NCBI GenBank assembly: GCA_026196615.1
Contig: JAPHSW010000007.1
Span: 1 to 55,106, forward strand
Direction of reading: 5' to 3'
Source: Gammaproteobacteria bacterium
Lineage (GTDB): Bacteria > Pseudomonadota > Gammaproteobacteria > GRL18
DNA: 55,106 bases
A program made the position numbers and the translations under genes. The notes beneath the pieces are model-generated. The model had not been told where the DNA came from. It did no database searches and was given only the letters and a program-made list of their open reading frames with translations. Positions 1-55,106 of this stretch are shown one piece after another (within the stretch, counting starts at the first letter, position 1; the number at the start of each line of letters is the position of its first letter).

Positions 1-300
1 CATATAAGAATTGAGAATTGGCCCGAGGGTATATCCCATAAATCCTGTTAGAGCAAAAACAAAAGCCAGTCCCAGAGATCTATCACGAAACTTTGCCGTC
101 AAAAATAATAAACCGAAATATCCAATAAGTGTGAGAATCAATCCAGGATGAGGCAAGTTAAGCATCATTGATACACCAGCTGATAGAGCGCTGAACAAAA
201 GAGTCATGGATAGAAGTGTATAAGTATTACGAATCATCTTATTAGTGGCAAGCGTGGCTGCTTGTGATTGGCTCGTAGTAATTGCGACTGAATTGTTCAT
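1..300 (-). CDS. YccA-like Bax inhibitor-1 family membrane protein (5' part only)
   Basis: The gene begins at the ATG whose complement is at 298-300 and runs off the left edge, leaving about 100 N-terminal residues. An AAAGGT ribosome-binding site lies about 7 bases upstream of the start. The visible protein has a polar N-terminus of about 25 residues, the BI-1/YccA signature RNTYTLLSMTLLFSA, then LNLPHPGLILTLIGYF and ALTGFMGYTLGPI, so three hydrophobic segments can be seen. The family consists of inner-membrane proteins with about seven helices; E. coli YccA binds and modulates the FtsH protease. Membership follows from the motif pattern; FtsH modulation here is inferred. It reads in the same direction as the hibernation-factor gene upstream, only 40 bases away, and may be co-transcribed with it. 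Confidence 0.85.
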   Translation of the reverse strand, partial: MNNSVAITTSQSQAATLATNKMIRNTYTLLSMTLLFSALSAGVSMMLNLPHPGLILTLIGYFGLLFLTAKFRDRSLGLAFVFALTGFMGYTLGPILNSYM

Positions 301-340
301 TTTTTTACCTTTAACTGATTGTAATTTATGTCAGATTGTT

Positions 341-700
341 TTATTCAGCATCCTGTACTTGAGTTTTTGATTCAAGTGGCGGTGCTTGCTTTAATAGAGT
401 TTGCTGGCGATCAAGTTTTCGTACTACCGTTCGTCCAGCACGATCAGTTGCACGATCAATGGCCACATACATGTCCGCTTCAATATCCTCGATTATCACA
501 TTTGGTAGACCAGATAAGACTACTTGAAGATGACAGCATTTATCTTTACCTCCACGTGGACCATTTATGTCAGATAGTCGCATGATTACCCGTTGAATAT
601 TTTCACCACAACAGGTCAGAGTGGAGCGCAATCGACGTTCAGCATGACTTCGTAAAGCGTCAGTCAGGGAAAAATGTTTTGCCTGAATGTTAATTTGCAT
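341..700 (-). CDS. HPF/RaiA-family ribosome hibernation factor
   Basis: This 119-residue protein matches the short S30AE (sigma-54 modulation / HPF / YfiA) family. It starts MQINIQAKHFSLTDALRSHA, the usual first strand and helix, and later has an LxVVLSGLPNVIIEDIEADMYVAIDRATDR segment equivalent to the second helix that binds the 30S decoding centre. Family members bind idle ribosomes and promote 70S inactivation or 100S dimers in starvation. The tail after about residue 100 is short and polar, so this is a short rather than a long-form HPF. Two adjacent cysteines near residue 58 are unusual. A strong ATG at 698-700 follows an AAAGGAAA-type site. Its leader contains one of four copies of the palindrome/CGACTTTTTA promoter module (766-808). 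Confidence 0.85.
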   Translation of the reverse strand: MQINIQAKHFSLTDALRSHAERRLRSTLTCCGENIQRVIMRLSDINGPRGGKDKCCHLQVVLSGLPNVIIEDIEADMYVAIDRATDRAGRTVVRKLDRQQTLLKQAPPLESKTQVQDAE

Positions 701-765
701 AGTGCTTTCCTTTAAAATTTCTTTTTTTATCGATCTATCGATAGTGTATGTGGGTTTAATGATTT

Positions 766-808
766 TAAAAAGTCGATTATACTTGTCATTCTATTCGTAT
801 ATTCCGAA
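766..808 (-). promoter_or_regulatory. Palindromic promoter module copy A, upstream of the HPF gene
   Basis: Read on the minus strand, TTCG (808-805), seven bases, CGAA (797-794), 18 bases, then CGACTTTTTA (775-766). A perfect TATAAT (781-776) overlaps the last base before CGAC and is the likely -10. The palindrome centre lies 26 bases from the C of CGAC, exactly as in the other three copies. The palindrome also sits just upstream of the nhaR ribosome-binding site and could affect that divergent gene. The pattern is seen directly; the role as promoter or operator is inferred. Confidence 0.7.
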
Positions 809-822
809 GTAAAGGTGGGTTT

Positions 823-1725
823 ATGATCAACTATAAGCATCTGCACTATTTTTGGACAGTGGCAAAAGAGGGTGGGGTTGCACGAGCCAGTGAACGACTC
901 AACCTGACACCACAGACCATTAGTGGGCAGTTAACCGTATTGGAGAATTATCTTAATGTTGTATTGTTTAATCGAGTGGGTCGTAATCTGGAGCTCACTG
1001 AAACAGGACGCCTGATATTGAGTTATGCTGATGAGATTTTTTCTTTGGGTGGTGAGCTTGAAGAAGTAATACATCAAATGCCAGAAGAACGACCTCAATT
1101 ATTTCGTGTTGGTGTCGTTGATGTTGTACCCAAGTCCATTACCCATCGTATTCTCAAGCCAGTTTTGGACATGCCAGAGTCGGTTCGTATGATCTGCCGT
1201 GAGTCCAGTCTCGATACGCTATTGGCAGATCTGGCCATTCATCGACTTGATTTAGTGTTGGCTGATCGTCCTATTCCACCCACAATAAGTACTCGGGGTT
1301 TTAGTCATAAACTTGGGGAGTGTTCAATCAGCTTTTTTGCCACAGAAGCTTTACAACAGACATTAATAGGTGATTTCCCTGCTTGTCTTAATGGTGCTCC
1401 TCTTTTATTACCCAGTAAAGGAAATCAATTACGTTCTGGTATTGACCAGTGGCTGAATAAGCATCATATACACCCTCGAATAGTTGCTGAGTTTGATGAC
1501 AGTGCACTAATGAAGGCATTTGGACAAGAAGGTGCAGGGATATTTATTGCCCCCTCAGTTATTGAAGCTGAAGTAGAATGGCAATATCAGGTGATGGCAA
1601 TTGGCCAGGTCGATGAAGTGCAAGAACAATTTTATGCCATTACTGTTGAACGACGAATTACACATCCTGTCATTTCTGTCGTTATGAGCTCAGCGCGTGA
1701 ATCCCTTTTTGTTGACGACGAATAA
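823..1725 (+). CDS. nhaR: LysR-family activator of nhaA, NhaR-like
   Basis: A 300-residue LysR-type regulator. The N-terminal winged HTH begins MINYKHLHYFWTVAKEGG and contains ARASERLNLTPQTISGQLTVLE, close to the NhaR HTH; a periplasmic-binding-protein-like effector domain follows to the end. NhaR activates nhaA in response to Na+. The ATG at 823 follows AAAGGTGGG at good spacing. nhaA begins 32 bases downstream on the same strand, so the two probably form an operon, the reverse of the E. coli order (nhaA-nhaR). It is divergent from the HPF gene with a 122-base shared promoter region holding a palindromic module. NhaR identity is supported by both motif and neighbour. Confidence 0.9.
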   Translation: MINYKHLHYFWTVAKEGGVARASERLNLTPQTISGQLTVLENYLNVVLFNRVGRNLELTETGRLILSYADEIFSLGGELEEVIHQMPEERPQLFRVGVVDVVPKSITHRILKPVLDMPESVRMICRESSLDTLLADLAIHRLDLVLADRPIPPTISTRGFSHKLGECSISFFATEALQQTLIGDFPACLNGAPLLLPSKGNQLRSGIDQWLNKHHIHPRIVAEFDDSALMKAFGQEGAGIFIAPSVIEAEVEWQYQVMAIGQVDEVQEQFYAITVERRITHPVISVVMSSARESLFVDDE

Positions 1726-1757
1726 TTATTGATACTGAAATATGGAATGAAAATGAT

Positions 1758-3143
1758 ATGAAAAAAGAACTTAATACTGATACTAATTCTACAGAAGGTG
1801 TCTACCATGCACCCTGGGAAAAAAGCTTTGATCTGATCCTTACACCTTTTGAAGAATTTATTCATCGACAGACCACAAGTGGTTTGTTGTTGATGGGTAT
1901 GGCGATACTTGCTCTAGTGTTAGCCAATGGGCCATTTGCCTCTGATTATCAACATATTATTCATACTTATATCACTATTGGAGTAGGTGATTGGGCTTTA
2001 AAAATGAGCTTGCATCACTGGATCAATGATGGATTAATGGCATTGTTTTTCTTTGTTGTTGGCCTTGAACTTAAACGTGAATTACTTGTGGGTGAGCTGG
2101 CAAATCTGCGTAATGCGACCTTACCAATTGCAGCAGCAATTGGTGGTATGTTAGTGCCGGCATTAATTTATTTTGCCATTAATCCAGAGGGCGATGCTGC
2201 ACTGGGTTGGGGTATTCCAATGGCAACAGACATTGCTTTTGCTATTGGTGCTTTGGCCTTGTTGGCTAGTCGTGTGCCTAAGGCATTGATTACATTTTTG
2301 GTAGCACTTGCCATTGTTGATGATCTAGGTGCTGTATTAGTCATTGCTGTGTTTTACACGGATACCATTTCATTAACTCCTCTTGCAATAGCTGGTGGTT
2401 TATTTGCTTTATTAATGGTATTAAATGTAAGTGGGATACGTAAAACAACACCTTATTTTATTATCGCAGTCTTATTATGGTATGCATTATTGCAGTCTGG
2501 TGTGCATGCCACTCTGGCTGGTATTCTTGGTGCCTTAGCTGTACCTGCAACACCTAAATATAATCCAGAAACTTTTAGTGAGCATGTTAAGGAACTCATG
2601 CAACGATTTGATGCCAGCCATGAACCAGGTCAAAGCATTATGACCAATGATGCTTTACGTGCAGTAGTGCAAACCCTTGAAAATGGTGTTCATAGTGTAG
2701 AAGCACCTTTACAAAGACTAGAACATGTTTGGCATATGCCAGTGGCTTATCTTGTGATCCCAATTTTTGCTCTGGCTAATGCTGGTATCACATTAGATTT
2801 CAGCACATTGGGTGAAACACTAACTCATCCAGTAATGATTGGAGTATCATTGGGACTGGTACTTGGTAAGTTTATTGGAATCACTGGTTTTAGTTGGCTT
2901 GTATTGAAACTGGGTGTGGCTGAGTTGCCTAAGGATACTAAGTTTGTCCAGATTGCTGGAGTCTCTCTACTCGCTGGAATTGGTTTCACAATGTCCATTT
3001 TTGTTGCTCAACTGGGTTTCTCTGGACGTGAAGATCTACTATTGATGGCTAAGACTGGAATTCTTGCAGCTTCATTACTGGCTGGAATTGTAGGTTTTAT
3101 ATGGCTCTATCTTGTTAGTGAACCACAATCTAATAATACTTAG
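1758..3143 (+). CDS. nhaA: Na+/H+ antiporter NhaA (first paralogue)
   Basis: A 461-residue NhaA-type secondary antiporter that exports Na+ (or Li+) in exchange for H+ at the inner membrane. Diagnostic segments are HHWINDGLMALFFFVVGLELKRE, IPMATDIAFAIGALALLASR and the paired-aspartate site ALAIVDDLGAV, which corresponds to the E. coli Asp163/Asp164 ion-binding site. About eleven or twelve hydrophobic segments are apparent. It is longer than E. coli NhaA (388 aa) because of an N-terminal extension of about 35 residues and a cytoplasmic insert around residues 270-315 rich in charged residues; the insert is also present in the second paralogue at 42844-44199. ATG at 1758 is preceded by GGAATGAAAATGAT. 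Likely activated by the upstream NhaR. Confidence 0.95.
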   Translation: MKKELNTDTNSTEGVYHAPWEKSFDLILTPFEEFIHRQTTSGLLLMGMAILALVLANGPFASDYQHIIHTYITIGVGDWALKMSLHHWINDGLMALFFFVVGLELKRELLVGELANLRNATLPIAAAIGGMLVPALIYFAINPEGDAALGWGIPMATDIAFAIGALALLASRVPKALITFLVALAIVDDLGAVLVIAVFYTDTISLTPLAIAGGLFALLMVLNVSGIRKTTPYFIIAVLLWYALLQSGVHATLAGILGALAVPATPKYNPETFSEHVKELMQRFDASHEPGQSIMTNDALRAVVQTLENGVHSVEAPLQRLEHVWHMPVAYLVIPIFALANAGITLDFSTLGETLTHPVMIGVSLGLVLGKFIGITGFSWLVLKLGVAELPKDTKFVQIAGVSLLAGIGFTMSIFVAQLGFSGREDLLLMAKTGILAASLLAGIVGFIWLYLVSEPQSNNT

Positions 3144-3169
3144 AAAGCGTCAATTCTTGCAAATATAAT

Positions 3170-3194
3170 CCTTCTCTATGAACAATGGAGAAGG
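3170..3194 (+). terminator. Weak hairpin downstream of nhaA
   Basis: CCTTCTC (3170-3176) pairs with GAGAAGG (3188-3194) across an 11-base loop. It lies 26 bases after the nhaA stop codon but has no T tract, so it is at best a weak terminator or an RNA 3'-end stabiliser. Confidence 0.3.
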
Positions 3195-3293
3195 AAACAG
3201 AAAAATAGTAACTACAGAAGATTGTATATTGCTATTATAAATTTACCTAATGAGCTAATAGTTTGATAAAAAATTATGTACTAAATTTTATTG

Positions 3294-3336
3294 TTCGAAA
3301 ATATCGAACCATCTTCTTATAAGATTCGACTTTTTA
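3294..3336 (+). promoter_or_regulatory. Palindromic promoter module copy B, upstream of the small-protein/BON/antiporter operon
   Basis: TTCG (3294-3297), seven bases, CGAA (3305-3308), 18 bases, CGACTTTTTA (3327-3336). The palindrome extends to GTTCGA-AAATA-TCGAAC (3293-3309). The 19 bases TATAAGATTCGACTTTTTA (3318-3336) are identical to copy D at 8789-8807. The predicted transcript would start near 3335-3345, about 55 bases before the 48-aa reading frame at 3397. Confidence 0.7.
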
Positions 3337-3396
3337 CGATCTAATGTTGGTGATAGAGTAAAGGTATAAAATTAAATATCTTTATGGAGTTACTTA

Positions 3397-3543
3397 ATGT
3401 TAACCACTTTGTACCAAAAAATATCTGAAACAATCAAGCAGTTGATAACATTCACTCGATTTCCTATCGAACCTGTACTTATTCCAGTTAAAGTACAACA
3501 GAATGCAACCAGACGATATCCTCCTACTAAACGTAAATTTTGA
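3397..3543 (+). CDS. Small basic protein, 48 aa, unknown function
   Basis: An ATG at 3397 lies 7 bases after GGAG (3386-3389) and opens a 48-codon frame ending TGA at 3541-3543. The protein starts MLTTLYQKISETIKQLITF and ends with a strongly basic, proline-containing tail RRYPPTKRKF. There is no clear signal peptide; the N-terminal helix looks amphipathic. It is the first reading frame after promoter module copy B and ends 26 bases before the BON-domain gene, so it is probably translated and co-transcribed with it. I recognise no family. The good ribosome-binding site and position argue for a real gene, but conservation is untested. Confidence 0.55.
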   Translation: MLTTLYQKISETIKQLITFTRFPIEPVLIPVKVQQNATRRYPPTKRKF

Positions 3544-3569
3544 TTAAAACTAAATTCGTGAGGTGGTGA

Positions 3570-4166
3570 ATGATGATTACACAAATAAAAATGAGTGTTA
3601 TGTCTGTACCGTTTCTTATTATGACTTTTCTTCCTGTATGGGCACAGACCCTACCTAGTGATGAACAAATACAGGCTAGAATTATTTCACTGGTTTCAGA
3701 ATCTTCATTACTACAAGGCAACCAGATTGAGATTCATGTTAAACAAAGACTGGTAGTACTTACCGGAAAGGTCCGATTCTATGAACAGAAACTGAATATA
3801 GAGCGTATTGCCTGGACATCACCAGGAGTATTTGAAGTAGATAATAAACTACGTATCAACCCCTTAATGCCTCTTTCTGATAAGGATATCAAAGACCAGG
3901 TGATGGCAATAATGAAAACGGATGATAAATTTCATATTTCTCTGGTCAGTGTCATCGTCGATAATGGCAATGTTATTATTCAAGGAAGTTTTCTGGACTT
4001 CCGTGATCCTTCGAGGTTAAAACATCAGGTAGCTACAATAGAAGGTGTACGTTCGATCAAGATAGATGCCACCTTTCTTGTTACTCCAGTGAAAATAAAT
4101 GAAGTCGCTCATAAGAGCCATCATACAAAACAAATCCAGGTTATAAATTCAACTATTAAATTATGA
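3570..4166 (+). CDS. Secreted BON-domain protein (two BON domains)
   Basis: A 198-residue protein with a Sec signal peptide at about residues 1-26 (hydrophobic core ending VWAQ), followed by two BON-like domains at about 35-100 and 105-170. The second has the typical VIVDNGNVIIQGSFLDFRD pattern. BON domains in OsmY, DolP and related proteins act in the periplasm, often bind phospholipid and are induced by osmotic stress. ATG 3570 (followed by a second ATG) lies just behind GAGGTGGTGA. The stop TGA overlaps the start of the next gene (ATGA at 4163-4166), showing translational coupling to the antiporter. A short polar tail rich in His and Lys follows the second domain. The exact ligand cannot be told. 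Confidence 0.8.
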   Translation: MMITQIKMSVMSVPFLIMTFLPVWAQTLPSDEQIQARIISLVSESSLLQGNQIEIHVKQRLVVLTGKVRFYEQKLNIERIAWTSPGVFEVDNKLRINPLMPLSDKDIKDQVMAIMKTDDKFHISLVSVIVDNGNVIIQGSFLDFRDPSRLKHQVATIEGVRSIKIDATFLVTPVKINEVAHKSHHTKQIQVINSTIKL

Positions 4167-5827
4167 ACCCCATATTCAGTGATGTCTTTACAGAAATGGC
4201 TGTATTACTGATGCTAGCTGCTGTAATTGGCGTCATAGGCATCCGATTGCGACAACCGCTGATTGTTGCTTTTATTGTTGTGGGTATTTTAGTTGGGCCA
4301 TCTGTACTTGGTTGGGTGTCAGCAAATGATCAGGTTGATCTCCTTGCTAAGCTTGGGATTGCGCTGTTATTGTTTGTCGTTGGTCTTAAACTGGATATGA
4401 AAATCATCCGCTCCATGGGACCTGTGGCTTTGGCTACAGGTATGGGGCAGGTGATGTTTACTTCAATAATAGGCTATTTGTTTGCAATCATGCTTGGGAT
4501 GAATGCTGTCACTGCACTATATGTGGCAGTGGCATTGACCTTTTCAAGCACCATTATTATTGTCAAATTATTGTCTGATAAACGTGAAGTGGACTCACTG
4601 CATGGACGGATTGCTATAGGCTTTTTAATTGTTCAGGATATTGTGGTCGTTCTGGTCATGATTGGTTTGACAGCATTAGGTGAAGCTGGTGATGCACTCA
4701 GTCTAGGCCAGGAGGCATTGGAAGTTATATTTAAAGGTGGTGTTTTTATTGGTGCCATTGCTTTACTTATGCGCTATGTATTAACACCACTACTACACCA
4801 GTTAGCTCGTTCACCGGAGCTACTGGTATTGTTTGCAATTGCCTGGGCAGTAGCTTTAGGTGCATTAGGCACACATCTTGGGTTCAGTAAAGAAGTTGGT
4901 GCATTTCTTGCCGGAGTTTCCCTGGCTTCGACACCTTATCGTGAAGCTATCGGTGCTCGGTTGGTAAGTTTAAGAGATTTTCTGTTACTATTTTTCTTTA
5001 TTGATCTAGGGGCTGGACTTGAGATGGCAACACTAGGCTCACAGGTAGTACCCGCAATTATTCTTTCATTATTTGTTCTCATCGGTAATCCATTAATTGT
5101 GATGACTATATTAGGGGTCATGGGCTATCGAAAGCGTACAGGATTTCTGGCAGGTCTGACAGTCGCTCAAATCAGTGAATTTTCCCTAATTCTGGGTGCA
5201 TTGGGTTTGAGTTTGGGACATATCAACGCTGATACGATGGGACTCATCACTTTGGTGGGATTAATCACAATCAGTGCTTCGACTTATATGATCCTCTATT
5301 CTCATCCTCTTTATGAGTGGCTATCACCTCGGCTTGGATTATTTGAACGTAAACGACCCTATCGAGAAGAGTCTAGAGAACTGAGTATTGCTGACGATGA
5401 AATCGATGTGATTTTATTCGGGCTTGGAAGATTTGGTTCTGGGATTGCATCTGAATTGCAACAACGTGGTCTTCGTGTGATCGGCGTTGATTTTGATCCT
5501 ATCCTTACACGCCAACAGGAAGGAAATGGTTATATTGTACGTTTTGGTGATGCAGAAGATCCAGAATTTGTTAACAGTCTTCCACTTGAACAAGTCAGTT
5601 GGATAATCAGCAGTGTTAGAGAAATTCCAGTCAATCTGGCACTATTGCATTGTCTCCATGAATATGGATATAAAGGGAAGGTTGCTGCAACAGCTCATTC
5701 TATTCCTAATGCTGAAAGATTGAAACAAGCTGGAGCTGAACAGGTTCTGATACCTTATGCTGATGCTGCTACAGAGGCAGTTGATATTTTGTTTGGTAAA
5801 AACAGTGATATTCAATCAAAACAATGA
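4163..5827 (+). CDS. CPA2-family monovalent cation/H+ antiporter with TrkA-N domain (KefB/YbaL-like)
   Basis: A 554-residue protein with an N-terminal Na+/H+ exchanger domain of about 12 helices (residues 1-385) and a cytosolic Rossmann domain (about 410-540). The membrane part has VGILVGPSVLGW, LLFVVGLKLD and TFSSTIIIVKLLSD, typical of KefB/KefC. The nucleotide-binding part has the glycine-rich signature DVILFGLGRFGSGIA followed by an acidic residue (GVDFDP), as in NAD(H)-binding TrkA-N domains. Such proteins release K+ in exchange for H+ under control of the ligand domain. It overlaps the BON gene by four bases. KefC-style glutathione gating cannot be shown from sequence. Confidence 0.87.
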   Translation: MNPIFSDVFTEMAVLLMLAAVIGVIGIRLRQPLIVAFIVVGILVGPSVLGWVSANDQVDLLAKLGIALLLFVVGLKLDMKIIRSMGPVALATGMGQVMFTSIIGYLFAIMLGMNAVTALYVAVALTFSSTIIIVKLLSDKREVDSLHGRIAIGFLIVQDIVVVLVMIGLTALGEAGDALSLGQEALEVIFKGGVFIGAIALLMRYVLTPLLHQLARSPELLVLFAIAWAVALGALGTHLGFSKEVGAFLAGVSLASTPYREAIGARLVSLRDFLLLFFFIDLGAGLEMATLGSQVVPAIILSLFVLIGNPLIVMTILGVMGYRKRTGFLAGLTVAQISEFSLILGALGLSLGHINADTMGLITLVGLITISASTYMILYSHPLYEWLSPRLGLFERKRPYREESRELSIADDEIDVILFGLGRFGSGIASELQQRGLRVIGVDFDPILTRQQEGNGYIVRFGDAEDPEFVNSLPLEQVSWIISSVREIPVNLALLHCLHEYGYKGKVAATAHSIPNAERLKQAGAEQVLIPYADAATEAVDILFGKNSDIQSKQ

Positions 5828-6050
5828 TTACAAATGCATTCAAATTTCATGTATTAAGTAATTTAATCAAAAAAATAATTCCTTCTTTATAAGCAACTAA
5901 GTACTGTAATTATTAATATATTAATTGTTAGATAACTATAATTGCTCGAAAAAACTATTGTTTTAACTCTAAATATACGAATTTATTAAAGAATTTATTC
6001 ACTGTAAAATAAGTTAATAATTTATTTCAATTCAACAGGAGATGATAATT

Positions 6051-6719
6051 ATGGTTGATGTGAATAAACTCTTAGGACAGTTTATGGGGAGTGGTTTTGC
6101 AGGAGGAATGGCAGGTGGACTTGCCAGTAGCTTGCTGACGACTAAGTCGGGACGAAAAATGGGTAAAAGTGCACTTAAAATGGGTGGCGTAGCCGCAGTG
6201 GGAGCACTTGCTTATACAGCATATCAGCGTTTTAGTAATGCACAAAATACGACGACTACTAAGCAAACTGTTCAAGGCGAAGATAGCATTATGTCTAAAG
6301 TTTCATTAGCACCTCCAGGCTCTGTTTTTCTTCCCAATGAAAATGATCAAAAAGCTTATGACTCACTGGGTTTAACACTGGTTCGTGCTATGATTGCTGT
6401 GGCACGTTCAGATGGACGACTAGATGCTCAGGAAAGTCAGCTTATTTTTCAAAAAATCAATTCACTCGGACTCGACAGTGAAAGCCAGAATCTTTTAATA
6501 AAAGAAATGGGGCATCCCGTTGATGTTGATGCCATTGTTAATAGTGCAACAAGTCCTGAGATAGCTGCTGAAATATATATAGCTTCTTTGCTGGCTATTG
6601 ACGTTGATAATACCTCTGAAAAGGCATATCTGGCTATGTTGGCAGCACGTCTTCAATTGCCACCAGAATTGGTTACTGAACTTGAAGCTCAGGTGAACGC
6701 TCAAAAAACATTTGCATAA
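6051..6719 (+). CDS. DUF533 / TerB-like protein (YebE-type)
   Basis: About 222 residues. The first 60 are glycine-rich and hydrophobic (MVDVNKLLGQFMGSG, then GGMAGGLASSLL and MGGVAAVGALAYTAYQ), typical of DUF533 proteins such as E. coli YebE. The rest is a TerB-like helical domain with AMIAVARSDGRLDAQE (an acidic metal-binding-like helix) and a C-terminal repeat of it. I place the start at ATG 6051 because AGGAG (6037-6041) sits nine bases upstream; the in-frame ATG at 6042 directly abuts that site. TerB-like domains are associated with envelope stress and metal or tellurite resistance, but YebE's function is unknown. The 223-base leader before it is very AT-rich with no clear module copy. 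Convergent with the next gene. Confidence 0.8.
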   Translation: MVDVNKLLGQFMGSGFAGGMAGGLASSLLTTKSGRKMGKSALKMGGVAAVGALAYTAYQRFSNAQNTTTTKQTVQGEDSIMSKVSLAPPGSVFLPNENDQKAYDSLGLTLVRAMIAVARSDGRLDAQESQLIFQKINSLGLDSESQNLLIKEMGHPVDVDAIVNSATSPEIAAEIYIASLLAIDVDNTSEKAYLAMLAARLQLPPELVTELEAQVNAQKTFA

Positions 6720-6738
6720 AAGATACATGAGCACATTT

Positions 6739-7377
6739 TTAAGACCACATATTTAATGGTGGATCATTGGTCACTGCTCGCAGAATATCACTGCGTGATA
6801 CAATGCCTATTAATCTGTCCTGCTCATTGACAATGGGCACGCCAGATAGATGATATTCCTGCATAACCTGTGCAATTCTACGTATATCAGATACAGGATC
6901 TGCTGTGATGACTTGTTGAGACATTGCATCTGATACTTTCTTTCCGCGGGTATAGCGTACCTGTTCACCATCAATGATAATGAACTGTAATAGATCTTCA
7001 ATTGACAACATGCCGATAATTTTTTCCTGGGCATTTATAACAGGCATTTGCTGAAATTTTTGTTGCTGAAAAAAACGTCGAGCAGATAGAATATCCAACT
7101 CCATTGACACTGTTGTTACAGGGTGACTCATAAGCTGATGAGCATGATAAATAGGTTCTCTCTGGTTCAATTGTAGTATATCACGATAGGATTGAAGTGC
7201 TTTGTTAGATATTTCAGCTTTATCTCTATCATTAGGAGTTGGAATAGGGGGTGTCTCATCTTCAGTGACATTATTTCGTAACTGAATATTTTCTGAGGCA
7301 TTTTGGGCCTGTACTTTTCTCAAATTCTCAAGCGTGTCACGGAAACGACGACCTCTGGTATCATAAATTGCAAACAT
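6739..7377 (-). CDS. CBS-pair domain protein
   Basis: A 212-residue cytosolic protein. Residues 1-80 are polar and low in recognisable motifs. Two CBS motifs fill the rest: MSHPVTTVSMELDILSARRFF...MPVINAQEKIIGMLSIEDLL at about 82-135 and MSQQVITADPVSDIRRIAQVM...VPIVNEQDRLIGIVSRSDILR at about 150-205. A CBS pair (Bateman module) binds adenine nucleotides or S-adenosyl-methionine and usually gates a partner. No catalytic domain is attached, so this is a stand-alone sensor. Its ATG follows AAAGGAAA. It reads in the same direction as the baeRF gene 54 bases upstream and is probably in that operon, driven by module copy C. Confidence 0.85.
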   Translation of the reverse strand: MFAIYDTRGRRFRDTLENLRKVQAQNASENIQLRNNVTEDETPPIPTPNDRDKAEISNKALQSYRDILQLNQREPIYHAHQLMSHPVTTVSMELDILSARRFFQQQKFQQMPVINAQEKIIGMLSIEDLLQFIIIDGEQVRYTRGKKVSDAMSQQVITADPVSDIRRIAQVMQEYHLSGVPIVNEQDRLIGIVSRSDILRAVTNDPPLNMWS

Positions 7378-7431
7378 GTCACTTTCCTTTTGTTAATGTG
7401 AGTGCTTAATATGACTAACTACTAACATTTG

Positions 7432-8595
7432 TTAAGAATTATTTGATACAACTTTAATTATTCGAAGCAAGCAACCCACTCCTCCTACTGACATCAGAGC
7501 ATCAGAATGTTCTACAACCTCAACTGGACGTTCACGTTGACCCGCTAAACGCAATAGTTCTTCTTTAACATCTAGAGGACGTACAGTTGATAAGCCACAC
7601 TCAGTACACACAGGTGTTTCAGGTGCTTCTGTACCAGAGGCATTACAATCTGTACATATCCATCCAGGCTCAGGATGGTAATTACTAGCCATCACCAGTA
7701 TATCTACGTCACCTTCTTTGAGTGCATTCAGGCATTCTCTTGAACCAGCCACTGCAAGATTTTGACTACGTAATCCATCGATTAGTTTTTCGGCAATCGT
7801 TTGAGATTCCTGCTCCTCATATTTAATAAAATTTGATAGTGTTGCCATAACAACATCTTTTTGTTGATCATATTTATTGGTTGGAATCATATCCACCAAC
7901 TTTTCTGACAACGTATTGGGCAGAGCATGACAGATGCGTTCTGTAATATCAGGATCGCCCGCCAGTATCAAATGACTATGGCCGCCTGAATTCATCAGTT
8001 GCTCTAGAACCAAAATTTTTTCATGTAAGAAATGCTCTCCACGATCCATCTGATGGATTTGATAGTGGCTCCGAGACCATTCTGATCCCACTCTCAATTG
8101 AAGCTCTGAATGATTAAGCCAAAATTGTGTGGTGACTGCTCCAAGATTAACTTCTAAAATGCGGGCTCGATCTTCATGCACAAGCAAAATGATGTAGCGG
8201 TGATAGTTATCCTTGAGTTCCATAAGATGGTAGATGTTCGGTGTAGGATTAACAACAATCCAGTTAGGTAGTGGTGCTGCAAATTGCATTGGCAGAAAAA
8301 AAGAACCACCTGAGAGACCTCTTGAAAAAATAGCAACACCTTTGGATTCTGGAAGTAATTCAGACATTAGGTAGGTCTCTATTTTACCCAAAGCCTCTTC
8401 AAAATCTGTTCGATCACATCCTTTTAGAATTCGCCTAAGAATATGTATTCGGTTATTAAAGGTTTCCTGCCAACTTGTTAGCCCATTTTCAAGATTAAGA
8501 TAGCAGCTTATAAAAGGGGCATCTGACTCTTCCACACTGGCCAATAAAGCGATGTTTTGTCTAAGTTCATCAAGTGTGGTCTTTTTTATTTCCAT
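7432..8595 (-). CDS. Bacterial archaeo-eukaryotic release-factor-like (baeRF) protein with zinc ribbon
   Basis: A 387-residue protein resembling eRF1/Pelota-like bacterial proteins. It begins with an FISCYLNLENG segment typical of the family's N-terminal region, has a central RNase-H-like part (YIILLVHEDRARILEV), then an L7Ae/eL30-like C-terminal domain (LAVAGSRECLNALKEGDVDILVMA). A two-CxxC zinc ribbon (WICTDC...PVCTEC) is inserted near residues 315-340. Related proteins are proposed to act on stalled or idle ribosomes; this is family-level inference, and no biochemical role is shown here. ATG at 8593-8595 follows AGGAA. Its divergent promoter region with the usp genes carries module copies C and D. 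Linkage with a hibernation factor under the same module supports a ribosome-related role. Confidence 0.7.
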   Translation of the reverse strand: MEIKKTTLDELRQNIALLASVEESDAPFISCYLNLENGLTSWQETFNNRIHILRRILKGCDRTDFEEALGKIETYLMSELLPESKGVAIFSRGLSGGSFFLPMQFAAPLPNWIVVNPTPNIYHLMELKDNYHRYIILLVHEDRARILEVNLGAVTTQFWLNHSELQLRVGSEWSRSHYQIHQMDRGEHFLHEKILVLEQLMNSGGHSHLILAGDPDITERICHALPNTLSEKLVDMIPTNKYDQQKDVVMATLSNFIKYEEQESQTIAEKLIDGLRSQNLAVAGSRECLNALKEGDVDILVMASNYHPEPGWICTDCNASGTEAPETPVCTECGLSTVRPLDVKEELLRLAGQRERPVEVVEHSDALMSVGGVGCLLRIIKVVSNNS

Positions 8596-8667
8596 TCTAA
8601 ATTCCTGGTACGCCCTAAATTAGAGAGTTTCACCTTTATATAAATATATTACATGATGTATGGTCTT

Positions 8668-8711
8668 TAGAAAAGTCGAATATAACTGATCAATAATTCG
8701 TAAAATACGAT
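8668..8711 (-). promoter_or_regulatory. Palindromic promoter module copy C, upstream of the baeRF gene
   Basis: On the minus strand: ATCG (8711-8708), seven bases, CGAA (8700-8697), 18 bases, CGACTTTTCTA (8678-8668). One base of the left half-site differs (A for T), but an inner perfect repeat TCGTA-TTT-TACGA compensates. A TATATT hexamer directly precedes CGAC. The centre-to-CGAC distance is 26 bases as in the other copies. Confidence 0.65.
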
Positions 8712-8760
8712 ATTTAAATTAGAATTTATTGCTGAACCAATAAATATTTATAGAAAAATT

Positions 8761-8807
8761 AATATTCGTATTAATCGAATATTATCTATATAAGATTCGA
8801 CTTTTTA
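8761..8807 (+). promoter_or_regulatory. Palindromic promoter module copy D, upstream of the usp cluster
   Basis: The palindrome AATATTCG (8761-8768), seven bases, CGAATATT (8776-8783) has perfect 8-bp arms and contains the core TTCG-N7-CGAA (8765-8779). Eighteen bases later comes CGACTTTTTA (8798-8807). TATAAGAT lies at the -10-like position. The start codon of the first usp gene is about 63 bases further on. Confidence 0.7.
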
Positions 8808-8870
8808 TCATAAATACTCTTTGTTATATTGGAAGTGAATTAAAAGACTCCATTCATCAGGGAGAGTGAT

Positions 8871-9794
8871 ATGCAACGCTTCAAAAATATTCTTCTGCTA
8901 TTGAGTCCAGAAGTTGAAAGCAGCGCCACTTTGAAGAAGGCCATGACGCTCGCCAAAACCAATAATGCACATTTAACACTCATTTCTGTTGTTGAAAGGC
9001 ATCCAAAGCTACGTAATTATATAGAAAAGCCCTCATTATCTGTAATAAATGAAATTACTTTAGAGCGTCGTATGTGGTTGGAGCATCAATTAAATTTAAT
9101 ACGGGAAAATGGTCTAGATGCTTTAATTGTAGTGACATTAGGAATTCCTTTCATTGAGGTTATTAAGGAAGTATTACAAAAAAAACATGATTTAGTGATT
9201 CTAACAGCAGAAAAGGAAAAAAGTATTAGTTCACGTGTATTTGGATCAACATCTATGCATTTAATGCGTAAGTGTCCCTGTCCAGTATGGGTGATCAAGC
9301 GTGCACAAAATTGGTCTTATACACGAATTTTAGCAGCAGTTGATCCATTGAACCCAATGCAACAAGAGGATTCACTTAATCTTTTTATTCTTCAATTAGC
9401 TGCTAATATGGCTCAAAAAGAAAAAGGGGAACTACATATAATACATGTATGGAATAGTTTTGATGGTAATTATGGAATTAACCTACATTTAACTGAAAAT
9501 GCAATTGAGCGAGATAAGATACAGCATAAAAATAATTTTGATGCTCTTTTAGGTGAAGTAGATATAAGCAAGTTAAAACCATATGTACACTTTGTCGAGG
9601 GTGATCCACAAGCGAGCATATCGAAACTGGTCGTTGAAAAGAGTATTGATTTGTTGGTTATGGGTACAGTCTGCCGTACGGGAATTGCAGGTTTTCTAAT
9701 TGGTAACACAGCAGAAGAGGTTCTAAATCAGGTAGATTGTTCTGTATTGACTGTCAAACCTGAAGGATTTGTGACACCTGTAGAGAGCGAATAA
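8871..9794 (+). CDS. Two-domain universal stress protein 1 (UspE-like)
   Basis: A 307-residue tandem UspA-fold protein: domain 1 about residues 1-145, domain 2 about 150-300. Domain 1 begins MQRFKNILLLLSPE and ends with [15 protein letters not shown], the signature seen in E. coli UspE; its nucleotide-binding glycines are missing. Domain 2 keeps the ATP-type motif VMGTVCRTGIAGFLIGNTAE (G-2x-G-9x-G-N). It is the first of four tandem paralogues and the nearest to module copy D. ATG 8871 follows GGGAGAG. It is closest to the fourth copy (both have VCRTG and LVILxAE). Usp proteins support survival in stasis, oxidative or osmotic stress; the ligand here is unknown. Confidence 0.88.
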   Translation: MQRFKNILLLLSPEVESSATLKKAMTLAKTNNAHLTLISVVERHPKLRNYIEKPSLSVINEITLERRMWLEHQLNLIRENGLDALIVVTLGIPFIEVIKEVLQKKHDLVILTAEKEKSISSRVFGSTSMHLMRKCPCPVWVIKRAQNWSYTRILAAVDPLNPMQQEDSLNLFILQLAANMAQKEKGELHIIHVWNSFDGNYGINLHLTENAIERDKIQHKNNFDALLGEVDISKLKPYVHFVEGDPQASISKLVVEKSIDLLVMGTVCRTGIAGFLIGNTAEEVLNQVDCSVLTVKPEGFVTPVESE

Positions 9795-9876
9795 TGGATG
9801 TAATAGTTTTGTATGCTGAAAGTGATAGTGGAATGACTTTGACTTTGTCAATGACAAAACTAAGTGGATGAAACTT

Positions 9877-10854
9877 ATGAAACGCTTTAAAAAAATACTT
9901 TTTGTTGCTAATTCTAAATTGAGGAATGATGATGCCTTTGAACGTGCGGTGACTTTAGCTGAGCACAATCAGTCTGAGTTAACCGTAGTATCAGTTATGG
10001 AAGAACTTCCAGAAAACTCTATTGATAAAATTCAGAGTATATCCATGACAAAATTGAGAGATAGTCTTTTGGAACAAAAGTACTGTCAACTCGAAGCAAT
10101 GGTGTCTTCCATTGGAGATAGAGAAGTCCCAATCAAAATTAAAGTATTAACAGGTGTTGCTTTCCTAACTCTCATTCAGGAAGTTCTTAGTAATAATATT
10201 GATTTACTTATCAAAACAGTAGATGAGGAAGGTGTATTTGAAAGATTATTTGGTAGTTCTGATATGCACTTGCTAAGAAAATGTCCTTGTCCTGTCTGGC
10301 TCATTAAGTCATCAAAATATAGGAATTACCAAAAAATTATGGTGGCTATTGATTTTGATCCCATTGATCCCACTACTCATAATACAAGAGATTATTTACT
10401 TAATCAGCAGCTTCTGGAAATGTCTATTGCTCTTGCGCTGTCTGATTTTAGTGAATTACATATTGTTCATGCATGGCAGGCTTATGGTGAAGACAGGTTA
10501 AGGTCAGGTCTTGCTTATCAGCCAAAGGCATATGTTGATTCCTATGTTGAAAGGATACATAAAAAACAAGAGGTTTTTCTAAATAAAATAGTGGCTGATG
10601 TTATTGATAAAACAGGCAAGGAAATAGCACATAAAATTGAACCCAAAATACATTTACTTAAAGGCCTTGCCAAAGACAGAATTCCGGAAATAGTGAAAGA
10701 TCAAAAAATCGACCTCATTATTATGGGCACTGTTGGACGCACAGGAATTCCTGGTTTTATTATTGGTAATACCGCTGAAACTGTGCTTAGCCGGATCAAT
10801 TGCTCAGTCCTTGCTATTAAACCTGAAGGCTTTGTCACGCCAGTTAGCTTATAA
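9877..10854 (+). CDS. Two-domain universal stress protein 2 (UspE-like)
   Basis: 325 residues if started at ATG 9877, which I prefer over the in-frame ATG at 9868 because all four paralogues begin M(K/Q)RFK and AGTGG sits suitably upstream of 9877. Domain 1 ends with [15 protein letters not shown] and has LLIKTVDE instead of the LVILTAEKE of copy 1. Domain 2 has [19 protein letters not shown], an intact ATP-type motif. It resembles copy 3 most closely (shared TVDE and TVGRTG, and a longer linker with an HAWQAYGE segment). It lies 82 bases after copy 1 on the same strand, so the four probably form one transcription unit. Confidence 0.88.
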
Positions 10855-10950
10855 GGTTATTCTTTATGGATTGATTGAGAACAACATTTTTTAAAACTTC
10901 ATATTGAATATGGTTATAAATTGTAATTATTTATGTAAATGAGAGATATC

Positions 10951-11928
10951 ATGAAACGTTTTAAAAATATACTTTTTGTAGCTGATACTGACTTACAGTG
11001 TCGTGATACATTTTCAAGAGCGGTTATGTTAGCTGAGAATAACCAGTCTAGTTTAACTTTGGTAGCAATAATAGATGAATTTCCAGGTGAACCTCATCAG
11101 AAAATTCATGGTATTTCCATTGCTGAACTGAACGCTCCTTTAAGGAGTATTAAGCTAGAACAACTTGAGAATCTGGTGATATCTACTCAAAAAACTCTTC
11201 AGGTAAAGACTCAAATAAGCATCAAGCTCCTGTCTGGACGAGACTTTCTAACAATAATTCAGGAAGTGCTTAATAATAAAATTGATTTAGTTATCAAAAC
11301 AGTAGATGAAAGAAAATTCATGGATCGTTTCTTAGGTAGCTCAGATATGCATCTGTTGAGAAAATGTCCTTGTCCTGTATGGCTTATGAAATCAACTGTA
11401 CAGGGGAATTTCAAAAAAATACTAGCTGCAGTGGATTTTGATCCATTTACTCCTAAACCTGAAGATGATTCACTAAACGCTCAAATTATACAGATGTCAC
11501 TTTCTTTGGCGTTATCAGAATTTAGTGAATGGCATATTGTCCATGTCTGGCACGCATATGGTGAGAGCAGCTTACGTTTTGGCCTTGTACAGCAGTCGGA
11601 AGCTGATGTTGATTCTTATGTGGAAGAAATACGCTTGCATCATCATGACTTCCTGGATGAACTAGTTTCAAAATTCATTAATGAAGGAGGAGAAGAAGTT
11701 GTTAATTACATCAAACCAAAAGTCCATTTAATAAAGGGGTTTGCTGAGAACAAGATCCCTGAACTAATTGAAGAGAAGCAAATCGATCTCATTATGATGG
11801 GGACTGTTGGCCGAACTGGTCTACCTGGTTTTTTAATGGGTAATACTTCAGAAACTATTCTAAACCGAATAGATTGTTCTGTACTTGCAGTTAAACCAAA
11901 GGGATTTATTTCACCTGTCATAGCATAG
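10951..11928 (+). CDS. Two-domain universal stress protein 3 (UspE-like)
   Basis: 325 residues from ATG 10951; the in-frame ATG at 10939 is less likely because GAGAGA (10941-10946) lies between the two and places 10951 at normal spacing. Sequence is close to copy 2 through both domains: KTVDE in domain 1, [15 protein letters not shown] at its end, and [19 protein letters not shown] as the domain-2 nucleotide motif. Domain 1 again lacks the glycine motif. The gap from copy 2 is 96 bases and to copy 4 is 45 bases, with no terminator seen. Confidence 0.88.
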   Translation: MKRFKNILFVADTDLQCRDTFSRAVMLAENNQSSLTLVAIIDEFPGEPHQKIHGISIAELNAPLRSIKLEQLENLVISTQKTLQVKTQISIKLLSGRDFLTIIQEVLNNKIDLVIKTVDERKFMDRFLGSSDMHLLRKCPCPVWLMKSTVQGNFKKILAAVDFDPFTPKPEDDSLNAQIIQMSLSLALSEFSEWHIVHVWHAYGESSLRFGLVQQSEADVDSYVEEIRLHHHDFLDELVSKFINEGGEEVVNYIKPKVHLIKGFAENKIPELIEEKQIDLIMMGTVGRTGLPGFLMGNTSETILNRIDCSVLAVKPKGFISPVIA

Positions 11929-11973
11929 GGGATAGTCATTATGTATTGAGTAGTAGAAATATTCGGAGGTATC

Positions 11974-12930
11974 ATGAAACGATTTAAAAACATTCTACTT
12001 GTATGTGATTTTGATATAAATCAGAATGCTGCTGTAGAACGTGCTGTTTCACTAGCCAAACAAAATGAAGCACATTTGATGTTTTTATCCGTAGTCAAAG
12101 AACTTCCGGAAAAAATGAGCATGGCCATTAAGATCATACCATCACAGAAACTTTTGGAGCTGGTAATTGATGATCGGCGGGAACGAATTGATGCAATGGT
12201 TGAAGACATAAATCAGCAGGGAGTTAGTGCCACTGGACAAGTGGCAATTGGCACTCCTTTCCTTGAAGTTATTTATCAAGTATTACGTGACAAACATGAT
12301 TTGGTAATTCTAGCAGCTGAAGGCAAGGGCGGTCTCAAAGAACGTTTATTTGGCAGCACATCTATGCATTTGATGCGTAAATGTCCTTGTCCAGTCTGGG
12401 TAATTAAACCTAAAACTCATGAAAAATATAATCGAATTCTTGCTTCTGTTGATACAACAATAGATTTTCCTGACCCAGAACATGAATCACTGAACCCATT
12501 GATTCTACAGTTGGGTAATTCTCTGGCACAGATGGACAATAGTCAATTTCATATTATCCAGGTTTGGTCGGTATTTGGAGAAGGGTATATGCAAATACGT
12601 GGTGGCGTTGACAATGATGGAATTGACAGGGTTCGAAAGCAAGTAAAATATCAATATGAGATTTGGCTTGATCACTTGCTGGCAAGTACTGGTCTGACAA
12701 ATAGAGATGCCCAGATACATCTGCTTAGAAATGATGATGCATCCGAAGCTATTGTTAAACTGGTTAAAAATGAAAAAATCGATCTACTCGTGATAGGAAC
12801 AGTTTGCCGTACTGGTCTGACAGGTTTTTTTATTGGTAATACAGCAGAAAAAGTATTGAATGAAGTCGATTGCTCAGTACTGACAGTAAAACCAGCAGGC
12901 TTTGTTACACCTGTAACACTTAAAGAATGA
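11974..12930 (+). CDS. Two-domain universal stress protein 4 (UspE-like)
   Basis: 318 residues; ATG 11974 has the best ribosome-binding site of the four (GGAGG, six bases before). Starts MKRFKNILLVCDFD; domain 1 ends [15 protein letters not shown] with LVILAAEGKGG, and domain 2 carries IGTVCRTGLTGFFIGNTAE. These features pair it with copy 1, so the order is type I - type II - type II - type I. It is 78 bases from the cation ATPase gene, in the same direction. Confidence 0.88.
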   Translation: MKRFKNILLVCDFDINQNAAVERAVSLAKQNEAHLMFLSVVKELPEKMSMAIKIIPSQKLLELVIDDRRERIDAMVEDINQQGVSATGQVAIGTPFLEVIYQVLRDKHDLVILAAEGKGGLKERLFGSTSMHLMRKCPCPVWVIKPKTHEKYNRILASVDTTIDFPDPEHESLNPLILQLGNSLAQMDNSQFHIIQVWSVFGEGYMQIRGGVDNDGIDRVRKQVKYQYEIWLDHLLASTGLTNRDAQIHLLRNDDASEAIVKLVKNEKIDLLVIGTVCRTGLTGFFIGNTAEKVLNEVDCSVLTVKPAGFVTPVTLKE

Positions 12931-13008
12931 TAATGACATTCAGGTTGCTTTCGATTAACTCTATACGAATAAATATAAAAACTCCATTACATAGGTATAT
13001 AAAAAAGA

Positions 13009-15731
13009 ATGAAACCTCTGTTGGATTCCTTACTTAAAAAGCATTGGCATCATCTTTCTCATAAGGAAGTTCTTGAGCTGCTGGATACTGATATAGAAAA
13101 AGGACTGGATCGTTTTGATGTAGAAGAGCGTCAGAACAACTTTGGTTTCAATGAGTTAACTCAACATCAAGGACAGGGTCCGCTGTTACGGTTCCTACTT
13201 CAATTCAATCAGGCTTTAGTTTATATTCTTCTCGTTGCAGTGATCATTAAACTATTTCTAGGCGCATGGGTTGATGCTGGAGTGATATTTGGAGTAGTAC
13301 TACTCAATTCAATTATTGGTTTTATACAAGAGGGTAAGGCTTTGAGTGCGTTGGAAGCTCTTTCACGTGCCATGACTACTGCAACCACTGTATTACGAGC
13401 CGGAGAGAAACAAAGAATTGATGCCAGGGAACTGGTGCCAGGAGATATCGTGCTACTTGCCTCAGGTGATAAGGTACCAGCAGATTTACGTTTGATAAAC
13501 AGTCGAAATCTCCAGATTGATGAATCGGCTCTAACTGGTGAATCACTGCCAGTTGAAAAATGCTCTGATGTTCTTGAACACAATACTGTTTTGGCTGATA
13601 GGAATAATATGTGTTATTCATCCTCTCTAGTCACTTACGGTACAGCTAAGGGAGTAGTAACAGAAATAGGTGATGATACTGAAATTGGTCGAATATCTAC
13701 ACTAATCTCCAGCACTGAAGTTCTAGACACACCATTAACACGAAAAATAGCTCATTTCAGTCATATATTGCTTTACGCAATTTTAGGGCTGGCAAGCATC
13801 ACTTTCATGGTAGGTGTGTGGCATGGTGACAGCTGGATTAATGTATTTATGGCAGCAATTGCCTTGTCTGTAGCAATGATTCCTGAAGGGCTTCCTGCTG
13901 TATTGACCATAACGCTAGCTATCGGAGTTGCACGTATGGCAAAACGTCATGCCATTATTCGTCGTTTGCCTGCAGTTGAAACTCTCGGAAGCACCACTGT
14001 CATCTGCTCTGATAAAACAGGTACTTTAACTCGTAATGAGATGGCTGTACAACAGGTATGGGCAGGGGATAAAATTATACATTGAACGGTGTCGGCTACG
14101 CACCAGATGGTGAGATTCGTCATCTGGATAAAAGGGTCGATAAGAATAGTAATTTAGCACTGACCGAATTATTTCATGCCGGTCTGTTATGTAACGATAC
14201 AATCTTAAAGCATGGAGATAAAGGCTGGGGTATTGAAGGTGATCCCACGGAAGGAGCACTTCTAGTTGCAGCATGCAAAGCCGATATGGATATAAAAACA
14301 GTGCAAGCGTGTTATCCACGACTGGACACTATTCCTTTTGAATCACAACATCAATACATGGCAACACTGCATGTCGGTAAAAGTTATTTGATTTATCTGA
14401 AGGGATCAGTTGAAAGCTTGTTGGAACGTTGTCAAAGTATCATGACAGCAGATGGTCAATACAAACCTCTGGATAGTGTGAAGGTACATAAGCAGGTAGA
14501 AGTAATGGCCCAAAAAGGGCAGAGAGTGCTGGCATTTGCGTATCAACCAGTCCCACAGGATACCTGCAGTATCGATCATAGTGATGTTGCCAGGGGAATG
14601 ATATTTCTTGGTTTGCAAGGTATGATCGATCCACCCAGAGAAGAAGCCATACGGGCTGTACAGGCCTGTCATATAGCAGGAATCCAGGTAAAAATGATCA
14701 CTGGTGATCATGCCATCACAGCGGCAGCTATTGCCGGACAGATTGGTCTTGATGAGACTTTGAAAAAAAACGAAATTCCCAAAGTATTAACAGGTCGTGA
14801 ACTGGAAACAATGACTGATGCAGAACTTATTCAGGCTGCCACATCTATTTCTGTATTTGCAAGAGTAACACCCGAGCAAAAACTACGTCTGGTTGAAGCC
14901 TTACAAGCTCATGGAGAAGTAACTGCCATGACGGGTGATGGGGTCAATGATGCACCTGCATTACGACGTGCGGATATTGGAATTGCCATGGGTATTACTG
15001 GCTCCGAAGTTTCAAAAGACGCTGCTGACATGGTTCTCACTAATGATAACTTTGCCACTATCGAAGCGGCGGTAGAAGAGGGCCGAGGTGTCTTTGCCAA
15101 TCTGATCAAGTTTCTTACCTGGATTCTACCCACTAATGCCGGACAAGGACTTGTGATCATTGTTGCTGTGATGCTATCTCAGCCATTACCAGTATTACCA
15201 GTACAGGCTTTATGGATTAACATGACAACAGCCGTTTTACTCGGCCTCGCTTTGGCCTTTGAGCCTCGTGAACCAGGTATTATGAATTGTCCACCACGTG
15301 AGCCTGATACTTCACTCCTAAATGGCGAACTAATTTTTCGTATTGTTCTTGTTGGACTGTTATTATTGATCGGTAGCTTTGGTCTGTTTGAATGGGCTTT
15401 GATGCGAGGTGCTGATGTGGATGAAGCACGTACTATTGCAGTAAATGTTTTTGCTGTTGGTCAGTCTTTTTATCTGCTTAACTGTCGTTCACTACGGTAT
15501 TCTATGTTTCATTTAGGCGTATTTAGTAACCCCTGGATTTGGGCTGGCATAGCTTCTATGACAGTGGCACAACTACTTTTTACCTACCAGCCTTTAATGA
15601 ACCAGTTGTTTCATACTGCACCTATTGGCATAATAGATTGGATTTCTATTATAACTGTTGGTCTGGTGATTTATTTCATTATTAATGCTGAGAAGACTAT
15701 CCGTTTGCACTATGAAAAGAGAGTAGGCTGA
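13009..15731 (+). pseudogene. P2-type cation-transporting ATPase, split by a one-base frameshift
   Basis: Two abutting reading frames (13009-14085 and about 14073-15731) together encode one P-type ATPase of about 906 residues. The first has an N-terminal cation-ATPase domain, ESALTGESLPVEK (actuator TGE), the PEGLP membrane motif and the phosphorylation site ICSDKTGTLTRNEM. The second has the nucleotide-binding domain, MTGDGVNDAPAL and the C-terminal six-helix block. The frames meet in an AAAA run at 14071-14074: restoring one A gives an uninterrupted ...DKNYTLNGVGYAPDG..., which matches the usual pattern of this subfamily. The -1 shift could be a real null mutation, a reversible indel or a sequencing error. 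PacL/CtpF-like Ca2+ or Na+ export is plausible, but the ion is not certain. Confidence 0.85.
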
Positions 15732-15805
15732 TAATCAAAACCTGATATAATAGTGATTACCATCATTACAACTAATCAAATCTATCTTAAAGATGCTGAT
15801 TATTT

Positions 15806-16174
15806 ATGAAAAAAAACAAACGATATATTCTCATTGATAAAAAGCCAATTGAAGAGCCCGATTTAAATAAATGGAAAGAGTGGTATACCTATTCTAACCG
15901 AGTAATAAAATCAACCGATATTCCTATCACAGATGAAAATCGTTTTATCTTCAAAGTGACTGATTCAAATTGTGTGATAAATGTAAAAACCATTTTTTTA
16001 GGAATTGATCACGCGCTACTTGATGATAGCCCTGTTTTGTTTGAGACAAAAATCACGGGAGGGCAATACGATCAGAGGCAACAATGGAGTAAAACATGGC
16101 AAGAAGCTGAAATTGAGCATGATTTTAATGTCAAAGCTTTACTAGAAGGTGGCTTTGTTTGTGTTAAGAAATGA
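15806..16174 (+). CDS. Hypothetical protein, 122 aa
   Basis: A polar, lysine-rich protein with no signal or membrane segment. Its middle, VKTIFLGIDHALLDDSPVLFET, matches a pattern I know from unannotated phage- and genome-encoded proteins of the form (S/K)T(V/I)FLGxDH...PxLFET, sometimes found in mobile regions; no function is known to me. ATG at 15806 with an AAAGATG-like site upstream. It stands alone between the ATPase and asd. It may be a stray accessory gene. Confidence 0.6.
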   Translation: MKKNKRYILIDKKPIEEPDLNKWKEWYTYSNRVIKSTDIPITDENRFIFKVTDSNCVINVKTIFLGIDHALLDDSPVLFETKITGGQYDQRQQWSKTWQEAEIEHDFNVKALLEGGFVCVKK

Positions 16175-16267
16175 ATATAGACATTTTTATGCATTTCTAA
16201 ATTGTCACCACGATGTTTATGGCAGTATAATACCCATCTGTATTTAATTTCTTAATAGGACGGACAA

Positions 16268-17380
16268 ATGAAAAGGGTTGGTTTTGTAGGCTGGCGTGGC
16301 ATGGTGGGTTCAGTACTCATACAGCGTATGCGTGATGAGAATGACTTCACTGAGATTGAGCCTGTATTTTTTACGACTTCACAAGCAGGTCAGGCTGGGC
16401 CCGACATAGGTAAAGACGTTCCGACCTTAAAAGATGCGAAATCAATTGACGAATTGAAATCCATGGATGTTATCGTCACCTGTCAGGGTGGAACTTATAC
16501 GAAAGAAACCTATGGTGAATTGCGCAACGCTGGATGGAATGGTTATTGGATCGATGCAGCTTCAAGTCTTCGTATGGTTGATGAAAGTATCATTGTTCTG
16601 GATCCAGTCAATAAGAATGTCATTAAAGATGGTCTTGCTAATGGCGTAAAAACCTTTGTAGGTGGTAACTGTACTGTCAGCTTGATGTTAATGGGTATTG
16701 GTGGCTTATTTGAAAAAGATCTGGTTGAATGGATTACTCCAATGACATATCAGGCAGCATCAGGTGCTGGCGCTAAAAATATGCGTGAACTAATCCGTCA
16801 AATGGGTGCAGTCAATGATCATGTAAAAGTTTTAAATGATGATCCAGCAACAGCTATTCTTGAAATTGATAAGTCCATTACCGATTTTATGCGCAGTGAT
16901 GCATACCCAACTGAACAATGGCCTGCACCACTGGCTGCTAGTCTATTACCATGGATTGATGTTCCACTAGAAAGTGGTCAAACTAAGGAAGAATGGAAAG
17001 CTCAAGTAGAAACCAATAAGATTTTAGGGCGTTCAAATAATCCTGTTCCTATTGATGGACTTTGTGTTCGTATTGGTGCAATGCGTTGTCATTCACAGGC
17101 GTTAACAATTAAGATGAAGCAGAACGTACCGCTGGATGAAATCAGTGATATTCTGTCACAACACAATGACTGGGTTAATGTTGTAGACAATAATCCTGAT
17201 GACACACTTAAGCATCTGACACCAGCAGCAGTGACTGGCACTTTGACTGTACCTGTAGGTCGTATGCGTAAACTAACTATGGGTGATGATTACTTATCTG
17301 CCTTTACCGTAGGCGATCAATTATTATGGGGTGCAGCTGAGCCACTACGCCGTATGCTACGTATTCTTCAAGAATCATAA
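16268..17380 (+). CDS. asd: Aspartate-semialdehyde dehydrogenase
   Basis: A 370-residue enzyme catalysing NADPH-dependent reduction of L-4-aspartyl phosphate to aspartate semialdehyde, the branch point to lysine/diaminopimelate, threonine and methionine. The N-terminal Rossmann motif is VGFVGWRGMVGSVL; the catalytic cysteine is in GGNCTVSLMLMGIGG at residue 135, the same position as in E. coli; and the substrate-binding RxGAMRCHSQ segment with the catalytic histidine is present. Length and motifs match the Gram-negative-type Asd. ATG 16268 follows AGGA at good spacing, and a strong terminator follows at 17401-17432, so the gene is probably monocistronic. This is a housekeeping gene and anchors the window to the chromosome. 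Confidence 0.97.
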   Translation: MKRVGFVGWRGMVGSVLIQRMRDENDFTEIEPVFFTTSQAGQAGPDIGKDVPTLKDAKSIDELKSMDVIVTCQGGTYTKETYGELRNAGWNGYWIDAASSLRMVDESIIVLDPVNKNVIKDGLANGVKTFVGGNCTVSLMLMGIGGLFEKDLVEWITPMTYQAASGAGAKNMRELIRQMGAVNDHVKVLNDDPATAILEIDKSITDFMRSDAYPTEQWPAPLAASLLPWIDVPLESGQTKEEWKAQVETNKILGRSNNPVPIDGLCVRIGAMRCHSQALTIKMKQNVPLDEISDILSQHNDWVNVVDNNPDDTLKHLTPAAVTGTLTVPVGRMRKLTMGDDYLSAFTVGDQLLWGAAEPLRRMLRILQES

Positions 17381-17400
17381 AGAATAGAACGTCACTTATT

Positions 17401-17432
17401 ATGATGTGAGTCAACTTCTAGACTCACATCAT
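17401..17432 (+). terminator. Hairpin terminator of asd
   Basis: A perfect 12-bp stem, ATGATGTGAGTC (17401-17412) and GACTCACATCAT (17421-17432), with an 8-base loop, lies 20 bases after the asd stop codon. The following CCTTATTTA is only moderately T-rich, but stem length and position make termination likely. Confidence 0.7.
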
Positions 17433-17628
17433 CCTTATTTACAATAAAAATCTTAAAATATCTTTTAAATCAGTATAATAAAGCCTATTTCTCATAAATT
17501 ACTTTATATAAAATCATGCTTGTTACTGAACTTGAAATTTTAATAGGCTAATTATTTAATGCTCTATTATCATTCCAATCACATATTCTCCAGTTACTCG
17601 TATAATGACTTCACTTATCAGAAATATT

Positions 17629-18033
17629 TCAACAAAAACTTCCTACCCATTGTTTATTTCTAAAATCTATATAAAGTTTTTTAGGATAATAATTGCGTAA
17701 ATTTTTTATATCCACATCCACTTTTGAATGCTGTAATTCAGATTCACCTACATCACAATAATTTGAAATCACAGGATGAAACCAAACTTTTATATCATCT
17801 GAAATTTTATGAAAAACATTATGACTAATGGTACCTTCTTGATTGTTGTGAAAATTAACAATCTTCTTTACACGACAGGAAAAAAATAATTCCATTTCTA
17901 TATTTAAAGGTTGTTTTCTTTCTCGTAAAGCAGAGTCAGCTCTATATGTCCATTCTACACATAAAGGTTTTCCATTAATGATAACTTGCTTAGAAAAGCT
18001 AAGTGGATGTATTATTTTTTCAAGCCAGGTCAT
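17629..18033 (-). CDS. Hypothetical protein, 134 aa
   Basis: Starts MTWLEKIIHPLSFSKQV and has a beta-rich composition (VEWTYRADSAL, IEMELFFSCRV) with no membrane segment and no family I recognise. ATG complement at 18031-18033 with AAAGGAAA about eight bases upstream, so translation is likely. It is a lone gene on the minus strand between asd and the signalling block, and its 5' side faces the promoter of the GGDEF-EAL fusion. It could be a small binding protein; nothing more can be said. Confidence 0.6.
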   Translation of the reverse strand: MTWLEKIIHPLSFSKQVIINGKPLCVEWTYRADSALRERKQPLNIEMELFFSCRVKKIVNFHNNQEGTISHNVFHKISDDIKVWFHPVISNYCDVGESELQHSKVDVDIKNLRNYYPKKLYIDFRNKQWVGSFC

Positions 18034-18231
18034 TTTATTTTCCTTTCAATATTATATATATTCATTATCGACTTATGGGCTTAATAAACTATGCGTATTC
18101 TTATCATTAATATTTCGGATTTTACGTATTGATTATAAATTTATTTTCATAGAAATTAGTGCTATCTATTAATCTTATTTGTAATGCTCTTGACTATACT
18201 GTGACAGAGTGTCTCTGTTATGGATAAAGAT

Positions 18232-18412
18232 ATTTCCACTTCCTCACAACTTTTTAACCTTTTCTTAGCTTTTTCTTAACATTTGTACTGCTAATATTGC
18301 GTCATTATTGTAAACCTGAATTAACGAGAAACCGGCATTAATGCAAAATACTATAACCTTCAAAGTCATTACTGGTATAGCAACAATTGTTTTTCTATGT
18401 CTTATAGGAATA
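18232..18412 (+). repeat. Promoter-and-start-codon repeat, intact copy
   Basis: From TTTCCACTTCCTCACA through the leader and about the first 24 codons of the GGDEF-EAL gene, this segment is clearly similar to 22920-23098. Both copies carry the three TTAAC-type boxes and the CATTATTACA/CATTATTGTA element. This is the functional copy, since it ends in a real ATG at 18341. Confidence 0.75.
18253..18280 (+). promoter_or_regulatory. Three direct TTAAC/TTAGC boxes at 11-bp period (putative OmpR-family operator)
   Basis: TTAAC at 18254-18258, TTAGC at 18265-18269 and TTAAC at 18276-18280 are spaced exactly 11 bp apart, in the form CTTA(A/G)C-N5-CTTAAC. Direct hexamers at one helical turn are typical for OmpR/PhoB-family regulators, and the half-site resembles the PmrA-type box (CTTAA-N6 repeats). 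The gene downstream ends in an OmpR-type DNA-binding domain, so autoregulation is a reasonable inference. Confidence 0.6.
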
Positions 18413-21400
18413 GCAATCATTTTCAGTGCGTTGACTGTTTCTCATGAAGCGGTTGAATGGATTGCAAATGTGGAAGAACCCATTAGTACTGCTGTTGATG
18501 AAATGGAAATCAATGTTGTCGAGATGGGTATGGGGGTGTTCAAGTACATCAATACATCAGAAGATAAATATCAGGCAAATTTTTATAAAGATGCGACAGA
18601 CTTTGATCAATTCAAAGTGCAATATGACCACCTTGCTCACAGTGAACAACAACAGGTAATGGGGCTTCAGCTGACCAATGTCTACCAGGAGTATAGAAAG
18701 TTGGGTGAAGCCATTATGAAGCTGCATGCAAAGCAGGAAATTGGCTTTCAAAAAATTACAGAAAATTTGTTTCAGATACAAGAAATTACTCATAATCCAA
18801 ACGTTATAAATAAAATCCCTAAGTTTCAGGTTGACGATAAAGAATCAACATTATTACAAATTGAAGAAACAGTGAAGATGATGCAAATCTGGTTGGTCAC
18901 TTATCTGCAGTTTGAACGCATAGAAGACAAAGAACAAGTATTGCTGAATGTAAAAGACCTGGAAAAATTAATAACTGGATACCGCAGATATTCATTCAGT
19001 TCATTGGAGCTTCAGGGAGTCCGAAACATTGAGCGTTCAGTAGATATTATTTCTAAAACTATTCCGGCGGTGATTATTCTCAATGAAGAAATGAAAAAAA
19101 ACATACACAGATTTCTCAAGTTGCGTGAAGAAATAGACGATGCTCTTGATGGAGGTTTACAGGCATTAACAATGTCTGACCTAAATAAAGCAAAATTAAC
19201 ATCAACACAGACTAGTAAAAATGCAAAAAATATCGTTCTAATACTAATACCTATTATTGTATTATTTGGCATGACTGTGGGTTGGCTGGTTGTTCGCGGT
19301 GTTAGGAAACCTGTACAGCAACTTATTTCTGGTGCTGCTTCAATTGGTTCAGGTGATTTGAGCCATCGTATTGAGATATTGGGAAATGATGAGTTGGGCT
19401 TCCTGGCACAGGAATTTAATCGGATGGCAGAAAAACTTGAGGAAACATTAGTTTCAAAAGAGCAGTTACAGTTAAGTCAGGATAATTTATTGCTTAGTGA
19501 AGAGCGCTACCAACTTGCTGTGAATGGTGCTAATGATGGACTCTGGGATTGGGATATCAGTACTGGTAAAGCTTATTACTCATCACGTTGGAAATCAATG
19601 CTTGGGTATTCTGATGATGATATTGGTACAAGCCAGGACGATTTTTTCAAGTTAATACATCATGAAGACATCAACCAGACACGTAAGGCTCTTGTTACTC
19701 ACCTTAAGGATCCTGTTGAACACTTTGAAAGTGAATACCGGATACGTTGTAAAAATGGTAATTACAGATGGGTACGTTGTCGTGGCCAGGCAATGGTGGG
19801 GGAAAATAATAGAGCTATTCGTATGGCGGGGTCACAAAGTGATATTAATGATCATAAACTCATTGAACAGAAGTTAGAATACGATGCATTTCATGATTCA
19901 TTGACTCAATTATCTAATCGGCCTCTACTACTAGAAAGGTTACAAAAATCAATTAAGCGTTCCAAACAATATCAGAATTACTCATTTGCACTTCTTTTTT
20001 TGGATATGGATAATTTTAAGATTGTTAATGACAGCCTTGGCCATCCGATAGGTGATTTATTATTAGCCAGCATTGCACGCCGTCTTGAAGTAATACTGCG
20101 TAAATCTGATACCTTGGCACGATTCGGTGGTGATGAATTTGCCATACTACTTGATGATCTGGATGATGCATCTGAAGCATTAAATATTGCACAGAGTGTT
20201 CATGATGAACTTGAGGCAGCGTTCGTTCTTAATCAACATGAAATACAGATCAGTGCAAGTATAGGTATTACAGTAAGCAATGAAAGTTACGGTAATGCAG
20301 AAGAAATGCTCCGTGATGCTGATATTGCAATGTATCATGCTAAATCCATGGGCAATGCAAATTACCATATGTTTGATGATGGCCTGCGTAAAAAAGCAAT
20401 GCAACGCTTAAAACTGGAAACTGAGTTACGACGAGCCACCGAACAGAATGAGTTTATTGTTTATTATCAACCTGTGGTTGATTTATATAGTGGCATGATT
20501 AAAGGCTTTGAAGCACTGATTAGATGGCAACATCCTGAACGTGGTTTGATTATGCCCAACGAGTTTATTCCTATTGCTGAAGAAACTGGTTTGATAAAAC
20601 CTATTGGAAAATGGCTGCTGAAAGAAGTTTGTAGCCAAACCTCTGAGTGGCATACAGCTGGTTATAAGTCAGTAGTTTCGGTGAATGTTTCTCCTGTTCA
20701 ATTACAGGACGGATTACCAGATGATTTATCCGAAGCATTGAAACAAAGTGAATTAGACCCACGATATCTAGTGATTGAAATCACCGAAAGTTCGGTAATG
20801 CAAAACCAACAACATGCTCAAGACTTATTGCAAGAATTAACCCTGCTCGGAGTTGGTTTAGCAATTGATGATTTTGGTACAGGCTATTCCTGTCTGAGTT
20901 ATCTAATACAATTCCCATGGAGCAAAATAAAAATTGACCAAACATTCATTCGTAACATTCCAGAAGACATGGATAATGTTGCTATTATCAAGGCTATCAT
21001 TAGCGTTGCTCGTAGTCTTAATTTGGAAATAATTGCTGAAGGTGTAGAAACTGAAGCACAGTTATGCTGGTTAAAGAATTGTGGCCGAATTGGATTGCAA
21101 GGACATCTGTTCAGTAAGGCGGTACCAGTTCATGATGTAATTCCTATGTTAAAACAAACATCATGGAAAATAAATGACAAACTTGAAGGTTTTGCCAGTG
21201 GCGCTGATGATTATCTTGTGAAACCCTTTGCCATGCAAGAGCTTGATGTTCGTCTGAAGGCTTTAGTGAGACGAGTGCGTGGAGAACAGTCACAGGAGCT
21301 TTTACAAGTTGCTGACCTGGTATTTAACCCTGTCACCTTGAATGTAAAAAGAGATGGAAAAAATATTTCTTTACCACCGATTCCATTAAAGATACTGACC

Positions 21401-21607
21401 TTATTAATTCAACAATCACCTCGTGTGATACCACGGAATGAGATCGAGCGGCGTGTATGGGGAGACATTCGACCCGAGAGTGATGCATTACGCGCCCATA
21501 TGTCTGTATTGCGCACTGCAATTGATCGTCCTTTTAGTAATCACTTGTTGAGAACCGTACATGGTATTGGTTATCAACTGATCGCGTCCGATGAAATTCA
21601 GGATTAG
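18341..21607 (+). CDS. Membrane sensor with PAS-GGDEF-EAL fused to an OmpR-type DNA-binding domain
   Basis: A 1088-residue chimera. In order: TM1 (about 8-30), a helical periplasmic sensor (about 31-294), TM2 (about 296-316), HAMP (about 317-370), PAS_3-type domain (about 385-510), GGDEF (about 520-680, motif RFGGDEFAIL intact near residue 595, RKSD inhibitory-site-like motif five residues before), EAL (about 690-940, with FEALIRW, IDDFGTGYS and AEGVET all present), then abruptly the last third of a receiver (GFASGADDYLVKPF) and a complete OmpR/PhoB winged helix (about 990-1085). The receiver's phospho-acceptor aspartate is gone. Both c-di-GMP synthesis and hydrolysis motifs look competent. 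Overlaps the kinase gene by 17 bases. The regulator half was probably a QseB/PmrA-like protein. Confidence 0.85.
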   Translation: MQNTITFKVITGIATIVFLCLIGIAIIFSALTVSHEAVEWIANVEEPISTAVDEMEINVVEMGMGVFKYINTSEDKYQANFYKDATDFDQFKVQYDHLAHSEQQQVMGLQLTNVYQEYRKLGEAIMKLHAKQEIGFQKITENLFQIQEITHNPNVINKIPKFQVDDKESTLLQIEETVKMMQIWLVTYLQFERIEDKEQVLLNVKDLEKLITGYRRYSFSSLELQGVRNIERSVDIISKTIPAVIILNEEMKKNIHRFLKLREEIDDALDGGLQALTMSDLNKAKLTSTQTSKNAKNIVLILIPIIVLFGMTVGWLVVRGVRKPVQQLISGAASIGSGDLSHRIEILGNDELGFLAQEFNRMAEKLEETLVSKEQLQLSQDNLLLSEERYQLAVNGANDGLWDWDISTGKAYYSSRWKSMLGYSDDDIGTSQDDFFKLIHHEDINQTRKALVTHLKDPVEHFESEYRIRCKNGNYRWVRCRGQAMVGENNRAIRMAGSQSDINDHKLIEQKLEYDAFHDSLTQLSNRPLLLERLQKSIKRSKQYQNYSFALLFLDMDNFKIVNDSLGHPIGDLLLASIARRLEVILRKSDTLARFGGDEFAILLDDLDDASEALNIAQSVHDELEAAFVLNQHEIQISASIGITVSNESYGNAEEMLRDADIAMYHAKSMGNANYHMFDDGLRKKAMQRLKLETELRRATEQNEFIVYYQPVVDLYSGMIKGFEALIRWQHPERGLIMPNEFIPIAEETGLIKPIGKWLLKEVCSQTSEWHTAGYKSVVSVNVSPVQLQDGLPDDLSEALKQSELDPRYLVIEITESSVMQNQQHAQDLLQELTLLGVGLAIDDFGTGYSCLSYLIQFPWSKIKIDQTFIRNIPEDMDNVAIIKAIISVARSLNLEIIAEGVETEAQLCWLKNCGRIGLQGHLFSKAVPVHDVIPMLKQTSWKINDKLEGFASGADDYLVKPFAMQELDVRLKALVRRVRGEQSQELLQVADLVFNPVTLNVKRDGKNISLPPIPLKILTLLIQQSPRVIPRNEIERRVWGDIRPESDALRAHMSVLRTAIDRPFSNHLLRTVHGIGYQLIASDEIQD

Positions 21608-22856
21608 TCTTCGCAATCGCGTTTCATTTGCATTTGCCCTGATGGGAATGTTAGTCAGTTTAGGGCTAGCGGGAACTTTTTATTTACTCACTATCAATAT
21701 GGAGCAACGTCTTATTGCTGAAACACTTTCGGCAGAGCTTGAAGATTATATTGCACGCTATAAAATCAATCCAGAAACACCTCCACCGTCCAGCACAACA
21801 ATCCAAACCCACGTAATCCTACCAGGGAAAAAATATTCGTCTACAGTGTTACAAAATCTGACAACTGGTTTGCATCAGGTGCAATTGGAAGGAAGAGAAT
21901 ATTATGCTGAGGTACGTCTGGCTGATAAGATGCATTTTATTGTGTTGTATGATGACCAACAGATTCGGCATCGTGAAGATCAGCTCAAGTTTTTCTTTGG
22001 TTTAGGTGTGCTTCTCATGACAATGTTATCCGCAATGCTTGGTTTCTGGATGGCAGATCGTGTTATTTCACCTGTAGGAAATCTGGTTGCACGGGTCGCT
22101 GACCTTCGGCCTGAAGATGATCCTGAACCATTAACTAATGACTTTCCGCGTGATGATGTAGGTGCTCTTGCTCGTGAATTTGATGCTTATCAACAAAGGC
22201 TGGCTGCTTTTATTGAGCGTGAACAGGCTTTCACCTCTGATGTCAGCCATGAGTTACGTACACCACTTGCAGTGATTGAAGGTGCAAGTGAAGTATTGCT
22301 AGATGATCTGGACCTGAGTGAAGCTCAACATGTACGGGTCGAGCGAATTGCACGATCGGCACGGGCAATGTCTGAGCTGGTTTCAGCTTTGTTATTGCTG
22401 GCACGAGAAGAGAACGGTTATTATTCGGGAGATGGTTGTGCTGTGGAAAAACTATTGCCACAAGTCGTTGAGGGAAGTCGACACTTGTTACGGAATAAAC
22501 CTGTAAAAATTATACTCGATATCCAGGTACAAATGTTCTTGCAGGTTGAATGCACACTGTTAAGTGTTGTAATTGCTAATCTTATTCGTAATGCCCTTTA
22601 TTATACCGAACATGGACAAGTTTCTATCTGTCTGAATGAACAAGGTGTTTCTGTTATGGATACGGGAATTGGTATGTCTGAAAAACAAATACAGCGTATA
22701 TTTGATCGTTATTACTCAGAATCAACAACTGGCGAAGGTATTGGACTTTCCTTGGTGAAACGAATTTGTCAACGTTATGGCTGGAAAATTGATATTGAAA
22801 GCCATGAAGGAGAAGGGACTATTTTCCAATTATTACTTAAATCGACTGCCAATTAA
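21591..22856 (+). CDS. Sensor histidine kinase of the fused regulator (QseC/PmrB-like class)
   Basis: 421 residues. TM1 about 11-33, a short periplasmic loop of about 100 residues, TM2 about 133-155, HAMP, then HisKA with AFTSDVSHELRTPLAVIEG (phospho-accepting His near residue 219) and HATPase_c with NLIRNALYYT (N box), VMDTGIGM (G1) and GEGIGLSLVKRI (G2). Complete and apparently active. Its start lies inside the end of the upstream gene, as expected for a coupled regulator-kinase pair. The puzzle is the partner: the linked regulator lacks its phospho-acceptor domain, so the kinase must act on another regulator or signal differently. Confidence 0.9.
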   Translation: MKFRISLRNRVSFAFALMGMLVSLGLAGTFYLLTINMEQRLIAETLSAELEDYIARYKINPETPPPSSTTIQTHVILPGKKYSSTVLQNLTTGLHQVQLEGREYYAEVRLADKMHFIVLYDDQQIRHREDQLKFFFGLGVLLMTMLSAMLGFWMADRVISPVGNLVARVADLRPEDDPEPLTNDFPRDDVGALAREFDAYQQRLAAFIEREQAFTSDVSHELRTPLAVIEGASEVLLDDLDLSEAQHVRVERIARSARAMSELVSALLLLAREENGYYSGDGCAVEKLLPQVVEGSRHLLRNKPVKIILDIQVQMFLQVECTLLSVVIANLIRNALYYTEHGQVSICLNEQGVSVMDTGIGMSEKQIQRIFDRYYSESTTGEGIGLSLVKRICQRYGWKIDIESHEGEGTIFQLLLKSTAN

Positions 22857-22919
22857 TACGTAGGTGACAATAATTCTGGGGCATCCTTTTCAATAGTTTT
22901 AAGTTGTTAATTTAAAACT

Positions 22920-23098
22920 ATTTCCACTTCCTCACATCTTTTTAACACTTCCTTAGCCTTTCCTTAACATTTGTGTTGTTAATATAACATCATTATTACA
23001 AGCCTTAGTAAAGAGATATCAGTTTAAATACAAAGTACTACAACTTTAAAATTATTATTTGTATTACAACAATTTTTTATCTGTTTCTTATAAAAATA
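22920..23098 (+). repeat. Degenerate second copy of the promoter/start region
   Basis: Similar along its length to 18232-18412. The three boxes are retained at 11-bp period (TTAAC 22942-22946, TTAGC 22953-22957, TTAAC 22964-22968). The equivalent of the GGDEF-EAL start codon has become AAATAC, and the following codons are decayed. It now lies directly upstream of the CZB gene, which it may drive. Best explained as a duplication whose coding part was lost. Confidence 0.7.
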
Positions 23099-23116
23099 AA
23101 AATTTAGGATAGTTTA

Positions 23117-23563
23117 ATGGACAAAAAAAAAATAATTCTGCAACTACGTCAAGCTAAATCTGCTCATATTAAATGGCGAGCATATGCCCAGGCACTTGTT
23201 TCTGGACTTCCAGTAGAAAAAGAGCATTTACCAGTAATACATACAGACTGTGCTTTTGGTCAATGGTACTATGGTGATGGCCAGCATTTATCTCATCTCA
23301 GTTCATTTGACGCAATCAGTACTCCACATGAAATGCTTCACCAAGTTTATATCAATATTTATAAACTCCTTTATGGTGAAGATGAACGTTCAACATTAAA
23401 AAAAATATTTGGCAGAAAATCCAGTCATGATCCCAAAAAAGAAGCCAGAATCCTGTTACAAGATTTATTATCCATTTCAGGAACTTTATTAGAAGCGATT
23501 GCTCTTCTTGAAAATGAAGTTAATGAAATGTCGGCTGAGGATTTTTCAAAGATTTTCCAGTAA
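23117..23563 (+). CDS. Stand-alone CZB (zinc-binding chemoreceptor-type) domain protein
   Basis: 148 residues consisting of a single CZB domain. The expected zinc ligands are visible: His in AHIKWRAY (about residue 17), Cys in TDCAFGQWYYGDG (about residue 50) and two His in STPHEMLHQ (about residues 76 and 80). CZB domains bind Zn2+ with very high affinity, and in E. coli DgcZ and in chemoreceptors they control output, including diguanylate cyclase activity. Here no output domain is attached, but a GGDEF-EAL protein lies upstream. ATG 23117 follows AGGA. It is preceded by the decayed promoter duplicate and followed 57 bases later by the SulP gene. A trans-acting zinc or redox sensor is a plausible inference. 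Confidence 0.85.
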   Translation: MDKKKIILQLRQAKSAHIKWRAYAQALVSGLPVEKEHLPVIHTDCAFGQWYYGDGQHLSHLSSFDAISTPHEMLHQVYINIYKLLYGEDERSTLKKIFGRKSSHDPKKEARILLQDLLSISGTLLEAIALLENEVNEMSAEDFSKIFQ

Positions 23564-23620
23564 TTCCTTAAAACAAAAAAACTATTATGTATACAAAATT
23601 TGTTTCTTGGGGATTTTTAA

Positions 23621-25355
23621 ATGAAATTTGAGGTTTTTTTTCCATTTCTTATCTGGTTTAAATTACTGACAAAAGAATCTATTAAAGCTGATTTTATAGC
23701 GGGTTTAACGGGAGCAGTAATTGTTCTCCCACAAGGTGTTGCTTTTGCAACAATTGCGGGACTACCACCAGAATATGGTCTTTATACGGCAATGGTAACA
23801 CCTATCATTGCTGCTTTATTTGGTTCATCATTTCACCTGGTTTCAGGACCAACCACAGCTATTTCAATTGTTGTTTTCTCAGCAGTCAGTCATCATGCAA
23901 TACCTGGTACACCTGAATTCGTTTCCATGGCATTGACATTGACTTTTTTAGCTGGTGTGTATCAATTTACTTTTGGGATCGCAAGAATGGGCTCACTAGT
24001 TAATTTTGTCTCTCATACCGTAGTGATTGGATTTACAGCAGGAGCAGCTATTTTAATTGCAACGAGTCAGCTAAAACATATCACAGGAATTTTTGTCCCG
24101 AAGGGTGAAACCTTTCTTCATACATGGATAGAGTTATATGCTGGAGTAGGAGAGCTTAACCCTTATCTACTGGTTATTGGTTTTTCAACATTAGTCAGTG
24201 CACTTATTGCAAAACATTATATGCCAAAACTTCCTAATTTATTGATTGGAATGGTCTTTGGCAGTTTACTTGCTTTATTCTTAAAAGATTATACAGATAT
24301 TGAACTGGTCGGTGAAATTCCAGCACATTTACCACCTTTTTCACATCCTGAGTTTACTTTTTCAAACACTAAAATTGCTTGCACCAGAGGCATTTGCTGT
24401 TGCTTTATTAGGTTTAATTGAAGCAGTTTCTATTAGCCGAGCAATTGCTACTAAATCTAGCCAAAGAATAAACTCAAATCAGGAATTTATTGGGCAAGGA
24501 TTATCTAATATGGCAGGTAGTTTTTTTTCCAGTTATGCTGGTTCAGGATCATTTACTCGTTCAGGGATCAATTATGAAGCTGGGGCAAAGACGCCACTCT
24601 CTGCAATGATTGCCGCAATTTTTTTGATGTTTATTGTTTTATTAATTGCACCTTTAACTGCATACTTACCAATTGCTGCAATGGGCGGTATTATTTTACT
24701 AGTGGCGTTTAATTTAATTGACTTTTACCACATTAAACACACTTTGTTATTTAATAAATCAGAATCTAGTATTTTACTTACTACCTTCTTTGCTACATTA
24801 TTTCTCGAATTGGAATTTGCTATTTATCTTGGAGTTTTATTGTCACTCATTCTGTTCCTGGCAAAAACATCGACCCCCAGAATTCCAACCTTATCTTTTG
24901 ATGATCAAAGTGATATTGAAAAACGCAAGCTAATCAATATTAATAAAAAACCTATTAAACAATGTCCTCAACTGAAAATAATCCGTATAGATATGTCCAT
25001 TTATTTTGGATCGGTTAATCATATTCAAAATCGGATTGCACAAATTGTGGATCATGAGAGAATTTATAATATATTAGTTGTTGCGTCCGGGATCAACTTC
25101 ATTGATTTAGCTGGTGCAGAAGCATTACTGGTAGAACATAATAAATTAAAAGAAGAGGGTGGTGGTTTATTTTTTGTTGGCCTGAAATCATCTGTTTATG
25201 AGTTTGCTGCCAAATCATGTTTTGTTAAGAAAGTTGGTAATGATCATTTTTTTGATTCCAAAAAGGAAGCTTTTGCTTCAATTTATAAAAAATTAGATAG
25301 AAACTCTTGCATAAAATGTAATGCTTTGATTTTTGAGGAATGCGAATCTGTCTAA
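23621..25355 (+). pseudogene. SulP-family anion transporter with STAS domain, interrupted by a one-base frameshift
   Basis: Two overlapping frames (23621-24421 and 24300-25355) make one SulP protein of about 578 residues. The first encodes the N-terminal membrane half (DFIAGLTGAVIVLPQGVAFA, the sulphate-transporter signature GLPPEYGLYTAMV), the second the rest of the membrane domain (LIEAVSISRAIA, GSGSFTRSGINYEAGAKTPLS) and a cytosolic STAS domain (VASGINFIDLAGAEALL). The break is in an AAAA run at 24371-24374: removing one A gives a continuous NTKLLAPEAFAVALLG. Substrates in the family include sulphate, bicarbonate and other anions; which applies here is unclear. The insertion may be genuine or a read error. 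ATG 23621 follows GGGGA. Confidence 0.85.
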
Positions 25356-25633
25356 TCTCAAATCTAGATTGTTAATTAAAAAAGCAACTAAAGAAATGAA
25401 CATGAAATTGTATAGGGCTTGGAGGCTTGCTTATGGCTACCTGTACTATATTCAATATTTCTTTATTGTATGTTTTATTCATACCTGAGTGTTTTACTTG
25501 GTCTTGAAATTAAAATATTAATCCTTACTTATATACTATAGTGAATTAATTTTTAAGTTTTAGTCTTTTTTAACTAAAGATTAATAATGAACAAAATTAT
25601 TATGGCTAATTTTTATTGAGAGGAGATAATTTT

Positions 25634-25924
25634 ATGCTGGCCCAAATACTTTCATGCCAAGATGCAAGGAGCGTCCTTAATCAGGGAGGACAACTCGTTG
25701 ATGTTAGAACCCCATCAGAACATCAGCAATTTGCACTCCCAGGCTCTACAAATCTTCCATTACAAGAAATAGGCTCTGCAAGTAATAAGTTAGATAAAAA
25801 TAAGCCTGTGATGGTTTATTGTCAAAGTGGTGCTCGTAGTGAGCAAGCAAAATATTTTTTGAATAGCATGGGATTTAATCAAGTTTATAATCTTGGCTCT
25901 GTTCAAAATTATTATAATTGTTAA
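25634..25924 (+). CDS. Single-domain rhodanese (GlpE/PspE-like)
   Basis: A 96-residue rhodanese-like sulfurtransferase. It shows GGQLVDVRTPSEHQQFALPGS, and the active-site loop YCQSGARS with the persulfide-forming cysteine at residue 63. The start is ATG 25634, eight bases after AGGAG; a TTG at 25616 is upstream of that site and unlikely. No signal peptide, so cytosolic. It ends 12 bases before the persulfide-dioxygenase-like gene, so the two form an operon for sulfane-sulphur handling: the rhodanese may pass sulphur to or from glutathione persulfide. Confidence 0.9.
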   Translation: MLAQILSCQDARSVLNQGGQLVDVRTPSEHQQFALPGSTNLPLQEIGSASNKLDKNKPVMVYCQSGARSEQAKYFLNSMGFNQVYNLGSVQNYYNC

Positions 25925-25936
25925 TGGAGATATAAC

Positions 25937-26629
25937 ATGCAAATCAGACAATTATTTGATAGTGAAACAAGTACATTTACCTATCTATTATGGAATGAAG
26001 CATCCAATGAGGCTGCCATTATTGATTCAGTTCATGAACTATTTGAAAGAGACAGTGCCCTAATTTCTGAATTAGGGCTCACATTAAAATATGCATTAGA
26101 AACCCATGTACATGCTGACCACATAACAGCATCGGGTTTGTTACGGGAACATTTTGGTGCTACTGTTGCATTGCATGAGAATAGTCAGGCATCTTGTGCC
26201 GATGAATTGTTAATTGAAGGTCAGATCATACTTTTGGGAAATGAACAGATTGAGATTATTTACACGCCTGGACATACAAATACAGACATCAGTTATAAAA
26301 TCAACGGTAGTGTCTTTACTGGTGATGCTTTGATGATACGTGCCTGTGGCCGAACAGATTTCCAATCAGGTGACAGTCAAGTTCTCTATCATTCAATCAC
26401 AAAAAAATTATTCCAGTTACCTGATAATACAATAGTTTATCCTGGACATGATTATAATGGCAGAACTGCTTCTAGTATTGGTGAAGAGAAGGCTTTTAAC
26501 CCTTATTTTGCCAATGTTTCTGAAAAGGGATTTATAAAAAAAATGGATGAGCTTAATTTGCCTCAACCAAAAAAAATTGATATAGCAGTACCTGGCAATA
26601 TGGCTTGTGGCATGGAGAAAGTTGCTTAA
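25937..26629 (+). CDS. Metallo-beta-lactamase-fold persulfide dioxygenase-like protein (ETHE1/Blh type)
   Basis: 230 residues. The metal motif THVHADH occupies residues 56-62, with further ligands in TPGHTN (about 112), FTGDALMIRACGRTDFQ (Asp near 132) and YPGHDYNGR (about 173). The GRTDFQ loop is characteristic of ETHE1-type persulfide dioxygenases rather than glyoxalase II. Family reaction: GSSH + O2 to sulphite + GSH at a mononuclear Fe(II). ATG 25937 follows GGAG. Pairing with a rhodanese supports this role. It converges on the small membrane-protein gene at 26640. Confidence 0.87.
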   Translation: MQIRQLFDSETSTFTYLLWNEASNEAAIIDSVHELFERDSALISELGLTLKYALETHVHADHITASGLLREHFGATVALHENSQASCADELLIEGQIILLGNEQIEIIYTPGHTNTDISYKINGSVFTGDALMIRACGRTDFQSGDSQVLYHSITKKLFQLPDNTIVYPGHDYNGRTASSIGEEKAFNPYFANVSEKGFIKKMDELNLPQPKKIDIAVPGNMACGMEKVA

Positions 26630-26639
26630 TAAATATTTT

Positions 26640-27104
26640 CTAATTAAATACAAATATTTGCAGGAATATCACAGTAGTTAAAGGTAGTATAAGCTGTAAT
26701 AAGCATAGGCCGATTTGTTTATAGAAAAGTTTAAAACAGCCCTGAATCCTTTTATCTAGTGATCTACCTGCTTTATTTTCTGAGACTAAGTGTAAGTCTA
26801 GAAGACTTTGATCCAGTGATGCCAGAGATTTTTCAATAGGTTTATCTGACATATTTAATGTATCTAATAATGATAAATCAACATCCAGTCGAATAGCATA
26901 AAAAGTTTCTATCAAACCCAGAACCACAATGCTGCTTAGCAGCAATGACCAGAATAATATTAACTGCTCCATAATCGCAAAAATCATCAGTAGCATAAAT
27001 AATATTATTGTTATCAATAGCGACAAATGATGAATCTTTTTGTACTGTTTAAGAATTGATAAACAGGTGGTTATATGAGTATTATCATGATGTGATTTAA
27101 TCAT
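26640..27104 (-). CDS. Small membrane protein at the end of the ynb-like cluster
   Basis: 154 residues from the ATG at 27104, which overlaps the stop of the upstream gene (ATGATTAA, 8-base overlap), so it is translationally coupled. Three hydrophobic segments are visible: about residues 31-50, 55-75 and 135-153, around a polar loop. No family is recognised. Coupling to the PAP2/dual-specificity phosphatase gene suggests it works in the same lipid pathway, perhaps as an accessory subunit. It is not part of the E. coli ynbABCD set as I know it. Confidence 0.7.
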   Translation of the reverse strand: MIKSHHDNTHITTCLSILKQYKKIHHLSLLITIILFMLLMIFAIMEQLILFWSLLLSSIVVLGLIETFYAIRLDVDLSLLDTLNMSDKPIEKSLASLDQSLLDLHLVSENKAGRSLDKRIQGCFKLFYKQIGLCLLQLILPLTTVIFLQIFVFN

Positions 27105-28458
27105 TACTTGCGGGCCTATCTGAAGCAATTGTCTTGAGTACTTTTATTGCCTGTGAATTGATAACAATTTCCGGACGAATAGCTCCAAATTGTTCTATAG
27201 CATTACTAACGCTTAACTCAGGGTTGCTCTGCAATAACCATGTCAAAATGGCAAGTGCACTTCTTGAATAACCTAAAGCACAACAGACCAAAATTTTCTT
27301 TGACTGATTTTTTGATATGAGTTCACTGGCTGTTAATAAATCCTCTTTGGATGGAATAACCAGATCAAGACTGGGCAGGCTATACCAGTTAATAGTAGAG
27401 TGAGGTTTGTTAAATTCGGCTGTCATATCTATGACCAAATCAAAACTTCCCTGTTTCAGAGTCATTGCTGAAGGAAAACGGCCGATATAAATACCCTGTG
27501 AGACCTCTACAGACTTAGGTGATTTTCTTGTCCATAATCTTGAATTAATAAATGCTCCTAATGTGTAAGGAAAGAGTAACCATTTCACAGCTGTACTCTG
27601 ATGACCATTTATTCCTTTTTGAAATCCACTGACATCAAATATAAGATAATTTAAGCTGACAAAAAAAAGTGAAACGGCTGGCCAGCTGAGCCAGAATACA
27701 ATACCCTGGAAATAGAGTGCAGCTGATAATAATGCTATAGACGCTATGAGATAGCTAATAGCAATCTTCCAATGCTTAGAGTTCTTAATATTAAATTGAA
27801 ATCTCAGTTGATTTTTTTTATCAATAGGCCACAGCCAGACACAAAACCAGCCTAATAATAATCCTGTTGGAATATCAAAGAAATGATGTTGATACGTCGT
27901 CAAAACTGACACACCGATTAATAAACACCAGAAATGAAATAATCCAACCAATTTTTTAGGGATATGTTGTGTATAGAGTGACCATAAGATAACAAGTAAT
28001 GTGATATGTAATGAAGGGGCCTGATTATAAGGTTGATCAAATTGAGATAAGGTAGTGAAAAACAATCCGATTAAGCCTGTGGTTTCTGGGCGTGTGAAAC
28101 TAAATCCCAATGGAAATAAAATAAAACAGGTGACGGCAATAACCTGTGCAGTCAATAAGCGTAGTGCATGTTTTTTTAACTCAAATTGATTACTGCAAAC
28201 AAAAAAAGACAGCACATAGAGTATATCGATACTCCAGTATGGAATAATCGTCCATGGAACAAATGGTATTGAATATTCCCAATCAAATACCATGTGATTT
28301 ACATCAGGATTGTGAGCTGCTAACCAATTTGATAGGCCATAGCTTAAGAAGAAAAAGGGACCAAGAAACATCAACCAAAGCATGGCCCGTCTCCATGGGC
28401 GTGATGTTGATGTTTCCGTAACAGATGATTTGCTGATATTGGTTATGGCTTGAGTCAT
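27097..28458 (-). CDS. PAP2 / dual-specificity phosphatase fusion membrane protein (YnbD-like)
   Basis: 453 residues. About ten hydrophobic segments in the first 300 residues include PAP2-like motifs: APSLHITLLVILW and HHFFDIPTGLLLGW (catalytic histidines of lipid phosphatases). The C-terminal domain (about 320-450) is a tyrosine/dual-specificity phosphatase with the P-loop CCALGYSRSALA (C-x5-R). This architecture corresponds to E. coli YnbD. It probably dephosphorylates a lipid phosphate made by the YnbA-like synthase. ATG follows AAAGGA located in the end of the preceding gene, three bases away. Neither the substrate nor the reason for two phosphatase domains is known. Confidence 0.85.
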   Translation of the reverse strand: MTQAITNISKSSVTETSTSRPWRRAMLWLMFLGPFFFLSYGLSNWLAAHNPDVNHMVFDWEYSIPFVPWTIIPYWSIDILYVLSFFVCSNQFELKKHALRLLTAQVIAVTCFILFPLGFSFTRPETTGLIGLFFTTLSQFDQPYNQAPSLHITLLVILWSLYTQHIPKKLVGLFHFWCLLIGVSVLTTYQHHFFDIPTGLLLGWFCVWLWPIDKKNQLRFQFNIKNSKHWKIAISYLIASIALLSAALYFQGIVFWLSWPAVSLFFVSLNYLIFDVSGFQKGINGHQSTAVKWLLFPYTLGAFINSRLWTRKSPKSVEVSQGIYIGRFPSAMTLKQGSFDLVIDMTAEFNKPHSTINWYSLPSLDLVIPSKEDLLTASELISKNQSKKILVCCALGYSRSALAILTWLLQSNPELSVSNAIEQFGAIRPEIVINSQAIKVLKTIASDRPASND

Positions 28459-28461
28459 AAT

Positions 28462-30228
28462 TTAGTCCTTTTGAGCAATAGAAACAGTAAATATGCCAAA
28501 TTCATCAATACGCTGTTCAATTTTAGTAAAACCTGCACTTGCTACTAATTGATCCATTTCTTCCTGTGTGCGTCGGCGCATAATCCATGCATCACCATCT
28601 TTATGGCTGGTCAATGCTCTGGCAATCATTTCCAATTGTGGATGCCAGGGCTGATTGGTGTATATCAGATAGCCACCTGATTCGATGGTTGAAGCAAAAC
28701 CTGTTAATGACTGACGAATTAAATCATTATTTGGAAATAACTCATAAAGACCGGATACCACACCGATAGTTGGCTGGTTGCTTGTTTCAAGATAACTTTG
28801 TGTTTTAAAAGCATTAGCCTGTGTAAAAGTGGCAATATCTTCCAGTCCATTGGACTCAATCATTTGAGTGCCTAGTTTGACATTGAGCTGACTATAATCT
28901 CGTAATAGTATGGAATCAGCACAGATGTCGTTTTGTTTTATGGCCTCTAGAATATAGCGACCATGTCCGGCAGCAACATCCATAATACGAATTGCCTGTT
29001 TTTTCTGTCGCAAGCTTTTTATAGCCTGTAATAATAGTGCTTCAATATTTAACTTTCGTTGACGAATGCCACGCCAACCAATAGAGTTCAGATAGGTTTT
29101 ATCAATAAACTTACCTATAGGTGTTAAACCTTGTGCCTGGTTCTCATAGACATAGTCCAGAGTACTTCCAGAATCAAAACCCGTTTGATGCCCCAGTTTG
29201 ATTCCATTGGATAAAAGCTCGCCCAGTTTAAGACTCATACGTGTAATAGCCCAATACAAGCCTTTAAGTGAATAACGATTAATTGGTGTCGCCAGTGTGT
29301 CTGCTTCATATCGGGTGAACCCCGTTTTATCTGAGTGAGTCAAATCTGGTCGAGAATAGGGTCTGGAAAAACATTGCTGAATAAAAGTTTGAGCCTTATC
29401 AAGAGCTAACTCTCGGTCTTTTTCACCCAGGGTATCATGATAGAAACCATCCAGAATGTGTCTTTCTTTAATCTCACTACCCAGACGTTCATAAAACTGA
29501 TGCTGTGGCTTATGATGTACTACCCAGTCATCTCCTGATATTAATAGCTGAGTGGGCACTGTAATTGCTGCCGCATCTTCAACAATACGTTCGGAGGTAT
29601 CATAGAGAGATAATAAAATGTTTGATGCAATGGGGCGGGTAATTAATGGATCATTATCATAAGATGCCATGCGTTGTGGATCATGAGTCAGGTATTTTGA
29701 TTTAACATAACTATTGACAAAAAAATCACCACGAATAGATTGCATCAGCTTGAGTCCAGTGAGTGCAAAAGGAACGTAAAGCTTCACCTTAAAAGCAGGG
29801 GAGGCCAATACCATACAACGAATTTTAGGGGCATAGTCATGCACCCAGGTTGATACTAATACTGCCCCCACACTTTGTGCAATAACCGCTATATCCTGAA
29901 TATTAAACTGATATGTTGACTGAATATGATGAATGAAACTATCAACATCTCGTAATGAGGAATCCAGGCTTGGGCTATAATCAAGTACTCCATCTGAGTG
30001 ACCATGTCCTCTGGCATCCCAGGCAAAAAAATCATAGTCTTTCATATCTTCCATTTCATCCACAATGTGCATCATTCGAGCTGAATGTTCGTGACCACGA
30101 TGAAACATAACAATCGCACCTTTGGATATTTCTGCTTCTGATGACCAATGTCGATAGTAAATCTGACTGCCATCGTGAGTATTAAATATGTGTTCTTTAT
30201 ACTGTCTTTGGTTTGATGTTTGCTTCAT
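28462..30228 (-). CDS. Bifunctional alpha/beta hydrolase - SAM methyltransferase (YnbC-like)
   Basis: 588 residues. The N-terminal half is a monoacylglycerol-lipase-type alpha/beta hydrolase: MFHRGHEHSARM oxyanion region, nucleophile in VIAQSVGAVLV (AxSxG), acid in LISGDDWVVH and His in LDGFYHDTLGE. The C-terminal half (about 370-585) is a class I methyltransferase with motif I IMDVAAGHGRYILEAI. The same fusion is known as E. coli YnbC. It probably trims and/or methylates an unusual phospholipid or its headgroup, but the product is not established. AGGAG precedes the ATG at 30228. Second gene of the ynb-like operon, 92 bases after the synthase gene. Confidence 0.85.
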   Translation of the reverse strand: MKQTSNQRQYKEHIFNTHDGSQIYYRHWSSEAEISKGAIVMFHRGHEHSARMMHIVDEMEDMKDYDFFAWDARGHGHSDGVLDYSPSLDSSLRDVDSFIHHIQSTYQFNIQDIAVIAQSVGAVLVSTWVHDYAPKIRCMVLASPAFKVKLYVPFALTGLKLMQSIRGDFFVNSYVKSKYLTHDPQRMASYDNDPLITRPIASNILLSLYDTSERIVEDAAAITVPTQLLISGDDWVVHHKPQHQFYERLGSEIKERHILDGFYHDTLGEKDRELALDKAQTFIQQCFSRPYSRPDLTHSDKTGFTRYEADTLATPINRYSLKGLYWAITRMSLKLGELLSNGIKLGHQTGFDSGSTLDYVYENQAQGLTPIGKFIDKTYLNSIGWRGIRQRKLNIEALLLQAIKSLRQKKQAIRIMDVAAGHGRYILEAIKQNDICADSILLRDYSQLNVKLGTQMIESNGLEDIATFTQANAFKTQSYLETSNQPTIGVVSGLYELFPNNDLIRQSLTGFASTIESGGYLIYTNQPWHPQLEMIARALTSHKDGDAWIMRRRTQEEMDQLVASAGFTKIEQRIDEFGIFTVSIAQKD

Positions 30229-30320
30229 TGTTTGCTCCTGATACGGGATTTATCTAAATAATTAAATTGGTTTATGTCGAATAAATTTAGTAAAACGTTA
30301 TTAATAAAATTTATGTTTGC

Positions 30321-30932
30321 TTATAAATCAGTACTTGATTCTTTTAATGCATTTTTACTGCGGTTAACAAATGTCACAATTAATAACACGGCCATTACAG
30401 GCATTAGCCAGAATAACCAGTTTGGAAAACTCCCCATTATTCCAATCCACAATCCTAATGTGCCAAATATCAATGCACGGTCACTTTTACCCATAGGACC
30501 GTCATAACGTCTTGAGTTGCCAATGGTTAAACTTAAAACACCAATAAACTCGGTTAATGTGGAAAGAAAAATAATGACTGCAATACCTGCAGCAGTAAAA
30601 GGGGCAATGAAGGCAAATGGTAAGTATAAAGCTGCGTCAGAAATCACATCTCCTATTTCATTTAACAGTGCACCCAAATGACTTTGTTGGTTAAACTCAC
30701 GCGCCAGCATTCCATCAACGGCATTGAGTCCCATTCTTATAAACATCCAGAGGGGTATTAGTAAAAATAATGCAGTGATCTGAGAAAAGACGCTGATAAT
30801 GATACCAACTACAATAGAACCTATTGCCGCTGCTAAAGTCACCTGATTGGCGGTGATGCCAGATTCAGCCATTTTCCTGACCATAGGTCTTAACAGAGAT
30901 TGAAATCTGGGTTTGATGTCATATAAAGTCAT
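30321..30932 (-). CDS. CDP-alcohol phosphatidyltransferase (YnbA-like)
   Basis: 203 residues starting at the ATG at 30932, chosen because AAGGG lies upstream and family members begin MTLYDxKPRFQ; an upstream TTG at 30998 is unlikely. The family signature is present in a variant form: NAVDGMLAREFNQQSHLGALLNEIGDVISD. The canonical D-x2-DG-x2-AR-x8-G-x3-D-x3-D has Asn at the first and third Asp positions. I recall the same substitutions in other YnbA-type proteins, so they may be a subfamily trait. It has about five hydrophobic segments. It would condense CDP-diacylglycerol with an unknown alcohol. The ynbB (CDP-diglyceride synthase) gene usually found with it is missing here. Confidence 0.85.
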   Translation of the reverse strand: MTLYDIKPRFQSLLRPMVRKMAESGITANQVTLAAAIGSIVVGIIISVFSQITALFLLIPLWMFIRMGLNAVDGMLAREFNQQSHLGALLNEIGDVISDAALYLPFAFIAPFTAAGIAVIIFLSTLTEFIGVLSLTIGNSRRYDGPMGKSDRALIFGTLGLWIGIMGSFPNWLFWLMPVMAVLLIVTFVNRSKNALKESSTDL

Positions 30933-31029
30933 TTTTGTGCCCTTTGCTAGTTTGTCTATGCTTATAGTTTGAATTTTGGTATCATAATTTTCAACCAAAA
31001 CAAAAATAGTTGCAGAAAAGTAATCTTTT

Positions 31030-31048
31030 GGTATTAAAAAGTAATACC
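31030..31048. promoter_or_regulatory. Inverted repeat in the divergent ynbA-like / HTH promoter
   Basis: GGTATTA (31030-31036), five bases, TAATACC (31042-31048): perfect 7-bp arms. It lies 16 bases before the HTH gene start and about 100 bases from the ynbA-like start. Likely operator for the neighbouring HTH regulator, possibly autoregulatory. Without a T tract it is not a terminator. Confidence 0.5.
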
Positions 31049-31064
31049 TTAATAGGAATAAGCA

Positions 31065-31805
31065 ATGTCACAAACGTCTTCTATTGTTGAAACACTCAAG
31101 TTATTACTAAAAAGTCGAGGAATGACCTACCGCGATATCGCTCAAGGACTGGATTTAAGTGAAGCCAGCATTAAACGTCTATTTGCTGAGCAGAATTTTT
31201 CACTCCAGCGCCTGGATCAAATTTGTCAGATAATAGGGATTGAAATCAGTGACCTGATAAAAACGATGGAGAGTCAGCAATATCAGCTCAAAGAACTCAC
31301 CGTAAAACAGGAAGAAGAACTGGTGGCCGACACTCAATTATTGCTTGTGGTTTTTGTGGTTCTTAATGGGTGGGCTTATGAAGACATTCTTCAATGGTAT
31401 GAGTTATCTGAATCTGACACCATCCGCTGTTTGGCCAGACTGGATAGACTTAAAATTATTGATTTATTACCCAATAATCGTATTCGCTTACGGGTTGCTG
31501 CAAATTTTTCCTGGCGACGAAATGGACCTATCCAGAAATTTTTTACTCGTAATCTGCAAGAAGATTTTTTAAAAAGCCGATTTGATAAAAAGGAAGAAAC
31601 ATTACAATTTCCATCTGGACTATTATCCCGTGCATCCTGTGATTTGTTTAATCGACGAATCAAACAATTGATACAGGAATTCCATACCCTGAATGAGCAG
31701 GATCGATCACTGCCATTATCTGAACGAGTAGGGTATAGCTTATTATTAGCATTTCGCCCCTGGCGTCCTTATATTTTTGAAAAAATGAGAAGAAAAGATA
31801 TTTAA
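31065..31805 (+). CDS. XRE-type HTH transcriptional regulator, divergent from the ynb-like cluster
   Basis: 246 residues. The N-terminal Cro/C1-type HTH (about 8-65) reads LLKSRGMTYRDIAQGLDLSEASIKRLF; the remainder is a helical domain of unknown type with a central winged-helix-like part (LARLDRLKIIDLLPNNRIRL) and a basic C-terminus. AGGA precedes ATG 31065. Similar proteins occur in marine gammaproteobacteria as unlinked XRE regulators. Its divergent orientation and the GGTATTA inverted repeat suggest control of the ynb-like operon and itself. Confidence 0.75.
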   Translation: MSQTSSIVETLKLLLKSRGMTYRDIAQGLDLSEASIKRLFAEQNFSLQRLDQICQIIGIEISDLIKTMESQQYQLKELTVKQEEELVADTQLLLVVFVVLNGWAYEDILQWYELSESDTIRCLARLDRLKIIDLLPNNRIRLRVAANFSWRRNGPIQKFFTRNLQEDFLKSRFDKKEETLQFPSGLLSRASCDLFNRRIKQLIQEFHTLNEQDRSLPLSERVGYSLLLAFRPWRPYIFEKMRRKDI

Positions 31806-32039
31806 TGATTAACCAAAACTGTCCCCATAAATATGGTTGTTTTAATAGAATATTGGATCAAATATAAGGTGGTGGTCAAAATTATTTGAGCATGACACAG
31901 ATTATGTTTGGTTTTTGATAATAAAATAAGTGTAAAATGAAACAACCCACTGATTTTCTATTTTTGAAGACCAGCAAACACAAATATGCCACAAAGTTAT
32001 GATTAAAATAAAACATCCTAAGTTAAAACGAGTGCTTCT

Positions 32040-32360
32040 ATGAAAATGAATGATCCTTTTGGCCGTGTCAATCAGCGACAGGAAGGCCAGTATGCCACTC
32101 TTAGAGAAACGCTGAAAAGAAATGGGGTTGATAATGAAGAATCAGCAAAACTCTGTTTGAAGACTATGCTGGTTAATGCTATTCGTTTGGTGTTGGGGAT
32201 AGTAGTTGTGACCATTATCATAGTCTTTTTGTTACCGAATATAAAATCTATTACCTTGACCTTTGCTGGGCTAGCACTATTATGGGTTGTTACATCAAAT
32301 CTGAATGGTTGGCGCTTTGTAAAGCGCTATATGAAGGAAGAGCTGGGACTTAACGAATAG
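32040..32360 (+). CDS. Small two-helix membrane protein, unknown
   Basis: 106 residues with a polar N-terminal 50 and two transmembrane helices at about 52-72 and 75-92 (LVLGIVVVTIIIVFLL and ITLTFAGLALLWVV), then a charged tail. No family recognised. ATG 32040 has only a weak upstream site (CGAG). The preceding 234 bases hold no obvious gene. Confidence 0.6.
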   Translation: MKMNDPFGRVNQRQEGQYATLRETLKRNGVDNEESAKLCLKTMLVNAIRLVLGIVVVTIIIVFLLPNIKSITLTFAGLALLWVVTSNLNGWRFVKRYMKEELGLNE

Positions 32361-32399
32361 TACTTAATTAAATATTTAGTTTATAAAACAGTGAATTGG

Positions 32400-32756
32400 C
32401 TATAATTTAAACATTGTCTGCATATACACGTGTTTTACTTCCGTTTGGCTTTTATCTTCTGTTATTACCACAACGCCCCCACGGGGATACCAGTTTCTAG
32501 AAATCAGGCGATCAACAATAAGTTCCAGCTCAGCAACTGAATCTGCTTTTACTATCTGGTAGCGTTTTCGATGATAGATCAGCGGAAAGATATTATATGC
32601 CAGCAATACAAGCCCAATTAAAATTAAATCATAGGGATGCCATGGGGTACTGACGATCAGGTCCGACAGTGCACCCCAGATACTATCAAAAGTGATATCA
32701 ACTGGAATGATATCAGCCATTATATTTGTAAGTGATTCAGTCTTTTCAGAAGACAT
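32400..32756 (-). CDS. Small single-helix membrane protein, unknown
   Basis: 118 residues: a polar N-terminus, one strong hydrophobic helix (about 43-62, YDLILIGLVLLAYNIFPLIY) and a soluble C-terminal part with alternating strand/helix pattern (SVAELELIVDRLISRNWYPRGGVVVI). No clear ribosome-binding site is seen before its ATG. Convergent with the preceding gene. Function unknown. Confidence 0.5.
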   Translation of the reverse strand: MSSEKTESLTNIMADIIPVDITFDSIWGALSDLIVSTPWHPYDLILIGLVLLAYNIFPLIYHRKRYQIVKADSVAELELIVDRLISRNWYPRGGVVVITEDKSQTEVKHVYMQTMFKL

Positions 32757-32893
32757 ATTTGTTTTTTTATCGTAATAATACTTATTGTAGCACCGAAGCT
32801 GTTAGATAGTTAAACACAAGCTGATATAATAAATATTAATGTGCCTCTTTATGATATTAATAACAGAATAATAAATAATCAAACGGTGGACTG

Positions 32894-33529
32894 ATGAAAT
32901 CTTTTCAATTAAAAAAGTTTATTAAAACAACCTTGTTTGGTGGCGTAATCGTTATTCTGCCTGTAGTAATCATTTCTTTTTTTCTTAAATGGTTGTTTAA
33001 GACCGTAACAGACTTAATTCAACCACTAACCAATTATGCACTTAAGCATTACTATGTTCCAGAATTTGTGGCTGATACTATTGTGATATTACTCATCATT
33101 CTGGTCTGTTTTTTTGTTGGAATGGTTGTGCAAACTACCATTGGACGATTTTTTCATAAGTTCTTCGATAATATCTTGATTAAATTGGCTCCAGGTTACC
33201 GATTAGTCAAGGAGGTAGTGGTTCAGGTTTTTGGTCAAAATGAGAATTCCCCCTTTATAAATGGGCAAGTGGCTAAAGTCAAAATCTTTGGTGTACAGTG
33301 TGAAACAGAGGTAACTGCGCTTATCACGGATAAACACCCCGATGGCACTTACACGATTTTCATGCCGACAGGACCTAACCCAACCTCTGGGAATATCTAC
33401 CATGTACAAGCCTCTCAGGTCACCTTATGCCCGGATATTCCTTTAGATTCGGCGATGCGAACAGTAATTGCCTGTGGTGCCGGCTCTGGTGAAATATTTA
33501 AGAGTAAAGATACCACTGGGAAAGAATGA
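32894..33529 (+). CDS. DUF502-family membrane protein
   Basis: 211 residues. Two transmembrane segments (about 12-32 and 60-82) are followed by a conserved soluble domain with APGYRLVKEVVVQVFG, IFMPTGPNPTSGNIYHV and a short acidic tail; the MPTxPNPTSG motif identifies DUF502. The family is widespread in bacteria and plants (LIKE-COV in plants) but has no proven bacterial function. ATG 32894 has a weak GGTGG-type site. Followed 93 bases later by the MtfA gene. Confidence 0.85.
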   Translation: MKSFQLKKFIKTTLFGGVIVILPVVIISFFLKWLFKTVTDLIQPLTNYALKHYYVPEFVADTIVILLIILVCFFVGMVVQTTIGRFFHKFFDNILIKLAPGYRLVKEVVVQVFGQNENSPFINGQVAKVKIFGVQCETEVTALITDKHPDGTYTIFMPTGPNPTSGNIYHVQASQVTLCPDIPLDSAMRTVIACGAGSGEIFKSKDTTGKE

Positions 33530-33622
33530 CCAAAAGCTGAAATATAATATAAAAAAAGATGTAAGAAAATATTTTCAAAACAAAGGAATATATACCTTGG
33601 CTCAAGATAAGTTGTTATCACT

Positions 33623-34396
33623 TTGATAAAATTTATAAACAATCTACTCACTCGACGCATTTTAAAGAAACATGCTATTGCTTTTTCTGAGTGGAATGAT
33701 GTGATTAGTAAAATACCAATGTTAAGCGGATTGTCTAGTGTTGAGAAAGCACGACTACGTAAACTCACTACCTTATTTTTAAGCAAAAAACACATTGTTG
33801 GAGCTCATGATCTTAATATTACACAGACTATGAGACTTACTATTGCCTCACAAGCCTGTTTACAAATTCTTAACCTTGGTATCGATTCATTTAATGGCTG
33901 GGTTGAGATTATCGTTTACCCAGGAGCATTTAAAGTCAGCCGAACTGTCACAAGTGAAGATGGTCTGGTGCATCAGAAAATCAATCACCTTAGTGGTGAA
34001 GCATGGGATAAAGGGCCTCTTATTTTATCCTGGGAGGATGTTTCCAGTGAAAGTTACTTGCTACATTCAGGACAAAATGTGGTCATCCATGAATTTGCCC
34101 ACAAGCTGGATATGCTTAATGGACGTGCCAATGGTATGCCGCCACTTCATCCTAATATGACCATTGAAGACTGGAGTGAGACATTAAGTAAAGCTTATGA
34201 GTTATTAAATAAAAAACTTGATAATTTTCAACATAGTTCCATTAATCCTTATGCCAGTACTAATCCAGGTGAGTTTTTTGCGGTGATCAGTGAATATTTT
34301 TTTACTGCACCTCATATTTTGTTTGAATTTTGTCCTGATGTTTATGAGCAACTTAAACAATATTATCGTCAGAATACCTTACAACGTTATAATTAA
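33623..34396 (+). CDS. mtfA: MtfA-family (M90) zinc metallopeptidase
   Basis: About 257 residues. The metalloprotease motif is in VVIHEFAHKLDMLNG (HExxH near residue 156), with a downstream conserved PGEFFAVISEYFF segment whose glutamate supplies a third ligand. E. coli MtfA is a cytosolic aminopeptidase-like protein that binds the Mlc repressor and so affects glucose PTS expression. The only in-frame starts after the upstream TAA are non-ATG; TTG at 33623 is the best choice. No Mlc gene is in view, so the Mlc connection is family knowledge only. Confidence 0.87.
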   Translation: MIKFINNLLTRRILKKHAIAFSEWNDVISKIPMLSGLSSVEKARLRKLTTLFLSKKHIVGAHDLNITQTMRLTIASQACLQILNLGIDSFNGWVEIIVYPGAFKVSRTVTSEDGLVHQKINHLSGEAWDKGPLILSWEDVSSESYLLHSGQNVVIHEFAHKLDMLNGRANGMPPLHPNMTIEDWSETLSKAYELLNKKLDNFQHSSINPYASTNPGEFFAVISEYFFTAPHILFEFCPDVYEQLKQYYRQNTLQRYN

Positions 34397-34550
34397 TTGC
34401 TATCAGAATAAATAAGTCCATGTCACTTTAGGTCTAAAATATAAATAGATCATCTCCATCTATACTGAGAAATAAGACATCGAGAGTTAAATATGGCCCC
34501 CAAAATATGTGTAATTAAATTTCATAAATATAATATTGAATGAATTAAAA

Positions 34551-35066
34551 ATGGAAATTTTGAATCATGAAAATATGCATCAACGAATTGTTGAAGAGTT
34601 AATACTTGAAGCCAAAGAACGAGTATGGATTGCCACCGCCAATTTAAAAGATATGCATATTAAAGCAAGACGAGGCTACAAACCCATTCTGGATGAGTTT
34701 GATCGTATGGCACGGGATAGGGGAGTGAGCTTCCGGATCATTCATGCAGACAAAATGTCAAAATCTTTTCAAAACACTTTAAATGAATATTCATTATTAA
34801 AGAAGTGCCTTGAAATTCAGATATGCCCAAGAAGTCATTGGAAGCTGGTTATTGTAGATGGTAAATCAGCTTATTTTGGATCAGCTAATTTTACTGGAGC
34901 AGGATTAGGGGTTAAAAATATAAATCGACGTAACTTGGAACTTGGTGCATTAATAACAGACAAGGCAAGTATTTTGCAATTGGAATCATGGTTTGATAGT
35001 TTCTGGATTGGAGAAAACTGCATTAAGTGTGAGCGCAGAAAATACTGTCCTGATCCTATAGCATAA
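34551..35066 (+). CDS. Phospholipase-D-like protein with one HKD motif and Cys-rich tail
   Basis: About 171 residues from ATG 34551 (TTG 34536 possible). The middle has WKLVIVDGKSAYFGSANFTGAG preceded by His, an HxK-x4-D motif followed by the SxNFT strand typical of PLD-fold enzymes. Only one HKD is present, so an active enzyme would need to dimerise, as Nuc-type nucleases do. The C-terminus has three cysteines in CIKCERRKYC, a probable metal site. An upstream segment VWIATANLKDM also fits the fold. Substrate (DNA or lipid) cannot be decided. Confidence 0.75.
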   Translation: MEILNHENMHQRIVEELILEAKERVWIATANLKDMHIKARRGYKPILDEFDRMARDRGVSFRIIHADKMSKSFQNTLNEYSLLKKCLEIQICPRSHWKLVIVDGKSAYFGSANFTGAGLGVKNINRRNLELGALITDKASILQLESWFDSFWIGENCIKCERRKYCPDPIA

Positions 35067-35088
35067 GAGGAAAAGAATATAGTCATAT

Positions 35089-35853
35089 TTACTGGTTTTG
35101 AAGTCCCTGTAAAACTGCTTTATTTTTATCATCAGGTGCACGTAATACATTTAAATTATCATTGAGTTTAAGTTGTGGCAACTTATCAGGAGCGAGAGAG
35201 AGTTCTAGTAGTCCCGTATATTCACGTCCACCATCATCATCACCAATAGAAATTTTAACAACCCGAGTTTTTGGTTGCATTAAACGAACGAAAGGATCAT
35301 CACTCTTACTAATTGAAAGAACAACTCCCTTATCATCAACCCAGTTTTCACCAGCTTGAATTTCAGGAGGGATAGCAGAAGCACTCATCAGTCCAGAAAC
35401 AATGAAAATTACTCCACTAATTATTAAGAGTGCACCACCTATTAGCTGGGTATTTGCACTAAACTGACCAGTATTTACATGAGATTCTGCTAATCGATTG
35501 ATTTTGGGATCATTTATCAAGTAAATAACTTCAATTTGATCACCTACTGATAAATTTTCCCATAATTCAGTACTGGGTAAAATACCTTTCGTTAAAAATT
35601 TTTCTCCATTTTTTTCAATTTCATAATCAATAAGATTTTCATATTCTGTATGTATTTTGTGTTTATCAGCGTGGTTTGAAAAAACTTTTGACCGATAATG
35701 TTGTGTAACTGTTGCCTTCCCTGAAACCCCTTTTTTCTCAAGTAATTTGGAATTATCAGAAAGGGTGTTTCCCATAAAAATTAAGATAAAACCAATAAAA
35801 ATTACTCCCGTAGCGGCGATAACAGGGAGCCATACAAAAAATATGTCTTTCAT
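35089..35853 (-). CDS. DUF3592-type membrane protein
   Basis: 254 residues: TM1 about 8-28, an extracytoplasmic or cytosolic beta-rich domain with VSGKATVTQHYRSKVF and VGDQIEVIYLINDP (the DUF3592 pattern), TM2 about 137-158, and a second beta-rich domain to the end. AAGGAA precedes the ATG. Function unknown. Converges on the PLD-like gene, 22 bases away. Confidence 0.7.
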   Translation of the reverse strand: MKDIFFVWLPVIAATGVIFIGFILIFMGNTLSDNSKLLEKKGVSGKATVTQHYRSKVFSNHADKHKIHTEYENLIDYEIEKNGEKFLTKGILPSTELWENLSVGDQIEVIYLINDPKINRLAESHVNTGQFSANTQLIGGALLIISGVIFIVSGLMSASAIPPEIQAGENWVDDKGVVLSISKSDDPFVRLMQPKTRVVKISIGDDDGGREYTGLLELSLAPDKLPQLKLNDNLNVLRAPDDKNKAVLQGLQNQ

Positions 35854-36159
35854 TAGTGTTCCTTAATTAAATTTAAATTATAAAAAAGTTTAGTTTGATA
35901 TATACAATATACTCACTAAACATACATTACAAATGTCCAGTAGATTATTTAGGAATAATCAAATAATAACCATTATCAAGTTCAGGATTCATTGGGTGAT
36001 CAATTGCAATTAATAATGGAGCTTTATTCTTACCATTACTTATCGAGCAAATATTAATCTTTGCTATTTATTTAAAAAAGCAGGGTGTAAAGGTTTCTAT
36101 TACAGTGTTTGTTATTTTTGTTAAAACTTAAAACCCTAAAACTTCATGTGAGTGTGATT
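35854..36159. other. 306-base stretch without a complete gene
   Basis: Very AT-rich. On the minus strand at about 35945-36067 there is a 40-codon fragment (contains LLIAIDHPMNPELDNGYYL) with no start codon or ribosome-binding site. It looks like the 3' end of a decayed gene. I see no hairpin or repeat. Confidence 0.3.
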
Positions 36160-36384
36160 CTAGGTTAGTAGTGATTTTTTTGATAGAGCAAACCAGTTAC
36201 TTACCTCAACAAAATCACCAAGAGCTTCAAATCTTTGTTCAGGGGTAAGTTTAAGTGATCTTTTTAATTGAGCAATACAGCTACCATTCCAAGTGGCAAT
36301 TTCCCAACTAATAGTCTCATTATTCATTGTTAAATTAATATCAGGTTCTGCAAACTGATATGTTCTGAGAGTCTTAATGTTCAT
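36160..36384 (-). CDS. Small hypothetical protein, 74 aa
   Basis: Starts MNIKTLRTYQFAEPDINL and contains a plausible helix LTPEQRFEALGDFVEVSNWF; soluble, no cysteine pair. The codon pattern looks coding, but there is no clear ribosome-binding site and no family match. May be real or a remnant of a larger gene. Confidence 0.4.
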   Translation of the reverse strand: MNIKTLRTYQFAEPDINLTMNNETISWEIATWNGSCIAQLKRSLKLTPEQRFEALGDFVEVSNWFALSKKSLLT

Positions 36385-36920
36385 TTTAATAATATTAGCA
36401 CATGCATAAGATTAAAGTTAGCGATTTACACAATATAAGTCTATGATTATGTTAAATTTTTGATAGGATAATCAGTGAAAAATGAGGAAATAAACTTTTT
36501 TATTTACAATCTTATAAAAATAAATTCAAATCCAAAAATAATTTTATTTTGCGAACTCCCACTTCAGTCACTAATCTGTCGTTCAGGAATAAAATGAATA
36601 TTAGGTTAAACAGAGAAGAGCGGACATCATTTCAATTTAAAAAATTGTACTCTGAAATTGAAATGCCTGTTAAAATAAAAATATAATGTTTTCTACAAAT
36701 GAAGATATTTTTGCAATTTAGAGTAGAGCTTATTCACTACCTGGGTGAGATTAAAGAAATTAATAAACTATCTGAAGCTTTGGATATTTTTAATTTTAAT
36801 GAAGCCAAAGAACAAATTACATCAATACAATAATGCTAAAAAAACAAATAGGAGAAAAAATTTTATTAATAAGCCTAACCCAGCAGAGAGTTAGGCTCTC
36901 TAAAAGTAGTTTAACAATAA
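36385..36920. other. 536-base gene-poor stretch with a 44-aa reading frame and a hairpin
   Basis: Low-GC sequence. A 44-codon plus-strand frame (ATG 36699 to TAA 36831-36833; protein ends FNFNEAKEQITSIQ) is helical and acidic but lacks a good ribosome-binding site; possibly a remnant. AGCCTAAC (36872-36879) pairs with GTTAGGCT (36890-36897), an 8-bp stem with a 10-base loop just before the haem-protein gene. On the minus strand it is followed by TATTAATAAAATTTTTT, so it could terminate minus-strand transcription. Confidence 0.35.
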
Positions 36921-37526
36921 ATGGATTATAGAATAATGAAAATGATAATTTTTGTCTTATTGTATACTTGGTCTGTGCACATTTTTGCAACTGAAAGCAC
37001 ATTGACTGAATTAACACCTTCTGAGGAAAAAGCATTAGTAGATATTGGAAAAAAAGCTACAATTAAAGTGTCTCAAAAATTAATGAAAACTATGCTAGGC
37101 GATATTAAAGCTACTGGTCTTGCTGGAGCTGCACGAACCTGGACCAAGTCAGTTGGGCTTATTAATGAAGTGGCTGACTCTTTTAATATGGGTATGAAAA
37201 TCAAACGTCCTACCTATCAATATCGAAACCCAACTAATAAACCCAATGATATAGATAAAGTAGCGTTAGACTTTTTTTTAAGTGAAGAATATGATGATGA
37301 TAAATACTTTTCTCGTAAAATAGAAGGAAAAAATGGCACTAGTTATGTCTATTATCAGCCATACCCTGTGACAGAAAAATGTCTTTCATGTCATAGCAGT
37401 AAAATGCCTGATGAGGTAAAAGTAGTTCTTGATGAAAAGTATCCTAATGATCGTTCCAGGAATATAAAAGTGGGTGCATTGTATGCTTTAATTCGTGTTG
37501 ATCTTCCAGAGTCAGCACTTAAATAA
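36921..37526 (+). CDS. DUF3365 (Tll0287-like) periplasmic haem c sensor-type protein
   Basis: 201 residues (ATG 36921, or ATG 36936 which gives a better signal peptide start). A Sec signal peptide covers about residues 6-24 (IIFVLLYTWSVHIFA). The rest matches the Tll0287-like/DUF3365 domain: an N-terminal helix, FLSEEYDDDKYFSRKI, VYYQPYPV and the haem-binding CLSCH, followed by a beta strand GALYALIRVDLP. Such domains usually occur as sensory inputs on kinases and cyclases; here it is free-standing. It may bind one c-type haem in the periplasm and sense redox state or gas. No cytochrome-maturation genes are in view. Confidence 0.82.
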   Translation: MDYRIMKMIIFVLLYTWSVHIFATESTLTELTPSEEKALVDIGKKATIKVSQKLMKTMLGDIKATGLAGAARTWTKSVGLINEVADSFNMGMKIKRPTYQYRNPTNKPNDIDKVALDFFLSEEYDDDKYFSRKIEGKNGTSYVYYQPYPVTEKCLSCHSSKMPDEVKVVLDEKYPNDRSRNIKVGALYALIRVDLPESALK

Positions 37527-37567
37527 GTTGCGATTAACTGACTGAACTACTTTTTTGTAATTAGGTA

Positions 37568-37756
37568 TTAGGGTAATAAATGAGTTTTACCCCAATCTTT
37601 TAGAGAAAGTAAGATAGGGATTAGACTATCAGCAAGTTTTGTTAATGAGTATTCAATTTTTGCTGCTACCTGGGGATAAACTTCTCGATGAACTAACACG
37701 TCTCTTTCTAATTCTTGTAACTGATTAGTCAACATATGTTGCGTAGTATTGGAAAT
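37568..37756 (-). pseudogene. HxlR-family regulator, C-terminal remnant
   Basis: On the minus strand an open stretch reads ISNTTQHMLTNQLQELERD then LVHREVYPQV and KIEYSLTKLADSLIPIL to DWG, a clear match to the second half of an HxlR winged helix. Upstream, at 37769-37771, the frame hits a stop and the N-terminal half is absent. It lies 48 bases from the end of the IS256-type element, so insertion or associated deletion probably destroyed the gene. Confidence 0.75.
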
Positions 37757-37804
37757 ATTGTAAAGTCCTTATGTTGTTGGTTTTGAAATGTCAGCTTTTT
37801 GTAC

Positions 37805-38258
37805 GAGACTGTAAATAATTCTGTGTAACTGCCTCCAGATTTAAACGTAGTCTTTTAATCGTTCTTCAAATTCAATCATAAACAAACCGATTCAGTGCTG
37901 ATTTCCAATTGCGGATCGGCATTGTCCATTTTTTAGACGCTTGTTGTATAGCCAGATAAACCACTTTCTTAGCTGACTCACCCGTTATCAGGGTTTTGCT
38001 GGAATAACCATTACGGCTGTTGCTGATACTGGAAGGTTGGTGCTTGTCATAACCGAGATGGTCATCAAGCTCGGCATTGAGAGCGGCCTCAACAGTGACT
38101 TTTTTAACATCTTACTGAAGTCACAGAGGTCTTTCTCTGTTTTGAGGGTTTTTGCTGCTTCTTGGGCGAAGGCTTCGAGTTCTTTCTTGTTCATAATTCA
38201 CCTGTTTTATCCCATATGGGTTAATAATAGGCAATTACACAATCTTATTTACAGTCTC
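37805..38258 (-). mobile_element. Internally deleted IS256-family element (454 bp)
   Basis: Ends are inverted repeats of 29 bp matching at 25 positions: GAGACTGTAAATAA... at 37805-37833 and its complement at 38230-38258. Inside, on the minus strand from ATG 38194, the transposase N-terminus MNKKELEAFAQEAAKTLKTE is followed by frameshifted AELDDHLGYDKHQ and RNGYSSKT, then directly by C-terminal WTMPIRNWKSALNRF and (in another frame) IEFEERLKDYV. Roughly 270 codons including the DDE core are missing. No 8-bp target duplication is visible at the ends. It could be mobilised only by a full-length relative in trans. Confidence 0.85.
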
Positions 38259-38532
38259 TGGATCCCAAAGTAAATGAATAGAAATACAGTCTAATATTGT
38301 AATGATTTTTTTTGCCAAATCTTTGCTACAGCACCTGTTTGCATATCACAGTGTTTTGTAACCTATAAGCAAAACAGTTAGGGGTACACAAGCATCATCA
38401 TTCTAAATAGTATTTGTTTCCTATGGTACATCAATCGATCATCAAGTAGTTATAAATACATTTTGAAGTACATAAGGCTATAATAAATTATACCTTTTGT
38501 CATTTCTTTGCCATTTAAAAAACATAGTAAAT
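38259..38532. other. Non-coding spacer between the IS remnant and ptsP
   Basis: About 270 bases, AT-rich with stops in all frames. I see no gene, hairpin or repeat. The missing half of the HxlR gene is not recognisable here. Confidence 0.4.
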
Positions 38533-40803
38533 TTAATTTCCTGGATTTATTAAACCAAATAGACCTTTATCTTTTATTACACTGATTAGATATTCTTTAA
38601 TTGTGATTGCCTCTTCCATTTGAAGTACATCACTTAAAACTTTTTCACAATCATTACATTTCATAGTGCGAATAACCGATTTTATACGAGGCATACTAGA
38701 TGAATTCATACTTAACGAATCAATTTTCATTCCCATCAATAGTATGGTTGCCAGTGGATCACTTGCCATCTCACCACATATCGTAACAGGTAATTGATTT
38801 TTTTTTGCAGATGATACAACTTGATATATAGCTGCAATAACAGAAGGGTGTAAGGAGTCATACAATTCAGCGACACGAGCATTATTTCTATCTACCGCTA
38901 ATAAATACTGTGTTAAATCATTACTCCCAATTGATATAAAGTCGACTCTTTTTGACAATGCTGCAATTTGATATATCAATGATGGTACTTCAATCATTGC
39001 ACCAATTTGCGGAAACGGTGTTTCAAGACCTTCTTGAACAATTTCTTGGTGTGCTTGATGAATTAGTGCTATTGCATTATCTATTTCATGCAAACTTGTA
39101 GCCATTGGTATTAAAATTTTCAAATTATGTGAATCTATATTGGCACGCAACATAGCTCTGGCCTGAACTAAAAATATTTCAGGTTGATCAAGTGTAATTC
39201 TTATACCACGCCAACCTAAAAAAGGATTGTCTTCTTCAATAGGGAAATAGGGCAATGTCTTATCGCCACCGACATCAAGAGTACGCATTGTAACTGGATG
39301 AGGTTTAAAACTTTCTATAACGTGTTTATATATATTTTCCTGTTCTTTTTCTCCTGGGAAAAACTCACTTTCCAAAAACGAAAACTCAGTACGATATAAA
39401 CCAATACCATCTGCTCCACTTGAAATTGCAGGCTTAATGTCAGAAATAATACCAGTATTTGCATATATGGGTATATGAACATTATCTTTTGAAACCGAAG
39501 GCAGGTGTCGGTCGTCCCATAATTTTTTCGTGGCAAGTTGATCCTTAGTAACCAGAAGTTGATATTCTTTTAATCGTTTATTATCAGGGTTAATAAATAT
39601 TTGCCCCGAATATCCATTGACAATAATTGTAAACCCATCGATAAAAGAAATGGGTAAATCATCTATTCCTAATACTGCTGCCGCTCCAAGAGCAGATGCT
39701 AAAATAGCGGTATGTGAAGTAGAAGAACCATTTACCGATATAATACCTGATAGTTTACCTTTTGGTACCTCTGCCAACATTGATGCAGTGAGCTCATGAC
39801 CAACAAGTATAGAATTATCTCTGTATTTTATTGAATTTAAGGTGTTATTGTTTAAAACGTTCAACAAACGCTTACTTAAATCACGTATATCTTCTACTCT
39901 TTGTTTTAGATAGGCATCTTCCATTTCACTGAATGTCTTAATAAATTCTAGCATTATTTTACGTAAAGCACCTTGAGCCCAATTACCCTTTTTTATTTCA
40001 TCATTAACTGCGCCAATGAAACTATTGCTCTCAAGCATGAGTAGATAGGCATCAAATAGAGTTGTATACGTTTCAGGGAGTGAATCAGATATACTCTCCA
40101 ACAGATGTTTAATTTCACTTTTTACGGCATGAACCGCTTTCATAAAACGATGTTGCTCATCGCTGATATTTTCAACTGTTTTATCAGGAATGCTTTCAAT
40201 AGATAAATTTAAATCAATAACAACTGCCGTACCTATGACAATGCCAGGGGCAGAAGGTATTCCTGTAAACTGAATATTCGTATTCAGTTTATGCGTGCGC
40301 TTATCAACTTTTTTTACCCCATCTATTGCTTTTAAATGTGTAATAACAACCGATAACTGAGTGGCTAATGTCGCACAAAACTTTACAATTTCTTCTTTAA
40401 AGCTTCGTTTTGAAGAATGTTGTACTACTAAGACGCCTAATACGGAACCATGCTGGATGATTGGAACCCCTAAAAAAGCATGAAAGAGTTCTTCACCTGT
40501 TTCAGAGAAGTAATGATATCGTGAATGAGAATGAGCATTGGCAAGGTTTACTGGTTCTGCACGTTCTGCAACAAGACCGACTAATCCCTTATTAAAACGA
40601 AGTCGGACAATACCAATAGATTGTTCTAAAAGACCCTCACTGGCCATTAACACCAATTCGTTGGTTTTGTCATCCATTAAGTAGATAGAACATACATCAA
40701 CGGATAGGTTATGTTTCACTTGATTAACAATTAATCTCAAGGCATGATTTAAATCAGGTGCTTCATTCGCCTGTTGAATAATATTATTGAGTAATTGCAG
40801 CAT
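38533..40803 (-). CDS. ptsP: Phosphoenolpyruvate-protein phosphotransferase PtsP (EI-Ntr)
   Basis: 756 residues, the full EI-Ntr length. An N-terminal GAF domain (about 1-150; FNKGLVGLVAERAEPVNLANA) is followed by the PTS EI N-domain, the swivelling phospho-His domain with STSHTAILASALGAAAVLG, and the PEP-binding barrel with LYRTEFSFLE, GWRGIRITLD and SIGSNDLTQYLLAVDRN. EI-Ntr transfers phosphate from PEP to NPr and on to EIIA-Ntr, a regulatory chain for nitrogen and K+ homeostasis. The motif before the His is SSTS rather than the usual GGxTS, a mild oddity. AAGGA precedes the ATG. No npr or ptsN gene is in this window. Confidence 0.95.
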   Translation of the reverse strand: MLQLLNNIIQQANEAPDLNHALRLIVNQVKHNLSVDVCSIYLMDDKTNELVLMASEGLLEQSIGIVRLRFNKGLVGLVAERAEPVNLANAHSHSRYHYFSETGEELFHAFLGVPIIQHGSVLGVLVVQHSSKRSFKEEIVKFCATLATQLSVVITHLKAIDGVKKVDKRTHKLNTNIQFTGIPSAPGIVIGTAVVIDLNLSIESIPDKTVENISDEQHRFMKAVHAVKSEIKHLLESISDSLPETYTTLFDAYLLMLESNSFIGAVNDEIKKGNWAQGALRKIMLEFIKTFSEMEDAYLKQRVEDIRDLSKRLLNVLNNNTLNSIKYRDNSILVGHELTASMLAEVPKGKLSGIISVNGSSTSHTAILASALGAAAVLGIDDLPISFIDGFTIIVNGYSGQIFINPDNKRLKEYQLLVTKDQLATKKLWDDRHLPSVSKDNVHIPIYANTGIISDIKPAISSGADGIGLYRTEFSFLESEFFPGEKEQENIYKHVIESFKPHPVTMRTLDVGGDKTLPYFPIEEDNPFLGWRGIRITLDQPEIFLVQARAMLRANIDSHNLKILIPMATSLHEIDNAIALIHQAHQEIVQEGLETPFPQIGAMIEVPSLIYQIAALSKRVDFISIGSNDLTQYLLAVDRNNARVAELYDSLHPSVIAAIYQVVSSAKKNQLPVTICGEMASDPLATILLMGMKIDSLSMNSSSMPRIKSVIRTMKCNDCEKVLSDVLQMEEAITIKEYLISVIKDKGLFGLINPGN

Positions 40804-41077
40804 TGTTAATCCTTATTAATAGATAAACCAGCATTATTAATTTTAATTTCAATAGGATGGCTGATATCTAGATGCACATCTTTTTGATAGTTATGAGATC
40901 AGTAGTATTAAACTTATCATTAATTCTTTCATTAATATCACTAATAGTATTTAAATGATAGTTTATATTATCAATATAGCATTGTAGCTATAATTCAAGG
41001 GTTGTATTGTAATAAGTTGCAGATTAAGAAAGAGCTGCTAATCTGAGAATAACATTTTAACAGAGAACATATTAATT

Positions 41078-41554
41078 ATGCCTGAAAAAGAATCCAAGAC
41101 CAGTTTTTATAATCAATTCAAGGAAACATGGCCAAAACTGAATTTTTTTGAACGATTTGAGTATCTCATATCTATAATAGTCATGTTTTTAATTTCAATC
41201 ATTGTCATTGTTTCACTCATTCGACTTGGTATTAACGTATACAGTATACTGGTGACTAAGGCACTTGACCCACTAGATTTTAAGGTATTTCAATTGATTT
41301 TCGGTAATATTCTCACTTTGTTTATTGCAATGGAATTTATGCACTCCATTGAAGGAGGACTTCATAAAAAAGGCCATATAATTGAAGTTCGTACAATATT
41401 ACTCATTGCCATATTAGCGATATCCAGAAAATTTATTGTCATGGATACAAAAGCGACGTCTCCTGAAGCAATGACATCACTAGCACTGATTTTATTATCA
41501 TTAGGTGCCGTTTATTGGTTTATAAAAATAAAAAATCAGGACATAATTAAATAA
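41078..41554 (+). CDS. PsiE-family membrane protein
   Basis: 158 residues with four hydrophobic helices. The diagnostic middle is FIAMEFMHSIEGGLHKKGHIIEVRTILLIAILAISRKFIV, typical of the phosphate-starvation-inducible PsiE family. E. coli psiE is induced by phosphate limitation and repressed by cAMP-CRP; the molecular function is unknown. The ATG at 41078 has GAGAA about twelve bases upstream. 75 bases later comes zntB. Confidence 0.85.
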   Translation: MPEKESKTSFYNQFKETWPKLNFFERFEYLISIIVMFLISIIVIVSLIRLGINVYSILVTKALDPLDFKVFQLIFGNILTLFIAMEFMHSIEGGLHKKGHIIEVRTILLIAILAISRKFIVMDTKATSPEAMTSLALILLSLGAVYWFIKIKNQDIIK

Positions 41555-41629
41555 ACTTATGGGTGTTTTAACTGATTGTTTTAGTAATTAATATGCATTG
41601 ATTTTTTATACTGTATTTTAGGTAAATTT

Positions 41630-42604
41630 ATGAAAGATAATAAAGGGTTATTTTTTGCTTATCTCCTTGATGGAAAAGGGGGAGGAAAATCTATCAATTG
41701 GTCAGACATTAAAAATTGGACAGAAAATGATGGAATATTATGGATACACCTAGACTATTCCATAGCTGATAGTGAAAAATGGTTAATTGAACAAAGTGGA
41801 CTCGATGAGTTGGTGGCTACTGCATTAATAAATGAAGATCCAAGACCACGTTGTACCATTTTGAAAGACGGTTTACTTGTCATGTTGCGTGCGTTAAATC
41901 TCAATCCTGGTGCCGACCCTGAGGATATGGTATCCATACGATTATGGGTCAATGAAAATCGTATTATCAGTACTAATAAAAGAAATTTACTGTCAGTTAC
42001 CGATCTTTGTAATGCCATTAATGAAGGTAATGGACCCCATACCACTGGAGCTTTCCTCTCTGACATTGCTGAGCGTATTGTTGAACGAATGACCGATATT
42101 GTTAATGAGCTAGATGACAAAGTTGATTATCTTGAAGATCAGATTCTGAATATACAGAGTTATCAATTCAGATCAACTATTTCTGAACTAAGAAGAGAAG
42201 CAATCAATTTACGACGATATTTAGCCCCACAACGTGAGGCAATGACTCGGTTGTATAATGAACGTATCGCTGTGTTAAATGACATGGATAGAATGCGATT
42301 ACATGAGGCCGCAGACAGTACGATGCGTTATATTGAAAACCTTGATACTGTTCGGGAAAAGGCTATCGTCATACAAGAAGAGCTAATGAGCCACTTGTCA
42401 GAACAAATGGATAAAAGAATATATGTATTATCCATGGTGGCTGCCATTTTTTTACCATTAGGATTTTTAACTGGTTTATTAGGTATTAATGTGGGTGGAA
42501 TACCTGGTGCTGAAAATCAATCAGCCTTTTGGTTTTTTTGTCTGATACTAATAACCATTATAGTAATGCAAGTATTAATATTTAAAAAAATGAAATGGAT
42601 GTAA
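41630..42604 (+). CDS. zntB: Zinc transporter ZntB (CorA superfamily)
   Basis: 324 residues. A large cytosolic funnel domain precedes two C-terminal helices (about 264-284 and 297-317). The pore signature reads GLLGINVGGIPG, i.e. GIN in place of CorA's GMN, as in ZntB. Family members carry Zn2+ (and Cd2+), probably coupled to H+. The helix RREAINLRRYLAPQREAM is the typical ZntB stalk. AGGT precedes ATG 41630. Confidence 0.9.
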   Translation: MKDNKGLFFAYLLDGKGGGKSINWSDIKNWTENDGILWIHLDYSIADSEKWLIEQSGLDELVATALINEDPRPRCTILKDGLLVMLRALNLNPGADPEDMVSIRLWVNENRIISTNKRNLLSVTDLCNAINEGNGPHTTGAFLSDIAERIVERMTDIVNELDDKVDYLEDQILNIQSYQFRSTISELRREAINLRRYLAPQREAMTRLYNERIAVLNDMDRMRLHEAADSTMRYIENLDTVREKAIVIQEELMSHLSEQMDKRIYVLSMVAAIFLPLGFLTGLLGINVGGIPGAENQSAFWFFCLILITIIVMQVLIFKKMKWM

Positions 42605-42843
42605 CTCTATTTATTAAGAACATTTAAATTATAATAATACGTATAGACTATATTGAATAATATGAAATAATAATTATTATGAGTATTTTTTATGTCATGA
42701 ATTATTATTGGCTTGGACAGATGGATATATTCCTGGAACCTCTCTTTTTTGAACCCCAAAGCATAACCTCAATATTTGGTAAAAATAAAGTTGAAGTGCT
42801 TGCTCTTAGCAACGGTATTGTTATTGGTAAAACAAGCTCACCG

Positions 42844-44199
42844 TTAATAATTGTTTTTTATAAAAAATCGCAACCATAAAAAACCTAAAATCCCCGAAAT
42901 TATTGAGGCAAATAGAATCCCCATTTTTGCAACTACAATCACTTCACTATCCCATTCAAAAGCCAAATCAGAAATAAATATTGACATTGTAAAACCTATT
43001 CCACCCATAAAGCCAGCTCCAATGATATGTTTAAAGTTTAAACTCTTTGGAAGTTTACCTATATTCAATTTCTGCATTAAATAAACACTACCAGTGATCC
43101 CAATCAATTTCCCTGCAACTAATCCAAGTGCTATTCCAAGAGCAATTGAATCTGTGAGTGCGTCATTAATTGAACTCCAGTTAAGTGGAATTGCTGCATT
43201 TGCAAGAGCAAAAGCAGGAATAACAAGATAAGTGGTTGGGATATGTAAATTACTTTCTAGTTTGTGTAAAGGTGAAATACCTACTTTATAGACATCACCC
43301 AACTGATGAATTAGCATCATTTGACGTGAGTCATTATTAGGTGAACTATTATTATCGTTTTGTTGTTTGTCAAATTGCTCAAGAATATCTCGTATTTCTT
43401 GGCTGAATTCATTAGATGAATAACGTGAATAAGCTGGAATGGTCCATGCTGCAAAGATCCCTGCAATGGTTGCATGAATACCTGAACCTTCCATTAACAT
43501 CCAAAGTAACACAGTTAAAATAAAATAAGGTAATGTTCGTCGAATACCCATTAAATTCAGTGTATACATAATAATAATGAGAAATAGAGCAGAGCTCAGA
43601 TATATCCAATTTAATTCTTCAGTGTAAAAAAGAGCAATGACTGTAACCGCACCAAGATCATCAACAATAGCTAATGCAACAAGAAAAGTTAAGAGACTTT
43701 TGGGGATTCGATTTCCTAGAAGTGCAAGTACACCAACTGCAAAAGCTATGTCGGTTGCCATAGGTATCCCCCAACCACGAGCACCATAACCATCACCATT
43801 TAACATGTAGTAAAATAAAGCAGGTACGATCATACCACCAATTGCAGCACCAACAGGGAGAATTGCGTTATAAGGATTTGAAAGATCTCCAGTTAATATC
43901 TCTCGTTTAATTTCAAGACCAACAACAAAAAAGAAAATAGTCATTAATCCGTCATTGATCCAATGATGAACACTATGTTCAATTTTCCATTGACCTGAAA
44001 AAAAACCAACCTGAGTATGTAGTAATTTTTCGTAAGGAATGACAAGTGGCGTATTTGCAATGATTAAAGCAATGATGGCACAAGTAATTAAAAGTATACC
44101 TGTTGTGGTTTGACGATAAATGAATTCTTCAAAAGGTGTTACAATTTTTTGGTATACTTTTTCCAACGGTGCATAATAACCTCTTTTACCTGAATCCAT
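42844..44199 (-). CDS. nhaA: Na+/H+ antiporter NhaA (second paralogue)
   Basis: 451 residues, same architecture as the paralogue at 1758-3143: PFEEFIYRQTTTGILL near the start, HHWINDGLMTIFFFVVGLEIKRE, IPMATDIAFAVGVLALLGNR and the ion-binding ALAIVDDLGAV. The cytosolic insert (about 265-310) is here Asn/Gln-rich (QQNDNNSSPNNDSRQ). No NhaR-type gene is adjacent, so control differs from the first copy. AGGA precedes the ATG. Divergent from mgtE across 148 bases. Confidence 0.95.
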   Translation of the reverse strand: MDSGKRGYYAPLEKVYQKIVTPFEEFIYRQTTTGILLITCAIIALIIANTPLVIPYEKLLHTQVGFFSGQWKIEHSVHHWINDGLMTIFFFVVGLEIKREILTGDLSNPYNAILPVGAAIGGMIVPALFYYMLNGDGYGARGWGIPMATDIAFAVGVLALLGNRIPKSLLTFLVALAIVDDLGAVTVIALFYTEELNWIYLSSALFLIIIMYTLNLMGIRRTLPYFILTVLLWMLMEGSGIHATIAGIFAAWTIPAYSRYSSNEFSQEIRDILEQFDKQQNDNNSSPNNDSRQMMLIHQLGDVYKVGISPLHKLESNLHIPTTYLVIPAFALANAAIPLNWSSINDALTDSIALGIALGLVAGKLIGITGSVYLMQKLNIGKLPKSLNFKHIIGAGFMGGIGFTMSIFISDLAFEWDSEVIVVAKMGILFASIISGILGFLWLRFFIKNNY

Positions 44200-44347
44200 A
44201 TGAAATCCTATTTATGCCCTATACTTTGTTTTATCAAATAAATACAATACGAAATCAAATTATTTACTTAAATTAATTGATAGTAAAGATTTTTTTATTC
44301 GTTTTCATTGAATATAGAAAGTATATTACTAAATTAGGAATATTGTA

Positions 44348-45706
44348 ATGAATTCTATAGAACAACCAGCAAGTACAGCAGACATATTGAATTCAGTCGT
44401 TTCAGATATAAATTCTGAACGGCTGGAAGATTTAAGTAACAAACTTGATGAATTTCATCCATCAGAAGTAGCCAATCTGCTTGAATCACTACCACCTGTT
44501 AAGCGTAAAATTTTATGGGGGATTATTCCGGGAGAACAAGAAGGTGAAGTTCTCACCCATATGCGTGATGAAGCACGTGCGGCCATCATTGAGGAAATGA
44601 AACAAGATCAGTTGCTTGCTGCTGCCGGAAATATGAATGCCAGTAAATTGGCCAATGTATTAGGTGAATTACCAAATGATATCAGTGATAATATTTTTCA
44701 AGCGTTAGAAGATGATCACCGAAAACGTCTTGAAACCGTATTAAGCTATGATGAAAAAACAGCTGGTCGAATAATGAACACTGATGTTATCAGTGTTCGT
44801 CAGAATGTAACTCTGGCGGTTGTATTACGTTGGCTTCGCAGGCATCTTATGTTGCCAGTTCATACCGATGCTTTAATGGTTATTGATGAAGAAAATCGTT
44901 ACCTGGGTAAATTACATTTATCCAATGTGGTCATAGGTGCTCCTGATGAGCTTGTTCAAAATGTGATGAGAAGTGATGCGAATTCAATTAAAGCCAGTTG
45001 TAGTATTACTGAAGTCGCTGCATTGTTTGAACGGCGTGATTTAATCTCTGTTGCTGTTTTAGATGAAAATGATCATTTATTGGGGCGTATTACAATAGAT
45101 GACGTCGTTGATATTATCCGTGAGCAAGCGGATGCGACCTTATTAAAAAGTGCTGGTCTTAATGAAGAACAGGATCTTTTTTCTCCCATTTTGCCAAGTG
45201 CAAAACAACGTGGTCTCTGGTTAGGTTTAAACCTAATTACCGTTTTTTTCGCAGCCTGGGTGATAGGACAATTTCAAGAAGTTCTAGATGAAATAGTCGC
45301 TTTGGCTGTTTTGATGCCTATTGTTGCCAGTATGGGAGGGATAGCTGGCAGTCAGACGTTGACATTGACGATTAGAGGATTAGCTTTAGATCAAATAGCT
45401 AAATCAAACATAAAATGGTTGACGATGAAAGAAATTGCAGTAGGGGGACTGAATGGATTAGTTTGGGCTGTGACTGTCGCAATCGCTTCATTCATATGGT
45501 TTGATAATAAAGGGATTGCAATAATATTAGCAGTCGCTATGTTACTTAATTTATTGGCAGCTTCTCTATCTGGAGTTATTATTCCTTTGATACTTAATCG
45601 TATGGGAATTGATCCTGCGTTATCAGGTGCCGTTATTTTAACAACAATCACCGATGTGATTGGCTTTCTAAGCTTCCTAGGCTTAGCAAGCCTTTATTTG
45701 TTATGA
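44348..45706 (+). CDS. mgtE: Magnesium transporter MgtE
   Basis: 452 residues with the full MgtE layout: an N-terminal superhelical domain (about 15-130; LDEFHPSEVANLLESLPP), a CBS pair (about 140-260; DEKTAGRIMNTDVISV and GRITIDDVVDIIREQ) and five transmembrane helices (about 285-450). MgtE is a Mg2+-gated channel; the cytosolic domains sense Mg2+. Pore-lining PIVASMGGIAGSQTLTLTIRGLA is well conserved. AGGA before ATG 44348. Confidence 0.95.
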   Translation: MNSIEQPASTADILNSVVSDINSERLEDLSNKLDEFHPSEVANLLESLPPVKRKILWGIIPGEQEGEVLTHMRDEARAAIIEEMKQDQLLAAAGNMNASKLANVLGELPNDISDNIFQALEDDHRKRLETVLSYDEKTAGRIMNTDVISVRQNVTLAVVLRWLRRHLMLPVHTDALMVIDEENRYLGKLHLSNVVIGAPDELVQNVMRSDANSIKASCSITEVAALFERRDLISVAVLDENDHLLGRITIDDVVDIIREQADATLLKSAGLNEEQDLFSPILPSAKQRGLWLGLNLITVFFAAWVIGQFQEVLDEIVALAVLMPIVASMGGIAGSQTLTLTIRGLALDQIAKSNIKWLTMKEIAVGGLNGLVWAVTVAIASFIWFDNKGIAIILAVAMLLNLLAASLSGVIIPLILNRMGIDPALSGAVILTTITDVIGFLSFLGLASLYLL

Positions 45707-45742
45707 CAATGATAGTCATTATATCCACTTAAGATTATAAAA

Positions 45743-46714
45743 ATGCCCCTTACTGCAGCTCAACAACGTATCCAACAACAGCGTCAATTATTAGAAACGG
45801 TTCTGTCCACGCCATTAAGATATATTTCATCTCAATGTGCTGATGTCATTGACAAAGACAAATCTATAATTAATGAAACACTTCAGTCAGGTATGAAGAT
45901 GATACCTTATTGTCATTCTATCTATATTATGGATCTCAATGGTGAACAAATTTCCGATAGTATTGAACGTAATGGTGACGTAATAGCCTTGGCTGGACAA
46001 GACCGTTCTGAGCGCCCCTATTTAAATATAGTACCTACGGTTGATTTTCTTTTATCAGAATCATACATCAGCAATTTTTCGCGTAAACCAAGCCTGACTG
46101 CAGTACAGATTATTAGAGTTGACCAACAAGCTGTTGGTTTTGTCGCTGCTTTGTTTGAATTAAAAAATCTGCCCTTAACCGCGGCTTTATATGAAGAGCC
46201 TACTCATTGGCGACAGCTTAAAGGTGATCCCTCCATTCGTGGCACGCTGTTTCAACAACAAAGAACTGAAAGTGTTATAGACCAACATATTCAGAATGTA
46301 ATGGCAGTTCTTCATGAATTAATAACCGAAAGGGGAATTTTTCATACTGAAATTCATTTTTCAAGTAACCGTGCAATTGTCTGGCCAAACAGAGTACCTT
46401 GTAAATATCATATTCTAACACTGGATGATTTAATGGATACGGATATCTGTCTGGCCTATGCAAAAAATGATTACTCTGAAAACTCAGTGATACCTAAAGA
46501 AAAAATTGAACAAATATTAAAGATGTTCATTGACTTACGATTTGTTGATGAGACGATTTACTTGCGTACAGGAACAATTAATACGCATAATGGTTTAATT
46601 GGTTTGACTTTTTCTTGTGATGGCTCACATTATATGCATTATGATGAATTTATAAGTAAAAGCCTGCTTTTTTGGCTCGGAGAAGCCCAGGCAGGTACTT
46701 CAATTATCCCTTAA
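45743..46714 (+). CDS. PDC/Cache-type sensor-domain protein without output domain
   Basis: 323 residues, starting with a predicted helix (AAQQRIQQQRQLLETVL) and then a PDC-like segment (IIPYCHSIYIMDLNGEQISDSI... GQDRSERPYL), the pattern of periplasmic Cache sensors, but no signal peptide or membrane helix is visible. Known relatives are called PDC sensor domain-containing proteins. It ends in another alpha/beta domain without a known output module. It lies between mgtE (36 bases) and a diguanylate cyclase. Ribosome-binding site weak. Confidence 0.65.
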   Translation: MPLTAAQQRIQQQRQLLETVLSTPLRYISSQCADVIDKDKSIINETLQSGMKMIPYCHSIYIMDLNGEQISDSIERNGDVIALAGQDRSERPYLNIVPTVDFLLSESYISNFSRKPSLTAVQIIRVDQQAVGFVAALFELKNLPLTAALYEEPTHWRQLKGDPSIRGTLFQQQRTESVIDQHIQNVMAVLHELITERGIFHTEIHFSSNRAIVWPNRVPCKYHILTLDDLMDTDICLAYAKNDYSENSVIPKEKIEQILKMFIDLRFVDETIYLRTGTINTHNGLIGLTFSCDGSHYMHYDEFISKSLLFWLGEAQAGTSIIP

Positions 46715-46820
46715 AAAATGGTTAATAAAGTTTAAGTATTGAAATTTCATGATTATGTTTCTATTTTATGAATAGTCTCAGTTTACTGGAATTAGTGCTG
46801 ATATTTATGGGTGAAAAATA

Positions 46821-47672
46821 ATGTTAAAAACGTTTGATGCTTACTTTGAATCGATGAATCAATCATTATTATTACTCATAATGATTGCTGCCACTGTCTT
46901 ATTGGGCTTTGTTGATTATTCTACTGGCCCAGAATTATCGTTCTCGGTGTTTTATACAGGCCCCATAATGTTAACAGTATGGTATGGGAGGGGTAAGAAA
47001 GGTCTCATTATTGTTTTTTTATCCGCATTAATATGGATGATAGTTGACATTATTGTCACTCAAACATATTCAAATCCATTAATTCCAATATGGAATACTC
47101 TTGCAAGATTAGGGTTCTTTTTAATTATTTTGAATTTATTACTTGCCGTAAAAAATAAATTGATTTTAGAAGAAAGTTTAGCCGATACAGATCCTTTAAC
47201 TGGTTTAGCCAATCGAAGATATTTAATGGAGCAATTAGAAATAGAATACAGTCGAGTTAATCGTTATCCTGAGCCTTTTACCATTGCCTATTTAGATCTC
47301 GATAATTTTAAATACGTTAATGATACTCTTGGACATGATATCGGAGATATATTATTAGAGACTGTAGCCAGCTATCTTAAAGAAAATACCCGTTCTATGG
47401 ATACTCCTGCTCGTTTAGGTGGTGATGAATTTGCCATTCTTTTACCTTATCTAGGTGATAAGTCAGCGATACCTCTTTTAAATGAAATGCATAAAAAATT
47501 ACTTGAATTAATGAAAGATAATGATTGGCCTGTAACATTTAGTATTGGTGCTATTACATACAATAAAACAATGCCGACAACACGTGATATGATAAAAGCC
47601 GTAGATGATTTAATGTATGAAGTAAAAAAATCAGGTAAGAATAATATACGTCATAGAGTCTGGCCTGATTAA
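46821..47672 (+). CDS. Membrane diguanylate cyclase (GGDEF)
   Basis: 283 residues. Four hydrophobic segments in the first 105 residues form a small MASE-like membrane sensor (SFSVFYTGPIMLTVWYGR is characteristic). The GGDEF domain (about 118-280) has DPLTGLANRR, DLDNFKYVNDTLGHDIGD and RLGGDEFAIL, all catalytic residues intact, with an RSMD inhibitory-site-like motif five residues before it. It therefore should make c-di-GMP and be product-inhibited. Convergent with the QEGLA gene three bases later. Confidence 0.9.
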   Translation: MLKTFDAYFESMNQSLLLLIMIAATVLLGFVDYSTGPELSFSVFYTGPIMLTVWYGRGKKGLIIVFLSALIWMIVDIIVTQTYSNPLIPIWNTLARLGFFLIILNLLLAVKNKLILEESLADTDPLTGLANRRYLMEQLEIEYSRVNRYPEPFTIAYLDLDNFKYVNDTLGHDIGDILLETVASYLKENTRSMDTPARLGGDEFAILLPYLGDKSAIPLLNEMHKKLLELMKDNDWPVTFSIGAITYNKTMPTTRDMIKAVDDLMYEVKKSGKNNIRHRVWPD

Positions 47673-47674
47673 AA

Positions 47675-48823
47675 TTATTTTATGGCGTGGACAATAAACT
47701 GCCTAATTTCATCATTGACTACTGGCATCTTAAATGCTGGAGTAACTAAAGTTGGTTGCTTCAATATTTCTTTGTCTATTAAGCGGCTTATTATGGGTAA
47801 ATATTTGAGGGATGTTTTTCCAGCTAATAGATTGTTAAAATCAGGCGAGTATTCATAAGCATTAAGTATTTTATGAAACCCTTGAAGGTAAAGATAATCT
47901 TTTGTAAATCCACCACCACGATATACCCTGGCTGTGATGGTAAAAGCTAACTCATCAGGCACTTGATATTGCTCTTTCATTAATAAAAAAGTATTGCGAA
48001 ATTTCTTTTCTTTTATCATCGACTCTACTGCTAAGACTCTCAGGGCCAAATTTTTAAGCCGTTTAATAGTCAAGAAACCTGACAGGTATTCGCTCAAAAT
48101 TGCCAGTCCTTCCTGAGTCATAGTGTTTGCAGGACATCCCATAGATAGAATCTTCAAAGGTTGACTTATGGCATTTAGTGTTGTTACCAAATGCACACCA
48201 AGCTCATGATGTGATAGTGCCTTAGCTGCAGTCTCACTCATCTCGGCCGCACTATTTATTTTTATAGTGGTTCCAGAAACCAGAGCATTAGCAATCATGT
48301 TATCATCAGTTATTAGTTGGTATTCATAGCCTTCTTGATGAGCAAAATTGTGTAAAAGGTTTTCAATTTCTTTTGTGTTAAGACATCGTTCTGAAAAATT
48401 ATTGGTTACTTCAGGCAAGTGCAAAATAAAGTTAGCATTACGAATGTCCTTTTCGGAGGGCTCACCATAGTAGCGTAAAGAATCATAGAGAAAATCACTG
48501 CTACCTATGGATTTAAATTGATCAACCTTATCGACATAGGAATCTATTACATCAGAATATAAAAGCCTCAAATCATCATCAATAATTTTTTCTAACGGTA
48601 AATTAAAAAGTTTTCTCTTTAAGGAAAAGGTATTAATTTTGTTTTTATGATAAATAAACTCAGGGCTTAATGAATGATTACTCTCAAAAAATATTGAACG
48701 TTGTTCACGATAATTTAACGGACCAATAGCATCCAATATATCGATATTATTCACCAGATCAAATAGTTTTTGATCGAGTGTTGTCAACACATTTTTTTGA
48801 GCCACTGAAATTGTTTCTTGCAT
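47675..48823 (-). CDS. QEGLA-motif DUF1704 putative metallopeptidase
   Basis: 382 residues. LSHHELGVHLVTTLN gives an HExxH zinc motif and MTQEGLAILSEYLSG the QEGLA signature with the likely third ligand glutamate; ARVYRGGGFTKDYLYLQG is also conserved. NCBI names such proteins flavohemoglobin expression-modulating QEGLA motif proteins. The eukaryotic members of DUF1704 include the tubulin tyrosine carboxypeptidase MATCAP, so a carboxypeptidase-like activity is a reasonable inference. The bacterial substrate is unknown. AAGGA before the ATG. Confidence 0.85.
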   Translation of the reverse strand: MQETISVAQKNVLTTLDQKLFDLVNNIDILDAIGPLNYREQRSIFFESNHSLSPEFIYHKNKINTFSLKRKLFNLPLEKIIDDDLRLLYSDVIDSYVDKVDQFKSIGSSDFLYDSLRYYGEPSEKDIRNANFILHLPEVTNNFSERCLNTKEIENLLHNFAHQEGYEYQLITDDNMIANALVSGTTIKINSAAEMSETAAKALSHHELGVHLVTTLNAISQPLKILSMGCPANTMTQEGLAILSEYLSGFLTIKRLKNLALRVLAVESMIKEKKFRNTFLLMKEQYQVPDELAFTITARVYRGGGFTKDYLYLQGFHKILNAYEYSPDFNNLLAGKTSLKYLPIISRLIDKEILKQPTLVTPAFKMPVVNDEIRQFIVHAIK

Positions 48824-48921
48824 TACAATGAATCCTTCTCAAGTATCACCTTTTTATAACATGTTTGCCTAAAATACTCTGATAAAATACCTTAAGTCAA
48901 TTGTTCTTTATCTGTAAAGAA

Positions 48922-51900
48922 TTAAGAATTTTTTTGGGGCAATTCCTTAATATAAATATCCTGTTGTGGAAATGGTATGCCAATACCTGCATCTTTTAGT
49001 GCATCCCAAATCGCAAACATGACCTGGGACTTTACCTTCAGCCGACTGAACTCCATCACATCCAGATAATATTGAATTCTGAAATTTACTGAGGAATCAG
49101 CAAACTCAGTCAATAAAACAAGCGGTTTGGGTTCAAGGGCAACTTCGGGCTGCATGATCACGGCTTCTTGAATAACAGTTTGAGCCTTATGAGGATCATC
49201 TTGATAGCGGATACCAATGATTAATACCGTACGTACTACATTGTTTGTACGTGTCCAGTTTATAAAAGCACTGCTGGTCAGATCGGAATTAGGAATAATA
49301 ACGTCCTGATTGTCCCAGGTGGTAACCGTCACAGAGCGCATACCAATTTCTGCGACTTCCCCTTCCTTATCACCAATAGTGACCCAATCTTTTGTTCGTA
49401 TAGGACGTTCAGCTAATAGAATAAGACCACTGACAAAATTATTGGCAATATTTTGCATGCCAAGACCAATACCAACACCCAGGGCTCCAGCAAACACGGC
49501 TAGACTGGTTAGGTTGATTCCAAGCACGTTGAGGGCAATTAATAAACCTATAAGTACTACGGTATATTGGGTAAAAACAGAGAGACTATTTCTAACTCCG
49601 AGATCAAGAATATGGCTGAATAGCCATCCATACGTAATTTCGCGACTCCATCGCCCCAGATAAAATACCAAAGCAATAAGTAAGATAGAACCCAGTAAAT
49701 TTTGACCATTAATTGCGGTTTCACCAAAAGTAAAAAGTGTGTACTGAAACCACCCCTTTAAATCCATTCCAGTTTCTGGAGCACCACCAAATAAACGATA
49801 TATTACCCAAACTGCAACCAGAAATAGTCCCAGACGTATCAGGAGCTGGAATGGTTCAACAATACTTTTTACCCAAAAAATGCCTCGTTCAGAACGCTGT
49901 ATAAGCCTATTTTCAACCGTTTGTGCAAAATCCATTACCAGACCACGAACAATCATCCAGATGGAAATAACGACGATAAAAATTGATAAATGTAAGGCAA
50001 CAGCCCAGGCAAGATTAATATAACCAGCAATACCAACAACAGCGGCAGTACATATTACCAGCGGAATGGCAAGACTAATTATTCCAATTAACTTTATCCA
50101 ATAGCTTGCTTCCTTATTTTCACTCATTTTCTCAATCAGTAATTTACGAATACGTAGTGTTAAATAGGTAGGAGGCAATAGGAAGAACATAATCATACGC
50201 TCAAATAAATCCATCAGCTCTGGTGTAATCAGATCCAGAAGTCCGAGAGATAGGATAAAGCTGAACAATGACATAAACAGAGTGAAGTAGACAATCAACA
50301 GGTGCAATCCTGGTTGCTTCTCGCTCAACCCTATCGGTGAAGTCAGCATCCATCGGCTTAGTCTGATAATCATTTGTGAAATGATCCAAATAATAAAAAT
50401 TGAAATGATAATGACGATACCTGATGAGATGATACCGAGTAGCCATGCAAAGATAATAATCAGGCCACCCAACAGAAAACTAAACTGGTTGGAAGAGAGC
50501 ATATCACTGAATATAAAAAGGACTCGTTGAGAAAAATCTTCCGTAGACGAGTTATCCTGATAACGTGGCAGATACTTTAGAGCCAGACAGATAAAAGACC
50601 ATAAAAGACCTGAAACAATCAAAAGGAATGTTTTTCCCAGGTCAGAGCCCAACAAAGTTGTCCACAAACTGACAAGAGTCTCACTCACAACCTGATGAAT
50701 TTTTTCTGGCAGATTACTGATTTCTTTAAGCAGTAGTTGCCACTCATTTAGGGTATGAGGTAATTGATGACGTGCTCTTAGCCCACGTTTCTTTTGTTGC
50801 AGATAAACAGTATCAATTGTTTTAAGTTGTTCTTGGACATTTTGGCTAACTGAAGAAAGCAGTTCTAATTGATTAATAACACGAGCGATGAGTCGTTTAT
50901 AAATGGATTCAGCATGTTGATACTCTTTGTTTCCTAAGGTGTCCAAAGAGATTTCTTTGGACACTACGTCAATTCGTTGTTTCAGAAGATTATTTTTAAT
51001 GTTTAATAGTTCTATAAGGGCATTGGTCTGGACTTTCAGACGTTCTGCCTCCATAAGTATCGTTTGTAACTGATTAATGTCTGTAGTGATGATAATGTTG
51101 CTTATTGGTGTTTCTTCCAATTTTGCTTGGATCCTTGATGTCTTTAATCTGATGTCAATCAGGAAAATAGAATCCTCAGCTTCCAGAAGTAAAGCTCTAA
51201 TATATTCCAGTTTTTCTGGAGAAGAAGAGGGATTATTGCTATACATATTAAACTTTGAACTGTACTCTTTAGCCTTTTGTTGCCAGGTTGTGCGTTCGTC
51301 ACTGAGTTGTTTCTCAAGCTCTCCAAGATTCTGTTCTCGAAGTTGTTCTTGTTGATTCTGAAAGGCTCTTTGTACTTCAGTTAGCCATTGTTCTTTCAGC
51401 TTTAAACGCCCAGATACTAATTGTTTACGAGCATGTAACACGTTAAGCTGCTTAAGCTCAAGTTTCAATAATTGTTCTTTTTCAGACAAGCTTGCTTCAG
51501 TTTGAACTCTATCATTTTTTATTGCTTCACTTTGTTGACTGGAAGACAATGTTTGAATGCGGCCTTTTAAGGTATTGATTAAAGTGATGAGTGTTTCTTT
51601 TTGTTGATTTGACGTTATGATGTCCAACTCAATGGACTTCATTGAGGCACTTTCTGAGCCCACATCTAATCTGGCACGCTCGACTTCAGTCTGGTCAATG
51701 GAACGTGATATGAGTTCGGCTATACGTACCATCAATTTTTCTTGCTGTTCAACTAGATCGACGGACTCTCTGGCAATATTTGATGTTTCCTCTGCTAATG
51801 CTTTTAAACGCAGACTGATATCGTCATTATTTTTACTGTCATCAGTTGCGGTTTGAGACCAAGAATCATTGCAAGTTATGCATGATAAAATGAGCAAAAG

Positions 51901-51942
51901 CAGAGTAAAGAAAATATTAATTGCTGGTAATTTGTGGTTCAT
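48922..51942 (-). CDS. Large mechanosensitive channel, MscK/KefA-like
   Basis: 1006 residues. A signal peptide (about 1-29) is followed by a long periplasmic coiled-coil region (about 30-430), about eight to eleven transmembrane helices and the MscS core. The pore helix reads VFAGALGVGIGLGMQNIANNFVSGLILLAERPI, then the beta domain DWVTIGDKEGEVAEIGMRSVTVTTWDNQDVIIPNS. Such channels release solutes on hypo-osmotic shock; MscK also responds to external K+. GAGAA before the ATG. Length and layout resemble MscK, MscM or YnaI-type paralogues; MscK is most likely. Confidence 0.88.
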   Translation of the reverse strand: MNHKLPAINIFFTLLLLILSCITCNDSWSQTATDDSKNNDDISLRLKALAEETSNIARESVDLVEQQEKLMVRIAELISRSIDQTEVERARLDVGSESASMKSIELDIITSNQQKETLITLINTLKGRIQTLSSSQQSEAIKNDRVQTEASLSEKEQLLKLELKQLNVLHARKQLVSGRLKLKEQWLTEVQRAFQNQQEQLREQNLGELEKQLSDERTTWQQKAKEYSSKFNMYSNNPSSSPEKLEYIRALLLEAEDSIFLIDIRLKTSRIQAKLEETPISNIIITTDINQLQTILMEAERLKVQTNALIELLNIKNNLLKQRIDVVSKEISLDTLGNKEYQHAESIYKRLIARVINQLELLSSVSQNVQEQLKTIDTVYLQQKKRGLRARHQLPHTLNEWQLLLKEISNLPEKIHQVVSETLVSLWTTLLGSDLGKTFLLIVSGLLWSFICLALKYLPRYQDNSSTEDFSQRVLFIFSDMLSSNQFSFLLGGLIIIFAWLLGIISSGIVIIISIFIIWIISQMIIRLSRWMLTSPIGLSEKQPGLHLLIVYFTLFMSLFSFILSLGLLDLITPELMDLFERMIMFFLLPPTYLTLRIRKLLIEKMSENKEASYWIKLIGIISLAIPLVICTAAVVGIAGYINLAWAVALHLSIFIVVISIWMIVRGLVMDFAQTVENRLIQRSERGIFWVKSIVEPFQLLIRLGLFLVAVWVIYRLFGGAPETGMDLKGWFQYTLFTFGETAINGQNLLGSILLIALVFYLGRWSREITYGWLFSHILDLGVRNSLSVFTQYTVVLIGLLIALNVLGINLTSLAVFAGALGVGIGLGMQNIANNFVSGLILLAERPIRTKDWVTIGDKEGEVAEIGMRSVTVTTWDNQDVIIPNSDLTSSAFINWTRTNNVVRTVLIIGIRYQDDPHKAQTVIQEAVIMQPEVALEPKPLVLLTEFADSSVNFRIQYYLDVMEFSRLKVKSQVMFAIWDALKDAGIGIPFPQQDIYIKELPQKNS

Positions 51943-52054
51943 GGTTTAGTTCTCATTTTGTTTCACAATTAATCTAAACAAAAATAAGGAAAATGGTTGA
52001 CGGTGTCTATAGATATCATTAATGTTATTGATATGTCATTATTATTAATAAATT

Positions 52055-52396
52055 TAAGCATTCCAGGGGATAACTGATAGCCAAAGAATATATCTGCACC
52101 ATTAATCTTATACAGTGGATGGTCATGAAACTCGGCTTCATAAATACAGATCACCAGATTCAGCACCACCAATTTCTAGGCAAGGTAAGACGAACCTGTT
52201 GTCCTGCTCGAACCCCTTAGGAATATGGATATTTAGTGTATGCTTCACCTACTTCCTTAAATCTATCTTCCGCATCATTAACTTTACTGATTTCAGGGTG
52301 AAATTTTCTGGCCTGCTTATGATAAGCTCGTTTTATTTCTTTTTTTGTGGCGTCAAATTTAACACTCATAATTTTATAATAATCTTTATATTCCAT
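52055..52396 (-). pseudogene. cbpA: CbpA (DnaJ-type co-chaperone) remnant
   Basis: ATG 52396 opens a J-domain: [20 protein letters not shown] and [16 protein letters not shown] (HPD changed to HPE), [13 protein letters not shown]. It stops after about 60 codons. Immediately downstream, in another frame, [11 protein letters not shown] and GGAESGDLYL match the C-terminal substrate-binding region, and in a third frame EAEFHDHPLYKINGADIFF continues it up to SPGML. The G/F-linker and first C-terminal domain are deleted, and at least two frameshifts exist, so the gene is dead. Confidence 0.8.
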
Positions 52397-52594
52397 CAGT
52401 TTATACCACAAAAAAATTCAGGATATAAAAGTAGCAGGGAGAGTGAACTCCATAACACTTTTATCTACTAAGACATTAAATTAAATACTAGTATAAATCA
52501 ATTTATAATTATATTTTAAAAAATTAGCAAATAATATGAATTTATTAAATCAATTATCATCTAACATAATGAAGAATGCGAATTATAGTTTAAA
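52397..52594. other. Spacer between cbpA remnant and integrase
   Basis: About 200 AT-rich bases. No gene or repeat seen. Together with the cbpA remnant, the 650 bases from 51943 to 52594 hold no intact gene. Confidence 0.4.
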
Positions 52595-53620
52595 TCAAGT
52601 ATAGAGCTGGTTGGGTGTTTTAAATTCCGGATATTTACGAGGACGTTTATTTAATTGTTTCATTAAAAATTTAATAATAACTAGACTAAGTTGGCGAGAG
52701 GTGACACCTCTTGTTCCATTTTTATTTAATAGTAGTGGTGTTTCTTCATCGATAGAAGGAAGATGGGATAAGCCTACGTGTTTTCGATAACGTACCAAGG
52801 CATCCAGTAATATCTGATTAACCGGCAATTCGGCAGGTTTATCACCTTTACCAATTACATGCCAATACCACTTACCGTTAGTGTGTTGATTAAAGCTGGC
52901 CATGGAGTGAGACGAAAATTCCCCAATTCGACAGGCTGTACAATAAAACATAATTAAAATAAATCGTAAACGTTCAAAATGTTTTTTTTGACTCGCTGTT
53001 TTTTGGGGTAAACCATCAAGAAAATCCCAGATGAAATCCCATTCCTGATGTGATAACGCATGAAAACTTTCTTGTTTCGTTTTTCGTGCTAATTTTTGAC
53101 GATGCTTCTTATCTAAATTAAGCGGGTTAGTTGACAGATAATTGGCTGAGACCAAAAAATTCATCATGGAATTCAGTGATGCAATGGCAATCTTTTGACT
53201 ATTAAAGTTAAGAGGACCAGAAAAGGGACGCCATTTAGAATTAAATTTACCCTCAGAATTAATCTGTTTAACCCCTCTAGACCCACACCAATGTTCAGAA
53301 GGGGATGCAATAAATTGCTCATAGGCCACAAAGTCAGCCAGAGTCACGGATGATAAGCTTTGGTTTTGTTCCAATAAACTCCATAACAAAAAACGTTCGA
53401 TTTCCTTAGTATAAGTTCTTACTGTATGAGCTGAATGACGAACTGAATCAAGAAAAAGTTGTATGGCTTCCAGATCATTTTCAGCACCTAATTGATTAAA
53501 TTTAACTTTTTCACGGTTAGGTCCGTTAATCAATAAGAAATTTACTAAGTTTGAACCAGTGGCATGAGATTTTAGAACAGAATTGATGGCTGGAAAGTTG
53601 GAATATTCAGGGTTTTTCAC
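52595..53620 (-). CDS. Tyrosine recombinase/phage-type integrase, C-terminally truncated
   Basis: About 341 residues from GTG 53620 (GAGAG upstream; TTG 53623 also possible). The core-binding SAM-like domain is at about 45-185 (HTVRTYTKEIERFLLW) and the start of the catalytic domain follows: TACRIGEF holds the first arginine, and VIGKGDKPAELPV the lysine hairpin. The protein then ends ...PNQLYT without the HxxR box and the tyrosine nucleophile. No continuation was found in the other frames just downstream. It is most likely inactive. Divergent from the KfrA-like gene. Confidence 0.8.
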   Translation of the reverse strand: MKNPEYSNFPAINSVLKSHATGSNLVNFLLINGPNREKVKFNQLGAENDLEAIQLFLDSVRHSAHTVRTYTKEIERFLLWSLLEQNQSLSSVTLADFVAYEQFIASPSEHWCGSRGVKQINSEGKFNSKWRPFSGPLNFNSQKIAIASLNSMMNFLVSANYLSTNPLNLDKKHRQKLARKTKQESFHALSHQEWDFIWDFLDGLPQKTASQKKHFERLRFILIMFYCTACRIGEFSSHSMASFNQHTNGKWYWHVIGKGDKPAELPVNQILLDALVRYRKHVGLSHLPSIDEETPLLLNKNGTRGVTSRQLSLVIIKFLMKQLNKRPRKYPEFKTPNQLYT

Positions 53621-53661
53621 CAAATTGCTCTCGTTTATGTATATAAGAGTAACTATAACAT

Positions 53662-53693
53662 AAAGGTCAGATAATTAAGATTATCTGACCTTT
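53662..53693. promoter_or_regulatory. Perfect 13-bp inverted repeat between integrase and kfrA-like gene
   Basis: AAAGGTCAGATAA (53662-53674), 6 bases, TTATCTGACCTTT (53681-53693), followed by TT. It resembles an intrinsic terminator but sits between two divergent genes, 41 bases from the integrase start and 86 from the kfrA-like start. It could be an attenuator in the kfrA leader, a KfrA operator or a recombinase core site; sequence alone does not decide. Confidence 0.6.
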
Positions 53694-53778
53694 TTAAAGT
53701 AAATAATAACTAATATTATGATTTATGCCATAATATATATTATTAGTATTAAATAAAATTGTATTAGGTACCCATATT

Positions 53779-54771
53779 ATGAGTTCTACACGAGATTTAG
53801 CCAGAGAAACAGCCTTTGAGATGCTAATGGAAGGTACAAAACCTTCAGTACAAAAAATTAGAGAGCAAATTGGCCAAGGGAGCGATAAAACTATTTTAGA
53901 TGGGCTGAATGAATTCTGGGTGGAATTAGGACAACTCATACAGGATTGGAGGACATACCCAAAGTTACCTGATGACTTGGCAAAAGCCATGAATGAATGG
54001 TGGCACTTGGCTATGAAACAGGCTCATTCGTCATTAGATATTCAGCGAAAAGAAATGATTATAAAAATCAATGAAGCTGAAGCTAAGCAAGAGACAGCAT
54101 TATTAGAGAAACAAGAATGTGAAAAAACCTTAGAGAACATTTCTCAAGCTAATGATGAGTTAACGGTTAAACTAAATGTCCTGAATGAAAAGTATCAAAT
54201 ACAACTACAAGATAATGCAAAAATAATGACACATAATGAGTCATTAAAAAAAGAAAATTACAAACTCAATCAACAGATCATATCAATGGAAAAAAATAAC
54301 AAGGAAGCCTTAAAGCTATCCTATGATAGAGCTCAAGAGACAGAACAAAACTATGCAAAACAAATTGACTCATGGAAAATCCAAGCAGATAAATCACAGA
54401 ATTTATTGTTAACTAAAGAAAAAGAATGGAAGAAAAATAATAATGATAGTTTGAAAAAGATTGAGGAGTTATATAAACAAATAAGTATATCAGATGAAAC
54501 TATTCAAAAGAAAAATACTGATATTGAACGTTTAACCGTTACAGCAGATGATAAACAAAAATCAATAAAGCATTTTACACATCAAATTGAGATAACAAAA
54601 TCCTCGTTAGCAAGCAAAGATAAACTAATCGAAGAGCAACAAACTGAAATTAATAATTTAAAAGAAAAAAATAAAACCAATGTAGCAAAAGAACAAACTT
54701 TAGAAGAGTCTCAGATGAAACTAGAAAAGAAGTTTGAAAAACTACTGGAAACTATCAATTCAAAAACATAG
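53779..54771 (+). CDS. KfrA-like DNA-binding coiled-coil protein
   Basis: 330 residues. An N-terminal KfrA_N domain (about 1-110) reads ARETAFEMLMEGTKPSVQKIREQIGQGSDKTI; the remainder (about 95-330) is a nearly continuous Glu/Lys/Gln-rich coiled coil. KfrA proteins on plasmids bind DNA, autoregulate and may aid partitioning. Here it is chromosomal next to an integrase, a pairing known in genomic islands. AGGT before ATG 53779. Composition is more Lys/Asn-rich than the neighbouring housekeeping genes. Confidence 0.85.
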   Translation: MSSTRDLARETAFEMLMEGTKPSVQKIREQIGQGSDKTILDGLNEFWVELGQLIQDWRTYPKLPDDLAKAMNEWWHLAMKQAHSSLDIQRKEMIIKINEAEAKQETALLEKQECEKTLENISQANDELTVKLNVLNEKYQIQLQDNAKIMTHNESLKKENYKLNQQIISMEKNNKEALKLSYDRAQETEQNYAKQIDSWKIQADKSQNLLLTKEKEWKKNNNDSLKKIEELYKQISISDETIQKKNTDIERLTVTADDKQKSIKHFTHQIEITKSSLASKDKLIEEQQTEINNLKEKNKTNVAKEQTLEESQMKLEKKFEKLLETINSKT

Positions 54772-54812
54772 CCGAAATTAGATAACTAAAAAGGCATTTT
54801 TCGTAAAAAGTA

Positions 54813-54828
54813 CAGGGTAATTACCCTG
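54813..54828. repeat. Perfect 16-bp palindrome
   Basis: CAGGGTAATTACCCTG is fully self-complementary. Its right half with flank, GGTAATTACCCTGAA, recurs nearly as GGTAATTTTCCCTGAA at about 54976-54991. Possible protein-binding or recombination site. Confidence 0.5.
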
Positions 54829-55023
54829 AAACTTCTTCAGAATTCACGAGAGAGCACCTGTTTAACACATTTCAAGTCTGTCTTATTTACTCCTGGTCCA
54901 TATATAAATCTACCATTTTATCAATTTGGAAGATCTGAATAATTTTAATATATTCAATTGGTTAGTTACAGTTGTGGTAATTTTCCCTGAATATGCACGG
55001 ACAGCCTTATTAAATATATTTAT

Positions 55024-55106
55024 CCCAAGTACTGACTTTTATTATTTTTCTGCCTCAAGTACTGTGTTTTATTCGGGTGATCTGCCTCAAGTACATAGTT
55101 TTAATA
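55024..55106 (+). repeat. Three direct repeats with CAAGTAC core at the window edge
   Basis: CAAGTAC occurs at 55026, 55056 and 55088 (periods 30 and 32). The second and third repeats share TCTGCCTCAAGTAC, followed in all three by a T-rich segment ending near TTTTATT or TTTTAATA. Closely spaced direct repeats like these are typical of transposase-binding sites at the ends of Tn7-like or IS21-like elements; this is inference because the element itself lies outside. Confidence 0.55.

Follow-up and report, generated by a model that had tools for sequence, protein, structure and literature searches.

The window, that is, the whole stretch of 55,106 nucleotides analysed here, which comes from an uncultured bacterium, contains at 18341-21607 one open frame without interruption, encoding a protein of 1088 aa. 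In this protein a predicted membrane-anchored sensor with HAMP, PAS, GGDEF and EAL domains is continued by the last third of a receiver and by an OmpR-type winged helix. The frame overlaps that of a histidine kinase, whose ATG (21591) sits inside the tail of the fusion. The domains of the fusion and the neighbouring genes are as follows.

18341-21607, plus strand: fusion gene, sensor-HAMP-PAS-GGDEF-EAL-receiver remnant-winged helix (ORF list, Pfam)
18377-18433, plus strand: membrane segment 1, aa 13-31 (hydropathy)
18434-19231, plus strand: predicted extracytoplasmic sensor region, aa 32-297 (homology search of 369 class genomes)
19232-19288, plus strand: membrane segment 2, aa 298-316 (hydropathy)
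19289-19444, plus strand: HAMP, aa 317-368 (Pfam)
19571-19831, plus strand: PAS_3, aa 411-497 (Pfam)
19886-20356, plus strand: GGDEF domain, aa 516-672, with the GGDEF motif at aa 596 and RKSD at aa 587 (Pfam, motif)
20423-21118, plus strand: complete EAL domain, aa 695-926 (Pfam; 17 aligned relatives)
21173-21274, plus strand: receiver remnant NDKLEGFASGADDYLVKPFAMQELDVRLKALVRR, where the homology to free regulators begins (blastn)
21356-21580, plus strand: OmpR-type winged helix (Trans_reg_C), aa 1006-1080 (Pfam)
21591-22856, plus strand: histidine kinase of 421 aa, HisKA and HATPase_c intact, overlapping the fusion by 17 nt (ORF list, Pfam)
23117-23563, plus strand: CZB-domain protein of 148 aa, downstream of the second box described below (ORF list, Pfam)
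23621-25355, plus strand: SulP-type permease with STAS domain, in two overlapping frames (sequence analysis)

The neighbouring asd gene was of little help: of 24 family genomes, 3 had a match to it (E 1e-60), and it is followed by other genes in G018 and by the end of the contig in G003.

The EAL domain spans positions 3-235 of the 236 of the Pfam profile and is thus complete. It keeps the residues that are invariant across an alignment of 18 sequences (the fusion and 17 relatives), and it could be aligned with the structures of MucR and MorA. RKSD at aa 587 fits the inhibitory site of a GGDEF domain. Because the invariant EAL residues, the GGDEF motif and RKSD are all retained, both enzyme domains look catalytically active. 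The C-terminal Trans_reg_C match (E 1.5e-13) places a DNA-binding domain in the same chain as the EAL domain, while no Response_reg match was found in the fusion protein with Pfam. Together with the hydropathy profile, this bears out the preliminary description of a membrane-anchored GGDEF-EAL protein with a phospho-dead OmpR tail. The sensor region has relatives of about 27% identity in 3 of the 369 class genomes besides its own, all of them sensor histidine kinases.

The remainder of the protein, from NDKLEGFASGADDYLVKPF at aa 945/946 (nt 21173-21176) onward, is that of an OmpR-type regulator. Relatives of the tail that stand free were found in 3 of 369 class genomes, with at most 5 candidates scored per genome (loci L189, L190 and L191, in G312, G248 and G132, respectively), at 77-82% identity over the matched stretch. 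In each of these an intact, separate regulator of 228 aa is followed by a kinase. The blastn matches of the window to the three regulator-kinase pairs started sharply at 21173/21174 and ended at 22792-22810, with 67-70% identity. At the protein level, the 143-aa tail shared 81-84% identity with the free regulators (84% with L189), and the kinase of the window 63-66% with their kinases. The free regulator of L189 has Response_reg at 3-112 and Trans_reg_C at 146-220 (Pfam). The Asp-bearing part of the receiver is indeed missing from the fusion, as had been noted before, since the homology to the free regulators begins after it. No near copy of this phospho-acceptor part was found in the assembly of the organism, the next best regulator having 38% identity. 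The fusion and its kinase thus resemble the three pairs in the homology of tail and kinase and in a box located after the kinase (see below), but differ from them in that theirs is a separate, full-length regulator and that the next gene after the kinase encodes a CitMHS-family transporter (by Pfam in L189 and by ORF position in L190 and L191).

From this alignment we infer that the breakpoint is at the start of receiver helix 4. In OmpR/PhoB regulators, helix 4, strand 5 and helix 5 form the dimer face (PMC2586830), which, with a breakpoint at this place, would be retained in the sequence of the fusion. In a model of the tail the winged helix was confident (pLDDT of about 85-96), while the receiver remnant was poorly defined (about 52-66), which lends no support to a folded dimer face; we therefore rejected the remnant as a proven dimer face. 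The nearest solved structures to the tail were OmpR/PhoB regulators, K. pneumoniae PmrA with PmrA box DNA (4s04_A) being at rank 14. A separate model of EAL plus tail had no alignment rows over the tail, and its tail part is therefore uninformative.

The sequences that flank the fusion and its kinase contain repeated elements, which are listed here.

18170-18199, plus strand: kinase-gene scrap, matches 22577-22606 at 87% (alignment)
18204-18226, plus strand: kinase-gene scrap, matches 22640-22662 at 87% (alignment)
18225-18417, plus strand: left copy of the promoter and first enzyme codons (alignment)
18253-18280, plus strand: three half-sites TTTAAC/CTTAGC/CTTAAC with an 11-nt period, upstream of the fusion (pattern scan)
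22913-23103, plus strand: right, decayed copy of the promoter and first enzyme codons, start codon lost (alignment)
22941-22968, plus strand: three half-sites TTTAAC/CTTAGC/CTTAAC with an 11-nt period, after the kinase and upstream of the CZB-SulP genes (pattern scan)

A stretch of 100 nt that starts at 18225 is repeated from 22913 on, with 80/100 identical positions, and the repeat extends into the coding start of the fusion gene (58/76 ungapped nt identical). The local alignment of the two copies as a whole had a score of 200, compared with at most 68 in 200 shuffles. The two kinase scraps, with ungapped scores of 22 and 15, were the two best matches of the upstream region and nearly collinear; in a shuffle control (n = 150) the best match had a mean score of 12.8 and reached at most 18. 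Because scraps and promoter copies flank the fusion, the order kinase-box-enzyme stands twice in the window, as scraps and box before the fusion and as intact kinase, box and decayed enzyme start after it. Most likely, a tandem duplication of the unit regulator tail-kinase-box-enzyme placed the middle of the regulator gene directly behind the end of the enzyme gene, and the outer copies decayed; this is the simplest history that we can read from the scars. The ancestral order regulator-kinase-box-enzyme was found in no other genome when the 369 class genomes were searched with the sensor region, which counts against this history.

The TTAAC boxes mentioned in the preliminary description proved to be real, and the set at 22941-22968 is a second one. 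The pattern CTTARC-N5-CTTAAC occurred twice in the window for 0.01 expected, a post hoc figure since the pattern was taken from these very sites. With one mismatch allowed there was no enrichment in the window (7 sites for 13.5 expected). Nor was there any enrichment genome-wide, with 3 exact sites and 4 for the reversed control; this counts against the overall explanation given below, and a box regulon across the genome was rejected, the count being no better than that of the control. A box of three half-sites was present directly after the kinase in 3/3 close relatives (L189-L191), with scores of 17, 15 and 16 of 18, each unequalled in 1000 shuffles (0/1000). As the consensus was derived from the window, independent scores come from the three relatives and not from the window itself. 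A weaker site in L189 (13/18; 14/1000 shuffles as good) precedes the sulP gene of a sulP-regulator-kinase cluster. Also counting against the overall explanation, no box was found to precede the regulator genes of L190 and L191, and none scoring at least 11/12 was found in 12 loci with more distant regulators.

Since the box follows the kinase in all three relatives, the order kinase-box-target appears to be inherited. The box behind the kinase therefore resembles a target promoter that has been inherited; in this lineage its target would be the enzyme gene. At the fusion's own promoter, the tandem direct repeat with its 11-nt period matches in sequence what is expected of an OmpR/PhoB-type site. 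The PmrA box is made of tandem CTTAAG/XTTAAT half-sites 5 bp apart (PMC3973317), and the boxes of the window have the same geometry, with tandem CTTAA half-sites 5 bp apart. The fusion is thus similar to PmrA-type OmpR/PhoB regulators in its C-terminal winged helix and in its tandem half-sites, but its receiver is truncated at helix 4, is devoid of the phospho-acceptor Asp and stands behind an EAL domain.

We estimated how far the tail has been conserved. Compared with L189, it had a pN of 0.10 and a pS of 0.78, with 23 of 143 aa different when both branches are summed. All 33 aa of the receiver remnant were identical, though only 76 of the 99 nt were (23 differ), and the stretch DALRAHMSVLR of the winged helix, which corresponds to the recognition helix, was unchanged. 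In the coding start, 24% of the positions differ between the two promoter-enzyme copies, which with a standard correction gives an estimate of about 0.14 changes per site and per copy; this is a rough neutral clock, in which the decayed copy is assumed to show the neutral rate. Neutral simulation at 0.15 changes per site led to a mean of 40 aa changes in the tail, an intact remnant in 0/1000 cases and no stop in 10%, and simulation at 0.05 to 15 changes, an intact remnant in 2.6% and no stop in 40%. In view of the 23/143 differences and the intact remnant, the tail has probably been under constraint since the fusion arose, being conserved better than the rough clock allows. Counting against this, three-point estimates of the tail dN were about 0.08 on the fusion branch and 0.03 on the L189 branch (for the kinase, 0.14 on the window branch and 0.11 on that of L189), which suggests that the tail evolved somewhat faster on the fusion branch than on the L189 branch.

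We looked for the same domain order elsewhere. With the full-length query, no second EAL-to-winged-helix match was present among the matches listed in 57 relatives, including the genome itself. There was also none among those listed with EAL plus tail in 369 class genomes (at most 5 candidates scored per genome) or with the end of EAL plus tail in 398 phylum genomes (at most 6 scored per genome). Two candidates, G020:C320 and G045:C39, were rejected as both end shortly past the EAL domain. Long frames at G766, G584 and G498 turned out to be regulators with full receivers in read-through frames. A contig search of the relatives' genomes, from which 80 loci were kept from 572 relatives, yielded one locus (L094) in which the match reached residue 1083, but this consisted of two separate genes. 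Among the 5000 plasmid records listed, one place had at least 80% coverage and was annotated as separate genes, and the viral contigs contained no fusion. Rare fusions beyond the matches listed may have been overlooked. Among the papers listed in a literature search, no GGDEF-EAL-winged-helix fusion was found, as judged by titles and abstract openings. Neither the matches nor the papers listed thus contained another membrane GGDEF-EAL protein with an OmpR-type tail at its C-terminus.

Fusions of c-di-GMP enzymes with regulators are already known, and the present case is a variant on the theme of PdeL. To our knowledge, PdeL has no GGDEF, HAMP, PAS or membrane segments. This trigger phosphodiesterase of E. 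coli (YahA) combines an EAL domain with a helix-turn-helix of the N-terminal LuxR type in one chain; it binds its own promoter region, and its autoactivation is lowered by c-di-GMP (PMC5052742). The fusion shares with PdeL the presence of EAL and DNA-binding domains in one chain and a candidate box at its own promoter, but has a C-terminal OmpR-type winged helix on a membrane protein and no N-terminal LuxR-type helix-turn-helix. CdeR was set aside as a comparison, since it carries no EAL domain (PMC11960120). The comparison with CadC/ToxR that had been proposed earlier is a poor one. These proteins have an N-terminal winged helix, one membrane pass and a periplasmic C-terminus, and are not known to contain a c-di-GMP enzyme. 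They resemble the fusion in that a winged helix is tethered to the membrane, but in the latter this domain is C-terminal and there are two hydrophobic segments (13-31 and 298-316).

An assembly artefact, with a false join between two loci of a draft genome (288 contigs), is very improbable. The fusion was seen in no relative among the matches listed and the assembly is a draft (99.2% complete), but the frame is open across the join and the junction has no near repeat in the assembly, the best other match (75% over 100 bases) being in another regulator. Moreover, the missing receiver piece is found at high identity on no contig, and the diverged duplicate scars on both sides fit a breakpoint. 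The preliminary description had also mentioned intact, separate regulators in all relatives as an argument against a fusion. In form, this is indeed what we found among the relatives examined, but the scars in the window speak for a breakpoint that arose in evolution rather than through faulty assembly.

If the fusion is real, its tail could be an inert or structural passenger, kept for the coupled translation of the kinase, so that the protein would be a sensor GGDEF-EAL enzyme only. This fits with a kinase ATG located within the tail, so that the two frames share the last 17 nt of the fusion, with the somewhat accelerated evolution of the tail, with a remnant devoid of a confident fold and with the occurrence of the fusion in one genome only. 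Coupling requires an open frame, however, and neither 84% aa identity nor a remnant with 33/33 identical residues; furthermore, DALRAHMSVLR is unchanged and both matching boxes are intact beside the fusion, which makes a passenger unlikely. The tail could also be a duplication-born, dominant-negative or constitutive DNA-binding fragment that sits on the boxes irrespective of c-di-GMP, the enzyme serving as a membrane anchor only. The isolated C-terminal domain of PmrA binds its box without the receiver (PMC3973317), and no phospho-acceptor remains in the fusion. The conservation of the EAL and GGDEF residues, which bears on this only indirectly, suggests nevertheless that turnover still matters, and we consider such a fragment quite improbable.

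The best overall explanation, in which our confidence is middling, is that the fusion is a duplication-born, phosphorylation-independent, membrane-tethered regulator that binds both boxes, with the c-di-GMP state deciding on DNA binding. That it is known from one genome only counts against this explanation. The ancestral operon would have contained the regulator-kinase pair, then a target promoter with three CTTAAC half-sites and the gene of a membrane sensor-PAS-GGDEF-EAL protein. The fusion would have been produced by a tandem duplication whose two breakpoints lay at the 3' end of the enzyme gene and where receiver helix 4 begins, after which the outer copies would have decayed to scraps. 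With the phospho-acceptor part lost, the fusion would be blind to its kinase, and no response to the latter is expected. The winged helix would bind both tandem boxes, the one in front of the fusion gene and the one in front of the CZB-SulP genes, so that its targets would be its own operon and CZB-SulP. Dimerisation through the sensor/HAMP/PAS/GGDEF/EAL part would replace phosphorylation, and DNA binding would depend on the oligomeric state of the sensor/GGDEF/EAL part and on its binding of c-di-GMP, as in PdeL. A working transcription factor tied to the GGDEF/EAL state is plausible, helped by the conservation of the tail, the unchanged DALRAHMSVLR stretch and the matching boxes.

More tentatively, we propose an in-place fusion between the regulator and the c-di-GMP enzyme that its target gene encodes, which would have converted a two-component system into a self-binding, membrane-tethered, one-component switch fed by c-di-GMP turnover and orphaned the kinase. 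If this is true, the output half of a regulator has become part of the protein made from its own target gene while remaining under its own target promoter, and a single DNA event has turned a phosphorelay into a regulator fed by c-di-GMP. The fusion would also offer a direct bench test of a membrane-held GGDEF-EAL protein as a transcription factor. The orphaned kinase would still be present, so that its fate can be followed, and the locus would represent a two-component system caught in the middle of its conversion into a one-component c-di-GMP switch.

The asd gene (16268-17380), which lies upstream of the gene fusing a c-di-GMP enzyme to an OmpR-type winged helix, is of a type for which just 3 of the 24 family genomes gave a match at E 1e-60. 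In G018, the genome of one of the relatives, the genes downstream of asd differ from those in the window. The window's own genome was found, as a whole, to be very rich in GGDEF, EAL, PAS and HAMP genes, with 138 places matched by the fusion protein.

A gene for a stand-alone CZB-domain protein (23117-23563) adjoins the c-di-GMP enzyme gene; this domain is found in zinc-sensing cyclases and chemoreceptors. The SulP permease gene (23621-25355) is split into two overlapping frames (23621-24421 and 24300-25355), reflecting either a frameshift or a sequencing error. Rhodanese and metallo-beta-lactamase-fold genes (25616-26629) come after SulP, suggesting that this locus is sulfur-related.

The free regulator-kinase pair and its adjoining genes were located in three genomes of the same class:

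L189, 5533-11749
L190, 6947-12769
L191, 2985-9292

In L191, the ORF between kinase and transporter (5123-5599) reads, from its sequence, like a putative transposase piece. L189 contains an intact SulP relative (590 aa). Anion-transporter-like genes adjoin the pair at these three loci (SulP and CitMHS/Na_sulph_symp in L189, CitMHS in L190), hinting that the free pair may control an anion-uptake regulon.
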